Shown here: positions 1-64,000 of the stretch, in pieces
How positions within the stretch are numbered: position 1 is the stretch's first letter
Layout of the letters: each line of letters opens with the position of its first letter
DNA from: Periplaneta americana
Lineage: Eukaryota > Arthropoda > Insecta > Blattodea > Blattidae
Assembly (NCBI RefSeq): GCF_040183065.1
Contig: NC_091121.1
Location: forward strand, 62,776,287-62,840,286
Direction of reading: 5' to 3'
Length of the DNA: 64,000 nucleotides
Program-made: the position numbers and the translations under genes
Notes under the pieces: generated by a model
What the model was told of the DNA's origin: nothing
Database searches by the model: none
What the model saw: the letters and a program-made list of their open reading frames with translations, nothing else

Positions 1-295
1 CCCGTTGCTCTCCTTGTCTTCTCTTTGTTGTCCTTGTCTTCCTCTTGTTATTTCAAGTATTTCTCTCGTTCTCCTTGTCTAACCCTCATTCTTCTTGTAT
101 TCCCCTTGTTCTCCTTGTCTTCACCATCGTTATCCTTGTATTTTCCTTGTTCTCATTCTATTCTCCTTATTTTCCTTTGTTCTCCCTGTACTCCCCTTGT
201 TCTCCTTGTATCCCCCTTGTCCGTCTTGCATTCCTCTGGTTCTACTTTATTCCACTTGTCTTTTTATTTCTCTTATTCCCCATGTTTCATTTCTC
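1..295. repeat. Pyrimidine-rich CCTTGT minisatellite
   Basis: Degenerate tandem repeats of roughly 12 bases built on CTCCTTGT/TTCCCCTTGT run from the window edge to about base 295. All three forward frames stay open across it and give Leu/Phe/Ser/Pro-rich peptides, which is the expected result of a biased simple repeat and not evidence of a gene. A second array of the same repeat lies at 17226-17635. The left end is cut by the window. Confidence 0.85.
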
Positions 296-433
296 GCACC
301 ACCCACATGTAGGCCTACTTCAACTTAAAAATGTGTAGCATAGGAAAGCTATGCATCTGTCGATTTGTTAATGGGTAATAAGTAAGATTTATGCCATATG
401 AACTGTGTAACTGTCCTTCTGGGAAATCAGTTT

Positions 434-662
434 TTATTTGGTTATTTAACGACGCTGTATCAACTACTCGGTTATTTAGCGTCTATGGGATTGGTGGTAG
501 CAAGTTGATATTTGTCGAGACGAGACCGAGGATTCGTCATAGATTACCTGACATTAACATTAGGATTGGGAAAAACCTCGGGAAAAACCCTTTAGGTAAT
601 CAGCCTAAGCGGGTATCAAACCCGCGCCCGAATGCAACTCTGGATAAGCAGGTAAAAGGCTA
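434..662 (-). mobile_element. tRNA-derived SINE, family B (partial)
   Basis: On the minus strand the element begins near 662 with a tRNA-like head containing a B-box-like stretch (reverse of ATCAAACCCGCGCC). It continues through a GGTTTTTCCC segment and ends in a body containing AACGACGCTGTATCAACTAC. Related copies lie at 7073-7247 and 45208-45561, with a fragment at 44783-44835. The tRNA head is truncated here. The 90-codon ORF across it is a by-product of the repeat. Confidence 0.7.
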
Positions 663-1144
663 GTTTCTGATTAATTAGAATTTTTGATAATATATATGTT
701 TTCAGATTCCCTTCAAAGTTTTTTAATTTAAAAGGTACCGCTTTGTAATCAAATTAACATGTGACGGAACGGATTAGGTACCTCGAGTGTATACACAGTT
801 TCTCGATTTAACTTCACAATTACGATTCAGTATTCATGCCCTTTCTTGTTCTATAATTTAAACGGTCAATTTTACATGTAATTCCCATAATCTGGCGCCA
901 GCAAGTCGCGAAAGACAGCACGGAATTACATGGACAATAGTGCGATAGCTAAGATTCAAATCCACGACCGTCCTTTCCACGCAACGTTAAAGCTACGCGC
1001 TTTAGCAGTTGCGTACCAAGTGACTAGGAATTAAAATGTAGAATGAGGAAAAGAAGTCTTCACTCGTTCAGTGTGTGGAGTAAGAATTGCTGGAAATGTT
1101 TGTATTCCGATGTGGTTTGTGTGACTCGGCTGATGGCACTGAAA
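663..1144. other. AT-rich intergenic DNA
   Basis: No gene seen. A short tRNA-like stretch at about 940-1020 (minus strand, B-box-like sequence near 955-968) may be an eroded SINE head. Confidence 0.4.
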
Positions 1145-1300
1145 TTCGGCCGCCCGCCCGACACGCAGCGAGCTCGTAATGGAATATTCCGGCGTGCGAA
1201 TCAGGGGATCTGACTCACGTGCGTCGCCATGCAGCGTCGGTCGGCGTCGCGACGGCACCACCCCCAACACGCACACAGGGGCGAGGAGGTGACGTCAGGG
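1145..1300. promoter_or_regulatory. GC/CpG-rich island with a CRE palindrome
   Basis: About 150 bases are much richer in G+C and CpG than their surroundings and contain a perfect TGACGTCA (1290-1297), the consensus cAMP-response element. No convincing ORF or known gene is attached. It could be a distal promoter, an enhancer, the 5' end of a non-coding transcript, or an unrecognised repeat. The regulatory call is inference from base composition plus one short motif. Confidence 0.3.
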
Positions 1301-1915
1301 ATATTAACGAAATTCATCTGGTTTCAAGGAATTTTCACGATGAGACTGCAATTTTTGTCTTATCGATTGAAGTTGAAACCTGTATTCTTTAGAATATGAA
1401 GAAAAAGGACTGACAGAAACCGGCGGTACAGCTGCTACACTTGTAGAAATATCCAATCGAATGTGTGTCTGTTTATATGTTTAGTGATGTAAAAGCTTCG
1501 AGTTGTACTTCACACTTGACTTCGGTCCCCACTGATTTCTCTTGTCATTTCGAGAAATGAAAGAGAAGTTGAGTGAGGTGTTTAGAGTGGAGTACTCCAT
1601 TTTATCTCAAGAGATAAATTTTGCTACAAATTCAGAGGAACCGTGTTTGGTTTTCGACACGTAGCTAGAGATTTCTGTCTCCTCCCTCAGGTTTCGCCAC
1701 CTGTCTATTTTATTTTATATTGTCTCAAGCGATGGGCTTGCTCCATGTTCACTACATCATGTGGTAACGTTTGATAGAAGTTTTTACAATAATGAGGACT
1801 AATAACTTCCTACACATAAATGATGACGACGATGACGATGATTAGGAGGAGGAGGAGAAAGTGGGGTAGGAAGTGGGGGAGAAATAGAAGGAGCAAGGTG
1901 CGACGACGACGACGA
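1301..1915. other. Intergenic DNA, no feature recognised
   Basis: Ordinary AT-rich sequence. A short purine-rich run precedes the minisatellite at about 1840-1895. Confidence 0.4.
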
Positions 1916-2960
1916 CGAGGATAATGCTAATGATAAGGAGATCATGGGAAGCGACGATGACGTCGATGATAATGCTAATGATAAGGAGATCATGGGAAGC
2001 GACGATGACGTCGATGATAATGCTAATGATAAGGAGATCATGGGAAGTGACGATGACGACGAGGATAATGCTAACGATAAGGAGATCATGGGAAGCGACA
2101 ATGACGACGAGGATAATGCTAATGATAAGGAGATAATGGGAAGCAACGATGACGACGAGGATAGGCTTGATGCTAATGATAAGGAGATCATGGGAAGCAA
2201 CGATGACGACGAGGATAATGCTAATGATAAGGAGATCATGGGAAGCAACGATGACGACGAGGATAGGCCTAATGCTAATGATAAGGAGATCATGGGAAGC
2301 AACGATGACGACGAGGATAGGCCTAATGCTAATGATAAGGAGATCATGGAAGCGACGATGACGTCGATGATAATGCTAATGATAAGGAGATCATGGGAAG
2401 CAACGATGACGTCGATGATAATGCTAATGATAAGGAGATCGTGGGAAGCGATGATCACGACGAGGATAATGCTAATGATAAGGAGATCGTGGGAAGCGAC
2501 GATGACGACGAAGATAATGCTAATGATAGGGAAAACGTAGAAGCGACGATGACGGCGAAGATAATGCTAATGATAAGAAAAACGTAGAAAGCGACGATGA
2601 CGACGAGGATAATGCTAATGATAAGGAGATCATGGGAAGCGACAATGACGACGAGGATAATGCTAATGATAAGGAGATCGTGGGAAGCGATGATCACGAC
2701 CAGGATAATGCTAATGATAGGAAAAACGTAGAAGCGACGTTGACGGTGAATATAATGCTAATGATAAGGAAAACGTAGAAAGCGACGATGACGACGAGGA
2801 TAGGCCTAATGTTAATGATAAGGAGAACGTGGAAAGCGGCGATGACGACGTGGATACTGCTAATGATAAGGAGATTGTGGGAAGCGACGATGATAACGAG
2901 GATAATGTTAATAACGAGATCGTAGGAAGCGACGATGACGAGGATAACGCTGATAATAAT
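1916..2960 (+). repeat. 48/54-bp minisatellite coding for acidic 16-18 residue units
   Basis: About 20 tandem units of 48 bases, some 54, share the core GATAATGCTAATGATAAGGAG followed by a (GAY)n stretch. On the plus strand the first ten or so units are one open frame from about 1944, with repeats of the form MGSDDDDEDNANDKEI. Unit lengths of 48 and 54 keep that frame until a single-base loss near 2348 (ATGGGAAGC becomes ATGGAAGC), after which the open frame changes repeatedly. It could be a decayed exon of an acidic repeat protein, or a simple minisatellite whose period happens to divide by three. I cannot assign a gene; no flanking splice sites or conserved domain are evident. Confidence 0.75.
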
Positions 2961-3177
2961 TAGGACATGGAAAGCGTTGATGACGAAGAAAGGGATAGTG
3001 TTGATTGTGAAAAGTGACGTCGACGACAACGACAAGGATAATTCTGATGAAGGTAGCGAGAATATGAAAAGCAGGGACATAACAACGACGACGACGAGGA
3101 GGAGGGTAATGTTGATGATGGTAAGAAAACCGTGGGGAAGCGGCGACGACGATGACAAAGAGAATGCTATTTCTGCT

Positions 3178-3222
<45 letters not shown>

Positions 3223-3258
3223 CAGGAGGAGCAGGAGGACATGGAAAGGGTCGTTTAG
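2961..3258 (+). repeat. GAC/GAT-rich tail with (CTG)n and (ATG)n runs
   Basis: The acidic-coding composition continues past the regular array and ends in short (CTG) and (GAT) runs at 3173-3222. The last open frame (2935-3258) ends with a run of Ala, then Asp, then Gln/Glu-rich residues. It looks like a simple-sequence extension of the upstream minisatellite. Whether it was ever translated is unknown. Confidence 0.55.
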
Positions 3259-4120
3259 GACCTCTATAAAATTAGGGGATTTATGAAAAAGGAATTTTTT
3301 TTACTGGAATCATGTGTATTCTCGCATATTAGCGAGTCTCACAGCAAGGCGTCTTTCTTGTAACATGGAGAACACTCCCGGACGCTAGCGGATGTCACTC
3401 ATTGAGCATTCCCATCTACATTGGTGCACGTTGTGAGTGTTTTATAGACAAACAGCAGGCTGGCTTTTCATCGCTATTCGGCATCAGCAACACTAGTACA
3501 CCTTACGCTGAAATTATATTCCACGACAATGAAGAAAAGAGTATAATAAATATAATATATTTACAGTGTAGGAAGGGGGGAATCCTCATCATCCGACCTT
3601 GTTCACCATAAGTACCACTCCAGACATCGCCGAGAATCAAACCCGTGTTCATTCAATGGCAAGCCCGCACATTCTAGCATTGAATTACCAGGAAATTGAT
3701 GGAAGATAGTTCCATATTTCAGAATCCCCTATAGACTACATATAATCGGTAATGTAATGAAGTTAAAATTATGAATGACAATTGAAAACGGAAGAATTCA
3801 GGAGTACCTGCTGCACAGCTGTTTCCTTAGCAACCCCGGATGTTTTGGAGAGAAGCTGTCAGCTGACTTGAGTTACGGCTGGTCTCACTCGTGCGGAAAA
3901 ATACAACTTTATTCAAAACCATGCTGAACGTGACATAAAGGGTACAATAGTGTTGAGACACACATTGCGGAGAAACCGGATGGCAGAATATTTGTTTTAT
4001 ATCAACATGCGTCGAGCTGTTGAACAATGCCATTTCTTAAACTGTTGCTAAGTTCGAGTAAAAAATCACTCTTTCCAGCGATTGAATTATTGTCGCATGA
4101 TTAATCAAATTGGCAACGTT
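3259..4120. other. Intergenic DNA with an eroded tRNA-like SINE head
   Basis: No gene recognised. A minus-strand B-box-like sequence (reverse of GAGAATCAAACCCG, about 3630-3645) sits in a possible SINE remnant at 3600-3720. Confidence 0.35.
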
Positions 4121-4129
4121 ATATGAAGT

Positions 4130-5000
4130 GTTATACAGGGTGATAAAAAAGCATTAATTGATTTGAGAGGTGGTAGTATTCTTAAAAATAAGTATAATAA
4201 ACATGGGTCCTGAAATTAATATCTTCCGAGATATGAGATCTTGTTCACTAACATCATAGGAAATGCTCAATGTGATTTCCACTTAAAACAAAAAAGAGCA
4301 TTCAATAATCTGAAAGGTGGTAGTACTCAATAAGAAAAGAAAAAGAATTCTAATAAACATGGGTCCTAAAATTAAGTTTTATATGAAACAAGGGCTTTGA
4401 AATAATAGAATATTTTCTAATGTGGGCTATTTGTTTGTTTCTTATTGGGTACTTGCAGTATCATAATTATCGGAAATGCAGTAAATAAAAGTGACGTAGT
4501 ATGACAGTTACTTAATTCAATTCCAATTGCTTAAAAATATGCTTATTTGAAATTTGTGATTTTAATTTATACACTTAAGTGTTTTTATTGATTTTAATGT
4601 TTTTTAATACTGACGTCAACAATGTGTATTTTGATGTATGTAAAATCTTGAAGTACAGTTTTGATGGAATGTTTTTTTTTTTCACAAGATATATCTTTAA
4701 TTATCATTGTCTGAAAATGTCACACTAGAATGGCGAAAACGTTAACAATTTAAAACAAAATGTAAATATGTATTTGGCTCTAAAACTAATATCTTCTGAG
4801 GTATGAGTACTTCTTCATCAACATCATAGTGCATTTAATATTCTGTGAGGAGGGAGTATTCTACAAAAAAAGGCAAAATTAATTTAATATGTATTTGGCT
4901 CTAAAAGTAATATCTTCTGAGATACGAGTACTTCTTCATCAATATCATAGTACATTTAATATTCTGTGAGGAGGTAGTATTCTACAAAATGAATAGCATT
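4130..5000. repeat. Internally repetitive AT-rich dispersed repeat
   Basis: A phrase of the form AAACATGGGTCCTAAAATTA followed by AATATCTTCYGAGATATGAG recurs at about 4200, 4360, 4780 and 4905. The blocks at 4766-4875 and 4888-4990 are near-identical tandem copies of about 120 bases. Each includes GTACTTCTTCATCAAYATCA and ATATTCTGTGAGGAG. This is probably a non-autonomous transposon or its subterminal repeats. No terminal inverted repeats were found, so the class is open. Confidence 0.5.
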
Positions 5001-5600
5001 TTCTTTGAATTTCCACGTCGTTTTATTTTTTTTCTCTATTCGAGATGTAAATGGTAACTCAGGAATACCAAACTAAAATATCTGATTTCAAGAATTTACA
5101 CATTCTACAACAGATGGGAGAAGTATTTCACCAAGCTTGTAATAAATATGAGGTTAAATATCTGGGGAACTGCAACACTAACAATTTTTACATTATTCAT
5201 TAGGTATTTGAGAAAGTCTAACATTTATATACCCTGAAAGCAGTGGAAGAACACATTCTAGGGCCTAGTTATAATATTATAATAAAACCTAAACACCGCA
5301 AAGTAAGCACATATTTTAGGCATCCGATGCTATCTAGATTTACAAATACTCTGCGTTTTACTGACTGTAAAATATTGTAAGAAAGTGCATGCAGTGCTTC
5401 ATTGTAGATTACGGTAGATTCTTGTAGGAACGTCGCGCTACTCACGAGGTCTAAATATAAGATGATAGTAATTCGCGTTTCAAGGATTCTTTAATGCTCA
5501 AATATTCCGAGCCGCCTAAATATAACCCCTTTCAATGCGTTCTCTGTTCTATTGTAAAATTGTTCTGATTGTGATCCCTCGACTTGTAACAGTAATAATT
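5001..5600. other. AT-rich intergenic DNA
   Basis: No gene, RNA or repeat structure recognised. Confidence 0.4.
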
Positions 5601-5603
5601 AGG

Positions 5604-5880
5604 CCTGACTCACCGCGTGGTGAGTCAGCTCTTTAAACACAGGTGAGTCCCCCCCACACGCGTGCTATCTCCCCCAGCGCCAGATGTCGATATGCACATA
5701 CCCACCGTCGCACGGGTGGGTCTCCTCTTTAGTTCCACACATATCTGCAGTCGCATTGTAGTGGGAATCGAACCATGATGTTTGACATGTGTGAAATTGA
5801 GCCACCCCTGTCCTACCTGTGTCTTTCTCAAGATGCATCCACCTGAATTCCGTCCTCAGCCTTCAGTTGTCTTATACCTA
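5604..5880 (-). mobile_element. tRNA-derived SINE-like element
   Basis: Read on the minus strand, 5760-5815 gives a tRNA-like head with an A-box-like GTGGCTCAAT and a B box GGTTCGATTCC separated by about 30 bases. Downstream are C-rich sequences and a short hairpin at 5606-5627 (TGACTCACC / GGTGAGTCA, 4-base loop). Only one copy is present, so its limits are approximate. Confidence 0.5.
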
Positions 5881-5889
5881 CACAAACAA

Positions 5890-6205
5890 ATCTGTTAGGT
5901 CGACTTAATTAAACCAAATGCCAAATCCTACTGGCTGTGTTTTGTGAAACTTACAGGGAAATAAAAGAATTAAAATGTTATTGCTGTAGCTGCAATACTA
6001 TATGCAAGTGAAATTTTGGTAGGCTACCAGCAAAGAAAGATTTAGGACAATGCAGTCGGCGGAATTTGAAATTTCTGTGTCACTATACGTAGGACTGTAC
6101 AAAATGGAACGAAAAGCAAATGAACGTTGGTTGTTTTTAAATGCGGATCATTTGACAGTCATGCCATTAGCTGTTCTGGACTGGTCTTGGCTTAATTGAC
6201 ACAAT
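5890..6205. other. Intergenic DNA
   Basis: No feature recognised. It may contain strongly decayed upstream sequence of the following LINE remnant. Confidence 0.3.
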
Positions 6206-6209
6206 TTTA

Positions 6210-7025
6210 AATTTGTGCATATACTACAGGATATATTTTGTTATGCTATGGATGTTCCAGTAAAGGACAAAAGTGTGATCTTCCTGTTGTTTGCCGTCGA
6301 CCGTATGATAACAGCGCAGAACAGAGAAGATGCAGAATATATGGTAAAAAGAGGTATGAGATCTATAAAGCAGGTGGATTGAGAATAAATGCATAGAACA
6401 AAGAGTATTTATTGGTTGGTGGAGATGGACAGGATATGAACATACCAGGAGTGGGGAAAATGAGCTCTGTGGACTACTTCAAACGTTTTGGTGCTATTAT
6501 TGATAAATATTCCACTTGTAGAAAAGATCTGGAGGACGTATCCGTCAAACGAGGGACATTTAATGGCGTCCTTTAGTCGGGAAATTCATCAGAAGATGAA
6601 AAACATTATTTTAAAGACCAGTGTTGAAAGTATGTTTACAAGGATGGTCACTGTTTGAAAGACAAGAAAAAAAAATATGTTCGGTGGAAATGGATGGATT
6701 GCGGAGAAGTCGTCTAGTTTCTAGGATTGCAACGAATTAGAAATGATGTAATAAGAGAACAAATGAACCAAAAGTATCTATAGCTGAAAGACTGGAAGTT
6801 AAAGCATTACAATGGTACGGCCACATTCAAAGATTTCCAGAAGTGAGATACCTGAAGGACATCTCGCCATGGTTACTTCAAGGACGCAGGAAAAGACAAA
6901 GACCACGAATCCCCTGGAGAGAAGGAATTGCCAAGGCAATGCAAGAACGAAACCTTGATGAAGATCAATGAAATGGCAGAAGAATCTGGTGTCAAGCAAT
7001 AAAAGGCAACTGCTGACAATAAGAG
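6210..7025 (+). pseudogene. Decayed RTE-like LINE, reverse transcriptase C-terminal half
   Basis: Conceptual translation with several frame changes shows an FAVD box (degenerate FADD catalytic box of reverse transcriptase) followed by ITAQNREDAEYMV at 6290-6350. Much further on come LEVKALQWYGHIQR and GRRKRQRPRIPWREGIAKAM (about 6796-6945), which match the end of RTE-type non-LTR retrotransposon proteins. Many stops and frameshifts make it non-functional. The 5' half (endonuclease, early RT) is missing. Clade assignment rests on remembered family motifs. Confidence 0.7.
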
Positions 7026-7072
7026 AAAACTTTAAAAGTAAAAGTACATTTCATACTACGGGATGGAGGCTT

Positions 7073-7247
7073 AGGATGACTATCTGGTGCGATCATCCTC
7101 CCGAAGTTTTTCCCAACTGTAAGACGAATATTAGGTAATTCCATGGCGAGTCCTCGGCCTCATCTTGCCAAATACCATTTCGCTATCACTAATTCCATCG
7201 ACTATAAATAACCTAGTAGTTGATACAGTGTCGTTAAATAATTTCAT
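7073..7247 (+). mobile_element. SINE family B body (partial)
   Basis: Reverse-complement match to the body of the element at 434-662: GAAGTTTTTCCC, then CCTCGGCCTCATCTTGCC, then the terminal TTGATACAGTGTCGTTAAAT. The tRNA head is not recognisable. It lies directly after the LINE remnant and before a tetranucleotide array. Confidence 0.65.
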
Positions 7248-7254
7248 TAAAAGT

Positions 7255-7700
7255 TATGGGCTGGATGGACTGATGCATGAATGGATAGATGGATTGTTGG
7301 ATTAATGGATTGGTGCATTGGTGAATGGATGAATTGCTGGATGGATGGATGGACTGCTGGATTGATGGACGGATTGACTGACTGACTGACTGATTTTGAG
7401 TTAGTAGATTTATGGATTGATGGGTGGTTTCATTGATTGTTGATTAAGTGGGTGGATTGATTATTTAATTAATGGATGGTGGATTTATTGATTCATGAAT
7501 TAGTGGATTGATTGATGGATTGACTGATGGGTTAATTGATTGTCTGATTTATTTATTGATTGATGAGCGGTTTGATTGATGAATGGGTGGATTGATTGAT
7601 GAATGGGTGGATTGATTGATTGATTGATGGTTAAATTAATTGATTGGTGAATGAGTGGTTTGATCAATTTATTGATGGATGGATGAATGGTAGGCAGAAG
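7255..7700. repeat. GATT/GATG tetranucleotide array
   Basis: About 445 bases of interleaved GATT, GATG and related tetranucleotides with longer imperfect units such as GATTGATGAATGGGTG. The open minus-strand frame (Ile/Asn/Gln/Ser/His repeats) is a simple-repeat artefact. Confidence 0.9.
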
Positions 7701-7744
7701 GTGAGACACACATTCTGTACTTAGACACAGATATGATCCCATTA

Positions 7745-9190
7745 TACTAACTCCACAATTGAGTTGTTGATGTTGACGAGAAATGACTGGTAAATTCTTT
7801 ATTAATAAAGGACTACAATTTGTTCCAAATTCTATACACCAGAAGTAAAGGTGCTATGTCACAAATATTGAATTTTACATGAGAGCTAAATAAATGTGTT
7901 CATCAGCTCAGTACCATATAGCACATAGTACTCTTTCCAACTGTGTTAGGTCTACGCCTTGGAATAGTGCTTTACACTACTGAAAAGAACACGAAAAATA
8001 AAATAAAAATATCTAACGTGTCAATTTCGTAAAAAAATTGGACATAGTGCCCATTAACTCTACACAAACATGCTGTAAATTTACCTTATAGATTAATGAC
8101 TTCATTGTCCCTTCCGCTGAAAACCACATTTAAAAATTTTTCCATCCATTATTTGGTCAGGATCGAAGCCATATATTCATTATTATGGATGCCTTTGCAC
8201 AACACTCTTAATGGTTACCAAGCGAAAACGCAGGTCTCCCCTCTCGTCCTGTCCAGAATTTTCCAGCCTTTCTCCAGATATAACTGTGTGAACGTGAAAA
8301 TGCAGTGTCTAATAATTATGAAGGTGCAACGCGTACAGTATGATCCACGGAAACGTCATAGTTGAATCAATGAATGCAGACTTCCCATGCTTAATAAAGG
8401 ATGAGAAAATCGTTTTCTGAGAAGCTTGTGAGGAAAAAGGTTAGTGCATTTTGATTGCATGAATTTTTTAACAGTTACATAATATTACACACTCAAAACG
8501 TTTGTATGTGAACATTTAAAAATGTGCCCGGTTAATTGTGGACATGCCAAAAATTAGGTTCTAAGAAATTTATAGACACTACATGCATATGCTAATTCAT
8601 AAACACAGTTAATTGATATTTCGTTGAATTATAATATTTTGCATACCCATTTCGTGGCTCTTTTTTCGGCTAGCTTGAATGAACATTAAACAAGAATGTT
8701 TAAGAGCCATTTAATCATTGATAAAGCTTAATTCACTTGTTTAAAGCGTTAATTTAGTCACCTAACAGTTTTTATAATCTTAAAGTACGCGGTCTAATAA
8801 TAGAACATGACTTGTCCGGACGTCTTGGTTTGACTAGAGTTTTCGAGGGCCGAACCCGGGACTCATCCTTGTACTTGCATTTAGACTTAAGTTACGCATT
8901 AATTATATAAAATTTATAACATATTTGCACCAAAAAAATTCCATAAAAATGAACCTCTTAAAGATGGCAGAATGTATGATAGGGTTACAAGATCATGATT
9001 TAAAATCTAAACCTTGAAGAATATGAGGAACGAGAATAATGAGAAGATGATTATAATGATAATATGATGATAACGAGGTTAACGACGATCATTTTCCTTT
9101 GGTAAACATATTTCAAAAATGTATTCTACTATAATGCAAATGAGCAACTATATAATTTTTAAATATTGCTAAATATAAAAACGTGTCAGA
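7745..9190. other. Long AT-rich interval without recognised genes
   Basis: Nothing confidently identified in about 1.4 kb. An 89-codon ORF at 8096-8365 has no recognisable domain or repeat and is probably chance. A GCCGAACCCGGG-like B-box fragment near 8847 may mark a dead SINE. Confidence 0.35.
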
Positions 9191-9194
9191 GTTT

Positions 9195-9640
9195 ATCCGT
9201 AATTGACAGTAATTGAGCAATATTCCATCCAGTTCGATTCCCTGCTAGGTCCTAATGGAATTCGTGGTAGGCAAAGCAGACGTTGCAGAGAGTATTTCTC
9301 TGGGGTACTCCCATTTCCCTCTATTATTTCAACAATATTCTCCATCTTCCGCTCATGTTATTATCATACAGAGTAGTTATAAATAGAGAGGGATGAAGGA
9401 ATTGGGGCCCCGGATTCCTGAGTCTTATCAGGTAATCGCCTGGGGAAGAGACTGTTTTTTTTCAGGGCTGAGACAGGATGACCCATATGTCAGCATCGTT
9501 TTCATGAATGCCATCTAGGGTACCTGTCGGACTTGGACAATCATCACATGTTATAGGATGGGCAATGGGCCAATATAATTCTAGTGTAAGGATCCGCCCA
9601 GGGCTAACACTCGAAAAGCCAAGCTAAGCTAAAGTGAGCG
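9195..9640 (+). mobile_element. Eroded SINE-C-like element and adjoining unclassified repeat
   Basis: The sequence near 9230-9370 has a B-box-like AGTTCGATTCC followed by sequence resembling the SINE-C body (GTACTCCCATTTCCCTC...). The following 9390-9640 segment is GC-richer, contains CCAAGCTAAGCTAAG, and resembles no other part of the window. Limits and class are uncertain. Confidence 0.4.
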
Positions 9641-10210
9641 ATAAGTGTGCGTTTTTTCAATAATGTCAACTGCAAAAAGCGAAATACAGGTTTAACAATG
9701 TTAATTTAGCAATGCTTGTCTTCACACTACAGTGAGAAATATGTTTCTATGCAGTGAAGCCATCTCTGTATGGATAATTACAACACGAATTTTATTACGC
9801 CATACGGAAGACAGTTTGATCAAATACCTTATATATAATACTATACTACGTCTTTGGGTTTGATATGCGCTGTTAGAAATAAAGTTATATAAATTTGAAG
9901 ACCTGACTTCGTATTAATTTTGTAGGCTACAATTAGGTTAGGTTACCTTTGGGAGTAAGAAATACAGGTGGTGGGGTAGATATGTTAAAAAAAATCGTTA
10001 GCCGACCAATGTCAGCTATGCCTTATTTCAAGCGTTACTCCATGCTGAAGGAAAGCATTTTCTGTAGCTCGACAAAACCATGACATATTTCTCACTGTAG
10101 TGTGTTACGGGCCTAATGGATTCATGCTCATCGTTTTACGGAGAAGCAGTTGGCGACACTGACTAAACAAAAGAACGACAGCCACCGCAGAAGCCGAGAA
10201 AAATCGAGTG
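9640..10210. repeat. Dispersed repeat shared with 42540-42950
   Basis: Two landmarks, AAAAGCGAAATACAGGTTT (about 9675) and ATGGATTCATGCTCATCG then AGTTGGCGACACTGACTAAA (10118-10170), recur in the same order at 42555-42905. GAGAAATATG near 9730 and its near inverse near 10085 (CATATTTCTCACTGTAGTG) suggest an inverted-repeat transposon. No target duplication was identified. Confidence 0.5.
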
Positions 10211-10228
10211 AGATGTAAAGAATTTACA

Positions 10229-10555
10229 GTTTGAAATGTTGGCAAACAAAGAAACAAATGGTAGGGAGGTGATAAAAACAGAAGAAAGTATAATAAGATA
10301 AGAAGAAATTAAGTACTCTAGTACAATAATATATGTGTTAATTGATTTGCTAAAATTCTATTTCACTAATGTTAGCTTCACCAGAACGTTTGAACGGAGC
10401 CGCCATTTTCAGTTGACTATGCGGGAAACAAATGACGATCACAAAGCATCTTTTAAAGTACCGTAAAAAATTTGAATTTTGTAATGTTGGCAAACAAAAA
10501 ACAAATGCTAGGGAAATGATAAAGACAAACAAATACTAGGGAATTGATAAAATTG
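10229..10555. repeat. Duplicated TGTTGGCAAACAAA segment
   Basis: A block of about 55 bases (10229-10283) reading TGTTGGCAAACAAAGAAACA and then GGGAGGTGATAAA recurs at 10476-10535 with small changes, and its second half recurs again at 10530-10553. The spacer includes GC-richer sequence at 10380-10420. Probably a transposon remnant. Confidence 0.4.
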
Positions 10556-10559
10556 TAGC

Positions 10560-11280
10560 AATAACCATCCTTGATTGGTTGAAACACATCCATTCGTATC
10601 GTTTTTTTGGTCAAAGGTATTATGACGTAATAAAAGTTTAATAGTCAATTAAACATCATGCTCGCTAAATGACACTCTTGATAAATTTCTACACCGGTTT
10701 ACTTGTAGGTGTTGGTGTTTTAACTTATGTAAACTTCACCGTCATAAAGAAGCAAAAGGAAAGGTGGAGTATTCTATCGTACAGCTATAACCTGGATAGG
10801 CTAGTTAAAATTTGCTCCGAGATCTGTATTATCATTACATAATCTGCTCTCGGCGTATGCTTTAGTTTTTATTATCATATAGGTGAGTGAAAGTGTACAT
10901 GTAGATCATTTATGAGTACGAAACAACATGGTCGGTCGTGGTCAGGCAAAAGGCCGACCTGAGTTCTTGTTTCTGTGCCTTTATCTTTGCTCATTTATTA
11001 TGTCCGCGAGCAGTGTTAACCGTGTAAGATAATACAATCTTAATGCGCAGGCCTTACACATTTCTTTAAATACTTGTCATGATTATAACATTTGCCTCGT
11101 CATAATTTTAGTACTTATTGCCGAGCAATCTGAAGGACGTTTGATACGTAAATTTCTAGTGCACATCGCCTTAGTACGGAAGATTAACGAATATAAAAAA
11201 TTCTAATGTCTACCTCTAATAGCAAGAATGGCTGTGTTGCTGTTGAGATTTACGTGATGCGGAATAAGTGACTCCGAACC
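10560..11280. other. Intergenic DNA
   Basis: No recognised gene or repeat. Confidence 0.35.
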
Positions 11281-11286
11281 TGATGG

Positions 11287-11491
11287 CTAGCGGAGTTGCA
11301 TTTCGATGTAGGCTACATGCCTAACATGGTGGGAAAACTGGAGAACCCCGAGAAAATCTGCGACCTTGTCCGCCAGAAGTGTCACTATGGATTTTTCATT
11401 GAAAAATCCCAGACCTGACCGGCACTTGAACCCGGGCCACCTGCGTGACAGGCCGGAGGTCTGACCATTCAGCCACCGCAAGGGTCGCCTA
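11287..11491 (-). mobile_element. tRNA-derived SINE, family C
   Basis: The minus strand begins near 11490 with a tRNA-like head (A-box-like GGTGGCTGAATGG, B box GGGTTCAAGTGCC). It is followed by the diagnostic TTTTTCAATGAAAAATCC, then GGCGGACAAGGTCGCAG and a TCTCGGGGTTCTCC segment. Copies of the family occur at 24786, 28618, 33770 and 45690. The 3' part is truncated. A hAT-like element abuts its head. Confidence 0.75.
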
Positions 11492-11499
11492 TACTAGGC

Positions 11500-12656
11500 C
11501 AGTGATGTCAAAGCAAGCGCATTTTTCTGATCGTGTGCGGGCATCAAGCGCTAGATATGGAAGGAGGAAGGATTTTGTATATAAATAAGCAGCCTGTTGG
11601 ATTAAGAAAACAGTGATGTGCAAACTTCTAACGGAACGTGAAATTTTATGTCGTTACTATTGTATGGTGTCTTTCTGTTTGATACTATCTATATTATGTG
11701 TAAAACAAAAGTACTATCACCAATTTCTTAATATTGCTGTTGTGTTTTAAACGTTAATAACATAATAAAGAGCTAAGAAGGAATATTCAAATAAATTACG
11801 TAGTAGTATAACTGTACTGTACTAAATTAATTAAACACATCTTTCATAAAGAAAGTTATATCCCAAAGAAAGACACTGAATATGACATGATAAGTTGGAA
11901 TTGATATTGATGGTACCATTAGCCTTATAAAAGTAATCAATAAACTATTCAAAACAATATTGTAATACAAAGCAAAGTTATCTAGGTATATGTTTTAACT
12001 GTAACTAATATTACATAACAAAACTCTTATCGCATTAAGCTTTTAAGGTGATATTGGTGCGCAACTTCCTATCATAAGAATATTAAATTATTTTCCCGAA
12101 ATCTGCTGAAGCTATAGAGCTGACGTTTTTACAACACATGGGCACTTATCTTTTATTTATGATGTAACAGTAGTTGCTTTGTTAATTAATTTCCTTACAA
12201 ACATTTTCCATCCGAATATTTTCAAAATTTTCAATACACTTTCTTCACTATTACGTATTTACGATATATTAGATTTAAGAAAACATTGTCTTAGTACCTG
12301 TAAGGCCACTAAATAAACATATCTGAAAATTTTACTTTTCTGTAAAAAAAGTTTAGAAAATATTCCTTTTGAATAAAAGAGCAAACTTGTCAAAAATGAG
12401 CATTAAAATTTAAACTTACATTCTTACAATGCACTTATAGTTCTCAGACAAAAATAAAAATTAACATGGATACAGTTTTAGAAAGTTCTCTTCCCTTTAT
12501 CCATTGACTCAGTACCGGTCATCCCTGTACATAGCTCGATCAAGCGGCATATATTACCTCTATCGTCTGTCTCGTTCCTTTTCGCTGTAAGCACTCAGGC
12601 TCTCCTGAGCTCTAAAGCTTGCGCTTGCGCCTATGAGCATTCTTTTGACATGACTG
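11500..12656. mobile_element. hAT-like non-autonomous element
   Basis: The ends are CAGTGATGTCAAA (left) and the inverse TTTGACATGACTG (right), a short terminal inverted repeat of hAT type. They are flanked by an 8-base duplication, TACTAGGC at 11492-11499 and TACTAGGT at 12657-12664 (one mismatch). Length is about 1157 bases. The interior is AT-rich with no transposase motif. The right subterminal part (12500-12640) is GC-richer and includes a palindromic CTCAGGCTCTCCTGAG. It may depend on a hAT transposase elsewhere in the genome. Confidence 0.7.
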
Positions 12657-12664
12657 TACTAGGT

Positions 12665-13170
12665 ATACGTACCTCACTTGTGAATTCGGCTATCAATTTA
12701 TACTGCTTTCATTTTTTTTCCAGACGATTGTGCGGATTTTTTTTTTTTTTTTTTTTTTACAAAACTAAACACTGACTGTCTAATTCCTTGTGCTTTGTAG
12801 CCTGAAGAAATATAATACGCCAATAATTATCAAGTATTTCACGTTAGCTACGTTTACGCTCCGTCACCGTGCTCGCTCACCAAGCTTGTACACCCTTGAT
12901 CCTTACAAACAACTCAAACGGGATTGGAACGTGTGCTGCCAAATGGAACGACTGCAGCACGGGTAAGTAATAAACCCTTCCTGACATCGCTGAACCACAA
13001 TAACTACTGCGAATATTGTTACGGAAGAAATGTAATAAAGGAATACACTGTGGCAATTTGAACATATTGTAGTTCTCAAAAGATAACGGTACAAATATTT
13101 TAGATCAAGAATAAATAAATCGATTATTCTGCGGGGAAATGGAGAAACATTACATAAACCTCAACAGCGA
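12665..13170. other. Intergenic DNA with a poly-T run
   Basis: A long T run lies at about 12738-12760. Sequence at 12840-13060 is ordinary; no gene recognised. Confidence 0.35.
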
Positions 13171-13174
13171 CCTG

Positions 13175-14690
13175 GGGCCTATTTCACAATGTTTACAATC
13201 TTTGTAAATTGTAAACTTTGTTTGTAAGTTGTAAACTTCTGTTTCACAATCTTTGTTTGTAATGTTAAACTTTACAAATGAAATCAAATCTTTACAAATT
13301 AAATTTTGCGCACTTTACAAGCATTCTGTTTCACAATGAAGTTTAATTTTACAAACGTGTAAACTTTACTTTTAAAGCTAGCACATTTTCTACAATAGCT
13401 CTGAGATGTGTAAAGTTTGATATTGCAACAAATTCTGAATAAATACAATAAAGATATATTTATTTAATTAATTTTTTAGTAACTAGGTAATATTAAGAAT
13501 CAAACTAGAGCAGTTTTGATGTTATTAAGTAGTTCTAATAACTCAGACGAAGATATTGAATTTAGGCCTAATCAAACGATGTGTACGTAAATTTTCCCGC
13601 CAAGAATTAAAGCACGTTCGTATCATTGTATGAATTTAATGAAAGGTTTCGAATGAGTCCCGCGCTACACTTCAGAATACCTCGTAAGTATCTATATACG
13701 AAAACTGTATTTAATAAACAAAGAAGTTCTCTGCACCAAAAGTAAATTAATTCAATAACGCAATAACGACACTACTTATGCAGAATTCTGAAGTCATTTC
13801 GAGTCCCGTTTCGCTGGAATCTCTCCTACAAAATATGGGACATCACATCCAACATGGAAAAGTGATGCCCTAACCTCAAAGGGAGAACTGTATTGTTTTG
13901 CATTGGTTTAATATACTAGCTGTCAGTTCCGTGCGTTAGCAGATAAGCACGGAATTTCTAAGATATCAGTGTGCAAAAGTGCCCACAGGGTAGTTGATGT
14001 TGTTAAAAGAGTTAAATTCGAGGCAGGGTTTTGATCACCAAAATGTTATTTACTGTAGCACAGAATTTTTATGCTGCTGCTGGGATCAGTAATGTTTGTG
14101 AGGTTATGGATGCAACATTAATAAATACTGATGGATCAACACAAAAGAAAAGAACCTGATTTTGTGAAAGACATTGTAATTATTTTATCAATTGCATATT
14201 TGTAAGTGGACCAAATCTGTTATTTACTTATTTGACTGAATTTGGCGCTAACTTTGGTCATTTAAGTAATAGACGTATTGGTATACTCGACCAATCACAT
14301 CACATGAAACTCCATTGTCGCCAATATATAAAAATTTAAATGCTTTTAATGTTTTTTTAAAGAATACTTTATATTTTCTGTTGCTGAAATGTGAATCAGC
14401 AAGCTTAGAATAATGTATTTTAGTACAAAATATAAACATATGTATCGATAGTCGTAAAAATACAGCGACTTTATCTCTGCTCCTTAGCGATTTTTGTAAA
14501 CTGTTGTTGGCGATATTGTGTAACCAATAATGCTTATTTGTAAATTTCTTTAGCTGATTTTGTAAAATTCGTCAAACTTTACACATTAATAAGATAGCAT
14601 TGTGAAACACAATTTACAAGCATTTGTAATATTTTACTTGTTATTTGTAAATTGTTAATTTGTAATTTGTAAGGATTGTGAAACGGGACC
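13175..14690 (+). mobile_element. PIF/Harbinger DNA transposon (defective)
   Basis: Terminal inverted repeats begin GGGCCTATTTCAC on the left, with the inverse GTGAAACGGGACC on the right. They extend through long TTTGTAA-rich subterminal repeats with internal TTTCACAAT boxes. A 3-base duplication CTG flanks it (13172-13174 and 14691-14693), as expected for this superfamily. The length is 1516 bases. It encodes a broken HARBI1-type transposase (separate entry). Loss of most of the catalytic domain makes it non-autonomous. Confidence 0.85.
13790..14285 (+). pseudogene. HARBI1-type transposase remnant
   Basis: With frame changes, the region encodes ADKHGISKISVCKSAHRVVD (13940-14000), which matches the helix-turn-helix DNA-binding region of Harbinger transposases. 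It is followed by FYAAAGISNVCEVMDATLI (about 14065-14125), in which the aspartate corresponds to the first catalytic Asp of the DDE-like domain. Later residues (GANFGHLSNRR) are eroded, and the second and third catalytic residues are not recognisable. Stops and frameshifts show it is dead. Confidence 0.7.
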
Positions 14691-14694
14691 CTGG

Positions 14695-16040
14695 TCCGTC
14701 ACAAGTGTCACTATGACCTGACTTCAGTCTTTGTAGGGAAATCAGTATCAGTAACAGTTAACTGATTGTTCGAGCCGGTTTATTCTGTCAACGCATGTAG
14801 ACATCTATCGAAAATACAGCTTCAACTGTATAACAAATTATTATACGCCAAGCTCTGCATAAGCTGCTTACAAAATGTACTACGTAAGATATTTTTATTT
14901 TTATTTTGATATAATGTTCCAGACTACTTGACTGTTTATATTTGTCCTGCGCTATAAATATTTGACGTTTTGCGCATTTTCTTTCTTTCTTTTTTACTTT
15001 TACCTTCTATGACATTTCATAATGCTTAGTGCTTTATCTCGCCTGCAGTTTTATGGGCTTAGAATTACTTTACTTACGAATCTCCGTCTGCAAGTTCGCC
15101 TCTTTTTAAATGCTCATATACATATTGTATGCACGTGACACACAAACGTGTACAGTCAACCAAACACCACGCGACCTTCTATTTAGTCCATTTCTCTTTC
15201 TGGAAAAGTAGCCTATTCTTATGCTCTCTTCACGTGATATAAATTTTGTTAACTGCAGCACAAACTTAGTGCAATAAAAATACTTCAGCGACAAATTTTA
15301 TAACTGCCTACCTTAAAATGAATTTGAGAGTAAGTTTAGCATATTTACTTACGTCGATGTTTTCCTTAAAGAAATTGAAAGTGAAGCAAAAATGTTACAC
15401 ATCAGCTATCAAATTTTGTCATGAGGTGGAATATAGCCTATGTGTAAATTCAGTTCAATATAATAATTCTTTTGGCATTGTAATTCCATTGATAAGAACT
15501 TACTCATGCCATTGTACTTTGAAACTACAATAACTACTGAGCCACCGGCGTACATGTCCTTAACCTACATGTCCTTAATCTACAAAACGCACGAATAATC
15601 GTGATACTACTGCGATCATATTGTATCATCCTATTAAAAATTGCTTTTGTACTTTCTGCAATTAGAGAAAAAAAGTACGAGGAATTCAAGCCCCATACTC
15701 CCTTCCCTATAAAAAAAAGACAATAGGAGCTGCATGTCCTGTTTATCGCGTACGGTACCTACTTAAAATACTTATGGTTAAAGAGGCAATATTCACCTTC
15801 GACAAAGATCCTTCTTTTTTTTTATTCGTGCACCTCGTTCTCAAAGTTCTCGTTTAGGTTCATGAACATTCAATTTACTCGTATCTATATTCTGCATACT
15901 GCAGATTCCTCCATCCATCTTTTAAGGGGAATAACTCAGTATTATACAAGTTTACGCTATTATTTATTGTAAATTAAATTAGGTTATGAGGTAAGAAAAT
16001 ATTGAATTATATTAAATTATACTAGGTCATACAAAATAAT
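14695..16040. other. AT-rich interval without recognised genes
   Basis: I see no conserved ORF, RNA gene or transposon ends. The ORFs of 60-70 codons here have no recognisable domains. Confidence 0.4.
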
Positions 16041-16054
16041 TATAAATATAATTT

Positions 16055-16307
16055 AGTCCACACCTGTGGAGTAACGGTTAGCGCGTCTGGCCGCGAAACC
16101 AGGTGGCCCGGGTTCGATTCCCGGTCGGGGAAAGTTACCTAGTTGAGGTTTTTCCGGGGTTTTTCCTCAACCCAATATGAGCAATAACTTTCGGTGCTGT
16201 ACCACGGACTCATTCACCGGCTTTATCACCTTCACCTCATTCAGACGCTAAATAACCTAAGATGTTGATAAAGCGTCGTAAAATAACCTACTAAAATAAA
16301 AAGTAAA
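16055..16307 (+). mobile_element. tRNA-derived SINE, family A (full length)
   Basis: It starts at AGTCCACACCTGTGGAG, with an A-box-like GTAACGGTTAGCGCGTCTGG and B box GGTTCGATTCC at normal tRNA spacing. The body reads GTTTTTCCTCAACCC and then TTCAGACGCTAAATAACC, with a GATAAAGCGTCGTAAAATAA end and an A-rich tail. A perfect 12-base target duplication TAAATATAATTT flanks it (16043-16054, 16308-16319), so this is a complete insertion. Other copies are at 18210, 44395 and 47373. Confidence 0.92.
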
Positions 16308-16319
16308 TAAATATAATTT

Positions 16320-16735
16320 TGACACGCATAGAAAACCAACAAGCGGGAGAACGTAATAAACTGTAGCATATGACATTAAATAGCCCTGTGCCGCATGGAG
16401 CGCTCCTGCCACCTAACGGTAAAACTTCGCATAAGATATCCCTATTATTACAAAAAGCCTCTTCAGTATTGGCATTGAAACTCAGACATCCGAAATACGA
16501 CCCCGGTACACTACCCTACGGCTATCCACTTCGGTCCAAGTGAATAGAAAATACCAACGGCTTAGCTTATATTTTTTCTTCCAAAATAAAACTTCAACAT
16601 GCCCTTTAAAAAAAAAAAAAAAAGACGGGACTGACGCTCAGCGATGAACTTAAATGTCTGACTTGCTTTGAAACCAATGAACTGCGTTTCAATTATGATG
16701 TTTTCCCTTCCTTGTGGATATGTGGCTACAATATA
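16320..16735. other. Intergenic DNA with a poly-A run
   Basis: Nothing recognised apart from an A run at 16605-16623. Confidence 0.35.
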
Positions 16736-16739
16736 AAAC

Positions 16740-17060
16740 GATAAGGGTGACATCGGGGGGGATCCTGAAAATAAAGCACCCGCGGGTTGAAACAGCAGCT
16801 GTTTGCTACGTCACTGTGACGTCACACAGACGCGTGCCGGGCACCTGTCCCCCTCCCCCATGCCACGTCACCGCTAGCTGGCGTGGGGACAGCTGCATTA
16901 CAACTCTCATTCGTGATTTCGATATGGTATCGCCTCCGGAATTTGTGAGACATGGCTCCCAGTCACAACAACCGAGCCACCCGCAGATTTCAGAGCACTT
17001 ACCGTATCGTATACCGCGGCCATTACTCCGAATTGTTTGACCTGGAGGGTACTTGTCCCC
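16740..17060. promoter_or_regulatory. GC-richer segment with CRE and E-box motifs
   Basis: A locally GC-rich block contains TGACGTCA at 16818-16825 and CAGCTG at 16796-16801 and 16890-16895. A 108-codon ORF (16714-17040) crosses it but shows no domain I recognise. It is either an unannotated regulatory island, part of an exon, or an unknown repeat; the data do not decide. Confidence 0.25.
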
Positions 17061-17225
17061 TCACATGACGCGAGTGATGTGTAGGCTTGTAATTGATTTG
17101 CATTTAGCACAAAGATTTCGGAATCGTAGCGGCTTTCTTGACATAGTAGAACTACGGCTGCTATTCACTAGGTATGGGGGAGTAACTTGGGAATTAAGTC
17201 ACATAAAAATGCAACCACATCCTTT

Positions 17226-17635
17226 GTCAGCCTCGTATCCTCTTATTCTCTTTGTGTTCCCCTTGTTTTTTAGTGTATCCCCTTGTTCCCCTTGCGTTCC
17301 CCTTGTTCTCCTTGTCTTCCCCTTGTTCTACTGTTCTTCCTTTTCCCCTTGTGATCCATTTGCTGTCATGTTTTTCTCTTTTCCTCCTTGTCTACTCATT
17401 CGTCCTTCTTGTGTTCTCCTTGTCCTCCCTTCGTTCTCCTAGCCATCCCCTTGTCATCCTTGTATTACCCTTGTTCTCATGTATTTCCCTTGCCGTCCCT
17501 GTCTTTTCCTTGCCCTCCTTATATTCTTCTTGTTCTGCTTGTGTAGGCCTACTCTTTTATCCTTCATGTGTTCTCCTTATATTTCTCTTGTTCTCCTTGT
17601 CTTCTCCTTATTCTTCTTATCATCCCCTCGTTGTA
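17226..17635. repeat. Pyrimidine-rich CCTTGT minisatellite (second array)
   Basis: Same degenerate ~12-base CTCCTTGT/TCCCCTTGT repeat as at the left edge of the window, here about 400 bases. It ends next to the Tc1 terminus at 17640. The overlapping plus-strand ORFs (up to 144 codons, Leu/Phe/Ser/Pro/Val-rich) are repeat artefacts. Confidence 0.85.
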
Positions 17636-17732
17636 CGAGTACACTGGTCAAAAACGGTTTTGCATATTACGGATTTTTTTTTCTGAATCAGATGTGCCAC
17701 AAATTTCTATGCATCTTTATTACATGTCAATT

Positions 17733-17960
17733 GAAGGGTTCAGAGCCATAGTGGGCCAAGCGCCATTTATTAAAAACGGAGAAAGCAAGGGTTAAAGATA
17801 TGCCATAGTTTAATGAAGATTGACATATCATTTAGTTTTAATGTGTATACTTTATATTACTTGCTATATGTTTCCATTGAATTATGGTAACTTCATTTTA
17901 ACTCTTGTTTTCTACGGTTTTAGTAAATGGCGCTTGGCCCACTATGGTTCTGGACCCTTC
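17733..17960. mobile_element. 228-bp MITE with long terminal inverted repeats
   Basis: The ends are GAAGGGTTCAGAGCCATAGT... and an inverted partner ending CTGGACCCTTC. The arms of about 50 bases include GGGCCAAGCGCCATTTA. Flanking AATT on both sides is either a 4-base target duplication or part of the terminus. A near-identical 227-base copy is at 34776-35002. No coding capacity. Confidence 0.85.
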
Positions 17961-18089
17961 AATTGCGGTAAGGAAAGGACAAAATAAAATTGTAAACTTC
18001 TTACACAAATACCAAAACAAAAAATCACTTAATTTTTTAACACAAAATCCAAATCTCATTGATTTGACGGAACAAAACAAAAACATCTT

Positions 18090-18930
18090 GAGTCAATTAA
18101 ATAATGATGTGTGGCCTCCACGAACTCGTAGACATTCCTGGACAAGACGTGTCATGCTGGAAACCAAGTTATCCAAATCATTTTGAGGAAGACCGTTCCA
18201 TTCATGTATTTTTTAAATTTTATTTTAGTAGGTTATTTTACGACGTTTTATCAACATCTTAGGTTATTTAGCGTCTGAATGAGATGAAGGTTATTATGCC
18301 GATGAAATGAGTCCGGGGTCCAGCACCGATAGTTACCCAGCATTTGCTCATATTGGGTTGAGGGAACACCCCGGGAAAAACCTCAACCAGGTAACTTGCC
18401 CCGACCGGGAATCGAACCCGAGCCACATGATTTCGCGGCCAGACGCGATAACCGTTATTCCACAGGTATGGACTCCAAACATGTATGGCCGCTGATATCA
18501 GATCCCTTATGGTTTCTGGAGGGTGTGGTCGGTTGGCAATTGTTCTTTTCAGAAGACGCCATGTATTTTCTACACAATTCATGTTCGGAGAAGCTGCTGG
18601 CCAGTTCATCCTATGAATTCCATGTCTCTGCAAGAAGTTATTCACAGTACCGGCACGGTGGTGAAGGACATTATCATTCATGAACGTGAATCCTGCTCCA
18701 AAATCCTGTGCAAATTCAGTAACTATGAGTCGAAGAACGTTATTCTCGTATTTCTATGTACCTATGTTCCCCTGTACGTGAATTAATGGTTTACGACGTC
18801 CCCATATGACTCCTGTCTAGAACAGTGCTGAACCACCTTGCTGCTGGAAGTGTTCAGCCATAAAAAATTCATTGTAACGTTCACCATTGGATCTCCACAC
18901 ATGAATAATGTTATTATCTGGACGGAGGCC
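18090..18930 (-). pseudogene. Tc1/mariner transposase pseudogene split by a SINE
   Basis: The minus strand encodes IGLRPDNNIIHVWRSNGERY (about 18930-18870), then the second catalytic Asp region FMNDNVLHHRAG, then WPAASPNMNCVENTW, where the usual third-acid position (PDMNPIEN in the family) is Asn. The gene then breaks at a SINE and resumes as EWNGLPQNDLDNLV and LRVRGGHT at 18200-18110, the normal Tc1 C-terminus. Stops occur in the first third, and the N-terminal DNA-binding domain is absent. The enzyme would be inactive even without the SINE. Confidence 0.8.
18210..18479 (-). mobile_element. SINE family A inserted in Tc1 transposase
   Basis: A minus-strand family A copy lies with its head at 18479 (reverse of GGTATGGACT) and its tail in the T-rich stretch at 18210-18220. 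It is flanked by CATGTAT at 18203-18209 and 18480-18486. Removing the insert and one duplication rejoins the Tc1 coding sequence as AAIHEWNGLPQ, which proves the order of events. About 270 bases. Confidence 0.88.
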
Positions 18931-18974
18931 AATTCTTACTTCATCTGTATTACAATGTTTGGATTATAAGTAAG

Positions 18975-19034
18975 TGTAGGTACTGCTAGCATCGTATTCA
19001 ATATTAATTGTATGATTATCACTTTTTGTTTCAT
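18975..19034. repeat. Left unit of an old tandem duplication around the LINE insertion
   Basis: GTAGGTACTGCTAGCATC followed by an AT-rich stretch and TTTTTGTTTC resembles 19757-19812 (GTAGGTACCACCAGCATC ... TTTTTTGTTTC). Before the LINE arrived, these would have been two diverged tandem units of about 125 bases. Confidence 0.45.
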
Positions 19035-19054
19035 TATTTACTATTCTTCCAAAT

Positions 19055-19710
19055 TGGAGATTTATCCTTCGAAGAGGTGGAAAAATTAAAATATCTTGGA
19101 ACAAGAGTAACAAATATAAATGACACTCGGGAGGAAATTAAACACAGAATAAATATGGGAAATGCGTGTTATTATTCGATTGAGAAGCTTTTGTCACCTA
19201 GTTTGTTGTCAAAAAACCTGAAAGTTAGAATTTATAAAACAGTATATTACTGGTTGTTCTGTATGGTTGTGAAACTTGGACTCTCACTTTGAGAGAGGAA
19301 CAGAGAATAAGGGTGTTTGAGAATAAGGTTCTTAGGAAAATATTTGGAGCTAAGAGGGATGAAGTTACAGGAGAATGGAGAAAGTTACACAACGCAGAAC
19401 TGCACGCATTGTATTCTTCACCTGACGTAATTAGGAACATTAAATCCAGACGTTTGAGATGGGCAGGGCATATAGCACGTATAGGCGAATCCAGAAATAT
19501 ATATAGAGTGTTACTTGGGAGATCGGAGGGAAAAAGACCTTTGGGGAGGCCGAGACGTAGATAAGGATAATATTAAAATGGATTTGAGGGAGGTGGGATA
19601 ATATGATAGAGACTGGATTAATCTTGCACAGGATAGGGACCAATGACGGGCTAATGTGAGGGCGGCAATGAACCTGTGGGTTCCTTAAAAGCCATTTGTA
19701 AGTAAGTAAG
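19055..19710 (+). mobile_element. 5'-truncated LINE (copy 1), RTE-like, with perfect 20-bp TSD
   Basis: The element starts within the reverse transcriptase C-terminal region (FEEVEKLKYLG...) and ends at the family terminus TTCCTTAAAAGCC followed by (GTAA)n. It is flanked by a perfect duplication TATTTACTATTCTTCCAAAT at 19035-19054 and 19711-19730. The coding frame is broken near 19245 (ACAGTATATTACTGG instead of ACAGTTATATTACCGG in copy 2) and by a stop at 19561-19563. The conserved C-terminal phrase LRWAGHIARIGESRN is present. A recent, dead-on-arrival insertion. Confidence 0.9.
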
Positions 19711-19730
19711 TATTTACTATTCTTCCAAAT

Positions 19731-20470
19731 ATTTTATTTCGGCGGTAAATTAACGTAGGTACCACCAGCATCTTATACAATTGCATGTTATAATTTTTTG
19801 TTTCTTTATTCTACGTATTATTTAAAACATTTGAAATCACTGGATATCTATTTCGGCTGTATAATGTATTTAAATTTAAGTAGTTACACATATCTAAGTA
19901 ATTAAAATGTTACACTTGGGACTACTGTAGAATTATTAAAAATTGTTTTATATCATATTTTAAGGTATGTTAGCCTGCCCTAATAAATAATAAAACTTCA
20001 TTCTTCGTATTTATTTGCCGAAGTCGTTGTTAGGTTCAGTAAATTTAATGGAAAGTCCGTAAATATAACAAGTTGTGACATACGTATCTTTGAGCGAAAC
20101 TAACTGTGACGTCTTGTTCTCATTAGAAACCCTCTTCAAACCTGACGTGCTTCAGATGGGCATTTTTGTGCAGTTTAGTCTGAGTCCGCCCCGGAGACCG
20201 TGTAACCACGCACTTGATCGTCGTCATCACTCGAGTACATACGCTTCGGCCCACAAGTGCTGATATGATGGATTGCACTGCGCAACTTTCTCAATTTCCT
20301 TCCCGATCCTCCCACCTGGCACTGTCTGGCACTGCCATTTAAAGAACTTTGTATTAATTATTAAAACATAGCTAATCTGAAGGGGCAATTAAACATTTAG
20401 CACTCAGAAGTCGAGAATGAGCTGAAGAGCTGACGGTTGGCGCAGAACGAAATCAGGCACATTTATGTAA
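19731..20470. other. Intergenic DNA
   Basis: No gene recognised. 20090-20260 is somewhat GC-richer without identifiable content. Confidence 0.35.
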
Positions 20471-20472
20471 AT

Positions 20473-20640
20473 GTTGGGTGAAATAAAATCAGAGGAATTA
20501 TATCTCTCTTAAAAATAAAAATATCTACCTCTCATATCCCTTATTCGGTGAAATAAAACTCATATACCTTATTCGGTGAAATAAAAGGAGAGGAATTATA
20601 TCTCTCTTAAAAAAATATATATATCTACCTTTACCTTTCA
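20473..20640. repeat. ~70-bp minisatellite, left part
   Basis: Units contain GGTGAAATAAAA, then GGAATTATATCTCTCTTAAA and ATATCTACCTCTCATATCC. Three partial units precede the LINE at 20640; the array resumes at 21369. Confidence 0.8.
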
Positions 20641-21370
20641 GACAAAGTATATGATTATGTCTCGTGACGAGAATATTGTACGAAATGGAAATATAAAAAT
20701 TGGAAATTTATCCTTTGAAGAGGTGGAGAAGTTCAAATATCTGGGAGCAACAGTAACAAATATAAATGATACTCGGGAGGAAATTAAACACAGAATAAAT
20801 ATGGGAAATGCCTGTTATTATTCGGTTGAGAAGCTTTTATCATCCAGTCTGCTGTCGAAAAATCTGAAAGTTAGAATTTATAAAACAGTTATATTACCGG
20901 CTGTTCTGTATGGTTGTGAAACTTGGACTCTCACTTTGAGAGAGGAACATAGGTCAAGTGTGTTTGAGAATAAGGTGCTTAGGAAAATATTTGGGGCTAA
21001 GAGGGATGAACTTACAGGAGAACGGAGAAAGTTACACAACACAGAACTGCACGCATTGTATTCTTCACCTAACATAATTAGGAACATTAAATCCAGACGT
21101 TTGAGATGGGCAGGGCATGTAGCACGTATGGGCGAATCCAGAAATGCATATAGAGTGTTAGTTGGGAGGCCGGAGGGAAAAAGACCTTTAGGGAGGCCGA
21201 GACGTAGATGGGAAGATAATATTAAAATGGATTTGAGGGAGGTGGGATATGATGATAGAGAATGGATTAATCTTGCTCAGGATAGGGAACAATGGCGGGC
21301 TTATGTGAGAGCGGCAATGAACCTCCGGGTTCCTTAAAAGCCAGTAAGTAACTAAGTAAGTAAGTAAGTA
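20640..21370 (+). mobile_element. 5'-truncated LINE (copy 2), best-preserved ORF, inside a minisatellite
   Basis: Carries an uninterrupted 228-codon frame (20651-21337), the longest of this family in the window. It represents the end of a non-LTR retrotransposon reverse transcriptase protein: FEEVEKFKYLGATVTNINDT, LPAVLYGCETWTL, LRWAGHVARMGESRN, EGKRPLGRPRRRWEDNIKMD, then a stop 3 codons after NLRVP. The catalytic FADD box and endonuclease lie upstream and are missing. It ends in (GTAA)n. It interrupts the ~70-bp array, so it post-dates array formation. Clade called RTE-like from remembered motifs. Confidence 0.88.
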
Positions 21371-21735
21371 TCCTTGTTCTGTGAAATAAGAACAGAGGAA
21401 TTATATCTCTTAAAAATAAATATATCTACCTCTTAAATCCTTGTTCGGTGAAATAAAAGCAGAGAAATTATATCTCTCTTAAAAATAAATATATGTACCT
21501 CTCATATCCTTTGTTCGCTGAAATAAAAGCAAAGGAATTATTTCTATCGTAAAAATAAATATACCTACCCCCTCATATCCTTATTCGGTGAAATAAAATC
21601 TGAGGAATTATATCTCTCTCTTAAAAATAAATATATCTACCTTCCATATCCCTTGTTCATTGAAATAAAAGCTGAGGTATTATATCTCTCTTAAAAATAA
21701 GTATATCTACCTCTCATATATATCCCTTGTCGTAT
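21371..21735. repeat. ~70-bp minisatellite, right part
   Basis: Five more units of the array at 20473-20640 (GTGAAATAARA positions near 21379, 21447, 21518, 21586 and 21659). Units vary by small indels and end near TATATCCCTTGTCG. Confidence 0.85.
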
Positions 21736-21869
21736 GTACTATGATCTGTGTTGTTCTGAGAGATGGTTATATGATAAAAAAAAAGTCTGGTATTTATAAA
21801 TGTTTAATATTCTGAACTATTAAGTTATTAAAAATAATTAAATAACAACTTCGCTGTGTTAATATTTAA

Positions 21870-22335
21870 ATTGTGGTGTTACTTTACCTGATTGACTAGT
21901 ATCGATGTAATTTCTATCATCCTCTGAATTCTAGTGAGTTCTCGCGCTATCTTCTGTTTTCCTGTTATGGTGGGGGTGTGTTCTTGATTGGTAATGTTGT
22001 ATGGAAAAGAGTGTGTGTACTGAAATTCAATTGAGTGTTGAGGATGTGTTGTGGGTGTGTTTTTTGTGTCTATAAATTTCATATTGTTCTAGAGTATCGA
22101 GTTTCTGATTTTTTCGTTCAATGTGTAGTATTTTCATGTTAGTTTCTATGTTGCTGTAGTTATGGTTGGAGTTTAAGATACGTTTTGCGTAGGTTGAATT
22201 ATTCTGTGATTTAATTATGACTGTGCTATGTTCCTTGTAACGTGTTTGAAAAGACCTTCCAGTTTGTCCAATCTACAAGTCATTACAACTACTGCAAACT
22301 ATTGTATACTCCTGTCAGGTTGTATCTGTTTGTGT
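21870..22335 (-). pseudogene. Penelope-like element, GIY-YIG C-terminal fragment
   Basis: The minus strand encodes IGQTGRSFQTRYKEH (about 22270-22225), then SNHNYSNIETNMKILHIERK and LDTLEQYEIYRHKKHTHN. This is the GIY-YIG endonuclease region at the end of Penelope-like retroelement proteins. The segment before IGQTGRS is frameshifted. A homologous fragment at 46095-46560 keeps the motif better. No reverse transcriptase part is present. Confidence 0.72.
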
Positions 22336-22600
22336 GTTGAGATGTTTTTGTAGTATTATTCTGTATTCTGTATGCAATGTTGTAGTTTAGTTTTCTATGT
22401 TAATGTGATGTATTTATTATCTTACTGTGTTTGTGTTGCGTTTTTGGTTTATGTAGTCTTTTTATGATGTGTTTTATGTTGGGGTTATATCCATTCTCAA
22501 ATACATAGCACCTTTTATTTGTAGTGGTAGTATGAACTAGTCCCATATTCGCTTAGTTATTTTTCATCGAGTAAACCACTAAAAACTATGATCTCATTGG
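22336..22600. other. Possible further decayed Penelope-like sequence
   Basis: AT- and GT-rich continuation of the preceding fragment. It may encode a decayed RT linker on the minus strand but shows no motif I can name. Confidence 0.3.
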
Positions 22601-22675
22601 CAGAGCCCGGGGTTTGAACCCGAAACTTCTCAAATGTGAGTCGAGTGTTTACCTCTGAGCCACTTCGCAAGGTAA
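22600..22675 (-). mobile_element. tRNA-like SINE head
   Basis: The minus strand reads CCTTGCGAAGTGGCTCAGAG (A-box-like) and GGGTTCAAACCCCGGG (B box/T arm) about 35 bases apart. The sequence after it is not obviously tRNA, and the acceptor stem does not pair, so a SINE remnant is more likely than a tRNA gene. Confidence 0.5.
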
Positions 22676-22689
22676 TTTTAACGAGATTT

Positions 22690-23915
22690 AATTGATATTA
22701 ACACGTATTAGCTAAGTACTTTTTAAACAAAGTCATTATTTTTATGACAACAGAACACTTGTGTTAAAAAATGTCATTTCTTTTATATGAGATAGCCTAT
22801 TAAGACAGCAGCAATTTAAAATACTTACTTTTGGAAACCACACATATAAAAAATTGTAGAGACAATACAGATAACATAGTTATTAAGAGTTTCATATCTC
22901 CAGATGTGTTTACTTTAAACTTAAAAATGTTTACTTTTTATATTGGAGAGACCTCCCGGTGACATGGTGTCAACATGGCGCCTGTCCTCTTTCTAAAGTG
23001 CGCCTGTATAAACTATCACGTTGGATTAAAAATAATGGAGGTAATTATTAATTTTAAGTATTTAATCACGTTGGAAATGAACAAACATTCGTGTCGGAAT
23101 CGGAATTGCAAAACAAATTTAGGGCTGCCATGCGATATTATTATGACGACTTACTGATCATGACCCAGTCAGAAAATTATCACAATTTTAAAATCTTCCT
23201 TTCAGTCTTTATAAACAGGGAATTAAGTGAAAAAAGTATTTGGTCCTATAATTTGAAGACTCGCCTAATTTTTGCCCACAATAGTTTTTCTGCCTTGTTT
23301 GATGTTATTCTTATCCACTTGCTAATTGTAATTCCGAAAATATTTCAGATATTCCCGCAGACAGGTTCAGAACTCATGCAGGAAGTTTCATCTGTTTTTT
23401 ACCAGTTTTTATTGTCTCTTATAATCACTTTAACAGACAGTAAATCGTCAACACATTTAACATCAGTAACAATTGTTTAACACTAAGATGGCCGAATGTC
23501 TACACTGTTCTCCTAGGCAGCAATCAACAGGCAATTGAACGGGGAGCGGCTGCGGGTATGAACGTGGTGTGTTTGTCTCATGGGGGAGCAGTTATTTGCT
23601 TCCTGCCACTCTCCCCCACTGCATTGGATGTTAATAAAGAGTAAGAGAATGTTATTGAGTCTTAGTGAAGATTAGAGGAGGCCAGTAGGGCATATTACCT
23701 TTGTATGAATATAATTAGGCCTTCATTGTAGCTCAAGAAGTGATGTTTCAACTATATAGTATTTAGCAGAACTGCGTTTGAATTCATTACCTTCCGTTAG
23801 GACTGGAAGTATAGTATGTACGAAAGAGAGAACACATTATTTTGAAATCTGTATTAATATGTAGATACGAGGGAAAGTCAAAAAGTGATCTTAATAATTA
23901 TTTTATTTATTGAAT
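22690..23915. other. Interval without a recognised gene
   Basis: One open frame of 129 codons (23091-23480) has no recognisable domain, no ATG at its start and only a hydrophobic composition, so I do not call it a gene. GC-richer sequence at 23500-23620 is unassigned. Confidence 0.3.
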
Positions 23916-23920
23916 ATGTA

Positions 23921-24311
23921 CAGCAGTGGCAAAAAAAACCGGATCGACCGTCGTAGCTGATTTCAGAGCCTTGTTCACTCCAGAGCACGATAGACTGGTA
24001 ACTAAGACTTTCGTGGTTCGAATCCTCCCTGGGAAGGAAAATTTTTTTTGTTCCTTATTCAGATTTATCCCCAATACTTTTACATTGCTGGTAAAATTCA
24101 TGTTCTGGGAATAATAAGTTAATTAAATAGTAAAATATCACTGCAATCGAAAAGTATTGGAAATAAATTTGAATAAGGACAAAAAAAAGTTTCCTTCCCA
24201 GGCAGGATTCGAACCACGAAGTCTTACTTACCACTGTATCGTGCTCTGGAGTGAACAAGGCTCTGAAGTTTGCTTCAAGGGTCGGTCCGGTTTTTTTTTT
24301 TGCCACTACTG
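23921..24311. mobile_element. 391-bp Tc1/mariner-type MITE with tRNA-like arms
   Basis: The ends are CAGCAGTGGCAAAAA and the inverse TTTTTGCCACTACTG, flanked by TA on both sides. The inverted arms of about 140 bases each contain a tRNA-like stretch: AGAGCACGATAGACTGGTAA, then CGTGGTTCGAATCC with a B box, read on plus in the left arm and on minus in the right arm. The central part is AT-rich (CATTGCTGG...). The 62-83 codon ORFs on both strands are arm artefacts. A second copy is at 55295-55638. Confidence 0.82.
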
Positions 24312-24314
24312 TAC

Positions 24315-24785
24315 AATAAGACTACAAACACTTCATCACTTTTAACATAGTATAACAGGAATACTTGCATTCAACGTAGTTGGGACTGTGTTGAAAAGTG
24401 ATAAAATGTTTATAGACTTATTGTACATATTCAATTAATAAAACGGTTATTAAAGTTACTTTTTTTACTCTCCCTCGTACTTTAAGAAAAAAGACGTTCA
24501 AAAGTAAAAATATAATTTCTTAAAAAAAAAAAAAAAACTAGGTCTAATATCATAATAGGCCTACTTGTTCTCATGTGTTAATTTGGAAATCTATGGATTT
24601 TAAAGAGCGACGAAATCCTTAAAATGGCTTCTTCCAGGAAGGAAGTAAAGCTATGGCCCATACATGTCATAGCACTGTCCCTGATTGAGGGATCTACTGT
24701 AGCAACATTTGTCGGTTATTTCGCGCTCACGTTGAATTTCGACGCCAAATAACTTCTCTAGTTAAAAGTGTACTACTGCTATTAC
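24315..24785. other. Intergenic DNA with an A run
   Basis: A run of A at 24520-24537; otherwise nothing recognised. Confidence 0.35.
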
Positions 24786-25117
24786 GCCTGAGGTGGCAGA
24801 GTGGCAGACCTTCAGTCTGTCACGCAGGCAGTCCGAGTTCGAATCCCGGTCAGGTATGGGGTTTTTCATTAAAAATCCATAGTGGACTTGCGGTGAAAAT
24901 GGTCGCACTTCGGTATTTTTCGGGGCTCTCTCGTTTCTCCATATTACGCATCTACGTCATTCTGTCAACATTTCTTCATTCCGAAGTCATTCCATAGCAT
25001 TTCCCGAACGCCGGCGGCTGGTGCATGGAGGATCTGGCCTAGGGACGAGTGGGATTGTCGGCACGGAACAAGGGTACGCAGCGACCTTAGTGTAGTCTGC
25101 CAGTGTGGGTTGGGAAT
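24786..25117 (+). mobile_element. SINE family C, near full-length
   Basis: tRNA-like head CCTGAGGTGGCAGAGTGGC with B box GAGTTCGAATCCC, then TTTTTCATTAAAAATCC, GGTATTTTTCGGGGCTCTC, and the body with CGGCGGCTGGTGCATGGAGG and GGGACGAGTGGGATTG. It runs directly into the tandem array at 25118, whose first unit is the SINE's own 3' terminal segment (compare 46000-46080 in another copy). Confidence 0.85.
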
Positions 25118-25695
25118 GCGCCTGCGTTGAATATTAGCGCAATAAATCTTGAAGGGACGTAGCGACTCCTCTCGGAATTCCATTCCATTGCGCCTGAGTT
25201 GAAGATTAGCGCAATAAATCTTGAAAGGTAGTACTGTCCCCTCCCGAAATTCCATTCCATTGCGTCTGGATTGAAGGTTAACGCAAAAAATCTTGAAAGG
25301 TCGTAGTGCCCTCTCCCGAAATTCCATTCCATTGCGCGCCTGGGTTGAAGGTTAGCGCAAAAAATCTTGAAAAGTCGTAGTGCCCCTTCCCGAAATTGCA
25401 TTCCATTGCGCCTGGGTTGAAGGTTAGCGCAATAAATCTTCAAAGGTAGTAGTGTCCCCTCCCGAAATTCCATTCCATTGCGCCTGGATTGAAGGTTAGC
25501 GCATAAAATCTTGAAAAGTCGTAGTGCCCCCTCCCGAAATTCCATTCCATTGCGCCTGGGTTGAAGGTTAGCGCAAAAAATCTTGAAAGGTCGTAGTGCT
25601 CCCTCCCGAAATTCCATTCCAATGCGCCTGGGTTGAAGTTTAACGCAATAAATCTTGAAAGGTCGTAGTGCCCCTTCCCGAAATTCCATTCCATT
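25118..25695. repeat. 72-bp minisatellite made of the SINE 3' tail, 8 units
   Basis: Unit starts (GCGCCTG or variant) lie at 25118, 25190, 25262, 25334, 25408, 25480, 25552 and 25624. The period is 72 bases except one unit with a 2-base insertion. Each unit reads GCGCCTGGGTTGAAGGTTAG, GCAATAAATCTTGAAAGG, and CCTCCCGAAATTCCATTCC. Because 72 is divisible by three, the minus strand carries open frames of up to 200 codons with 24-residue repeats (MEFREGAL...), which are not genes. Confidence 0.93.
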
Positions 25696-25699
25696 TTAT

Positions 25700-27278
25700 T
25701 CCAGGCCTACTAATACTGGTACTACTACTACTCATTCTTGTTGCTTGTTCTGAAATATTTTTAATTTCAAGTTCTTATCTTATCTCTTTATTAGGTTTCT
25801 GGTCATGTAGTAGCTATGTAAAAGATTTGTGACAACTCAATAGCACTATCTTATAGATATACAGTAATAGTGATCATTATTATTAGTTTTAAATGTTAAT
25901 TTACGCTTTCAGCAACAAAAGGGTTACATTGCGTGCTATTTTTAGTGGCGGCGTTGGTTCCCTTTTCCCAGTTACAAGTACTAATACAGATACGGAACTG
26001 AGTCTGGCGGCCTTTCGCTGTAACCGCTTTGTATAGGCCTATATTGATCATTTAAAATAGGCCTTCTCAATTAAATATCAATTCGTGTTAGATTCGGATT
26101 ACTGTTTCTTACCGCAAAATAAAATTAAGTTAGGGGTTAAAAGTAGAAAAACTTGAGATTCTGTTCATTTTATTGAACTGAAATTTCTATTTTGGTGTAA
26201 TTGTTAAAATTACGGGAGGCTTGTGAATTTTAGTAGGAAACACAATAGTTTTGGTCAACTCATTCGATACAATGTTACGTATAATAGAACTTTTATTATT
26301 ACTGTGCAATATATACAGGCTAATGAAAAAGTAAGTTATGTGTTATTTATATAGTATCGAATTTTCTTGTTCTTAAATTGTCATACCGGTATTTCATAAT
26401 AATTGGTAGCTGTATTTAGAATCGTATTCCTTTCGTTCTTCGTTTCAAGTATTTAGTTATTATCGCTTCCACTTGAGGCCTAAATATCAATTTTGTTTCA
26501 TTAAATGACTCTTTCTTTTATTTTGTCCACTCACTTGCCATTTCTTCTTCTTTACATAACAACGACACCTGCTGCTGCTCCCATGTCGACGTTACATTAG
26601 TAACGAGAGCTCTGGTTGTGTCAAATGAAAAATGAACAACTTATAATATAGACACGCACTGACATGTAGCGGCACGCCATGTCACTCTTATCACCTGTAA
26701 CTTCCAGGCTGGGAAAATTCAGTTGCAGGAGGACTTGACCTAACTGAAATTATTACACTTCTCTTTCTATTTTTACTCACAGTCAGTACCACGTAATCGG
26801 TGAAAAATGAAACACTCTATGTCCCAGGATATTATGCTGCAGTTCTCGCTCACAAGAAATAATCTCCCAAGATCGTTTTTGTGAACCGCTTTTCATTATA
26901 ATCAGCGTCCTACCTTTGGTTACTTTGAGTACAAGTTAGGTGTGTATAGATTTTAGGCTTCGCTTGGAACGGAGAGCTCTGATCCGTTTCGAGTGTTTAC
27001 ATCTGCTTATTCCTATAGGAAATGAACGACTATACTATTCACGTACAAAATATAACTTACTATCATGTGGATTTAATAAGAAACTGAATATTTATTTAAA
27101 GTCACCTTATGGGCAACAGAAAATTATTCTCACAACAAATAAAACGCATCTAGATTCTACTTAGGTCTACTTTTTTCTTACACAACATATTTTTAACCCG
27201 GAGAATAAAAACCATGCTCGTTATTTCTATTTACAGGGTTTTGAATATTAAAATTGAACTTTTTAAAATTATACACAT
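25700..27278. other. AT-rich interval without recognised genes
   Basis: About 1.6 kb in which I recognise no coding, RNA or transposon structure. Confidence 0.35.
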
Positions 27279-27971
27279 TGTAACGTTTTATTCTACCTTT
27301 ACCCACTACCACACAATAATGTGACTTTATTTCTAATAATTCGCCCTACAACGATGGGTATTCCACTCAACACAGCAACTCAGTAGTCGTTATTGCACTC
27401 TACACAGCGACAATGACAAGACACGTGTATTATTGAGAAGAACAACAATGTAGTCATAATTTAAACTAATGTTCACAAGCACTATGTGCAGAACAAAACT
27501 GTCAGTTCTCAGTTCGTTCCCCTTCGCTAGTTCTTCTAGCTCACTGTCAAGTTCACTGCACATCGAACTCAAGTCTTCCGGATACGTCAACTTCGCCTGG
27601 CCACTGCCACAGTTACGGATCCACTCAAGTTCACTGCACGTCGAACTCAGATCTATCGTGCTCGCTGCTGTCCAAGACTTGAAGGCTGACTGAAGACTAA
27701 CTCACTCTCGTCGGCAACTCACGTTTTTATTTATTTACCACGAACATCTAGAATGTTCTGTGTCGCGAAGCTTCTGGACCTCCACAACAATCCGTTTCCA
27801 GGTTCTTCCCCTGCTCTCTCCTCTCCGCGTCGTCCCGTAGTTTTGCCCCCTCGCTTCGTGCCGCGCTACAGCGCCTACCGAAGCTCAAGTTTCGTTTCCC
27901 CGCGCCTTCCTTCTCGCTTGATGCGCGCGCACACTCCCGAGGCAACCAGAATCTTCCTGCACGGTGCCACA
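27279..27971 (-). mobile_element. Probable solo LTR of a retrotransposon
   Basis: On the minus strand the segment begins TGTGGCACCGTGCAGG and ends AATAAAACGTTACA, so it is bounded by TG...CA. It has a GC-rich first third, a TATA-like TAAATAAATAAAAA (27728-27741), and a late AATAAA (27330-27335). This is the order expected for U3-R-U5. Two heat-shock-like nGAAnnTTCn palindromes sit just upstream of the TATA-like box (27750-27759, 27766-27775). No internal retrotransposon sequence adjoins and I found no clean target duplication, so this could instead be a host promoter. The ORFs on both strands have no known domain. Confidence 0.45.
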
Positions 27972-28610
27972 ATATTATCAAAGTGAAAGACAAGCGAGTT
28001 TAGGAGTAATTGATACGAGTTATTGAAAGGATTGAAATTTGAATATTCACAATTAAAACTGAGTTAATATTGTTCATTTAGAAATGTTAGTAGATGTTTT
28101 GTATCCATGTGTTACCGTCTCTAATGCCAGATTACAGAAATTAATTATGAATAGGCCTCCTACTTGTTTTACACGTGAACGTTGTAAATGAACACAGCCC
28201 ATGTATATACATACCTATAGGATAAATAAATAAATGGACAAGAAAAGAAATAAATGAACAAGTAAATAAATAAATGGACACGTAAACAAATAAACAATTA
28301 AATAAATAAATGATGGAAATAACAACAATACTATAGGTCATAGTAAAAAAAAAAACAAAATTATTTGCACTGACTACTTGCTTCACGAATATTTACACAT
28401 TACGAGTGACTGTAAATATTTTATGTGTTTCAAGTGGAAAATTCCTCCTTCTTCTTGATAAAATGCATTTTGTCCTTTCCTAATGAAGTGCTCGCTACCA
28501 AATCATTCTATTAAAGCACTGATACTGACATTCTTATATTAATCATTGAAAAAAAAAAACATGTTTGAGATGTTTAAGGAAAAACGTTTTGGCTTAAAGC
28601 AGTTTTGCTA
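27972..28610. other. AT-rich interval with AAAT-type simple sequence
   Basis: 28215-28320 is a run of imperfect AAATAAATGGACAAG-type repeats. No gene recognised. Confidence 0.4.
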
Positions 28611-28617
28611 GATAAGT

Positions 28618-28950
28618 GTGCGCCTTGTCTTAGAGATTGGTTCAAGTCCCGGTAAGGTATGGGATTTTTCATTCGATAAGGACAAGCTAGCATTTGCGGT
28701 TTTCCTCGGAGTTCTCCCGTTTCCCCACGTTAAGCAACAACATCATGCCGTCCTATCTACATTCCATTATCATTTTACAGCATTTTCCGAACCCCGGCTG
28801 ATGACGCACGGAGGGGGCTGGCCTAGAGACGAGTGTGATTTCCTGCTCGAATCCTGAGTACCAGTATGGTTTGGAAGAGCGCCTAGCTCGAGGGTAAACG
28901 TGATGTACTAATAGATATACAAAAGTCGTACTGCACCCTCCTAAATACAA
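28618..28950 (+). mobile_element. SINE family C (head eroded)
   Basis: B-box region GGTTCAAGTCCCGG, then GGGATTTTTCATTCGATAAG, TTCCTCGGAGTTCTCCCG, CGGAGGGGGCTGGCCTAG and the 3' tail phrase AAAAGTCGTACTGCACCCTC. The A box is not recognisable. The element at 28952 has inserted at its 3' end. Confidence 0.75.
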
Positions 28951-28951
28951 T

Positions 28952-29752
28952 AGGTTCGTTCCAACAACAGTCAGGAACCGTCCGTAACTAGCGTGAGTAT
29001 GCGCAGTACAGAAAAAGCGTTCCAACACACTCCAAACTAGTTCTGAACCAGAAACATGTAGCCTACTGTAGTCGGGCGTTCCGACAAACTTTCGACATGG
29101 GTTCGGAACGGTCAGAAGTAGTCAGCGGATTGAGGCATGTACTGAAGAGTACGCGAGACGCGCATGCGCATAAGCTCACCAAAGTCTCCTTTATACTGAA
29201 GAAAGACATGACGGCTATTCACATCAATGAGGTTAAGATGAAAAGTGACAGTGCAGACGAATAATAAAACTAAAGATTTAATTTAAATTTTCGCCAAAAA
29301 GAAAGAGAATGAGAATTATTTCGGTATTGAAATGGTTAATTACAATTTCAACGTGCAACTTTGATTAAAAGTACAATGAATAACGTACATAAATTAATAA
29401 TTAAAAAAATAAATAAATAATTTTTAGATGAGAGTCCCCCAGTACACGACATTGAATTAGCGGAATTCTTGCTTTCCATATTTTTTGTCATCTTTTTATA
29501 GAAAAATATCGAAATTATATTTTCTGTAATTAGAATTAGCTGCGAAACGATAATAATTAAGCACCCCGTTCTTAGCAAAGATTATCACTGTTCTAGCATC
29601 TCTGGACTTAGTACATAACGGTCCGTGAAAGCATTCCAACAGCGTCCAGTCCAGTTTCATTCCCAAAGCAGATGCTCAACTAGCGCATGCGCATAAGATG
29701 GTACAGGAACCGTACGTGAACTGACCCATGAACCGCTTGTTGGAACGAACCT
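28952..29752. mobile_element. 801-bp terminal-inverted-repeat element with repeated TTCCAACA motif
   Basis: The ends AGGTTCGTTCCAACAA and TTGTTGGAACGAACCT are perfect 16-base inverted repeats. They are flanked by AAT on both sides (28949-28951, 29753-29755), or by TA if the terminal base pair is counted differently. CGTTCCAACA-like boxes recur inward at about 29008, 29070 and 29633. The centre is AT-rich without coding capacity. A 3-base duplication would suit PIF/Harbinger, TA would suit mariner/pogo; undecided. Confidence 0.75.
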
Positions 29753-29759
29753 AATATAT

Positions 29760-30230
29760 TAAGCCTACAATAAATTGTGTTTCATCCTTAAATAATAATA
29801 GCCTCAGCCCAGAAACGAGTGTGCATTATCTGACTAAGAATTGCGGATCTTGAATGTAAACTGAAAGAACGGATTCAAATCATTGTCTCAGTAAGGCTGT
29901 TGTTGCAATGGTGAACTGTGCGGTATTTTTTACTTTTTTCCTCGAGTATGTTTGATACCTTTGCTCAGATTATTGCGGATTTAATTTGTTTTGCCAGTGA
30001 GCTTTTTCCACAGAGAGATTCATGTACTGCAACGTTGTAGAAATGCTTAGCGGTAAAAAAAAAAGCCCTTGTTTGTGTTTGAACCCGCATGTGTACACAT
30101 AAAAGTTGTGTGTATTGGGACACACTATATGTCTACTGTAGCCTATGTGTGTATTTGCTACCACATAAAAGCACTTGTCTATATATTTCTCAGTAAAACC
30201 TTTTCTCCGAGAGTGGAGCGTCTTGTAAAA
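29760..30230. other. Intergenic DNA
   Basis: No gene recognised. Confidence 0.3.
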
Positions 30231-30239
30231 AGTAAGAAG

Positions 30240-30455
30240 ATTAGTTTGTGATGGAGGAGCAAACAGAGTCGCATAAGGTTCACCGCTCCACGATAAGTTG
30301 ATTGTCCGGTGATCCCTACGGGTGGGAAGATGGCAGGGATCACTCCAAGTGGGGAGGGTGGGGAGTGTTTTTACCCAGTTACTCCCGAGATTGAGTTGAG
30401 TCCAATGACGTGATGAGAAAGAGACTCCGCTTTTATTTCCACTACCATCACCATC
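30240..30455. repeat. GC-richer unclassified segment before an ATT run
   Basis: It contains CCGGTGATCCCTACGGGTGG and AAGTGGGGAGGGTGGGGAG. The composition differs from flanks and the sequence ends at the (ATT)n tract, as a retroposon insertion might, but no second copy is in the window. Confidence 0.3.
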
Positions 30456-30460
30456 TGTAC

Positions 30461-30517
<57 letters not shown>

Positions 30518-30518
30518 G
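30456..30518. repeat. (ATT)n microsatellite
   Basis: About 20 ATT repeats directly before LINE copy 3. A matching (ATT)n run follows the LINE at 31144-31184, so the LINE appears to have landed within a pre-existing tract. Confidence 0.9.
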
Positions 30519-30526
30519 CCTATTAT

Positions 30527-31139
30527 TGTGGAAAAATTCAAATACCTGGGAGCAACAGTAACAAATATAAATGATACTCGGGAGGAAATTAAACACAGAA
30601 TAAATATGGGAAATGCCTGTAATTATTCGGTTGAGAAGCTTTTGCTGTCAAAAATCTGAAAGTTAGAATTTATAAAACAGTTATATTACCGGTTGTTCTT
30701 TATGGTTGTGAAACTGAGACTGTCACTTTGAGAGAGGAACATAGGTTAAAGGTGTTTGAGAATAAGGTGCTTAGGAAAATATTTGGGGCTAAAAGGGATG
30801 AAGTTACAGGAAAATGGAGAAAGTTACACAACACAGAACTGCACGCATTTTATTCTTCACCTGACATAATTAGGAAAATTAAATCCAGACGTTTGAGATG
30901 GGCAGGGCATGTAGTACGTATGGGCGAATTCAGAAATGCATATAGAGTGTTAGTTGGGAGGCCGGAAGGAAAAAGACCTTTGGGGAGGCCGAGGCGTAGA
31001 TGGGAAGATAATATTAAAATGGATTTGAGGGAGGTGGGATATGATGATAGAGACTGGATTAATCTTGCTCGGATAGGGACCGATGGCGGACTTATGTGAG
31101 GATGGCAATGAACCTCCGGGTTCCTTAAAAGCCAATAAG

Positions 31140-31143
<4 letters not shown>
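30527..31143 (+). mobile_element. 5'-truncated LINE (copy 3)
   Basis: Same family as 20640-21370. It begins at the FKYLG region, carries a small deletion near 30648, and retains the C-terminal 123-codon frame 30728-31099. A base loss near 31070 (GCTCGGATAGGG) breaks the last part. It ends in TTCCTTAAAAGCC with a short GTAA tail. Confidence 0.88.

Positions 31144-31184
<41 letters not shown>
31144..31184. repeat. (ATT)n microsatellite
   Basis: Continuation of the ATT tract on the far side of LINE copy 3. Confidence 0.88.
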
Positions 31185-31185
<1 letters not shown>

Positions 31186-31586
31186 GTTAGACGGCCTCCA
31201 GATATGGAGGGTAGCTGCGAATATATTGAATAAGCAGTCGTGGACAGCCGATAAGAGGTGGTCCTCCAGCTTGGGAGTTGGGCGAAGGGCTAACAACCCA
31301 TCACCGTAAAAAAACAGCTTGTTACGAAATCTAACATTAAGCCTCGGAATGGGACTGATTCTCTGGCACTACCACAGCAAAGGAAAATGTAGCACGTATG
31401 GGCGAATCCAGAAATGCATATAAAGTGTTAGTTGGGAGATGGGAAGATAATATTAAAATGGGTTTGAGGGAGGTAGGATATGATGGTAGAGACTGGATTA
31501 ATCTTGCTCAGGATAGGGACCAATGGCGGGCTTATGTGAGGGCGGCAATGAACCTACGGGTTCCTTAAAAGCCAGTAAGTAAGTAT
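31186..31586 (+). mobile_element. Internally deleted LINE (copy 4): 5' leader fused to 3' end
   Basis: 31186-31384 encodes WRVAANILNKQSW and SSLGVGRRANN, sequence I associate with the beginning of this LINE type. At about 31388 it switches to the C-terminal region (VARMGESRNAYKVLVGRWEDNIKM) and lacks the GRPEGKRPLGRPRR segment. It ends with the family 3' terminus and (GTAA)n. The reverse transcriptase core is deleted. Confidence 0.65.
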
Positions 31587-31890
31587 TATTAAGTTATTGT
31601 TTCAGTAGTCAGCTGTTTGGATAACAATGAAATTAAATAATGGGTTGCAGAGGTCGCGCACAATAAAGAAAAACTCTCCTAGTGCTCCATCCCCTCTCTA
31701 AATCTCGCAGAGAGGTGAGCTTATTCCGGTTGATATAATGGGGAAATGTAAATTCATCTGAAACTGACAAACATATCACATTTGGAAGGTGTGACATTGT
31801 AATCGAACATGTAAATTCGTCCGCCTAGCGTTCATTTATTAACATTGGCAACATAGGAGTCATTTCAGAAATTTGAAATAGGCTATCAGA
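31587..31890. other. Intergenic DNA
   Basis: No feature recognised. Confidence 0.3.
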
Positions 31891-31894
31891 TTTT

Positions 31895-32075
31895 GAAACA
31901 GCAATACACTACGACCGAGCACGAGCAGCTGCTCATTCTGTCTCAAATTTTGTTAATACTACTGTATCTTCGTTTTATATTGCTTGTATTATTTTATTTC
32001 TGTTTCTCTTGTTTGTTTTGTAATTACATTCTTTATTCTGTATATTTAAATTTAAATAAAAAAAAGATAATAAAA
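31895..32075 (+). repeat. LINE-type 3' untranslated end, shared with 59480-59690
   Basis: Opens with ACGACCGAGCACGAGCAGCT and TCTCAAATTTTGTTAATACT and ends in an A-rich tail (TAAATAAAAAAAAG). The same phrases occur at 59483-59690. An A-rich end and variable start are typical of a retrotransposon 3' UTR. The coding part is absent. Confidence 0.55.
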
Positions 32076-32129
32076 AATAAACTCTGCAATTAAGTTCGTA
32101 TGGCCACATACCGAACTAATAGGTTGTCG

Positions 32130-32684
32130 ATTTCACATTTCACAAGCCTGGTGACGAAATATTCAACATCTTCGATTAGCTGTATAATAAAATAATAAGA
32201 CTGATATAGGGAAATGGTTAGGATATTGCTTTGGCCTTGTCTATTTGGAACCTGAGGATGTGGGCGAAGGTTTTGGGATTGAGCTGTCATCAATACGACG
32301 ATAAGATGAACGGCTAGTAAAATTTTCTGACTATTTGGTTGATAATTACATATCAGAAGATGCTACATTCCCTCCTTAAATATGGGCTAACTCCAATAGC
32401 GTTTGACACACAACCCACACTAACCCATGTGAATCTTTTCATGGAAATTTCAACAAGAATTTTAATACTGCTCATCCAGACATTTACGATTTTATCAACG
32501 TTTTAAAAGCATTTCAGACAGAAACGTACACCAAGCTACAAAGTATAAATACACAGAGAATAACTAAACGAGCTACCAGGAATAAGCAAGTGCGTATATG
32601 CAAAGCCCTAGAAAATTATAAAGCAGGGAATTTGTCCATGGTAGATTTTATTAAAATTACTTCTTATCATTTTAATCCAAGATA
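32130..32684 (+). pseudogene. MULE-type transposase C-terminal pseudogene
   Basis: A single plus-strand frame, interrupted only by point stops, encodes GKWLGYCFGLVYLEPEDVG (about 32208-32265), LVKFSDYLVDNYISEDATFPP, then NPCESFHGNFNKNF and HPDIYDFINVLKAFQTETY, ending at TAA 32682-32684. This is the C-terminal region of Mutator-like transposase proteins that I know from insect genomes, often with FLYWCH fingers. The DDE catalytic core is not included. At least five nonsense changes exist. A partial duplicate of the last 40 bases follows (32690-32730). Confidence 0.65.
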
Positions 32685-32689
32685 AGTCT

Positions 32690-33425
32690 GTCCATGGTTG
32701 ATTTTATTAAAAGTACTTATTTTCATGAGAAATATTTTTAACCTACAACTTGCCAATCCTAAACCTGGATAAAATGGGAAGGAAAATGTTCTCTTTAGCA
32801 TTCGGACGAGTTTACATTTCCATGATACTGACATTAAGTAGGTATGCGTACGAGTATAAACTTCCATGATACCGACATTTAATAGCAATGCGGACGAGTC
32901 TACATGTCAGATTATAGGTAATTATTTCCATCGGACGAATTTACGTTTTCTCGTTATAATGAATATAAATCCTTTAAATCTAATTAAAAATGCAAAAACT
33001 GTCTCGAAATTAGAAGTTAAAATTTATGTTATTAAATTCTCCGCAAGTTTGATCGATATGCAGTATTAGTCTACGTACTATACCTATTCAGTGCCAATTA
33101 AAATATTGAGACTGAAAAATTCGGCAGCTCTAATCGGCCTAGGAACAGAAAAACGTTAAATCCGGTTCTCCATAACATAATAAGTACACATAACTTTGAT
33201 TGATTGATTGATTTCACGATGGATCCTTACACTTAGGCTGTTTTAGGCTTATTGTACGCCTATATGCGATGATTGTCAGGATGGCTTTCGTGAATCCAGG
33301 GCCCTGCAGGTAATAGGCCTATCCCATCATGTACTGACGAGCTTGGAGCCTCAAACCCTTAGAACATAGATATTGGAAACCCGTGCTATCCCCAGACATT
33401 ACCCAATCTATTTTTATTATTACAG
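32690..33425. other. Intergenic DNA with weak repeats
   Basis: Two copies of a TTTCCATGATACTGACATT-like phrase lie at 32815-32885. A TTGA tetranucleotide run is at 33198-33212. No gene recognised. Confidence 0.35.
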
Positions 33426-33444
33426 ATGATAGATGAAATGAGAG

Positions 33445-33762
33445 AGAGGAACAGGGATTAAGGGTGTTTGAGAATAAGGTTCTGAGGAAAATATTTGTGG
33501 GTAAGAGGGATGAAGTTACAGAAGAATGGAGAAAGTTACACAACGCAGAATTGCAGACAGTTAGTTGGGAGATCGGAGGGAAAAAGACCTTCGGGGAGGC
33601 CGAGACGTAGATGGGAGGATAATATTAAAATGGATTTGAGGAAGATGGGATATGATGATAGAGACTGGATTAATCTTGCACAGGATAGGGATCGATAGCG
33701 GGCTTATGTGAGGACGGCAATGAACCTCCGGGTTTCAAAAGCCTTTTGTAAGTAAGTAAGTA
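33445..33762 (+). mobile_element. Internally deleted LINE (copy 5) with 14-bp TSD
   Basis: Starts in the region encoding REEQGLRVFENKVLRKIF. About 110 bases are deleted between the NAEL region and VGRSEGKRP (near 33557). It ends in (GTAA)n. It is flanked by AGATGAAATGAGAG at 33431-33444 and 33763-33776. It inserted into the 3' part of a minus-strand SINE-C-like element. Confidence 0.85.
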
Positions 33763-33769
33763 AGATGAA

Positions 33770-33945
33770 ATGAGAGGGAAGTGGGAGTGTTGGTAGAATG
33801 AAAGAGGTAAACGAGGGTGCCCCGAGAAAACCCTTCTGCAATGTCTGTTTTGTCCATCAAGAGTTCTACCCAGACCTGATCGAACCTGAGCCGCCTGGAT
33901 GCAAGGCCAACGCGTAAGTACAGTAGCCACAGACGCGGTACACAT
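33770..33945 (-). mobile_element. SINE-C-like element (minus strand)
   Basis: On the minus strand, TGGCTACTGTACTTACGCG lies before CAGGTTCGATCAGGTCTGGG (B box merging with the SINE-C junction), followed by a GGTTTTCTCGGGGC segment. The head is diverged. Its 3' part is interrupted by LINE copy 5. Confidence 0.5.
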
Positions 33946-34115
33946 ACCTAACACTTAACCGATCCAACTTAGTCTCTGTGTACAGTACATTGTGATCAGT
34001 GTATTTGACTTATTTCTGTTGTTCCTTGAAGGCGAATATTTTCTTTAGATTTTTGGACATAATCATATTCAGTGACAATTGAATAAACTTGCCAGAAATC
34101 ATAAAGAAGTATTAG

Positions 34116-34298
34116 CACAGTCTAGTATATACAGTCACGAAGCTCAATACGTAGGGAATATGCATGCATAGATAGTTGCTAACCACTAGGATCGCTACTA
34201 TCGCTCCATCACAGACAATACGAAATAGTACTGGCACAGTCTGTTGTTCCTAATAGCCTCAACAACTCAAGCTTCGTGACTGTATATACTAGACTGTG
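34116..34298. mobile_element. 183-bp MITE with 29-bp perfect terminal inverted repeats
   Basis: Starts CACAGTCTAGTATATACAGT and continues CACGAAGCT; the right end is the exact inverse. It is flanked by GTATTAG at 34109-34115 and 34299-34305, extending to 9 bases if CA is included. The duplication length suits hAT- or P-type transposition. No coding capacity. Confidence 0.85.
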
Positions 34299-34309
34299 GT
34301 ATTAGCATT

Positions 34310-34770
34310 ACACCCTTTATTTGGACCTAATATTCATCACTCCTCTTTGCATTTTATTTTAATCAATGTCGCCGATATAAGTCGCATACATATAGCTCCA
34401 CTTTTCTCTTGAGTGATGGCTTCTATTATTCGCAACCACCTTGAATAATCTATATTTTTTATTCATAACATACCACAATGTCGCCCTTCTCCTGATTGAT
34501 ATTGTGGTGGAAAATGATGAAATTTCAATGTTTTCTTGACTGTTAAATAGCTTTAGGATTCGGTTCTACCTCTCTTCACTCGTTATGTTAACCATGTACC
34601 CCACAATTTGCATATTCTCCTCGCAGCCTGTCACTGTCGTCGCAGGCGTCTACACAATTTTCCCGTTAAGTAATGAGACTGCATTTATTACGAAGAAAGA
34701 TAATGTGATTCGAAGTTTTTATTTAAAACTTTCAATTTAGTTGCCTTCGAAAAATATATAACGCTGACAA
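34310..34770. other. Intergenic DNA
   Basis: No gene or repeat identified with confidence; possibly very old retrotransposon sequence on the minus strand. Confidence 0.3.
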
Positions 34771-34775
34771 CATAC

Positions 34776-35002
34776 GAAGGGTTCAGAGCCATAGTGGGCC
34801 AAGCGCCATTTATTAAAAACGGAGAAAGCAAGGCTTAAAGTTAAGTGAATATCATAGTTTAATGAAGATTGACATATCATTTAGTATACTTTATATTACT
34901 TGCTATATGTTTCCATTGAATTATGGTAATAACTTCATTTTAACCCGTGTTTTCTACGGTTTTAGTAAATGGCGCTTGGCCCACTATGGTTCTGAATCCT
35001 TC
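34776..35002. mobile_element. 227-bp MITE, second copy
   Basis: Matches the MITE at 17733-17960 along its length, including the arms and the central TAATGAAGATTGACATATCA. The right terminus is slightly changed (GAATCCTTC). Flanks ATAC and ATAT are only a partial duplication. Confidence 0.85.
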
Positions 35003-35129
35003 ATATACAGATTCTTGACATCGCTTTAAAAGTTCTAGCTACATTGGAACCACTTTTAGTTCGATTGTCACAATGTCGTTGATGTCGCTGAAACACACTC
35101 CTTTGAGTCCTTTTCACCTTTGGAAAGGG

Positions 35130-35290
35130 AAGTGTCTGTTGTTGTGATGAAAAAAGTTATACGACAACCTGATACTGATAAATTCGACTTTTTTACTACT
35201 GACTTTATTCTTTTATGAACAAATAACCCTGTTCCTAACTGGTGATTATTGTTTCTTTCCCCATAATACAACAAGTAATCTCCTATTTGT
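35130..35290 (-). pseudogene. LINE endonuclease fragment
   Basis: The minus strand encodes YYGERNNNHQLGTGLFVHKR and then IKSVVKKSNLSVSGCRI, which resembles the apurinic-type endonuclease domain of RTE-like LINEs (LGTGFFVHKR motif in relatives). The frame then diverges. It may be the 5' part of the family whose 3' ends are abundant nearby, but it lies on the opposite strand to copy 6. Confidence 0.5.
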
Positions 35291-35337
35291 GATATATCAT
35301 TCCCATCTAACCTAATCTCTTATACTCCCACATTGTC

Positions 35338-35828
35338 ATCTAGTCTGCTGTCAAAAAAAAAAAAATAAAAATTTATAAAACAGTTATACGTATTACCGGT
35401 TGTTCTGTATAGTTGTGAAACTTGAACTCTCACTTTGAGAGAGGAACAGAGATTAAGGATGTTTGAGAATAAGGTTCTTAGGAAAATATTTGGAGCTAAG
35501 AGGGATGAAGTTACAGGAGAATGGAGAAAGTTACACAACACAGAACTGCACGCATTGTATTCTTCACCTGACATAACTAGGGACATTAAATCCAGACGTT
35601 TGAGATGGGCTGGACATGTAGCACGTATGGGCGAATCCAGAAATGCATATAGAGTGTTAGTTGGGAGGCCAGAGGGGAAAAAGTCCTTTGGGGATTTGAG
35701 GGGAGGGGTGGGATGTGATGATAGAGACTGGATTAATCCTGTACAGGATAGGGACCGATGGCGGGCTTAGGCTATGTGAGGGCGGCAATGAACCTCCGGA
35801 TTCCTTAAAAGCCGTAAGTAATTAAGTA
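35338..35828 (+). mobile_element. 5'-truncated LINE (copy 6)
   Basis: Starts at the sequence encoding SSLLS, with an A run at 35350-35363. It has the ORF 35435-35770 and a deletion near 35690 that removes the GRPRRRWEDNIKMD segment. It ends CCGGATTCCTTAAAAGCC with a degraded GTAA tail. Confidence 0.85.
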
Positions 35829-35829
35829 A

Positions 35830-37170
35830 TGAAGAATAGTATCTACTTGTATATGGTTGAAATCTTTTAGTAGGCCCATATATTAAATTGCAATTACAAA
35901 TTAATTCTTTGTAGCCTACTTCGATACTCAACATAAATCAAGCTGTATAATTTGAAAAGTGTCTTAGTTTTACATTCGAATACTGTTTTGTAGTTTGATA
36001 AATGAACGCGAAATAACACCTAATATGCTGCGAATTGGCGTATAGAAGGAACAGAGGATGCATTTCTACACCACTACAACAGACACCCTTAGACGAGAAT
36101 ATTTCTTTAGCGCAAGTTCGTCTTGGTTAATATTTAGCAGCAGTACAATGAAATTAAAGCATTTATTTAAGATGATTTTATAGGCCTACTGTATTTACAT
36201 ACACAATCCTGTAGCCTACTTCAGTGTAATTGTTGCTGTCTCTACAATATTACACAAAAACTGAAATATACGGGTACATCTTCATCTCTTCCCACACAAC
36301 TTGGCTTGAACCTACTGTCTGTATTACGAAATCTGTCTCAATTTCTTTATAATATACTTCGTCGTTTGTGGTGGAATTTGAGGTTGAAATCACAAATCAT
36401 TTTGGAGAACGAAATAATGTTTTTTGACAGCAATAAAACAACGACTGATGTTACAAAGACAATCATGTGCTCGTTGAAAATGGCCCTCTGTGATAGCCAC
36501 TATGATATTTGTTAATCTCTTTTTAGGAGCGTCACAAAAAAGAAGTGTCTCATTATTTAATCAGATCACTATATACGTAGCAGATTCTCTTTAATACTAA
36601 TACATCAGTATAACCTAGACAGCCATCGCATGCGTGAACTTCCTTCTAAAAGTTTATCACACGGAGATATCATTTACATCAGTGTGGAAACTACATTATT
36701 TCTAGCTCGCAATCACCCGACCACATCGCATAATTGTTCCGATTACTTGTTGATTTCAAACTAGTACACGACTAGACATGGATGTCCCGATTGATATTGC
36801 TAATGGAATGAAGCACGATAGTTCTGGCATATAGCATACGCCAAATATCTACTTCTGTAACTAGACTAGATTCAACTGACTGAATTTCAATGCATTTGTC
36901 CATGTGGATGGATGTATGGAAGAAAGAAGTTTAAGCGAGTAATAACGAGCCATTCCTTTTATAGGAAGCCTTTGCCCTTCACGGGACGTAATGGCTAAAT
37001 TAATTAATTCGTTGTTATCGCGTCTTTGCAAGGGCTCTTGGAACTCATGTTAATCTTTAAATGAGCTCCTAGCCTAAAGGTCATTTGTCTCAATTCGTTC
37101 ACACTGTCCCATTTAAGAGACTTCAGTAAACTTGGTAGGAGGAAAAGCCGAAAGGACGCAGAAAAAGTTT
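35830..37170. other. AT-rich interval without recognised genes
   Basis: About 1.3 kb; nothing recognised. Confidence 0.35.
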
Positions 37171-37181
37171 CATGTTAAAAT

Positions 37182-38398
37182 TAGTGTTGTGGGATTTAAT
37201 AGATTAATCTAATCGATTAATCGATCAATTTCTGTTGTTAGATTAATCGATAAAAATATTTAATCGAATAATCGAGTCAATTAAAATTAAATCGGTTGTA
37301 GTTGATATTAATAATTATTTTTTTAATACAAACTCATACCAAAAATTCCGACAATATTTCTCTCCCGGAAATTGGTTAGGCCTACTTAAAAGCACAAGAG
37401 TACTGTTATTTTATAACTGTAAACCATGTAAAGTAGGGAAAATTTTTGCACAAACACTTCAGAAAGAGATGAAAATACGGGACAGTGACCTAGTCTGCCT
37501 CTATTGAAAGTTGAAACACAATGCGAAACCCTTATTAAGTTTTATTGTTTTCCAAGAAAACTTCCATCTTGTTGTCAGCTCATCTTCCTAGCATATGAAA
37601 TACATATTTTTCTGGGATTCGTCCCCCTCATCGCTAATAAAATAGTCATGTCAACACTGCGTGCAAGGGTGCAAGTGAGAGCGTAACTACCTTCTTCTCT
37701 TTTTAAAATCTGGTAATTCGATTACAATAGGGGCCAATCTTCTGTTTCGACCGCTGTAGTTTTGCAGTTACAGTTTCTGTACTGAGTTTGCATATGAAGG
37801 TTGTGTGTTTAGTTTGATAAAGAAAAATAATCAATTTTTAATGTGGTTTGTGAAAAGTGTAAACTCCATTATGTCATGTGAGAATTTGAGAGGTAAACTC
37901 TGTGCAACGTTTGGATTTAAATTGAACGATCGTGGAGAAATGCTTGACAGAGAAAAAGTTTTTTCATGTTTAGTGATGCAGGAAACATTGTTACTAAGCG
38001 TAGAGCGGCACTTAATTCGGAGCATGTGAATGCACTCACATGTTTAAAATTATGGATGAAGGAGTATAAACTAGGTGAGTCTTCAAACTCTTTGTTATTT
38101 ATGTTTGTCTCAAAAATTCCCGGAGAAATTGACGCAATAAATTATAAGCTCATACTAAATATGTCAGTAAGTAATATTAAAGTAGTTGTTTTATAATATA
38201 ACGATACAATATATACAGATATACAACAATAATTTAATACTTATGCTTATCACCAAACACAAGTTAAATTTAACAATAATTGTGTATTACAGTATATTAA
38301 AACATTTTTCAACTCGATAAAAGCTCGATTAATCGATGATTAATTGATTAAATTCAAATAGTTAATCGATTAAATATTTTTATCGATCAACAACACTA
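37182..38398 (+). mobile_element. hAT transposon with decayed transposase
   Basis: The termini TAGTGTTGT and ACAACACTA are flanked by a perfect 8-base duplication GTTAAAAT (37174-37181, 38399-38406). Subterminal regions are crowded with overlapping TTAATCGATTAA motifs on both sides. At 1217 bases it is too short for a full hAT gene but retains the transposase dimerisation remnant (separate entry). Confidence 0.9.
37960..38060 (+). pseudogene. hATC dimerisation-domain remnant
   Basis: The plus strand encodes FSDAGNIVTKRRAALNSEHV followed by NALTCLKL, the conserved end of hAT transposases (F-S-x-A-G-x-x-x-x-x-x-R...L). The preceding frame (37805-38029) is offset by one frameshift. Almost all of the catalytic region has been deleted. 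Confidence 0.75.
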
Positions 38399-38409
38399 GT
38401 TAAAATCCA

Positions 38410-39685
38410 ATATGACATTCATTAGTTCAAGAAGAATTCGAACCCAGAACCGAAAGTAGTCTCGGAGTGCTTGTACCATTCGATAACATTATCTTGAAAC
38501 GACACAAGAGAAGAGGCTACACACCCATTCTCGAAAAAAAAGGAAAATAGATTATCATTTCCCTGGTGGGAATCGAACCCGAATTATTACCTAGAAGAAC
38601 TACAATTTGACCTACAGTAAACACTTGCTCTCTTAAAATAACACGATTTCTATGAAGTAAGCTACAGTACTTGACATATGAAGTGACAATGATAGAACTT
38701 TCATAGGTGCAGATGTGAATACACGTGACGCGTTTTGTTCCTTCAGCGAGAGAATAGCATCCAGTTTCGCAAGTTACACTTCAGTTCTACTTCATCTTCC
38801 TTTTCCACGCCTCCGTCATCCCATTACGAACAAACAAGTTGTGTGTAAAGCTTCTGTATCCAGTTTTATGAAACATTCGCCAGGCCCCCACAGTACTTCG
38901 GAGCACGAGCTTGTCATTCCGAGAACCCGACGTTCACTGAAATAATATTTGTGATGGAGGATAACGAGGAAGAGGTATTGTCCCGTTTCCCTCAATCAAA
39001 TTAATTTCACCTTACCTTTGTTCTATTTCATATTACTGAATGCTATTAAAATATTGTTAAAAAGTGGCGTATGAAAATTCTCAGGTAGATTTATGTTTAT
39101 ATACCTAAAACGCTCACGAACATGCATCGACGCCAGTCGGGAACGATCAATTGAAACCCATTAATATGTAGGCTATATAAAACTGTTACAGTGGTCGACG
39201 GACGCGTTGTTTGTGTGACTTGCTGGCAGAGACCTGTTCTCTTAGGGGAATAACTTGTAATATCTGGTGTTCATTAGGTTAGTGTCTGAGCACCTGTGTG
39301 GTGTTCAGGTTCGGGGGTTGAACATCTAATCATAGGGATTTAATTCGTATCATGCCTACCTCCAAGAGTGTTTCGCATACTGGGGAAACTGAAAGCATGA
39401 TCTGAATGCAGACAGAGTTCTTCCTTTCTCTCAATATACAGATATACTCCGTTGCTTATCTTCTTGATCAAAATTGCACATTCTCAACAGTCTCTTTTTA
39501 GTGAACTTATTTGCGTCTTTCTTTTTTCCTTCTTCCAAAGTGAAGTCAATGCAGTGCATCATGAAAAGGTAAATATGTTTTTAAGAATGTGTTTAGTAGA
39601 TGTTGCCTTATAGGTAATAAATTACAATTAAATCTTAATCTGATTCACAGAAATCGGTATCTTAATACATTAATAAACCATCAGT
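38410..39685. other. Intergenic DNA with two minus-strand tRNA-like fragments
   Basis: B-box-like sequences GAATTCGAACCC (38433-38444) and GGGAATCGAACCC (38568-38580), read on the minus strand, mark eroded SINE heads. No gene recognised; 39180-39340 is slightly GC-richer. Confidence 0.35.
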
Positions 39686-39689
39686 TAGC

Positions 39690-41275
39690 CTATCCAAATA
39701 CTTTCACACCCGTGATGAGCAAACACAAAAACTGGAAATAGCACAGGACAAAACAGCACTTATGCCAATGTATATTCGAAAAAGGACAAAGTACAATACC
39801 CACCCGACAGTCATTAAGTGGGGTATAACCGTTGTTTCAAAAATGAAATACTTGGGAGTTATGCTCGACTGCAAGATGGATTGGTTTCCTCACGCTCAGT
39901 TTCTAGAGAATAAAATACTAAGGCTTCGAAATAACTTAATCCGATGTTATAAAGCATCCTGGAGCATATCGTACTACCACCTTCTCACCATGTATAACCA
40001 CGCCATCTTTCCAGTCGTCTCGTATGCTGCGGAGGCTTGGTGCCAGACAATATCCAGAAGAGCCTCCATCAAACTAACGCAGATCCAAAGATCATTCCTA
40101 ACGTTTACGATCAAATCCTATAAAACTGTGTCCAACCTTGCAATGCAAGGAATAGCAGGGATTATGCCGATAGAGCAAGCCCTGCATCTGAATAAAGATA
40201 TGAAGGCGGTTAGAAGAGGCTTACCCACCAATGCAGTTCTGCCCAAACTCAAGAAGACTGAACTACCAACAAGATACGGAGGAATCCATCCGAAAGACAA
40301 CAGCGTAACAATAGGCAACAGTGGTACAGTCATCCCAGCCAATATACAGATCTTCACGGACGGGTCAAAAACTGAAAAACACGTCGGAGCAGGCATGGTC
40401 GCAGAAGAAAATTCAATGGAGATCTACACGAGGCACGTAGACTGGACAACGAATGCTCGGTATTCCAAGCAGAACTTGTAGGCATCCAAATGGCAGTACA
40501 CTGGATTCAACAGCAAAGTAAAGATAAAATCTCACATGCAATAATACACTAGACTCGCAAGCAGCACTCTTTGCCATCGCAAACAAAAGAACTACATAAC
40601 CAATAGCAGTCTACATTAGAAAGAAAATTATCACGCTCAAGAAGTAAATTCATATCTCATTAAACTGGATCAGAGGACATACAGGAATCAGAGGTAATGA
40701 ACGAGCCGACTACCTAGCAAAGATAGCTGCCAGTTATAAAAGTACTATAGCCTACAACTCCATCCCTATGTCTCGAGCTAAGCAACTTTTGGAAAATTAC
40801 TACACAAACATTTGGAATGCAACTTACATCAACTCCGAGGTAGCACATCACACCAAACAGTTCATCCCCTCTATCCACCACAGACTCTCTCTATCCCTAT
40901 GGCCTAATTACATTATCACCCAAATTCCTGACCAACCACGGTTGTTTCCGTACATATCTTCACAGGATCAACAAGGCACCATCTCCCCTATATAACTGCC
41001 CAGAAAAGTCACCTCAGACAGCAAGACACCTTCTGATAGAATGCTCCTTGTGCTCAAGAGACCGGCCTCGTGTTCTAACAACCCAAACGCTGCCCCAGAT
41101 ACTGAAGTTCCGCATCAACACTGTCGCCGTCACAAACTTCATCAGCAACATCTTCCGCACACTTCAAGAATAGACTCTAAACAATCAAATTGTAGTCACC
41201 ACTAATGTAAATATCTTGTGATATGCCTATGGCAAAACACAGGTTGTAAAATAGCACGTAAATAAAAAAAAAATG
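39690..41275 (+). pseudogene. 5'-truncated LINE with RNase H domain, I/R1-like
   Basis: The longest frame (39762-40481, 239 codons) covers the reverse transcriptase thumb region (KMKYLGVMLDCKMDW, AEAWCQTISRR). It is followed by an RNase H domain starting at FTDGSKTEKHVGAGM (40352). Frameshifts near 40455 and 40545 interrupt it, but the remaining RNase H landmarks can be read: AELVGIQMAVHWI, LDSQAALFAIANK, WIRGHTGIRGNERADYLAK. A C-x-H-C-x2-C type tail (HLLIECSLCSRD) follows and the protein stops at 41173. The 3' UTR ends in an A run (41266-41275). Endonuclease and RT core are missing. Inactive. Confidence 0.8.
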
Positions 41276-41436
41276 TAATAGCCTATATCAGAAGATAGTT
41301 ATAATTTTTACCTAAAAATCGTTTATTACGGACATTAATATGTTATATTTAGTATTATTAATTTATTGTAGCCTAATTCTTAATGAAATTTAATATTAAC
41401 ATTTACACTTTGAAGTTGAAAAAATGAGTAGGCGTA

Positions 41437-41650
41437 GGGGAGAGTCGGGTAGTATCGGACATCGGGTAATATCGGACAGGGAGTTTCTTTCAGCTACCAC
41501 ACGATGATAGTACCTGATTGACATGGTTACGTTTCTGTGATGTGGCATAGAGAAACGTAACCATGTCATTCAGGTACTACCATATGGTGGTAGATGAAAG
41601 AAACGCACTGTCCGATACTATCCGATGTCCGATACTACCCGACTCTCCCC
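41437..41650. mobile_element. 214-bp fold-back MITE, TA-flanked (copy 1)
   Basis: Nearly the whole element is an inverted repeat. The left arm reads GGGGAGAGTCGGGTAGTATC and the right arm ends GATACTACCCGACTCTCCCC. Each arm carries two copies of GGGTARTATCGGACA. A TA dinucleotide lies at both edges (41435-41436, 41651-41652). The other copy is at 48461-48681. The RNA or single strand would form a very long hairpin. Confidence 0.9.
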
Positions 41651-41654
41651 TACA

Positions 41655-42230
41655 ACTGTCACACTCGTGAACATGGAACGGCTGTATAGGTCTATCCTTT
41701 TTCAATTTCTTATGACTTTCTGCAACATTTTATGCCTACTTTTGTCTGAACTTCTGTAAATTGCCTTAAAATACAAGTAACACTTCAGGCCGAAACATAA
41801 TTTTCGAATTGTGAAAAATTCTGACGTGATGGTGAAAAACAAACAACAGATTCGTCATCAACATACTCGAAATATGTTATAGCCTATCACCTCTGATCTC
41901 GAAAAACAGCACTCACGAAGTTTCATTTTGAAGAGTAGATAATAAATTAATGCAAAAATTATAACATCGTTTTATTCTCAACCACATCCAATAATCTTCT
42001 CTACACTCGTATTTCACATGCTCATGGTCAGTACTCACTCAATACAAGTTTCCGACCCTCAGTTATTTAACAAAAAACATTTGCTTTGGTCTACTTCATC
42101 ATCCATAGACGTTTGGGTATGGAATTTTTGAAAATGCTGTACAAATAACATATACGTAGGCTATAGGCCTATTGGTTGGATAAGTTTTGAATTGTGTGTT
42201 AAATGTTATCACATTATTTCGGTTGCTATT
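41655..42230. other. Intergenic DNA
   Basis: No feature recognised. Confidence 0.3.
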
Positions 42231-42322
42231 TTTGGATCACCCTATATAAACCTTAAATTTGCATTTAATGGTGGTGACATTCATGGTGGTGTTTATTAAA
42301 ATTAAAATGTATCTATATTAAT

Positions 42323-42386
42323 GTCACAAAAGGTCTGAGATTTGCCGATAGATCCACGAGCGAAATCTCAGACCTCGAGTGACATT
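42323..42386. repeat. Imperfect palindrome (hairpin) around AGGTCTGAGATTT
   Basis: AATGTCACAAAAGGTCTGAG at 42323 is mirrored by CTCAGACCTCGAGTGACATT ending at 42386. The loop is about 20 bases. Probably the fold-back core of a small transposon. No target duplication identified. Confidence 0.6.
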
Positions 42387-42539
42387 TATTAGGACTATTT
42401 TGTGAATAAAATAAAAATGTAAATAACGTATCCCTAAAATTCGCTCACAAAATGTTAATAAATGTATATTTATGAATACTTAACCTATTCAGACATTGTG
42501 AAATCGAAATAGACGAATAACGATTACGGCAATAAAGAA

Positions 42540-42950
42540 ATTGAATATTATTCAATAATGCCAATTGAGAAAAGCGAAGTACAGGTTTTAAAATATTAAT
42601 TACATGTACTGCGCTTTTCTCTTGTTATTATAACAGAAATACGTTTTCATTATCTGCTGAAATCATAATCTAATTTAAACATTGTATAGCGTAATAGTCT
42701 AATTATAAATAACCTGATTAATACATCAATTAAATGAACAATTGTTATGTAGGAGTGTCATTTTCTTTAGATACGTTACATTGGACATGGAATTAGAAAA
42801 TGAAGATGTAGATGTGGAAGTAGGATTTCGCACTTTATTTAGTACAATGGATTCATGCTCATCGCTTTACGTGGAAACAGTTGGCGACACTGACTAAACA
42901 AAATAACGACCATGCGATAAATTGATAGTGATAAATCGAGCTGCAGAAAT
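42540..42950. repeat. Dispersed repeat shared with 9640-10210
   Basis: Contains AAAAGCGAAGTACAGGTTT (42573) with a nearby inverse TGTACTGCGCTTTTCTCTTG, and later ATGGATTCATGCTCATCG and AGTTGGCGACACTGACTAAA (42848-42898). Same order as in the first copy but shorter inside. Class unknown. Confidence 0.5.
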
Positions 42951-42959
42951 TATACCGAT

Positions 42960-44325
42960 GTATGACTGTGATTGGTTGGAACTCAAAATTTCATTACACT
43001 TCATTGGCCGAAAATGGAATGATGTCATATAAACGAAATACATAGTCTACGTAATTTTTTAACTTCATAACATTTTCTTGCAGAGAGACTGCAGAGAGGA
43101 AGATTAAAATTGTGTTGAAATTAACTCGTCTACGAAATACAGAATTGTTGTGAAATTCTAGCCGCGCTGTGTTCTGTGCAGCATGTAGTTGTACGGTCTC
43201 AAGTTCCAACAAAAATTAAAACGCGGGGAGGAGCACAAGCGCGTCGCTGCTGATATGATTTTGGAGCGCCCAGCAGTGTGGCTCGCATGCCGAGAATTCT
43301 GCAATCTCAATTTGGCCAGACTCAATCTGGGAGCCACCACATTCCTGCGATTTTATGGGCTGTGGGACAGTTAACGCGCTCCTCCCGTACTGTGGGTAAG
43401 AGGGGCAAACAATCGATATCTTGGAAACATCTTAATTATTTGATAGAGATTATTAAGCCAGGCTGCGCGGCGAAGATTCCCGACGCACGGTACTTCACTT
43501 TGTTTAAACTTTTCTTCGCCACCACTCCCCTGAGGTTTCATTTTCTTTAATGGCTTCTCCTCATTCGACTACACTCTTGTATAATAGTTTGATATTAATA
43601 TTGTTACTATCCTAGGATCTGAAGATTGAGTGGTGTGTAGTGCCTTTGTTTCAGTAATTTCTGAAACGAGAAAACTAGCGTGGTAATTTGTATTTTATTT
43701 TATAAAACTCATATCTGTAAGAACAAAGGTTAGTTAATAATTTAAATGGAACACCTACTATATTTCAAGGCCAAAGTATCATTAATGTCTACCCTATTAT
43801 TCCCGAGGTGTGGATAAAAGCTACAGGGTTTAGCGAGATAAATATTGCATGCCAGATTCAGTTTTGTTACGGTAGACTACATGCTTTCTGTTTTATTTCA
43901 AAGGAAGGTAATACACGCAACTATACTTAGGATCTGCCTCCTAATAAAAAAATTGCTGACTGAGTTATGAAAATATTTCAGTTTTATATTTAATAAAAAA
44001 TAGCCTAGGACTTGTAAATGTATCTCACGAAGCTACAAGGATTATCTGAATTTATTGATATTTATAAACCTTAATAGCGTTTTATACAGTATTACCAATA
44101 GTATTTTCGTAAGAAATCAAACACATTTGTAATAAATGTCATTAATAACTGAAAGGACCATCTTGAAAGAATGAATAAATACAGGTTGTCAAAACTACGT
44201 TGTCTTATTGACATATAGGACGAATAGACCTTGAACGACTTAGAAAGAAGTTCTCATTGACTATAGTAGGGTTGATAAGATGTGATAGAATACGTCATGA
44301 TATGGTATCCTAATGATATGGGAAT
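42960..44325. other. Interval without recognised genes
   Basis: 43160-43400 is GC-richer with 60-90 codon ORFs on both strands that show no domain. The rest is AT-rich. Confidence 0.35.
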
Positions 44326-44327
44326 GA

Positions 44328-44400
44328 TTGTTGTTTAGTCAACTGACCGAAGACAGTCTGAACCTCACAAGTGATGCCAAGAAGGTACCACTGACGAGGC
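44328..44400. mobile_element. SINE family E fragment (TTGTTTAGTCAACTG type)
   Basis: TTGTTGTTTAGTCAACTGAC, GAAGACAGTCTGAACCTCAC and CACTGACGAGGC match 47171-47250. Only the body is present. Confidence 0.5.
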
Positions 44401-44575
44401 GAAATGAGCCTAGGATCCAGTGCCGGAAGTTACCCAGCATTTTCTCTTAATGAGTTAAGGAAAAACCTCGGAAAAAACTTGAACCAGATAACTTATCCCA
44501 ACCAGGATATTAACTCGAGCCCGCTCGTTTCACAGTCAGACATACTAACCGTTACTCCAAAGCGTTGGAACCTCT
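44401..44575 (-). mobile_element. SINE family A (partial, diverged)
   Basis: Reverse of the family A element: AAGTTACCCAGCATTTTCTC, AAAAACCTCGGAAAAAAC, an eroded B box (ATTAACTCGAGCC), and CTAACCGTTACTCCAAAG at the head. The 3' third is missing; it starts next to a family E fragment. Confidence 0.7.
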
Positions 44576-44782
44576 GTTGTTGCTAAGTAAAATGTGAATT
44601 ATTATTTCTTTTGTTTCCATTCCATCTCCCATCGTGTATAATATTAATTCCCTCCGGGGGGAAAACTCTGAATTCAACACTGCTAAGGGACATTTCGAAA
44701 TTCTGATACTCAGTATTGACAAACAAGAATTGACATCGACAAGATTAGATGTTCTACTAGGATAGGCATAAAAATTAGCATC

Positions 44783-44835
44783 GATGGAATTGGTGATAGC
44801 GAAATTGACAATATGTGGCCGAGAATTCGCCATTT
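44783..44835 (-). mobile_element. SINE family B fragment
   Basis: GGAATTGGTGATAGCGAAAT followed by GGCCGAGAATTCGCCAT matches the middle of family B. About 50 bases. Confidence 0.5.
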
Positions 44836-44839
44836 ATCT

Positions 44840-45200
44840 GAGCTACGCATTTTTGTATCTTTCTATGCAATGAATATTTAGTTCTACATAATATATCATC
44901 CAGGTTTATATAAGATAATATAGGCCTACCTACAAAGCAATCCACATATTGTGAAACTTTAACATTTTAATCGGCTACAATTACCTCGTTGTATATACTC
45001 GTATAGGCCTATATTCAATAAAGAAATAAAGGAAATATCATACAACATATCAATTGCATTGTATTTATTTCACTCTCAATCATATTCACAATCATTATAA
45101 ATAAGAACAAATTCTTTATAAATCTAAATATCACAATAGCACTCAACCGAGAACATCGAACGTTTCATGTAATTATAGAGATCCTATGAATCTCTTGTCA
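44840..45200. other. AT-rich intergenic DNA
   Basis: No feature recognised. Confidence 0.3.
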
Positions 45201-45207
45201 CTTTTTA

Positions 45208-45561
45208 GTTGGTTGTTTAACGGCACTGTATCAACTACTGAGATGGAGATTGCGAACTATCTTTAGAAGGAAGTGAAAACCTATACAGTATGTGAGGTAG
45301 CCCAAGTCTCCAAGGAGTTAAATAAGTTTCAACTACTAGACCTAGATTAATAATTAGCGTCGTTGGAATTGATGTTATGAGATATTATTTGGAGAGCTGA
45401 GGCCGAGGATTTCCCATAGATTATTTAACATTCGCCTTGAGATTAGCGAAAAACTCGGAAAAATCCCAATCGCATCTAATCAGGCCAAGCTGCAATCGAA
45501 TCCAGAGCTGCTCCGGATCAGAAGACAAGCGCGCTACTGCTTGAGCTACGCCGGTGGTTAT
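45208..45561 (-). mobile_element. SINE family B with internal insertion
   Basis: The minus-strand head near 45560 reads ACCGGCGTAGCTCAAGCAG (A box) with B box GGATTCGATTGCAG. The body follows back to GTTGTTTAACGGCACTGTAT at 45210. About 100 bases of extra sequence (45240-45335) interrupt the usual TATCAACTAC...TTAGCGTCG junction, and ACTACT flanks both sides of it. Confidence 0.75.
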
Positions 45562-45689
45562 CATTTTCATATATCCATCCTAGAATGTGGCAGTAACTAA
45601 ATATTTCGTTGGTTAGCGCCAACATTAGACTACTCTGTTCCATTCTGTGTTTTGCTTAGGAAATTCCTTGTCATATCAATCAGGTCTAT

Positions 45690-46090
45690 GGTGAAAATTC
45701 ATCGGCAAGATGTGCGGTTTTTAAATATTATACACTTTTCATTGAAAAATCTATAGTGATACTTGTGGCGGACAAGGTCGCAGTTGGGGTTTTTCTCGGG
45801 TTCTCCCGTTTCGCCATATTAGGCATCTATATTATTCCGTCAACATTTCTCCATTTCGTCATCATGCCGTAGTGTTCTCTGATCGTCGACTGGCGACGCA
45901 CGGAGGGGGTTGGCTTAGGGACGAGTGGGGTGGCTTGCTTGAAACCTGGATACGCAGCGAACTTTAGTATAGTCAGCGGGTGTGAGTTTGGGAATGCGCC
46001 TAGCTTGAGGATTAGCGCAGTAGATCGTAAAATGTCGCAGTACTGGGTCATAGTGCGCACTCCCGAAAATTCCATTCCAATTCAAAGTTG
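45690..46090 (+). mobile_element. SINE family C, long copy
   Basis: After a decayed head, the element shows CATTGAAAAATCTATAGTG, GGCGGACAAGGTCGCAG, TTTCTCGGGTTCTCCCG, CGACGCACGGAGGGGGTTGG and GGGACGAGTGGGGTGGC. The 3' tail GGGAATGCGCCTAGCTTGAG ... CCCGAAAATTCCATTCC follows. This tail is a single copy of the unit tandemly repeated at 25118-25695. It ends at the Penelope-like fragment. Confidence 0.8.
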
Positions 46091-46094
46091 TAAT

Positions 46095-46560
46095 TTACCT
46101 AATTGACTAGTTTCGACTTAGTATCATCCATCTTCAGAACTAGTGACATTCCTGCTTCTTCCGGTTTCATCAGTTGTTTTTCTGGAGATGCTTTTGCGTT
46201 TGATAGTCTGGAGTCAAATAGTATGTGTGTTCTAAAATTTAGTTGTGTATTGAGGATGTGTTATGGATGTGTTTTTGTGTGTCTGAATATATTTTGTACT
46301 GTTCTAATGTGTTTCATTTCTTGTTTTTCGGTTGGATATGTAGGATTTCTATGTCTGTTTCTATGTTGCTGTAGTTGTGGTTTGTGTTTATGATGTGATC
46401 TGCTTCTGTGGAGATGTTTTGTGATTTGGTTACGATTGTAAAGTGTTCTTCGTATCGTGTTTGAAGTGATCTCCCAGTCTGTCCGATGTAGAAGATGTTA
46501 CAATTATTGCATATAAGTTTATATAAGCCTGTTAGGTTGTAGGTCTGTTTGTTTAAGTGT
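46095..46560 (-). pseudogene. Penelope-like element, GIY-YIG endonuclease fragment
   Basis: The minus strand encodes YNLTGLYKLICNNCNIFYIG (GLY...FYIG corresponds to the GIY-YIG signature), then QTGRSLQTRYEEH, where the Arg is the expected conserved basic residue. NHNYSNIETDIEILHIQPKN and LEQYKIYSDT follow. It is broken by stops after PKNKK. The fragment overlaps in content with 21870-22335, so two independent copies exist. Confidence 0.8.
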
Positions 46561-46564
46561 TAAA

Positions 46565-47165
46565 AGTGTGTAATCAAGATGTATAACAAAGAAAATTGTC
46601 ACTATAAAAGTTGTCTTTGCACTTAGGAGAGTCAGAAGAAAGAGTTAACCCAGTTGTAATCAAATGTCTTAAAATTAAGCGTGTTTCTGCGATGTGACTG
46701 GCCTATCAGTAAAATAAAACCAGTCGCAGTCTGCTACCGCAATCGAGGAGCAGAATCACTCACTGATTTACAGATTCTCAGCAATCCTGTGCGCTTAAAG
46801 AAAGATGATACATTTTGATCCTTGAACGAGGCAACAGGTTTCAGTGTGGAAACACTCGGGTGTCCTTCATCTAAAAAGATTCGCATCAAGTTATCTTCTA
46901 AAATCAGACTGATGCTTTCCTTTGATGTCAGCGAGATTATTCCGGGTACTCCAGGGCAAAATATCAATGGGAAATAGACTACTACGTCACATTTCTTAGA
47001 AGAGATTTGAAAAACGCACTGAAAAATAAAAGAACAAATTTTCCGAGAAGATTGATGCCTGTTTTGAGGCAAAATAAGACTGGTTGACAGTAAGAGCGCT
47101 CACCAAAACGTCGTAGCCTATATCTTGAGCAAATCCGCCAGATAACCCAAATCTTGCACATTTCA
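46565..47165. other. Intergenic DNA
   Basis: A 112-codon minus-strand ORF (46734-47072) has no domain I recognise. Nothing else identified. Confidence 0.3.
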
Positions 47166-47170
47166 TTTTA

Positions 47171-47260
47171 TTTGGCATTGTTGTTGTTTAGTCAACTATC
47201 TGAAAACAGGTTGGAAGCTCGTGACACCAATAAGGCAACACTCATGAGGCAATTATTTTC
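47171..47260. mobile_element. SINE family E fragment
   Basis: TTGTTGTTTAGTCAACTATC, AACACTCATGAGGCAA; matches 44328-44400. Confidence 0.5.
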
Positions 47261-47372
47261 ATTCATGGTTCTCTGCTCAAGGGGAGGTCTTTCACTGCAT
47301 ACCCAGCATTCTCCAATCTTTCCTATTTTCTCCCTTCCTCATAGTCTCCGCATATGATCCATATAATATCTT

Positions 47373-47622
47373 TTTTTGTAGGTTATTTTACGACGCTTTA
47401 TCAACATTTTAGGTTATTTAACGTCTGAATGAGATGAAGGTGATAATGCCGGTGAAATGAGTCCGGGGTTCAGCACCGAAAGTTACCCAGCATTTTCTCA
47501 TATTGGGTTGAGGTAAAACCCCGCAAAAAACCTCAACAGGTAATTTGCCCCGACTAGGAATCGAACCCGGACCATCTGGTTTCGCGGCCAGACGCGCTAA
47601 CCGTTACTCCACAGGTGTGGAC
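47373..47622 (-). mobile_element. SINE family A inserted in the LINE
   Basis: Complete minus-strand family A copy, about 250 bases. The head is at 47622 (reverse of AGTCCACACCTGTGGAG), with B box region GGAATCGAACCCGG. It is flanked by TATAATATCTT at 47362-47372 and 47623-47633. Confidence 0.92.
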
Positions 47623-48460
47623 TATAATATCTTAATGTCTATCATCTGATATCTTCTTCTGCCCTGAACTCTTCTTCCGGACATAATTTCTTCCAGTGTA
47701 TCCTTCAGTAGACAGTTTCTTCTGGCCTGATTCCTATTTCTCTTCCTAATCAGTTTCAGCATCATTCTTTCTTCACACACTCTTTCCAGCACAGCTTCAC
47801 TTTCTATGCTGTCTGTCCATTTCACACGCTCCATTTTTTCCATATCCACTTTTCAAATGTTTCTGGTCGCTTCTCTTTACTTCGTTGTAATGTCGCAATG
47901 TCTGTTTCTGCCACCCATAAAATGCCACACTCCACACAAAGCACTTCACTAGTCTCTTCCTCAGTTCTTTTTCGAGAGATCTGCTGGAGATGCTACTTTT
48001 TCTATTAAAAGCTTCCTTTACCATTGCTATCCTCCTTTTGACTTCCTGGTAGCAGTTCATGTTACTGCTCATAGTAGGGGAGTTAGGCCTAAAATGACAT
48101 ACTTGGGTAAAATGACATACTATGTGTTTTGTGAAAACACTGTAAGCTGAGTTTGAATTTACAGCTCTATAGTGCACAGAAGCTGGAAACAGTGGTTACT
48201 TCCAAGTTTTAGCAAGCAAAGGCGCTTTTTTGGTGAAGCAGGTGCAACTAAAGGAAAAAAATGCAAGACGATATAATATTGTTGAGGTATGTTATGTATT
48301 GTTTGTCCTTTTAAGCTTCAGATATTAGTGAAATAATGTTCATGACTGAAAACATGAATATTTCCCTCTATAAAAAGCATTACAATATCCAAATTCATAA
48401 AGAGGTTAGGTCGTACTAACACTACTTCTTATTCTTCTTCATTCTGAGTAAAATGACATA

Positions 48461-48681
48461 GGGGAGAGTCGGGTAGTATCGGACGTCGGGTAATATCGGA
48501 CAGTGAGTTTCTTTCATCTACCACACGATGATAGTACCTGATTGACATGGTTACGTTTCTGTGATGTCGCATAGAGAAACGTAGGCCCTAACCATGTCAT
48601 TCAGATACTACCACATGGTGGTAGCTGAAAGACACGCACTGTCCGATATTACCCGACGTCCGATACTACCCGACTCTCCCC
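48461..48681. mobile_element. 221-bp fold-back MITE, TA-flanked (copy 2), inside the pogo-like element
   Basis: Same as 41437-41650 apart from small changes, including a 7-base GCCCTAA-type insertion in the right arm. Inserted at TA in AAAATGACATA, one of the pogo subterminal motifs (48459-48460, 48682-48683). Confidence 0.9.
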
Positions 48682-49154
48682 TACCACCTACTTGGCTAAA
48701 ATGACATACTATGTCATTTTACCCAAGTGCTTGTTTCTGACTGGAAATGAGAAGCCATATATTATGGGCGATAGCGATTTGCAAAATTGGTGTCAAATTT
48801 GTTTACAATGGCTGATTATTTAGTGATTACTTCTGTGAAATTATGTAATATAGAGTGGGATCTCTCTCATTGCTCGACTGAATTTTTCGTAAAGCTAACT
48901 GATTTTAAAATAGGTGAGATGGGGATTTCTTTAAAATATATAAAACCTTAAAGTTTCTAAAATAAATATATTTTCAATATTCATATGCACTGAATTTGTT
49001 ACTCTGATTTATCCTCTTATGAATGAGCTAGGCTTGGCGAGTCTGAAGTTTACTTGCACCTACTTCACACAAACGCGCTTTTGTGGAAAACATTGTAAGA
49101 TGAGTTTGGATTTACAGCTCTATAGTACACAGAAGTTGGCAACAATGATTACAC

Positions 49155-49968
49155 GTCATGTTAGCCTTCCCTCGTCACTGCACCCACCAACTCTAGCCAC
49201 TTGATGTCTCTTTCTTTGGGCCTTCGAAAATATATGATCAGGCCGGTTACAAAGTGGCTGAGGAACCATCCTGAATGGGTGATAACACAGATTCGAATTG
49301 CGGACTTATTTTCTGAAGCCTATGGAAAAGCTGCAACCATCACCAATGCATTGGGTGGATTTTCTTCAACAAGAATTTGTCCACTCAATTCGGAGATATT
49401 TCCTGATCACTTATTTAGTCCTGCAGCGCCCACAGACAGACCTCTAACGAATGCAGTCCCTACGAACGGGCCAAAGGGTGCAACACAGAAGAGCAGTTCA
49501 ACAACAAGGAATGCAAAAGAACATGTGATAGAGCCATCACCAACAACTGCTCCAGCAGCGGAAACGTCACACCTCATGTGACACAGCAAGAGATCTCCCC
49601 GATTCCCTCTGGGGAATCTGTGGCGAGAAGAAAGAGAACACATGAAGGGTCCCAAATCGAGCATCTCTTTTAATGACCAATTAAAATTAAAGGAAGCTGA
49701 AATAAGAGCTGTAGAAGAAAGGTGTTCAGCAAACAGGGGAAAAACACAGCTTCAGTTTGATCTGAGCAATGGGGACCAAGATGAAGAGAATGACTTCGAT
49801 GGTGATGTTGAGAACGATGCACATTGTCTGTACTGCAATGAATTTTACAGCCAATAAAACCAGAAGAAACATGGCTACAGTGCAAGAAATGTTTCTCATG
49901 GGCACACAATGAATGTGCAATTGTATCTAAGAGAACAACATTTTTTTTTGAACTATGTAAAAATTAAC
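49155..49968 (+). pseudogene. pogo-type transposase C-terminal pseudogene
   Basis: After a frame change at about 49200, the 49201-49581 frame encodes VTKWLRNHPEWVITQIRIAD and LFSEAYGKAATITNALGGFS, then CPLNSEIFPDHLF. This matches the post-catalytic part of pogo transposases (WL..NPG, LF..AY..AAT...GF...GI.P.N..IF.D). After a stop at 49579-49581, the 49642-49857 frame continues, and past another stop it encodes CLYCNEFYSQ and WLQCKKCFSWAHNECAI, a C4HC3-like zinc-binding tail seen in some insect pogo proteins. DDE residues and the N-terminal DNA-binding domains are missing. Confidence 0.75.
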
Positions 49969-50221
49969 TTAAGTGTGTCATTTTACCCTAGTAACTTGGG
50001 TAAAATGACATAGTTTGTCTATTTTCAAATATACCTTTCAGTTAAAGATTGTCAGTATTTTTCACTTTCTGTTGATCTTAATATATGTGTTAATGTTGTA
50101 GTATCAGTTATATATAATTGACCAAAACAAATTTGGTAAGAATACATATTTTTTTTCAAGATTTCCTTAAGGTATGTCATTTTAGGCCTAGTTCCCCTAT
50201 ACCCTAAGTACTTGCTCTACT

Positions 50222-50367
50222 ACAGTGGTCGTCAGCACTCGCTGAAATGGGTAAAGGGTAAGGAGTGCAACGAAATATGCTTCGTCGTGCAGAAGGGAGA
50301 GAGCGACAGCATACCCGCCAGCAGCCACAGATGCACGCTAGTTCCTCTCTTATCCGCGATGACAGCT
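50222..50367. mobile_element. 146-bp hAT-like MITE
   Basis: A GC-richer insert is flanked by the 8-base duplication GCTCTACT (50214-50221, 50368-50375). The ends ACAGTGGTCGTC and the inverse of AGCTGTCATCG are weakly complementary. It interrupts the minus-strand LINE frame right after EAVEQ, and the LINE resumes with KYLG on the other side. Confidence 0.6.
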
Positions 50368-50549
50368 GCTCTACTGCCTCTTTTAGAATATGCACGTTTA
50401 CCTTCTTTATTTGTCTTCTTATAACCATGGTCTTTGTCTTGTTGAATTCATCTTCGTACCATAGTCTACTGCTTACCGCTATCATTTATTTCCAGTAGTA
50501 TATCTCCTCTTCTGCTAACAACGCCATAACGTCAGTAAATCTTACACAT

Positions 50550-51960
50550 TTTATTATTAAGCCAGGAGATAATGGGGTAGGGTGGTCAGTTCCTTTCTCC
50601 CTCTATTACATAGGTTATATCGCTGATTAGTAACTAAGTTAATTAATGAGATGTAGCTAAATATATAAGCAATTGAAGACCTCCCCGGAATAAGGGTGTA
50701 ACCAACAAATGCGAGTACATGTTTCAGGTGAAAGGAAAATAATACCAGGGGCATATTTCTGTAGACCTATATTTACTAGCAGAACCATTTGACTAATCAA
50801 GGACACAAGTTTATTCAGCTATTGAATGCAATAATTTATTGATATAAAAGTATGCGTCAAAATTACTTTTTCCACGTAAATCGCATATTTCATCAATTTG
50901 ATGTTAGACCTAGGCCTACATCCTTTTTCCTGAAGAGTCTTCAATTGTACTTCCTCTGACACGTATCGTCAGTAAGATATAGGCTACTGTCTGATAAAAG
51001 GCTAGATGTGAATATCAGCCAGAATCTAAATTAGAGGTTTGTTTGGAAACTATAGGTATAAAAATACGAAGTATTCAAGAGATGAAAACCACTATCGTGT
51101 TAAAGCTGGCGCAAAGTGGTCTTATATTAGATTTTTCTAAAGTGATTAGAACGTTGTAAAAAATCCTGTGGCACACCATTAGTCGAACTGCTTGAGCGTC
51201 GATTTTTCACGCTGCTAACGAGAGTTCGAATCTCGATGGGTCCAACTGGAATTTGTGAAGAACAAAGGCAGTAGGCTTATTTGGCAGTAGGTTTTCGCGG
51301 TGTGCTTCCGTATCTCCTACCGACGTTCCACCATTACAGCATTAATCATCGCCATCATACTGTGTTACGTAGTTCGCTTCCTATGGTGCACCAAGAGCAA
51401 CGCCTTCATGGCGGCTGAAAAAAAACTACAATTTTCGGCGCGTTGCACACTAATCCCCATTTCAGTTTGGCTGATGGGTCTTCCCCTCTACCCACACTCT
51501 TTACCATCCGTGAAGGGGAAGATGCTACTGTCCATCTTACTAACGTTCGACTAATTGACTTTGAACATAGTGAAAATTCTTACTATTGAAAATGTTTACT
51601 TGTAATCTATATTTCGAGAGTCTATACTAAGCGTTTATATTGCATTTTATTGTTGTATATATCAGCAGGCACATAAAAAATTTACTGAGAGCAGAAGATA
51701 AATGTTTTTTTTTTTTCACCGCTAGTTGCTACTCTATAGCATACAAAATAGGACAATCTACACTGTCACTCCCCCCTGACTTCATAATACAAACTAACAT
51801 TCTTTAATCTAATTATTAGTTGAAAATATTGTAAGAACGGCAGTAAAATATACTGAAACATGTAGCCTAATTGTTAAACATCTGTGTCACTGTATTTTAT
51901 ATCCACTTATGTAGGCCTATTTTATTTAATATTTTATTTTCTTGTGTGTACAACTTGGAG
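50550..51960. other. Interval with an eroded tRNA-like element
   Basis: A plus-strand B-box-like GAGTTCGAATCTCG lies at 51221-51234, downstream of GTCGAACTGCTTGAGCG, suggesting a SINE head at 51180-51260. The rest is AT-rich; the 84-codon ORF at 51300-51554 has no recognisable domain. Confidence 0.35.
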
Positions 51961-51970
51961 GGTGCAGGTA

Positions 51971-52812
51971 TAAGCTGTATGGCATAGTTGCGCTCCGCGG
52001 TCAATTGGGAGGCCTAGGCATGGCATAGTTGCGCCCCGAAGAAATCAGGTGGCAGAATGGACATGGCACAGTTGCGCCCCGATGGGCGTAATACACACGA
52101 AAGTGATTGTCATAAAATAAATAAATTACTTAAAAATATTATAGTGGTAGCTCATTGAAATCAGGTAGGCCTAGCATATGATCAATTTTGATGTTTAAAA
52201 TAACCCTTTTTATTGATCACACAAATAAATGAACTGCATTTTTTGTTTGTACACCGATATCTTAACCCTACGGTACAGGATTTCGAAAATTGAAACTTAG
52301 AACCATTGTGAATTATTAACTCTTTACCCTTTTCACTAAACTTAACATTCATTTTAAATTAACCTTACTATACGCCACAGACGGTGTGAAGATCACCAAT
52401 AAAATGTCAAGACAGCTAAGGCCCCATATTCCAACGGCTCACTTATTTGAATATGTCAGTTAATAAAGTACTGCCAACTTCATGGTGTTCATTTTAATGG
52501 TAGGCTATCGATAGGCCTAATCAATGCATAAACAGTAGAAAAACAGTTAATAAAGTACTGCCAACTTCATGGTGTTCATTTTAACGGTATCATAATGAAT
52601 AATATCGATGAGAAATCAATAAGTTTGTTTGATTACGAGGCTCGAGTTTCCGTAATGTCTTTTTCTCTACCTATTTCATCGGGGCGCAATTATGCCATGC
52701 CCCTTTCTCTACCTGATGGGAACGGGGCGCAACTATGCCCACAAAACAGGGACTCTTTTTTTATCTGCTGCATCTTACCCGACCGTGGGGCGCAACTATG
52801 CCCTGCCCGGTA
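51971..52812. mobile_element. TA-flanked element with 3+3 convergent GGCATAGTTGCGCCCC motifs
   Basis: The motif GGCATAGTTGCGCCCC or variant occurs in plus orientation at 51981, 52022 and 52065, and in minus orientation at 52681-52696, 52724-52739 and 52787-52802. TATA occurs at both putative edges (51969-51972, 52811-52814). The centre is AT-rich and holds a 43-base direct duplication (52456-52500 and 52544-52588, AGTTAATAAAGTACTGCCAA...). No transposase. Subterminal multi-copy motifs suggest transposase-binding sites; family unknown to me. Confidence 0.7.
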
Positions 52813-52814
52813 TA

Positions 52815-54275
52815 AGAGGTAACAGCTACCATTCTGTTACTGACGGACTCAGGACAAGTAGAAGGGGAAAGAAATGTCTTCGCTTCATCTCAACTTGTAT
52901 GAAATGTCGTTTAGGTGGGCATGCTTGGGTGAATGACGGAAATCAAGTGACCGTCATCTGTTAAAAAAAAAAAAAAAAGTATCCCTTCCCCAAGAGGTAG
53001 AGGTAGGTACTCTGAAAAAGTAAAAGGGCAATCAAATGAGTCCGCCAACTTTTTGATCAGTCCTAATAAATAATGGTCTTCGTGCCTGAGCTTAAAATGT
53101 AGGAAATCTGGTAAAATATGGGGCCCCTTGCAACTATATCGGCATTTCAATTCGGGTCTGTTTTTAAGTAAAAGCATTACGCATTTGTTTCACTGAATGC
53201 CAACATTAAAAAAATACATTAACTTATTTCTCAACGCTCTACGTGTAGTAAAAAGAAGACTAATAATTCAGGTTGCGGTAATATTAAAATTGAAGCAAAT
53301 TGTATTTGAGTGCAATTTACAAGAAAGAGTGAACTTTAAATTAGGTGTAGGCTACCTCGCCTTACTTTTGTGTCATCTTACGCAATGCAGCACGAACTGG
53401 CTGTTTGCTTCAATATTAAAGGCATTCACTGTCCTCCCTCCCTCCTTAATAATTTCGCTGACTGCAATCAAGCCCTGCACTCCCGGCTTATTACGCTTAT
53501 GGCATGACACTCTTATCGAGGCTCCGGACTCGAATCGATGAGTGTGTTTGTATATGGGGCGATAAAATGCCTCAAGGCATTGTTCCCACCGTAACAGCCG
53601 AGTTTCTTTTCTATCTAGTGGTGATACAAAATTCCAGACATTTCAGTTAACCTACTTAGTTTCTTTTCTACCTTATCTATGATTATTACGAATCATCAAT
53701 GAAGAATGTCATAAATGTAATGTTTTGTAACTTATTTCACAGGAAGATAAAAAGCTTCTACAGGAGTATTGCTCCTCTGATTGCCTATTCTGTAGATTGT
53801 GTGCCTTGCAACATGTATTTAAGACAAATCGTAGTAGGCCTAACGGCCGGAGCAGGAATACCTAACTGACTGGATCGGAAGAAGATCCTCCTTGAGATAG
53901 GCCTATATAACATTTGCATCCATGTAATGTGGACTTCACAATTTTGTATCTGGTGCCACAATTGCATTCATTACAGATATACCTTTTGTAGACGCTCTTA
54001 TAATTTAACTTTCGACCCCATTTAAATTGATCGATATTTTCACCTTTAAAACCTAACAACTTAATTTAGGCCTAGATCTTTCAAAATTGACACTTTTACG
54101 ACTCTATTCTTGATTTTCAGTACACTTCTATCGAACACACACTGTTTCTAATAATACTTGTTACTAAAACATACTACACCATTGTCCAATATGTTCGTTA
54201 TTATGTCTGTTTCTTGTGTACGTTTCATTTTCAGATCTCACTAATTTTCTACATATTATACTTCACTATCTTAGC
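52815..54275. other. Interval without recognised genes
   Basis: A poly-A run lies at 52963-52977. An ORF of 114 codons (53197-53541) shows no domain. Nothing recognised. Confidence 0.3.
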
Positions 54276-54279
54276 TAGC

Positions 54280-54595
54280 CTCCTCCGCCATACTCCTTAC
54301 CTATTTTCATTACCTCTATCGTCTTATTTAACTTCCTATTACACTCCTCTAATTCATATTTCAACCTATTTACTAAGTCCTTAGTCGTCTCTTTTTTTAG
54401 CCATCTTTGGACCAGAAACATCCACTTCATCCTTTTCTGTTATAAACTCGTCATTCTTTTTCTTCACTTCGCTTCTCAACATTTCAGCTCTTGCACTCAC
54501 AGAAACAATTTCACTTCTCCTCTCGGCACTGACCTTCCTTCCCACTAATCTGGTTAAATCACTTCCCAAGTCACTTGAATGATAGGCCTATACAA
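54280..54595 (-). pseudogene. Charged, possibly coiled-coil coding remnant (unclassified)
   Basis: The minus strand encodes LGSDLTRLVGRKVSAERRSE and EMLRSEVKKKNDEF, then after a frameshift DLVNRLKYELEECNRKLNK. The heptad-like Leu/Glu/Lys pattern is coding-like and may be from a retrotransposon ORF1 or a host gene fragment. I cannot name a family. Confidence 0.35.
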
Positions 54596-54654
54596 AAAAA
54601 TCTAAAAGAAAGGTTTATTGGGTTTATTTGACCTAAAAATCCGGACTCTTAAAT

Positions 54655-54655
<1 letters not shown>

Positions 54656-54692
<37 letters not shown>
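54656..54692. repeat. (ATC)n microsatellite
   Basis: About 12 uninterrupted ATC repeats. Confidence 0.9.
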
Positions 54693-54854
54693 CCATCTCA
54701 TTTGTTCCCAAAAATTCTGCTTTTCCACAATTACTACTTATTATTCTGAGAATTTTTAACCAAAATCAGACAGTCACAATCAGCGTTACTTCCTTCCTGT
54801 ATGGTCAACATTATGCAAGACAGCAGCTTAAGACAACTCGAGACAAAAATAAAA

Positions 54855-55005
54855 CAACCGAGCGAGTTGGCTCAGACGGCAGCCTTTGAGACTCGTATTC
54901 AGAAGCTCCCGGGTTCAAACCCCGTGGCCGCCGATCTGACTGGGGTTTTTCATGGTTTCCCTCAGTCACAAAGGCAAATGCCGTGATTTATCATCGCCTC
55001 AATCA
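54855..55005 (+). mobile_element. tRNA-derived SINE, family D
   Basis: The head GAGCGAGTTGGCTCAGACGG (A box) and CGGGTTCAAACCCCG (B box with a paired T arm) are about 45 bases apart. The body reads GGGGTTTTTCATGGTTTCCC and ACAAAGGCAAATGCCGTGAT, ending in an AT-rich ATTAATATT tail. The acceptor ends do not pair fully and the body continues, so it is a SINE and not a tRNA gene. Confidence 0.75.
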
Positions 55006-55184
55006 CCAATATCATTAATATTAATAAAAATTTAAAATCAGTTGCACAAATATAAGCCATCTACAACACACAATAGAAAACAAGAACTCAGCAATAGTAA
55101 CAACGACCTACTGGTATACCCACAGATCCTAAATAAGAACATGCTCCCAGTTTTAAAAAGAGTGAGATAAGTTCTTACTTCTCT

Positions 55185-55255
55185 GTCGGGAATCGAACTC
55201 GAGACGACGGGAATTAATACTAACAAAATCACCACAGTCTATACCAAGGACGGGG
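55185..55255 (-). mobile_element. tRNA-like fragment
   Basis: The minus strand carries GAGTTCGATTCCCGAC (B box) preceded at tRNA-like distance by TGGTATAGACTGTGGTG. Probable SINE head; pairing of the full cloverleaf was not verified. Confidence 0.35.
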
Positions 55256-55294
55256 AACTCGTATTGTAAACAGAGTAGTCATCATGAGTAACTA

Positions 55295-55638
55295 CAGTAG
55301 TGGCAAAAAAAAAACAGGACCGACCCTTGTAGCTGATTTCAGAGCCTTGTTCGAATCCTGCCTGGGAAGGAAACTTTTTTTTGTTCCTTATTCAAATTTA
55401 TTCCCAATATTTTTCGATTGCTGGCAAAATTCATGTTCTGGGAATAAGTTAATTAACTAGTAAAATATCGCTACAATCGAAAAGTATTTGGAATAAATTT
55501 GAATAAGGAACAAAAAAAGTTTCCTTCCCAGGCAGGATTCGAATCACGAAAGTCTTAGTTACCAGTCTATCGTGCTGTGGAGTGAACAAGGCTCTGAAAT
55601 CAGCTACAAGGGTCGGTCCGGTTTTTTTGCCACTACTG
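55295..55638. mobile_element. 344-bp Tc1/mariner-type MITE with tRNA-like arms (copy 2)
   Basis: Ends CAGTAGTGGCAAAAA and the inverse, TA-flanked (55293-55294, 55639-55640). The right arm keeps the whole tRNA-like stretch. The left arm has lost about 47 bases between GAGCCTTGTT and TTCGAATCC, removing the A-box half. Homologous to 23921-24311. Confidence 0.82.
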
Positions 55639-55644
55639 TACATA

Positions 55645-56300
55645 AAACAGCAATCAAAGTAGCAAGAAAAGCTGAACCCTCGGAGAGAGGCTGTTCCCCG
55701 ACGCTGGTCTATATACCTACTGTGCTTCTCTTGTACAAAATAAATTGAATTGCACTTAAAATTTCCAAATGGCCTATCTATTAGCTACATTATGCATTCA
55801 AAACTGCAATCTTGTCCAGTAATCAATACTATTTTCTGACGCAGCTAATTGAACAATGCCCACCTAAGAGAGCGCGGTGTGACTGCACCCTGACACTTGT
55901 GGGTCGTCTCCATGCCTCTACATCGCAAGATGCGGGCTAGTGCAAGGTCATTGTTACGTGCAAACATTACCCGCATATCGCTTTCAACTGTCGGTTGTTT
56001 CCACATACCCGCGTTGGCAATATTACCAAATTTCTAGCTCATCATATATTATGATGTTACATCTGCTGAATTTGTGAATGACTTTAAAGGACTGTAGTTT
56101 TCGTTATCGAGCATCTTTTAGAAGTGTAGCTCTCAATGTATTTAGGCTATATTTTGTCGGTATAATGTATATGTGTTAGCTATTTCCTTACATCAATAAG
56201 AGCTCTAGTCTATAGGTATCTCATACACATCGATACCAGTAAAATAAATTTGGAGTACAATAATAAATAGACATATTTACGTTTTTATGAAAGAGGCATA
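55645..56300. other. Intergenic DNA
   Basis: GC-richer at 55850-56010, otherwise unremarkable. No gene recognised. Confidence 0.3.
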
Positions 56301-56307
56301 TGCCCAC

Positions 56308-57439
56308 GTGCATCAATATCGGTTAGTGTAACCACTGGTTAAAATTGTCACCTAATCCCTGGTTAAGCATTTTTACGGTGTATCAACTTCGGTCAGGACT
56401 TAAATAGAAGGTTAACCATGGTAATCTCTAACCGACCATATTCGAGTAGTTAAAGGAGATAACCAGTGATTAGTAGGTCAAGTAAAACAAAATGGCGGCC
56501 AGATTCACAGCTGATTATTTCTAAGACGGTTATTATTGTACAGTACTTGAATTACTTGTATAGAGGTTATGATGAGCGTGAAGTTTCTTTAGTGGAAAGA
56601 CAGAATTTTTATGAGGAATTAAATGACAGAAAATTTCAGGAGGGATTTCGTTTATCAAAATCTACAGTTTCATTTCTGCTGCAACAAATGGGTCACTTAA
56701 AATAACACAGAAATAGTCGTATTTCTCCTATGGATCCACTGCTTATATTACAATTATATGCAACTGATATTTTCTTTATTTTAAGAGGGAACACTCGAGT
56801 ATATCTTTTTCTACAACACTGGCTGAACGAAGAGAGATTAGGCCTATGGATGGATCTTAGGATAATGCACAGTTTCCTAGTATGAATGGGGTCCTGGATC
56901 GTATACACAAATTCGTACTTTCATCCTTTTCCTTTATTAAGATTCCATCTTTTATAATAGCCTATGTATATATAAATATAATATAGGCCTATTTAAATAT
57001 AGTAATTAAGTCTATCGATACTTCAGACTCACTTTGAATGCAATCATTTTTGCATTTCATTTTCAATTCTGTTCGATTTTAACCTAACAGCATTGAAAAA
57101 CAAAGAAATGCAACTCGCAAAGCATAACAGCGCCCAAAGGCAAACAAATGCAACGCGAAAATAAAGGACACGTTTGTTTCCATATAGAACGGAGTAAGTG
57201 CAATCGTTTTCAGACGTAGATTATTATCTTTGCAGAGGAATGAATGCTTTCCTTTTATTATTTTGTAGAAACAGTGTGTCATCATATACTTTACGCGGGT
57301 TAAATGAGGTGTCAGCTAATCATGTTTAAGTAATCGGTAATCATGAATGGTGCACAGAAATTACATTTTAACTACGGTTATTGTTTAACCGTCGTTTCGT
57401 AACCTATGAATATTACGTTTTTAACCGATGTTCATACAC
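56308..57439 (+). mobile_element. Second PIF/Harbinger-like element (defective)
   Basis: The approximate inverted ends are GTGCATCAATATCGGTTA and the inverse TAACCGATGTTCATACAC. GGTTA/TAACC boxes recur inside both subterminal regions (56340-56450, 57360-57430). Length is about 1.13 kb. It encodes an N-terminal Harbinger transposase fragment. I could not define the 3-base duplication. Confidence 0.6.
56545..56840 (+). pseudogene. HARBI1-type transposase N-terminal fragment
   Basis: The frame starting near 56466 encodes RQNFYEELNDRKFQEGFRLS followed by KSTVSFLLQQM, which matches the conserved N-terminal region of HARBI1-like nucleases (F.ELDD..F...FRLSK.TV..LL). After a stop and frame continuation, RISPMDPLLILQLYATDIFF corresponds to the next conserved block (PLSPE.QLL..L.FLATG). 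Catalytic aspartates are absent. Confidence 0.7.
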
Positions 57440-57444
57440 TTCGC

Positions 57445-58570
57445 CAATAGCCTATATAAATATTCTGGCAAAAGTAAATCGTTAGGGGTCTATTAGCTTA
57501 CTACTTATTGAACATTTCTATTCGTGTTTATTCGTAGGAGCTTCTATTCGTCCTGGTAGGAGTGTGACATGTTTCAGCTTTAGCGGGGAACGAAGTATAG
57601 ACAAAATGCATCTGTTATAAAAAAAAAAAAAACTTTAATTCGCTAGGCTCCGAAGTTCCTGTAACTGAAATGTACTTCAGAGCTAAAGGAAGGCCAGCTG
57701 GTATGGGGAAAGACTGTCTTTTATTTTTTACTATTTCACGAGATCAGTTAGCGTGTTTTTTCTCCCCCTCCCCCTTGAATGAAAATCACAATTTATCATT
57801 TTCCACTTCTGATTATAACCGAATTGTTATGTCGTGGCAAACAAAATACCAAATCGCATAGGCCTATCGATATCATATTAATATAAATGTCAATACTATA
57901 CCCTAATCTTCGTAAACATATCGATAAATATCGATATAATAACAGTTAAGATATTGATAACCATGCCTCTAGTAGGCCCCTATCGTTTATTTACAACTAC
58001 GGTCCAGAATTCCATGCATTTTATATCCAGTGGCTGCAACTGTAAGTTACACTGATAAATTATATATACGAACTATTATTTTTAAGTTCTTTAAACAATT
58101 TTTACATAGTATGCCTATAACTTAACTGCTTATTTTCTGCATTTTTATAAATGCACCATATTTTCAACACTGTAGGCCCTAACGTCTGAACGACGTATTA
58201 AGTAGGCTAGTATTAGCCTATCTACTCTTTTAGTTCATACTATACAGCCCACTCTTTGTCACCATCACTTGCATACAAGTAGAAAGCTGAAAGGGAGTTG
58301 GAATATTTACGTTCCCGTGTTGATTACGAAATCAGCACGCGAATCTCATGTGTAAGGCTGAATCGGAAACTCGCCATTGTTTTTCATCGAGTTGGAGTTT
58401 TGCCATTGGTTTTATTATTGGACTTGTGGATGTCCTTTAAAGTAACTGATATATTAAAAATCGTGAATTAAGAGAGAGATAGGCCTATGAGAAATTCTAA
58501 ACCTTAGACATGCAAAATCTTCATCGTACAAAAGACTCGACTTATCTCTTTCTGTGAAATAAATAGTACC
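57445..58570. other. AT-rich interval
   Basis: No gene recognised; a short A run lies at 57620-57634. Confidence 0.3.
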
Positions 58571-58579
58571 TCTTAGATA

Positions 58580-58678
58580 AGTCTGTCTATCTATTTGTCT
58601 ACCTGTCTACCTTGTCTGTCTGTCTACCTGTAAGTTATGTCTGTCCGTCCGTCCGTCCATCCATCCATCTACGTACTT
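58580..58678. repeat. GTCT/CCAT tetranucleotide microsatellite
   Basis: Imperfect (TGTC)n and (CCRT)n runs. Confidence 0.85.
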
Positions 58679-58679
58679 A

Positions 58680-59290
58680 TTTATTTATAATTATGCAAAG
58701 CCAAGGTTGTACAGTAGGTACGGTGTGAAATCTACGTGACAGTACGAAATGAATATAGAATACAGGCCTAGGCCAGAAAAATACATAGGCCTACAGCTGG
58801 AATAAAATTCGTGCTTAAAAAGCTACGCAAAAGTGAATAAAAGAAAAAAATAAAACTTAAGAAACGAATTAAAAATAAATAAGAAAGAGAAATTTACAGA
58901 ACAGGCAATTCAGAACAGATAATTCACATCTGCTGGTCTAAAGCATAGCATTAATTTTGGCCCTCGGTTGTATAATTCTGTAGCTAAATTACACCCAGAA
59001 CTTCTAACATGTAGCTAATCCACTAACATATAACAAGAAAATTAGAAACATGTTAATGTCTTCAATTTGATTAAATAAATTTATAGTCTATGTGTATGAA
59101 TTAACCAGCCTATATTAGCCTACATTTGTAAGCCTATTCTATAATTTCGAAGTAGCCTATATATTTTATTTCATAAATTGTCCTTTTATTCTTCTCTATG
59201 TTAATATTATATTAGTATGTAATTTCATTGTAACTGTAATTTTACTTTCAGTTCCTATTTTATTTTATTTATATACAGTATTCCTCTTTT
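58680..59290. other. AT-rich interval
   Basis: No gene recognised. Confidence 0.3.
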
Positions 59291-59294
59291 AATC

Positions 59295-59460
59295 TCATTC
59301 ATTCATTTAGTGTTCTGCCCAAGGCCAGGTCTTTCACTGCAAAGCCAGCTTTCTCCAATCTTTCCTATTTTCTGCCTTCCTCTTTGTTTCCTCATATGAT
59401 CCACATATCTTGGTGTCGTCTATCATCTGATATCTTCTTCTACCCCGAACTCTTCTCTTT
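59295..59460 (-). mobile_element. 3' end of the LINE family at 47265-50548
   Basis: The minus strand reads GSYEETKRKAENRKDWRKLA-type coding sequence and then a stop (near 59337). The short 3' end finishes in ATGAATGAATGA (59300-59312). Corresponding plus-strand phrases CTCCAATCTTTCCTATTTTC and TCATATGATCCA also occur at 47310-47362. Strongly 5'-truncated. Confidence 0.7.
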
Positions 59461-59479
59461 TAGTCTATTAATAATATAT

Positions 59480-59690
59480 CTGAACTGCGACCGAACACGA
59501 GCGCTGCTCATTCGGTCCTCAAATTTTATTAATATTATTGTATCATCTTTTTTATATTGATGTATTATTTCTATTTCTATTTTTTCTATTGTAATTATAT
59601 TCTGTAGACTTATTGTGAGAATAATCTTCCGTTGTACACAAGTTTGTTTTTAAATTAAAAAAATTAAAATAAAAAAAAACATTAAAATAT
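59480..59690 (+). repeat. LINE-type 3' untranslated end, second copy
   Basis: GCGACCGAACACGAGCGCTG and CTCAAATTTTATTAATATTA match 31895-32075; it ends in an A-rich tail at 59655-59690. Confidence 0.55.
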
Positions 59691-59699
59691 TACAAAAAT

Positions 59700-60320
59700 A
59701 TGTATTTTTATGTGAAATAAAATTTCGTATACAAATTTCGTATTCGCTGAGAATGGTAGGCCCTACATAGTAGCAGGTTAGCTAAAATATCTTACTAAGA
59801 ACTAGCGACAACAGAGAAGTCCAGAAAATTATAGAAATGTCTGTGAAGTGGGAACAAACATGTTTGATATTTAACTAGGCTAATTTTTTTCGTTAGATCT
59901 GAGCTTTTCCTTATTTAAATCTATTAAAATCTTTTCTTAATGACATTTTATAAATTGTATCACGTGTTACAGGCCTAGGCGTTTTATTTTTAACTTTAAT
60001 CTCAGTGGTGGGGTTTCTTGTTTCTTGCGTAGTAGCCAGTGGTTGGCTCCATCTCAGAGTGCGAACCTACAGTTGTCTACATGAAGAGAGTTTAGTGAAA
60101 CAGGATGGTCTTCTGTCACTAGTGTGACTACAGCATTCTGCCTACTGCTGAAGCGGTCATGACACGTTGTGCATCATGAGAATTTGAGATGTAGTTTACA
60201 AAACTAAACGAGGCATTTCTTTATTATTTAATACTGCGGAAGGTAAATGTTTAAGTCATATTTAAGTAGGCTTAACATAAAGCAGGGTTCTCATCTCGTA
60301 ATTGTCGCAGACATTGCCAA
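59700..60320. other. Upstream flank of the zinc-finger gene
   Basis: AT-rich to mixed sequence with no transposon recognised. It may include distal regulatory DNA for the gene at 60827. Confidence 0.3.
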
Positions 60321-60424
60321 GTGGAAACTTTCGTGCTGCAGACCATTAGGCCGTCCCTGAGCCGTGCAGCGGTATTGATTTCTTTAATTGTTGCAGTTTC
60401 TTGTAGACTACAAGTGAAAGTGCA

Positions 60425-60826
60425 GCAGCAGCAGCAGCGTCACCTGTTGCTCTCGACGCGGCCCGGCGCCAGTCCGCTCGCTTTTCCTGGATTTCCGACA
60501 GGGAGAATCTCGGAGCGAGGTTGCACAAATGGGGCACGACAGCTCTCACGCAGTTCACGGAACTGGGGCGCCCGCCCGGAGACCTGAGAAAAAGCGCGAA
60601 GGACCGAGCGGAGGCGACGCTCCGTAATTGTGATAGAGCCGTTTAATTGAGGCAGATGCAGGAATTCGGACCAGCCGATAGGTCGGTGTTACATAACACG
60701 GAGGCGCGCGGGGCCAATGACGAGTTGCGACTCCTCCCTCGCGCATGCGCAGGGCGGCGGGGGGCGGGGCACGCAGCTCTATTGGCCGCGCGCGGGCGGG
60801 CCCCGCTCAGACGAGGTCGAGCCGCG
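60425..60826 (+). promoter_or_regulatory. CpG-rich promoter / 5' leader region of the nerfin-1 homologue
   Basis: GC content rises sharply at about 60425 and stays high through the coding region. Possible core elements are a CCAAT box at 60714-60718, a GGGGCGGGGC-type GC box near 60758-60768 and an inverted CCAAT (ATTGG) at 60781-60785. There is no TATA box. A (GCA)n run lies at 60422-60438. The transcription start is not determinable from sequence. Upstream in-frame codons to 60647 are open, but translating from there would bury the SNAG box. Confidence 0.5.
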
Positions 60827-61654
60827 ATGCCGCGCGGGTTCCTGGTCAAGCGACACTACGGCGACGGCGGCGAGGACGGCCTGGCGGAGCGCCTGGGGTT
60901 CGAGCCCCAGTACCACCTGTACTCCACCACCCCGCCGCCCCTGGATCTGTCCCTCAAGTCCGCGACGCCCATCACGCCTCCGTCTACACCTTCGCCGTCG
61001 TCCCCCGTGAGGAAGAGGCCCACCGCCCCCGAGTCGCCCGTTCCCGTGACGCCGAAGACGAAGGCCGCCCCCAAGAAGAGCAAGGCCGTACGCAGACTCA
61101 ACTTCGACGAGGACAAGACCTCGCCCGTGTCGGGCACCATCATCCGCGAGCTGGGCGCGGACGAGGCGCCGCTGGTCGTGCGGAAGGGCGACATCGACCC
61201 CGCCTTCAACGTGGTGGAGGTGACGGAGGAGGCCAAGGCGGAGCTGGCCAAGATCGAGAACCGGATCGGCGCCTACATCTGCCGCCTGTGCCGCGAGCTG
61301 TACGAGGACGCCTTCAGCCTGGCGCAGCACCGCTGCTCGCGCATCGTGCACGTGGAGTACCGCTGCCCCGAGTGCGACAAGGTGTTCAACTGCCCCGCCA
61401 ACCTGGCCAGCCACCGGCGCTGGCACAAGCCGCGGCCCCACAGCAAGGAGCGGGAGGACGTGGGCCTGGACCTCGTGAAGCGCCCCGACCCGGCCGCCCC
61501 CGCGGAGGGGGAGGAGCCGCAGTTCCCGTGCCCGGCCTGCCAGAAGCGGTTCAGGCGCCAGGCGTACCTGAGGAAGCACTTGGCGAGCCACCAGCAGGAC
61601 GCCGCCACCATGCTGCACACCGCGCACCAGGTCGTGGTGCCGGCCGCCAACTGA
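60827..61654 (+). CDS. nerfin-1: Nerfin-1 / INSM1-type SNAG zinc-finger transcription factor, single exon, 275 aa
   Basis: Transcription factor of the insulinoma-associated/Nerfin family. Relatives act in the nucleus during early neuronal differentiation and axon guidance. Residues 1-9 are MPRGFLVKR, the SNAG repressor box that recruits LSD1/CoREST-type corepressors in relatives; it must be N-terminal, which fixes the ATG at 60827 although the frame is open further upstream. PLDLS (38-42) fits the CtBP-binding consensus. A Pro/Ser/Thr/Lys-rich linker (44-90) follows. Zinc finger 1 is C2HC (C152, C155, H168, C170), finger 2 is C2H2 (C180, C183, H196, H200), finger 3 is C2H2 (C235, C238, H251, H255). 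The spacing and the CPANLASHRRWHKPRP phrase are diagnostic. No intron is needed, and the codons are strongly G/C-ending. It ends 20 residues after finger 3, shorter than the proteins I recall from flies and vertebrates. Stop TGA 61652-61654. Confidence 0.93.
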   Translation: MPRGFLVKRHYGDGGEDGLAERLGFEPQYHLYSTTPPPLDLSLKSATPITPPSTPSPSSPVRKRPTAPESPVPVTPKTKAAPKKSKAVRRLNFDEDKTSPVSGTIIRELGADEAPLVVRKGDIDPAFNVVEVTEEAKAELAKIENRIGAYICRLCRELYEDAFSLAQHRCSRIVHVEYRCPECDKVFNCPANLASHRRWHKPRPHSKEREDVGLDLVKRPDPAAPAEGEEPQFPCPACQKRFRRQAYLRKHLASHQQDAATMLHTAHQVVVPAAN

Positions 61655-62720
61655 CACCCGCTGCTCATGGCCACCCCGTGGCCACCGGCACACCCCCCGC
61701 CGCCCCGGCCCGTGCCACTGCCGCCGCCGCCCTTCTGGCGACTCGGACTGCTCTAAGAGGTGAGAGTCATCGCATCGCAACCCTCGTCACGTCATCGAGC
61801 CTAGTCAAGCCCATTCTAGTCACACTTCTAGTCAAATCCACTGAGACTAGTCATGCTCCTAGTCAAATCCAACAAGTCTAGTCAGAGTCTAGTCAAGTTC
61901 AACAAGTCTAGTCAAAGTCTAGTCAAGTTCAACAAGTCTAGTCAGACTGTAGTCAAGTCCAACAAGTCTAGTCAGACTTCTAGTCAAAACTGTTAAACAT
62001 AGGCCTAGGCCTGTTCAAAAGTCAATAGCAACCATTGGAGTGCAATTATATCCAAATAAATGTTCTGGAATTACTCATCTACACTATTTTGTCGTTCAGA
62101 TTCATAAAAAGAAACTGACGATGAGTTGAAGTCTCGAATTGATGTTCAAGTAACATCATGGTTATCGTAGTTAAACAAAAATTTGAACTAAAGATTGTTT
62201 TCAGATGCTGAAGAATTTAGTTTAATTAGAACACTAACAGCTCTTCAATTTCTGTGAAATTAAAACTCTTAAATTGAAAACTGGAAATGGATTTGAATAT
62301 ATGTTTTAACGGCTGTTCGATCTTATGTTCGTGTCTAAATTAGTGCAATTACGCTAATAATCTGACATGTAGGCTCAATCTAGTGACAATGAGAAATTCG
62401 TTGTCAATTGTTCGTTCCCATACTCGTCCACACGTACTCGGTATGTTAACGCCATAATATGTGAAGTTGTCTGGACTACTAAATATTACATAGACCTACC
62501 TACTAAAAAAAAAGTCGAATCTCGTATAGATTAAAGACGACTAAGACTAGTCAAAATGTTAACACAAATCGAACTTTCTCTAGTCTAGACAAGCAACCAC
62601 AAAACAATAAAGGATCTTGTCTAGTCTAGGATGAACATGCTGTGTAATGTAGAACTAGTGAAGTAGTCTAGCGCGTGGAGCCACGAACGAGGTTCTAGTC
62701 AATTTGCTAGTCTGTTGTAC
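61655..62720 (+). promoter_or_regulatory. nerfin-1 3' UTR with dense miR-279/996/286 seed-match array
   Basis: TCTAGTCA, the exact 8-mer target of microRNAs starting UGACUAGA (miR-279, miR-996, miR-286), occurs at 61815, 61827, 61877, 61888, 61907, 61918, 61937, 61967, 61979 and 62694. CTAGTCA (7-mer A1) occurs at 61801, 61847, 61859 and 62547. TCTAGTC (7-mer m8) occurs at 62579 and 62620, and a 6-mer CTAGTC at 62707. Twelve sites fall in 61801-61986 as doublets with a ~30-base period. Possible polyadenylation signals AATAAA lie at 62055-62060 and 62606-62611; use of the first would keep the main array but drop the later sites. The microRNA link is known from Drosophila; its operation here is inference. 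Confidence 0.75.
61800..61990 (+). repeat. ~30-bp tandem repeat bearing paired CTAGTC sites
   Basis: Units of 30-31 bases such as AAGTCTAGTCAAAGTCTAGTC followed by AAGTTCAAC repeat about six times and diverge toward the left. First-site positions are 61815, 61846, 61877, 61907, 61937 and 61967. Second-site positions are 61827, 61858, 61888, 61918, 61948 (mutated to TGTAGTCA) and 61979. Confidence 0.9.
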
Positions 62721-62850
62721 AAAAATAACTATTACCAGTCTGCGTCCATATGATTTGCAATATTAACTACTGTTGCTACTGATCCTGTAGTTTTGATTGT
62801 TTTGTTTATATAGATTTTTTTATTTTATATTGTCTACGACATTACGATGA

Positions 62851-62899
<49 letters not shown>

Positions 62900-64000
62900 T
62901 CTTTTTTTTTTGTTCTGAATTATAATTATGTGTTATATTTTTTATCCCTCTTTTATTTTGATGAGTTTATTTGTCACAAACAGGCGTACGTAGCAGCAGA
63001 AGTTATAGTCATGTCTTTGTTATTTAAATTGTAGCCTAATTGTACCCTTTTCAAACAGTGCATTACCAATTGCATAACTTTTAGGTGGTTTTGTTTGCGG
63101 TCCATAGGTTGCGAGCTCAGAAAAGTCTCACCATATGGTTAATATTGACTCTCAGCTTCTAATTGTTTCCAATACACATCTCTTATTATTGAGATTTGTA
63201 ATGGAATTATAGTTTACTACTCTGTATTGACCTCTAAGTAAACATATTAGTCTATTATTCTGTTCTGTTGTCCATTTAATGTTTATGTAGATAGATTTTT
63301 ACTAGAAATAACAAATACGAGTGTCTCCTTTTATTTTATAGTCTCGATAAAGAATCGCATTCTCGAGTTATAGATTACCGGTATTCTTATATAGGCGGGC
63401 ACTTACTATTCCTCTAAACAGAACTTCACTAAGTGGCGAAATCTCTGTTCATCTTGCCAGGAATAAGCAAAATGTGTATAGAAATTGTCAAGAAAAGTGT
63501 TAAAATGAAAGATGGGATCATAACAAATATATTTTGTTGAGTAACCTTTGGTTGGAAGTTAATGCCTTCAAGTTCAATCTTTATCCTGGTCTTTGAGATC
63601 ACAGAATCTCACATTATTGGACTTCTGTTTGAGAATGCACGAAGAAATAGTACTCCACAGCAAATAGCCCTACATAAGTGGAAACATGAATTTTGTTGTT
63701 CATTTTGCAGAAATAACAGTCATTTATAGGACATGACTTCATTTCCAAGAGCATAATGTAATCCCCTGATTTGTCGCTAAAAGATTTTCATTGAAATTGG
63801 GGACCGTGTCATTGAAAATTGTCTCTAATGTACCATAAAATGGAAGCCGTTATTAGTTGTCATCAACGTATTGGTTATTATAAGCTAATATACAAATTGT
63901 GACGTTATATAGTACAGTAAGGAAATACTTCCGACCCATAATGACATAGAAATATATATTTAGGTTCATTAAGATTTTATTCATACAAGTTCTTCTCACT
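62721..64000. other. Downstream flank or distal 3' UTR of the zinc-finger gene
   Basis: AT-rich, with no further CTAGTC seed matches that I can find and no transposon recognised. It could belong to a longer 3' UTR isoform. Confidence 0.35.
62849..62900. repeat. (ATT)n microsatellite
   Basis: About 17 ATT repeats followed by a T run. Confidence 0.92.

Follow-up and report, generated by a model that had tools for sequence, protein, structure and literature searches.

The window, that is, the whole stretch of 64,000 nucleotides of Periplaneta americana DNA that was analysed, holds at its end a GC-rich gene whose uninterrupted frame encodes 275 amino acids and closes with a TGA at 61652-61654 (Table 1). 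The product matches Pfam zf-C2H2 (E = 1.2e-10) and combines C2H2 fingers with sequence blocks common to relatives named insulinoma-associated protein 1, as found in the nerfin/INSM1/EGL-46 family. Among the matches listed, the closest named one is a protein of the termite Coptotermes formosanus (86% identity), and many of the relatives carry the name insulinoma-associated protein 1-like (best 120 of 1720 proteins, E ≤ 0.001). Together with an alignment of 13 sequences (the gene product and 12 relatives), these matches bear out the first-pass annotation, which had called the gene a nerfin homologue. Judged by its protein sequence, the gene belongs to the nerfin/INSM1 type and is putatively nerfin-1 rather than a nerfin-2-type paralogue.

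The C-terminal motif QVV(V/G)PAAN ends at the same position in four of the 12 aligned relatives, namely P0002 (Coptotermes) and P0003-P0005. The orthopteran relatives from Anabrus and Gryllus (2/12) have longer tails followed by an AAN terminus, and the C-terminus differs in six of the 12, including a Diploptera record with a seemingly frame-shifted end. Owing to the shared C-terminal end, the stop at 61652 is well supported, and since P0002-P0005 terminate at the same position, we rejected a protein-coding role of the downstream repeat array as unlikely. Past the TGA, the frame stays open for 33 codons (61655-61756; HPLLMATPWPP...FWRLGLL) until a TAA. This proline-rich stretch is a possible case of stop-codon read-through.

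Downstream of the stop codon, the coding strand carries 17 copies of a short word, the seed match of miR-279/286/996. Ten are full 8-mers (TCTAGTCA), nine of which start at 61815, 61827, 61877, 61888, 61907, 61918, 61937, 61967, and 61979. Four are CTAGTCA without the 5' T, three of them in the 8-base stretches starting at 61800, 61846, and 61858; two are TCTAGTC without the 3' A, and one is a bare CTAGTC. The tenth 8-mer and the other remaining sites are given in Table 1. Our re-count on the sequence reproduces exactly the numbers (10, 4, 2, and 1) and positions of the first-pass annotation, whose reading of the word as a miR-279/286/996 seed match is likewise upheld: the word fits, and fly papers pair nerfin-1 with these microRNAs.

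Table 1. Features of the nerfin/INSM1-type gene and its downstream region (window coordinates).
Feature	Position	Strand	Basis
nerfin/INSM1-type C2H2 zinc-finger CDS, 275 aa	60827..61654	+	One ORF, Pfam, relatives
Leading half unit, one 7-mer CCTAGTCA	61800..61814	+	Unit alignment and site inventory
30-bp minisatellite, two seed sites per unit (nine 8-mers and two 7-mers)	61815..61988	+	TRF
miR-92-type 7-mer GTGCAAT	62040..62046	+	Word panel
Candidate proximal poly(A) signal AATAAA, downstream of the array	62055..62060	+	Pattern only
Second miR-92-type 7-mer GTGCAAT	62343..62349	+	Word panel
Dispersed 7-mer ACTAGTCA	62546..62553	+	Site inventory
Dispersed 7-mer-m8 TCTAGTCT	62579..62586	+	Site inventory
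Candidate distal poly(A) signal AATAAA	62606..62611	+	Pattern only
Dispersed 7-mer-m8 TCTAGTCT	62620..62627	+	Site inventory
Dispersed 8-mer TCTAGTCA	62694..62701	+	Site inventory
Dispersed 6-mer GCTAGTCT	62706..62713	+	Site inventory

All 17 sites lie on the strand of the gene. Within 61655-62720, CTAGTC occurs 17 times versus two occurrences of GACTAG, both inside the palindrome GACTAGTC; the remainder of the window holds five and seven copies, respectively. This orientation bears on the alternative that the repeated word is the site of a DNA- or RNA-binding protein instead of a microRNA. The word is short, and a protein could bind it. However, an orientation-free DNA element is argued against by 17 of 17 copies on one strand, with opposite-strand copies confined to the two palindromes, even though tandem copying alone would orient the 12 sites of the array and its half unit. 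Moreover, the block kept in the repeat coincides with the seed match of the very microRNA family known for this gene, which makes a protein site highly improbable. The weights that we give to this and the other alternatives are rough, and the alternatives are not mutually exclusive.

The sites fall into two groups: 12 lie in a 30-bp repeat and the half unit that precedes it (61800-61988), and five are dispersed farther downstream (62546-62713). The repeat consists of head-to-tail copies (TRF period 30, 5.7 copies, 82% matches). From the second site onward, the distance between neighbouring half-unit starts alternates between 11-12 and 19 nt. CTAGTCA is kept in 12 of 13 half-units, the thirteenth being a degenerate copy (TGTAGTCA at 61948), and both halves of the unit share (T)CTAGTCA. 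As 11 sites belong to the TRF-called array and one to the half unit, the raw site count is largely the product of duplication, and independent origins number far fewer than 17. Thus, of the extreme concentration put forward in the first-pass annotation, the excess over chance stands, as the shuffles below confirm, but most of the sites come from a repeat that the annotation did not mention.

Tandem repetition is widespread in this window. Other tandem arrays reach 17 copies of TAATGCTA and 14 of ATTCCATT within 910 bases, a simple repeat reaches 29 copies of TATTATTA over the same length, and larger arrays are built of unrelated 48, 70, and 72-bp units. A high word count alone is therefore unremarkable in this genome. 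The array of 48-bp units (1904-2941, ~21 copies) has open frames in more than one register; the single one that was scanned (1944-2537) has no Pfam match. The array of 72-bp units (25117-25695, eight copies) carries a 200-aa open frame, also with no Pfam match. Two further long ORFs (20651-21337 and 39762-40481) resemble retroelement protein fragments by eye, and neither matches Pfam at E ≤ 0.001.

These arrays lend weight to the view that the sites are a neutral minisatellite, in which a 30-bp stretch containing the seed word by chance was multiplied through replication slippage or unequal exchange, raising site number without added function. Tandem arrays in the window amplify arbitrary words, and larger ones contain more copies of a single 8-mer than the nerfin-1 array does. 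We compared the seed core with the rest of the unit. Over six aligned units, only one of 84 core cells differs from the consensus versus 25 of the 102 remaining cells (Fisher 1e-6), and 13 of 14 core columns are invariant versus two of 17 others. When columns were permuted with any register allowed, equal retention of the core was reached in 5 of 20,000 permutations. The tail of the last unit has diverged and may not belong to the array. If that unit is dropped, the permutation yields 399/20,000 (~0.02; Fisher 2e-4), and with four units 486/20,000 (~0.02; Fisher 1.5e-3). The retention of the seed core is moderate evidence for function, because the values weaken without the last unit and because the array was noticed on account of this very word.

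The second line of evidence lies in the word counts, for which 2,000 dinucleotide shuffles served as the null model. In 61655-62720, the shuffles contain on average 0.06 copies of TCTAGTCA and 0.58 of CTAGTC, and none of them reaches the observed 10 and 17. Outside the array (61996-62720), the excess persists: CTAGTC occurs five times (0.21 expected, 0/2,000 shuffles), TCTAGTC three times (0.09, 0/2,000), CTAGTCA twice (0.07, 4/2,000), and TCTAGTCA once (0.02, 42/2,000). Among the 14 hexamers with at least three copies in this part, CTAGTC has the highest ratio of observed to expected copies. Further, six one-mismatch relatives of CTAGTCA occur there versus ~0.9 expected at equal base frequencies; three of the six are CTAGTCT sites already among the 17. 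Neutral repetition accounts poorly for five dispersed sites beyond the array that all lie on the gene's strand, for a word common to both halves of the unit, and for the fact that nerfin-1 is independently reported as a miR-279 target. Hence, we consider it unlikely.

In a panel of 28 insect microRNA seed words, three occur in 61655-62720: miR-279 with 12 copies, miR-92 with two, and miR-34 with one; the other 25 have none. The second of these, GTGCAAT of the miR-92 type, has an expectation of 0.07 copies, and one of 500 shuffles reaches its count of two, as one of 28 words tried. miR-92a/b rank among the microRNAs most enriched in fly neuroblasts (PMC12064045).

In Drosophila, the link between this microRNA family and nerfin-1 is known. 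PicTar ranks nerfin-1 first among single-microRNA targets; the gene has two conserved miR-286/279 anchors and, in every fly, numerous scattered sites (PMC1183519). MovingTargets reports three sites for miR-279 and three for miR-286 (PMC1180435). In fly cells, a nerfin-1 3' UTR reporter has a half-life of 31 min with miR-279, and its decay is slower with POP2 and NOT1 mutants that are inactive or do not bind, indicating dependence on CCR4-NOT (PMC3510486). Loss of mir-279/996 strongly derepresses nerfin-1 in heads (PMC4456407). The level of miR-279/996 is high in glia, reduced in neuroblasts, and close to the detection limit in neurons, and an excess of miR-279 causes neuroblast amplification (PMC12064045). 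Outside flies, miR-279 is predicted to target nerfin-1 of Tribolium (PMC6961396). In the cockroach Blattella germanica, miR-279-3p is well represented (PMC3462697, PMC5637074), with 33,581 and 43,314 reads as printed for its libraries (PMC3462697). Among the papers listed, none treats nerfin-1 in cockroaches or termites. Pattern scans for the DNA of relatives in viral and genome contig collections gave 48 and 80 matches, none of which was confirmed.

Consequently, the link itself and its many-site habit were already known from PicTar, MovingTargets, and the Tribolium prediction, and the first-pass annotation's view of the many-site design as new does not hold. The fly gene resembles the cockroach gene in family, seed, and abundance of sites, many of which do not align between species (PMC1183519, PMC4456407, PMC3510486). 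In contrast to the cockroach gene with its 30-bp repeat, the portions of these papers that we cite mention no tandem site array. Tribolium has the same gene and, by prediction, the same microRNA outside flies (PMC6961396). Among more distant systems, ONECUT2 likewise encodes a transcription factor and carries up to 26 miR-9 sites, but in a vertebrate 3' UTR of 14,575 nt, and thus at far lower density, and its mRNA is resilient to miR-9 (PMC10356556). CTG-repeat 3' UTRs also create many overlapping sites, for miR-15b and similar microRNAs, yet through a 3-nt repeat, as in SNF1LK with six seed sites in 21 bp (PMC2374997). ciRS-7/CDR1as presents dense sites for one microRNA (73 predicted for miR-7), but is a circular RNA that acts as a sponge (PMC6108476). 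The earlier statement that no 3' UTR with so many sites for one microRNA family has been described can therefore be kept for insects at most. Among the papers listed, none describes sites amplified as a two-site 30-bp tandem unit, and a case may have been missed.

No Rfam family reaches the gathering score in the window, and thus no microRNA gene was found within it. As a candidate miR-279 gene, TGACTAGA at 8831 was rejected: its two flank folds have ~-16 kcal/mol each and give no clean hairpin. The target sites themselves are not specially accessible, which we rule out from the predicted fold. The median probability of eight unpaired bases is 0.077 in the array, 0.011 at the distal sites, and 0.080 over all positions, that is, unremarkable within the array but low at the distal sites, a point that speaks for the protein-site alternative. 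Extended pairing to known family members is uneven, with energies of -9.2 to -19.0 kcal/mol for fly miR-279, miR-996, and miR-286. Both the openness and the pairing count against the microRNA reading.

The spacing of the sites sets how many complexes could act together. MicroRNA sites are reported to act best when their starts lie 16-30 nt apart; overlapping sites may hinder each other, although many overlapping sites together are associated with more repression (PMC2374997). With starts only 11-12 nt apart, the paired sites within a unit probably compete. The computed number of complexes that fit on the array and on the whole region is 7 and 11 at a minimum spacing of 15-18 nt, 6 and 10 at 20-30 nt, and 5 and 8 at 35 nt.

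These numbers also weigh on the idea that the nerfin-1 mRNA is a natural sponge which titrates miR-279, raised in the first-pass annotation as a possible microRNA-titrating role. Each transcript would carry many sites, as ciRS-7 does. However, close sites are probably mutually exclusive, which leaves room for 10-11 complexes on each mRNA at a spacing of 15-30 nt; miR-279-3p is well represented in Blattella libraries (PMC3462697), and a transcription-factor mRNA would hardly equal it in number. In addition, the fly reporter mRNA is short-lived with miR-279 (PMC3510486). Titration by an mRNA of this kind is most improbable, and we do not retain the idea.

How many sites an mRNA would include depends on where it ends. 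Apart from the two AATAAA candidates in Table 1, ATTAAA occurs at 62259 and 62530 (pattern only), and neither AATAAA nor ATTAAA is found beyond 62606 up to 64000. On the basis of these patterns, an mRNA ending after the candidate signal at 62055 could keep 12 sites and lose the five distal ones, and one ending 10-30 nt past 62606 would include 14 or 15. Only a longer form, using a different signal, would take in the sites at 62694 and 62706.

Taken together, the 3' UTR of the nerfin-1 homologue probably contains a miR-279 response element that was amplified in tandem and would strongly repress nerfin-1 outside neurons. For its origin, we infer that dispersed miR-279-family sites came first and that a 30-bp unit with two sites was then duplicated locally in tandem. 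If the region is transcribed and the microRNA present in P. americana, as we would expect, miR-279-family Argonaute complexes would bind the array and recruit GW182 and CCR4-NOT. Deadenylation and mRNA decay would follow in microRNA-expressing cells (glia and neuroblasts in the fly), so that Nerfin-1 would be confined to neurons. Some 6-7 complexes could occupy the array at once, and 10-11 all 17 sites, if each needs 15-30 nt. Extra sites would raise the odds that several complexes lie 19 or 30 nt apart, within the reported optimum of 16-30 nt. A switch-like response to miR-279 is possible. More tentatively, and with the odds against it, the array may serve as an evolvable dose control, in which minisatellite copy number sets how tightly miR-279 shuts off nerfin-1 and varies between individuals or species, with distal sites added via alternative poly(A).

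The locus is a real, dense variant of the known miR-279-nerfin-1 link; the original observation is confirmed, and its interpretation partly supported. A target already known to be unusually strong in flies appears to owe the majority of its sites, in a different insect, to a two-site unit that was duplicated in tandem, with cores kept and spacers drifting. If confirmed, this would be a rapid way to reach very strong repression and would provide a natural series for the effects of site number and spacing on repression.
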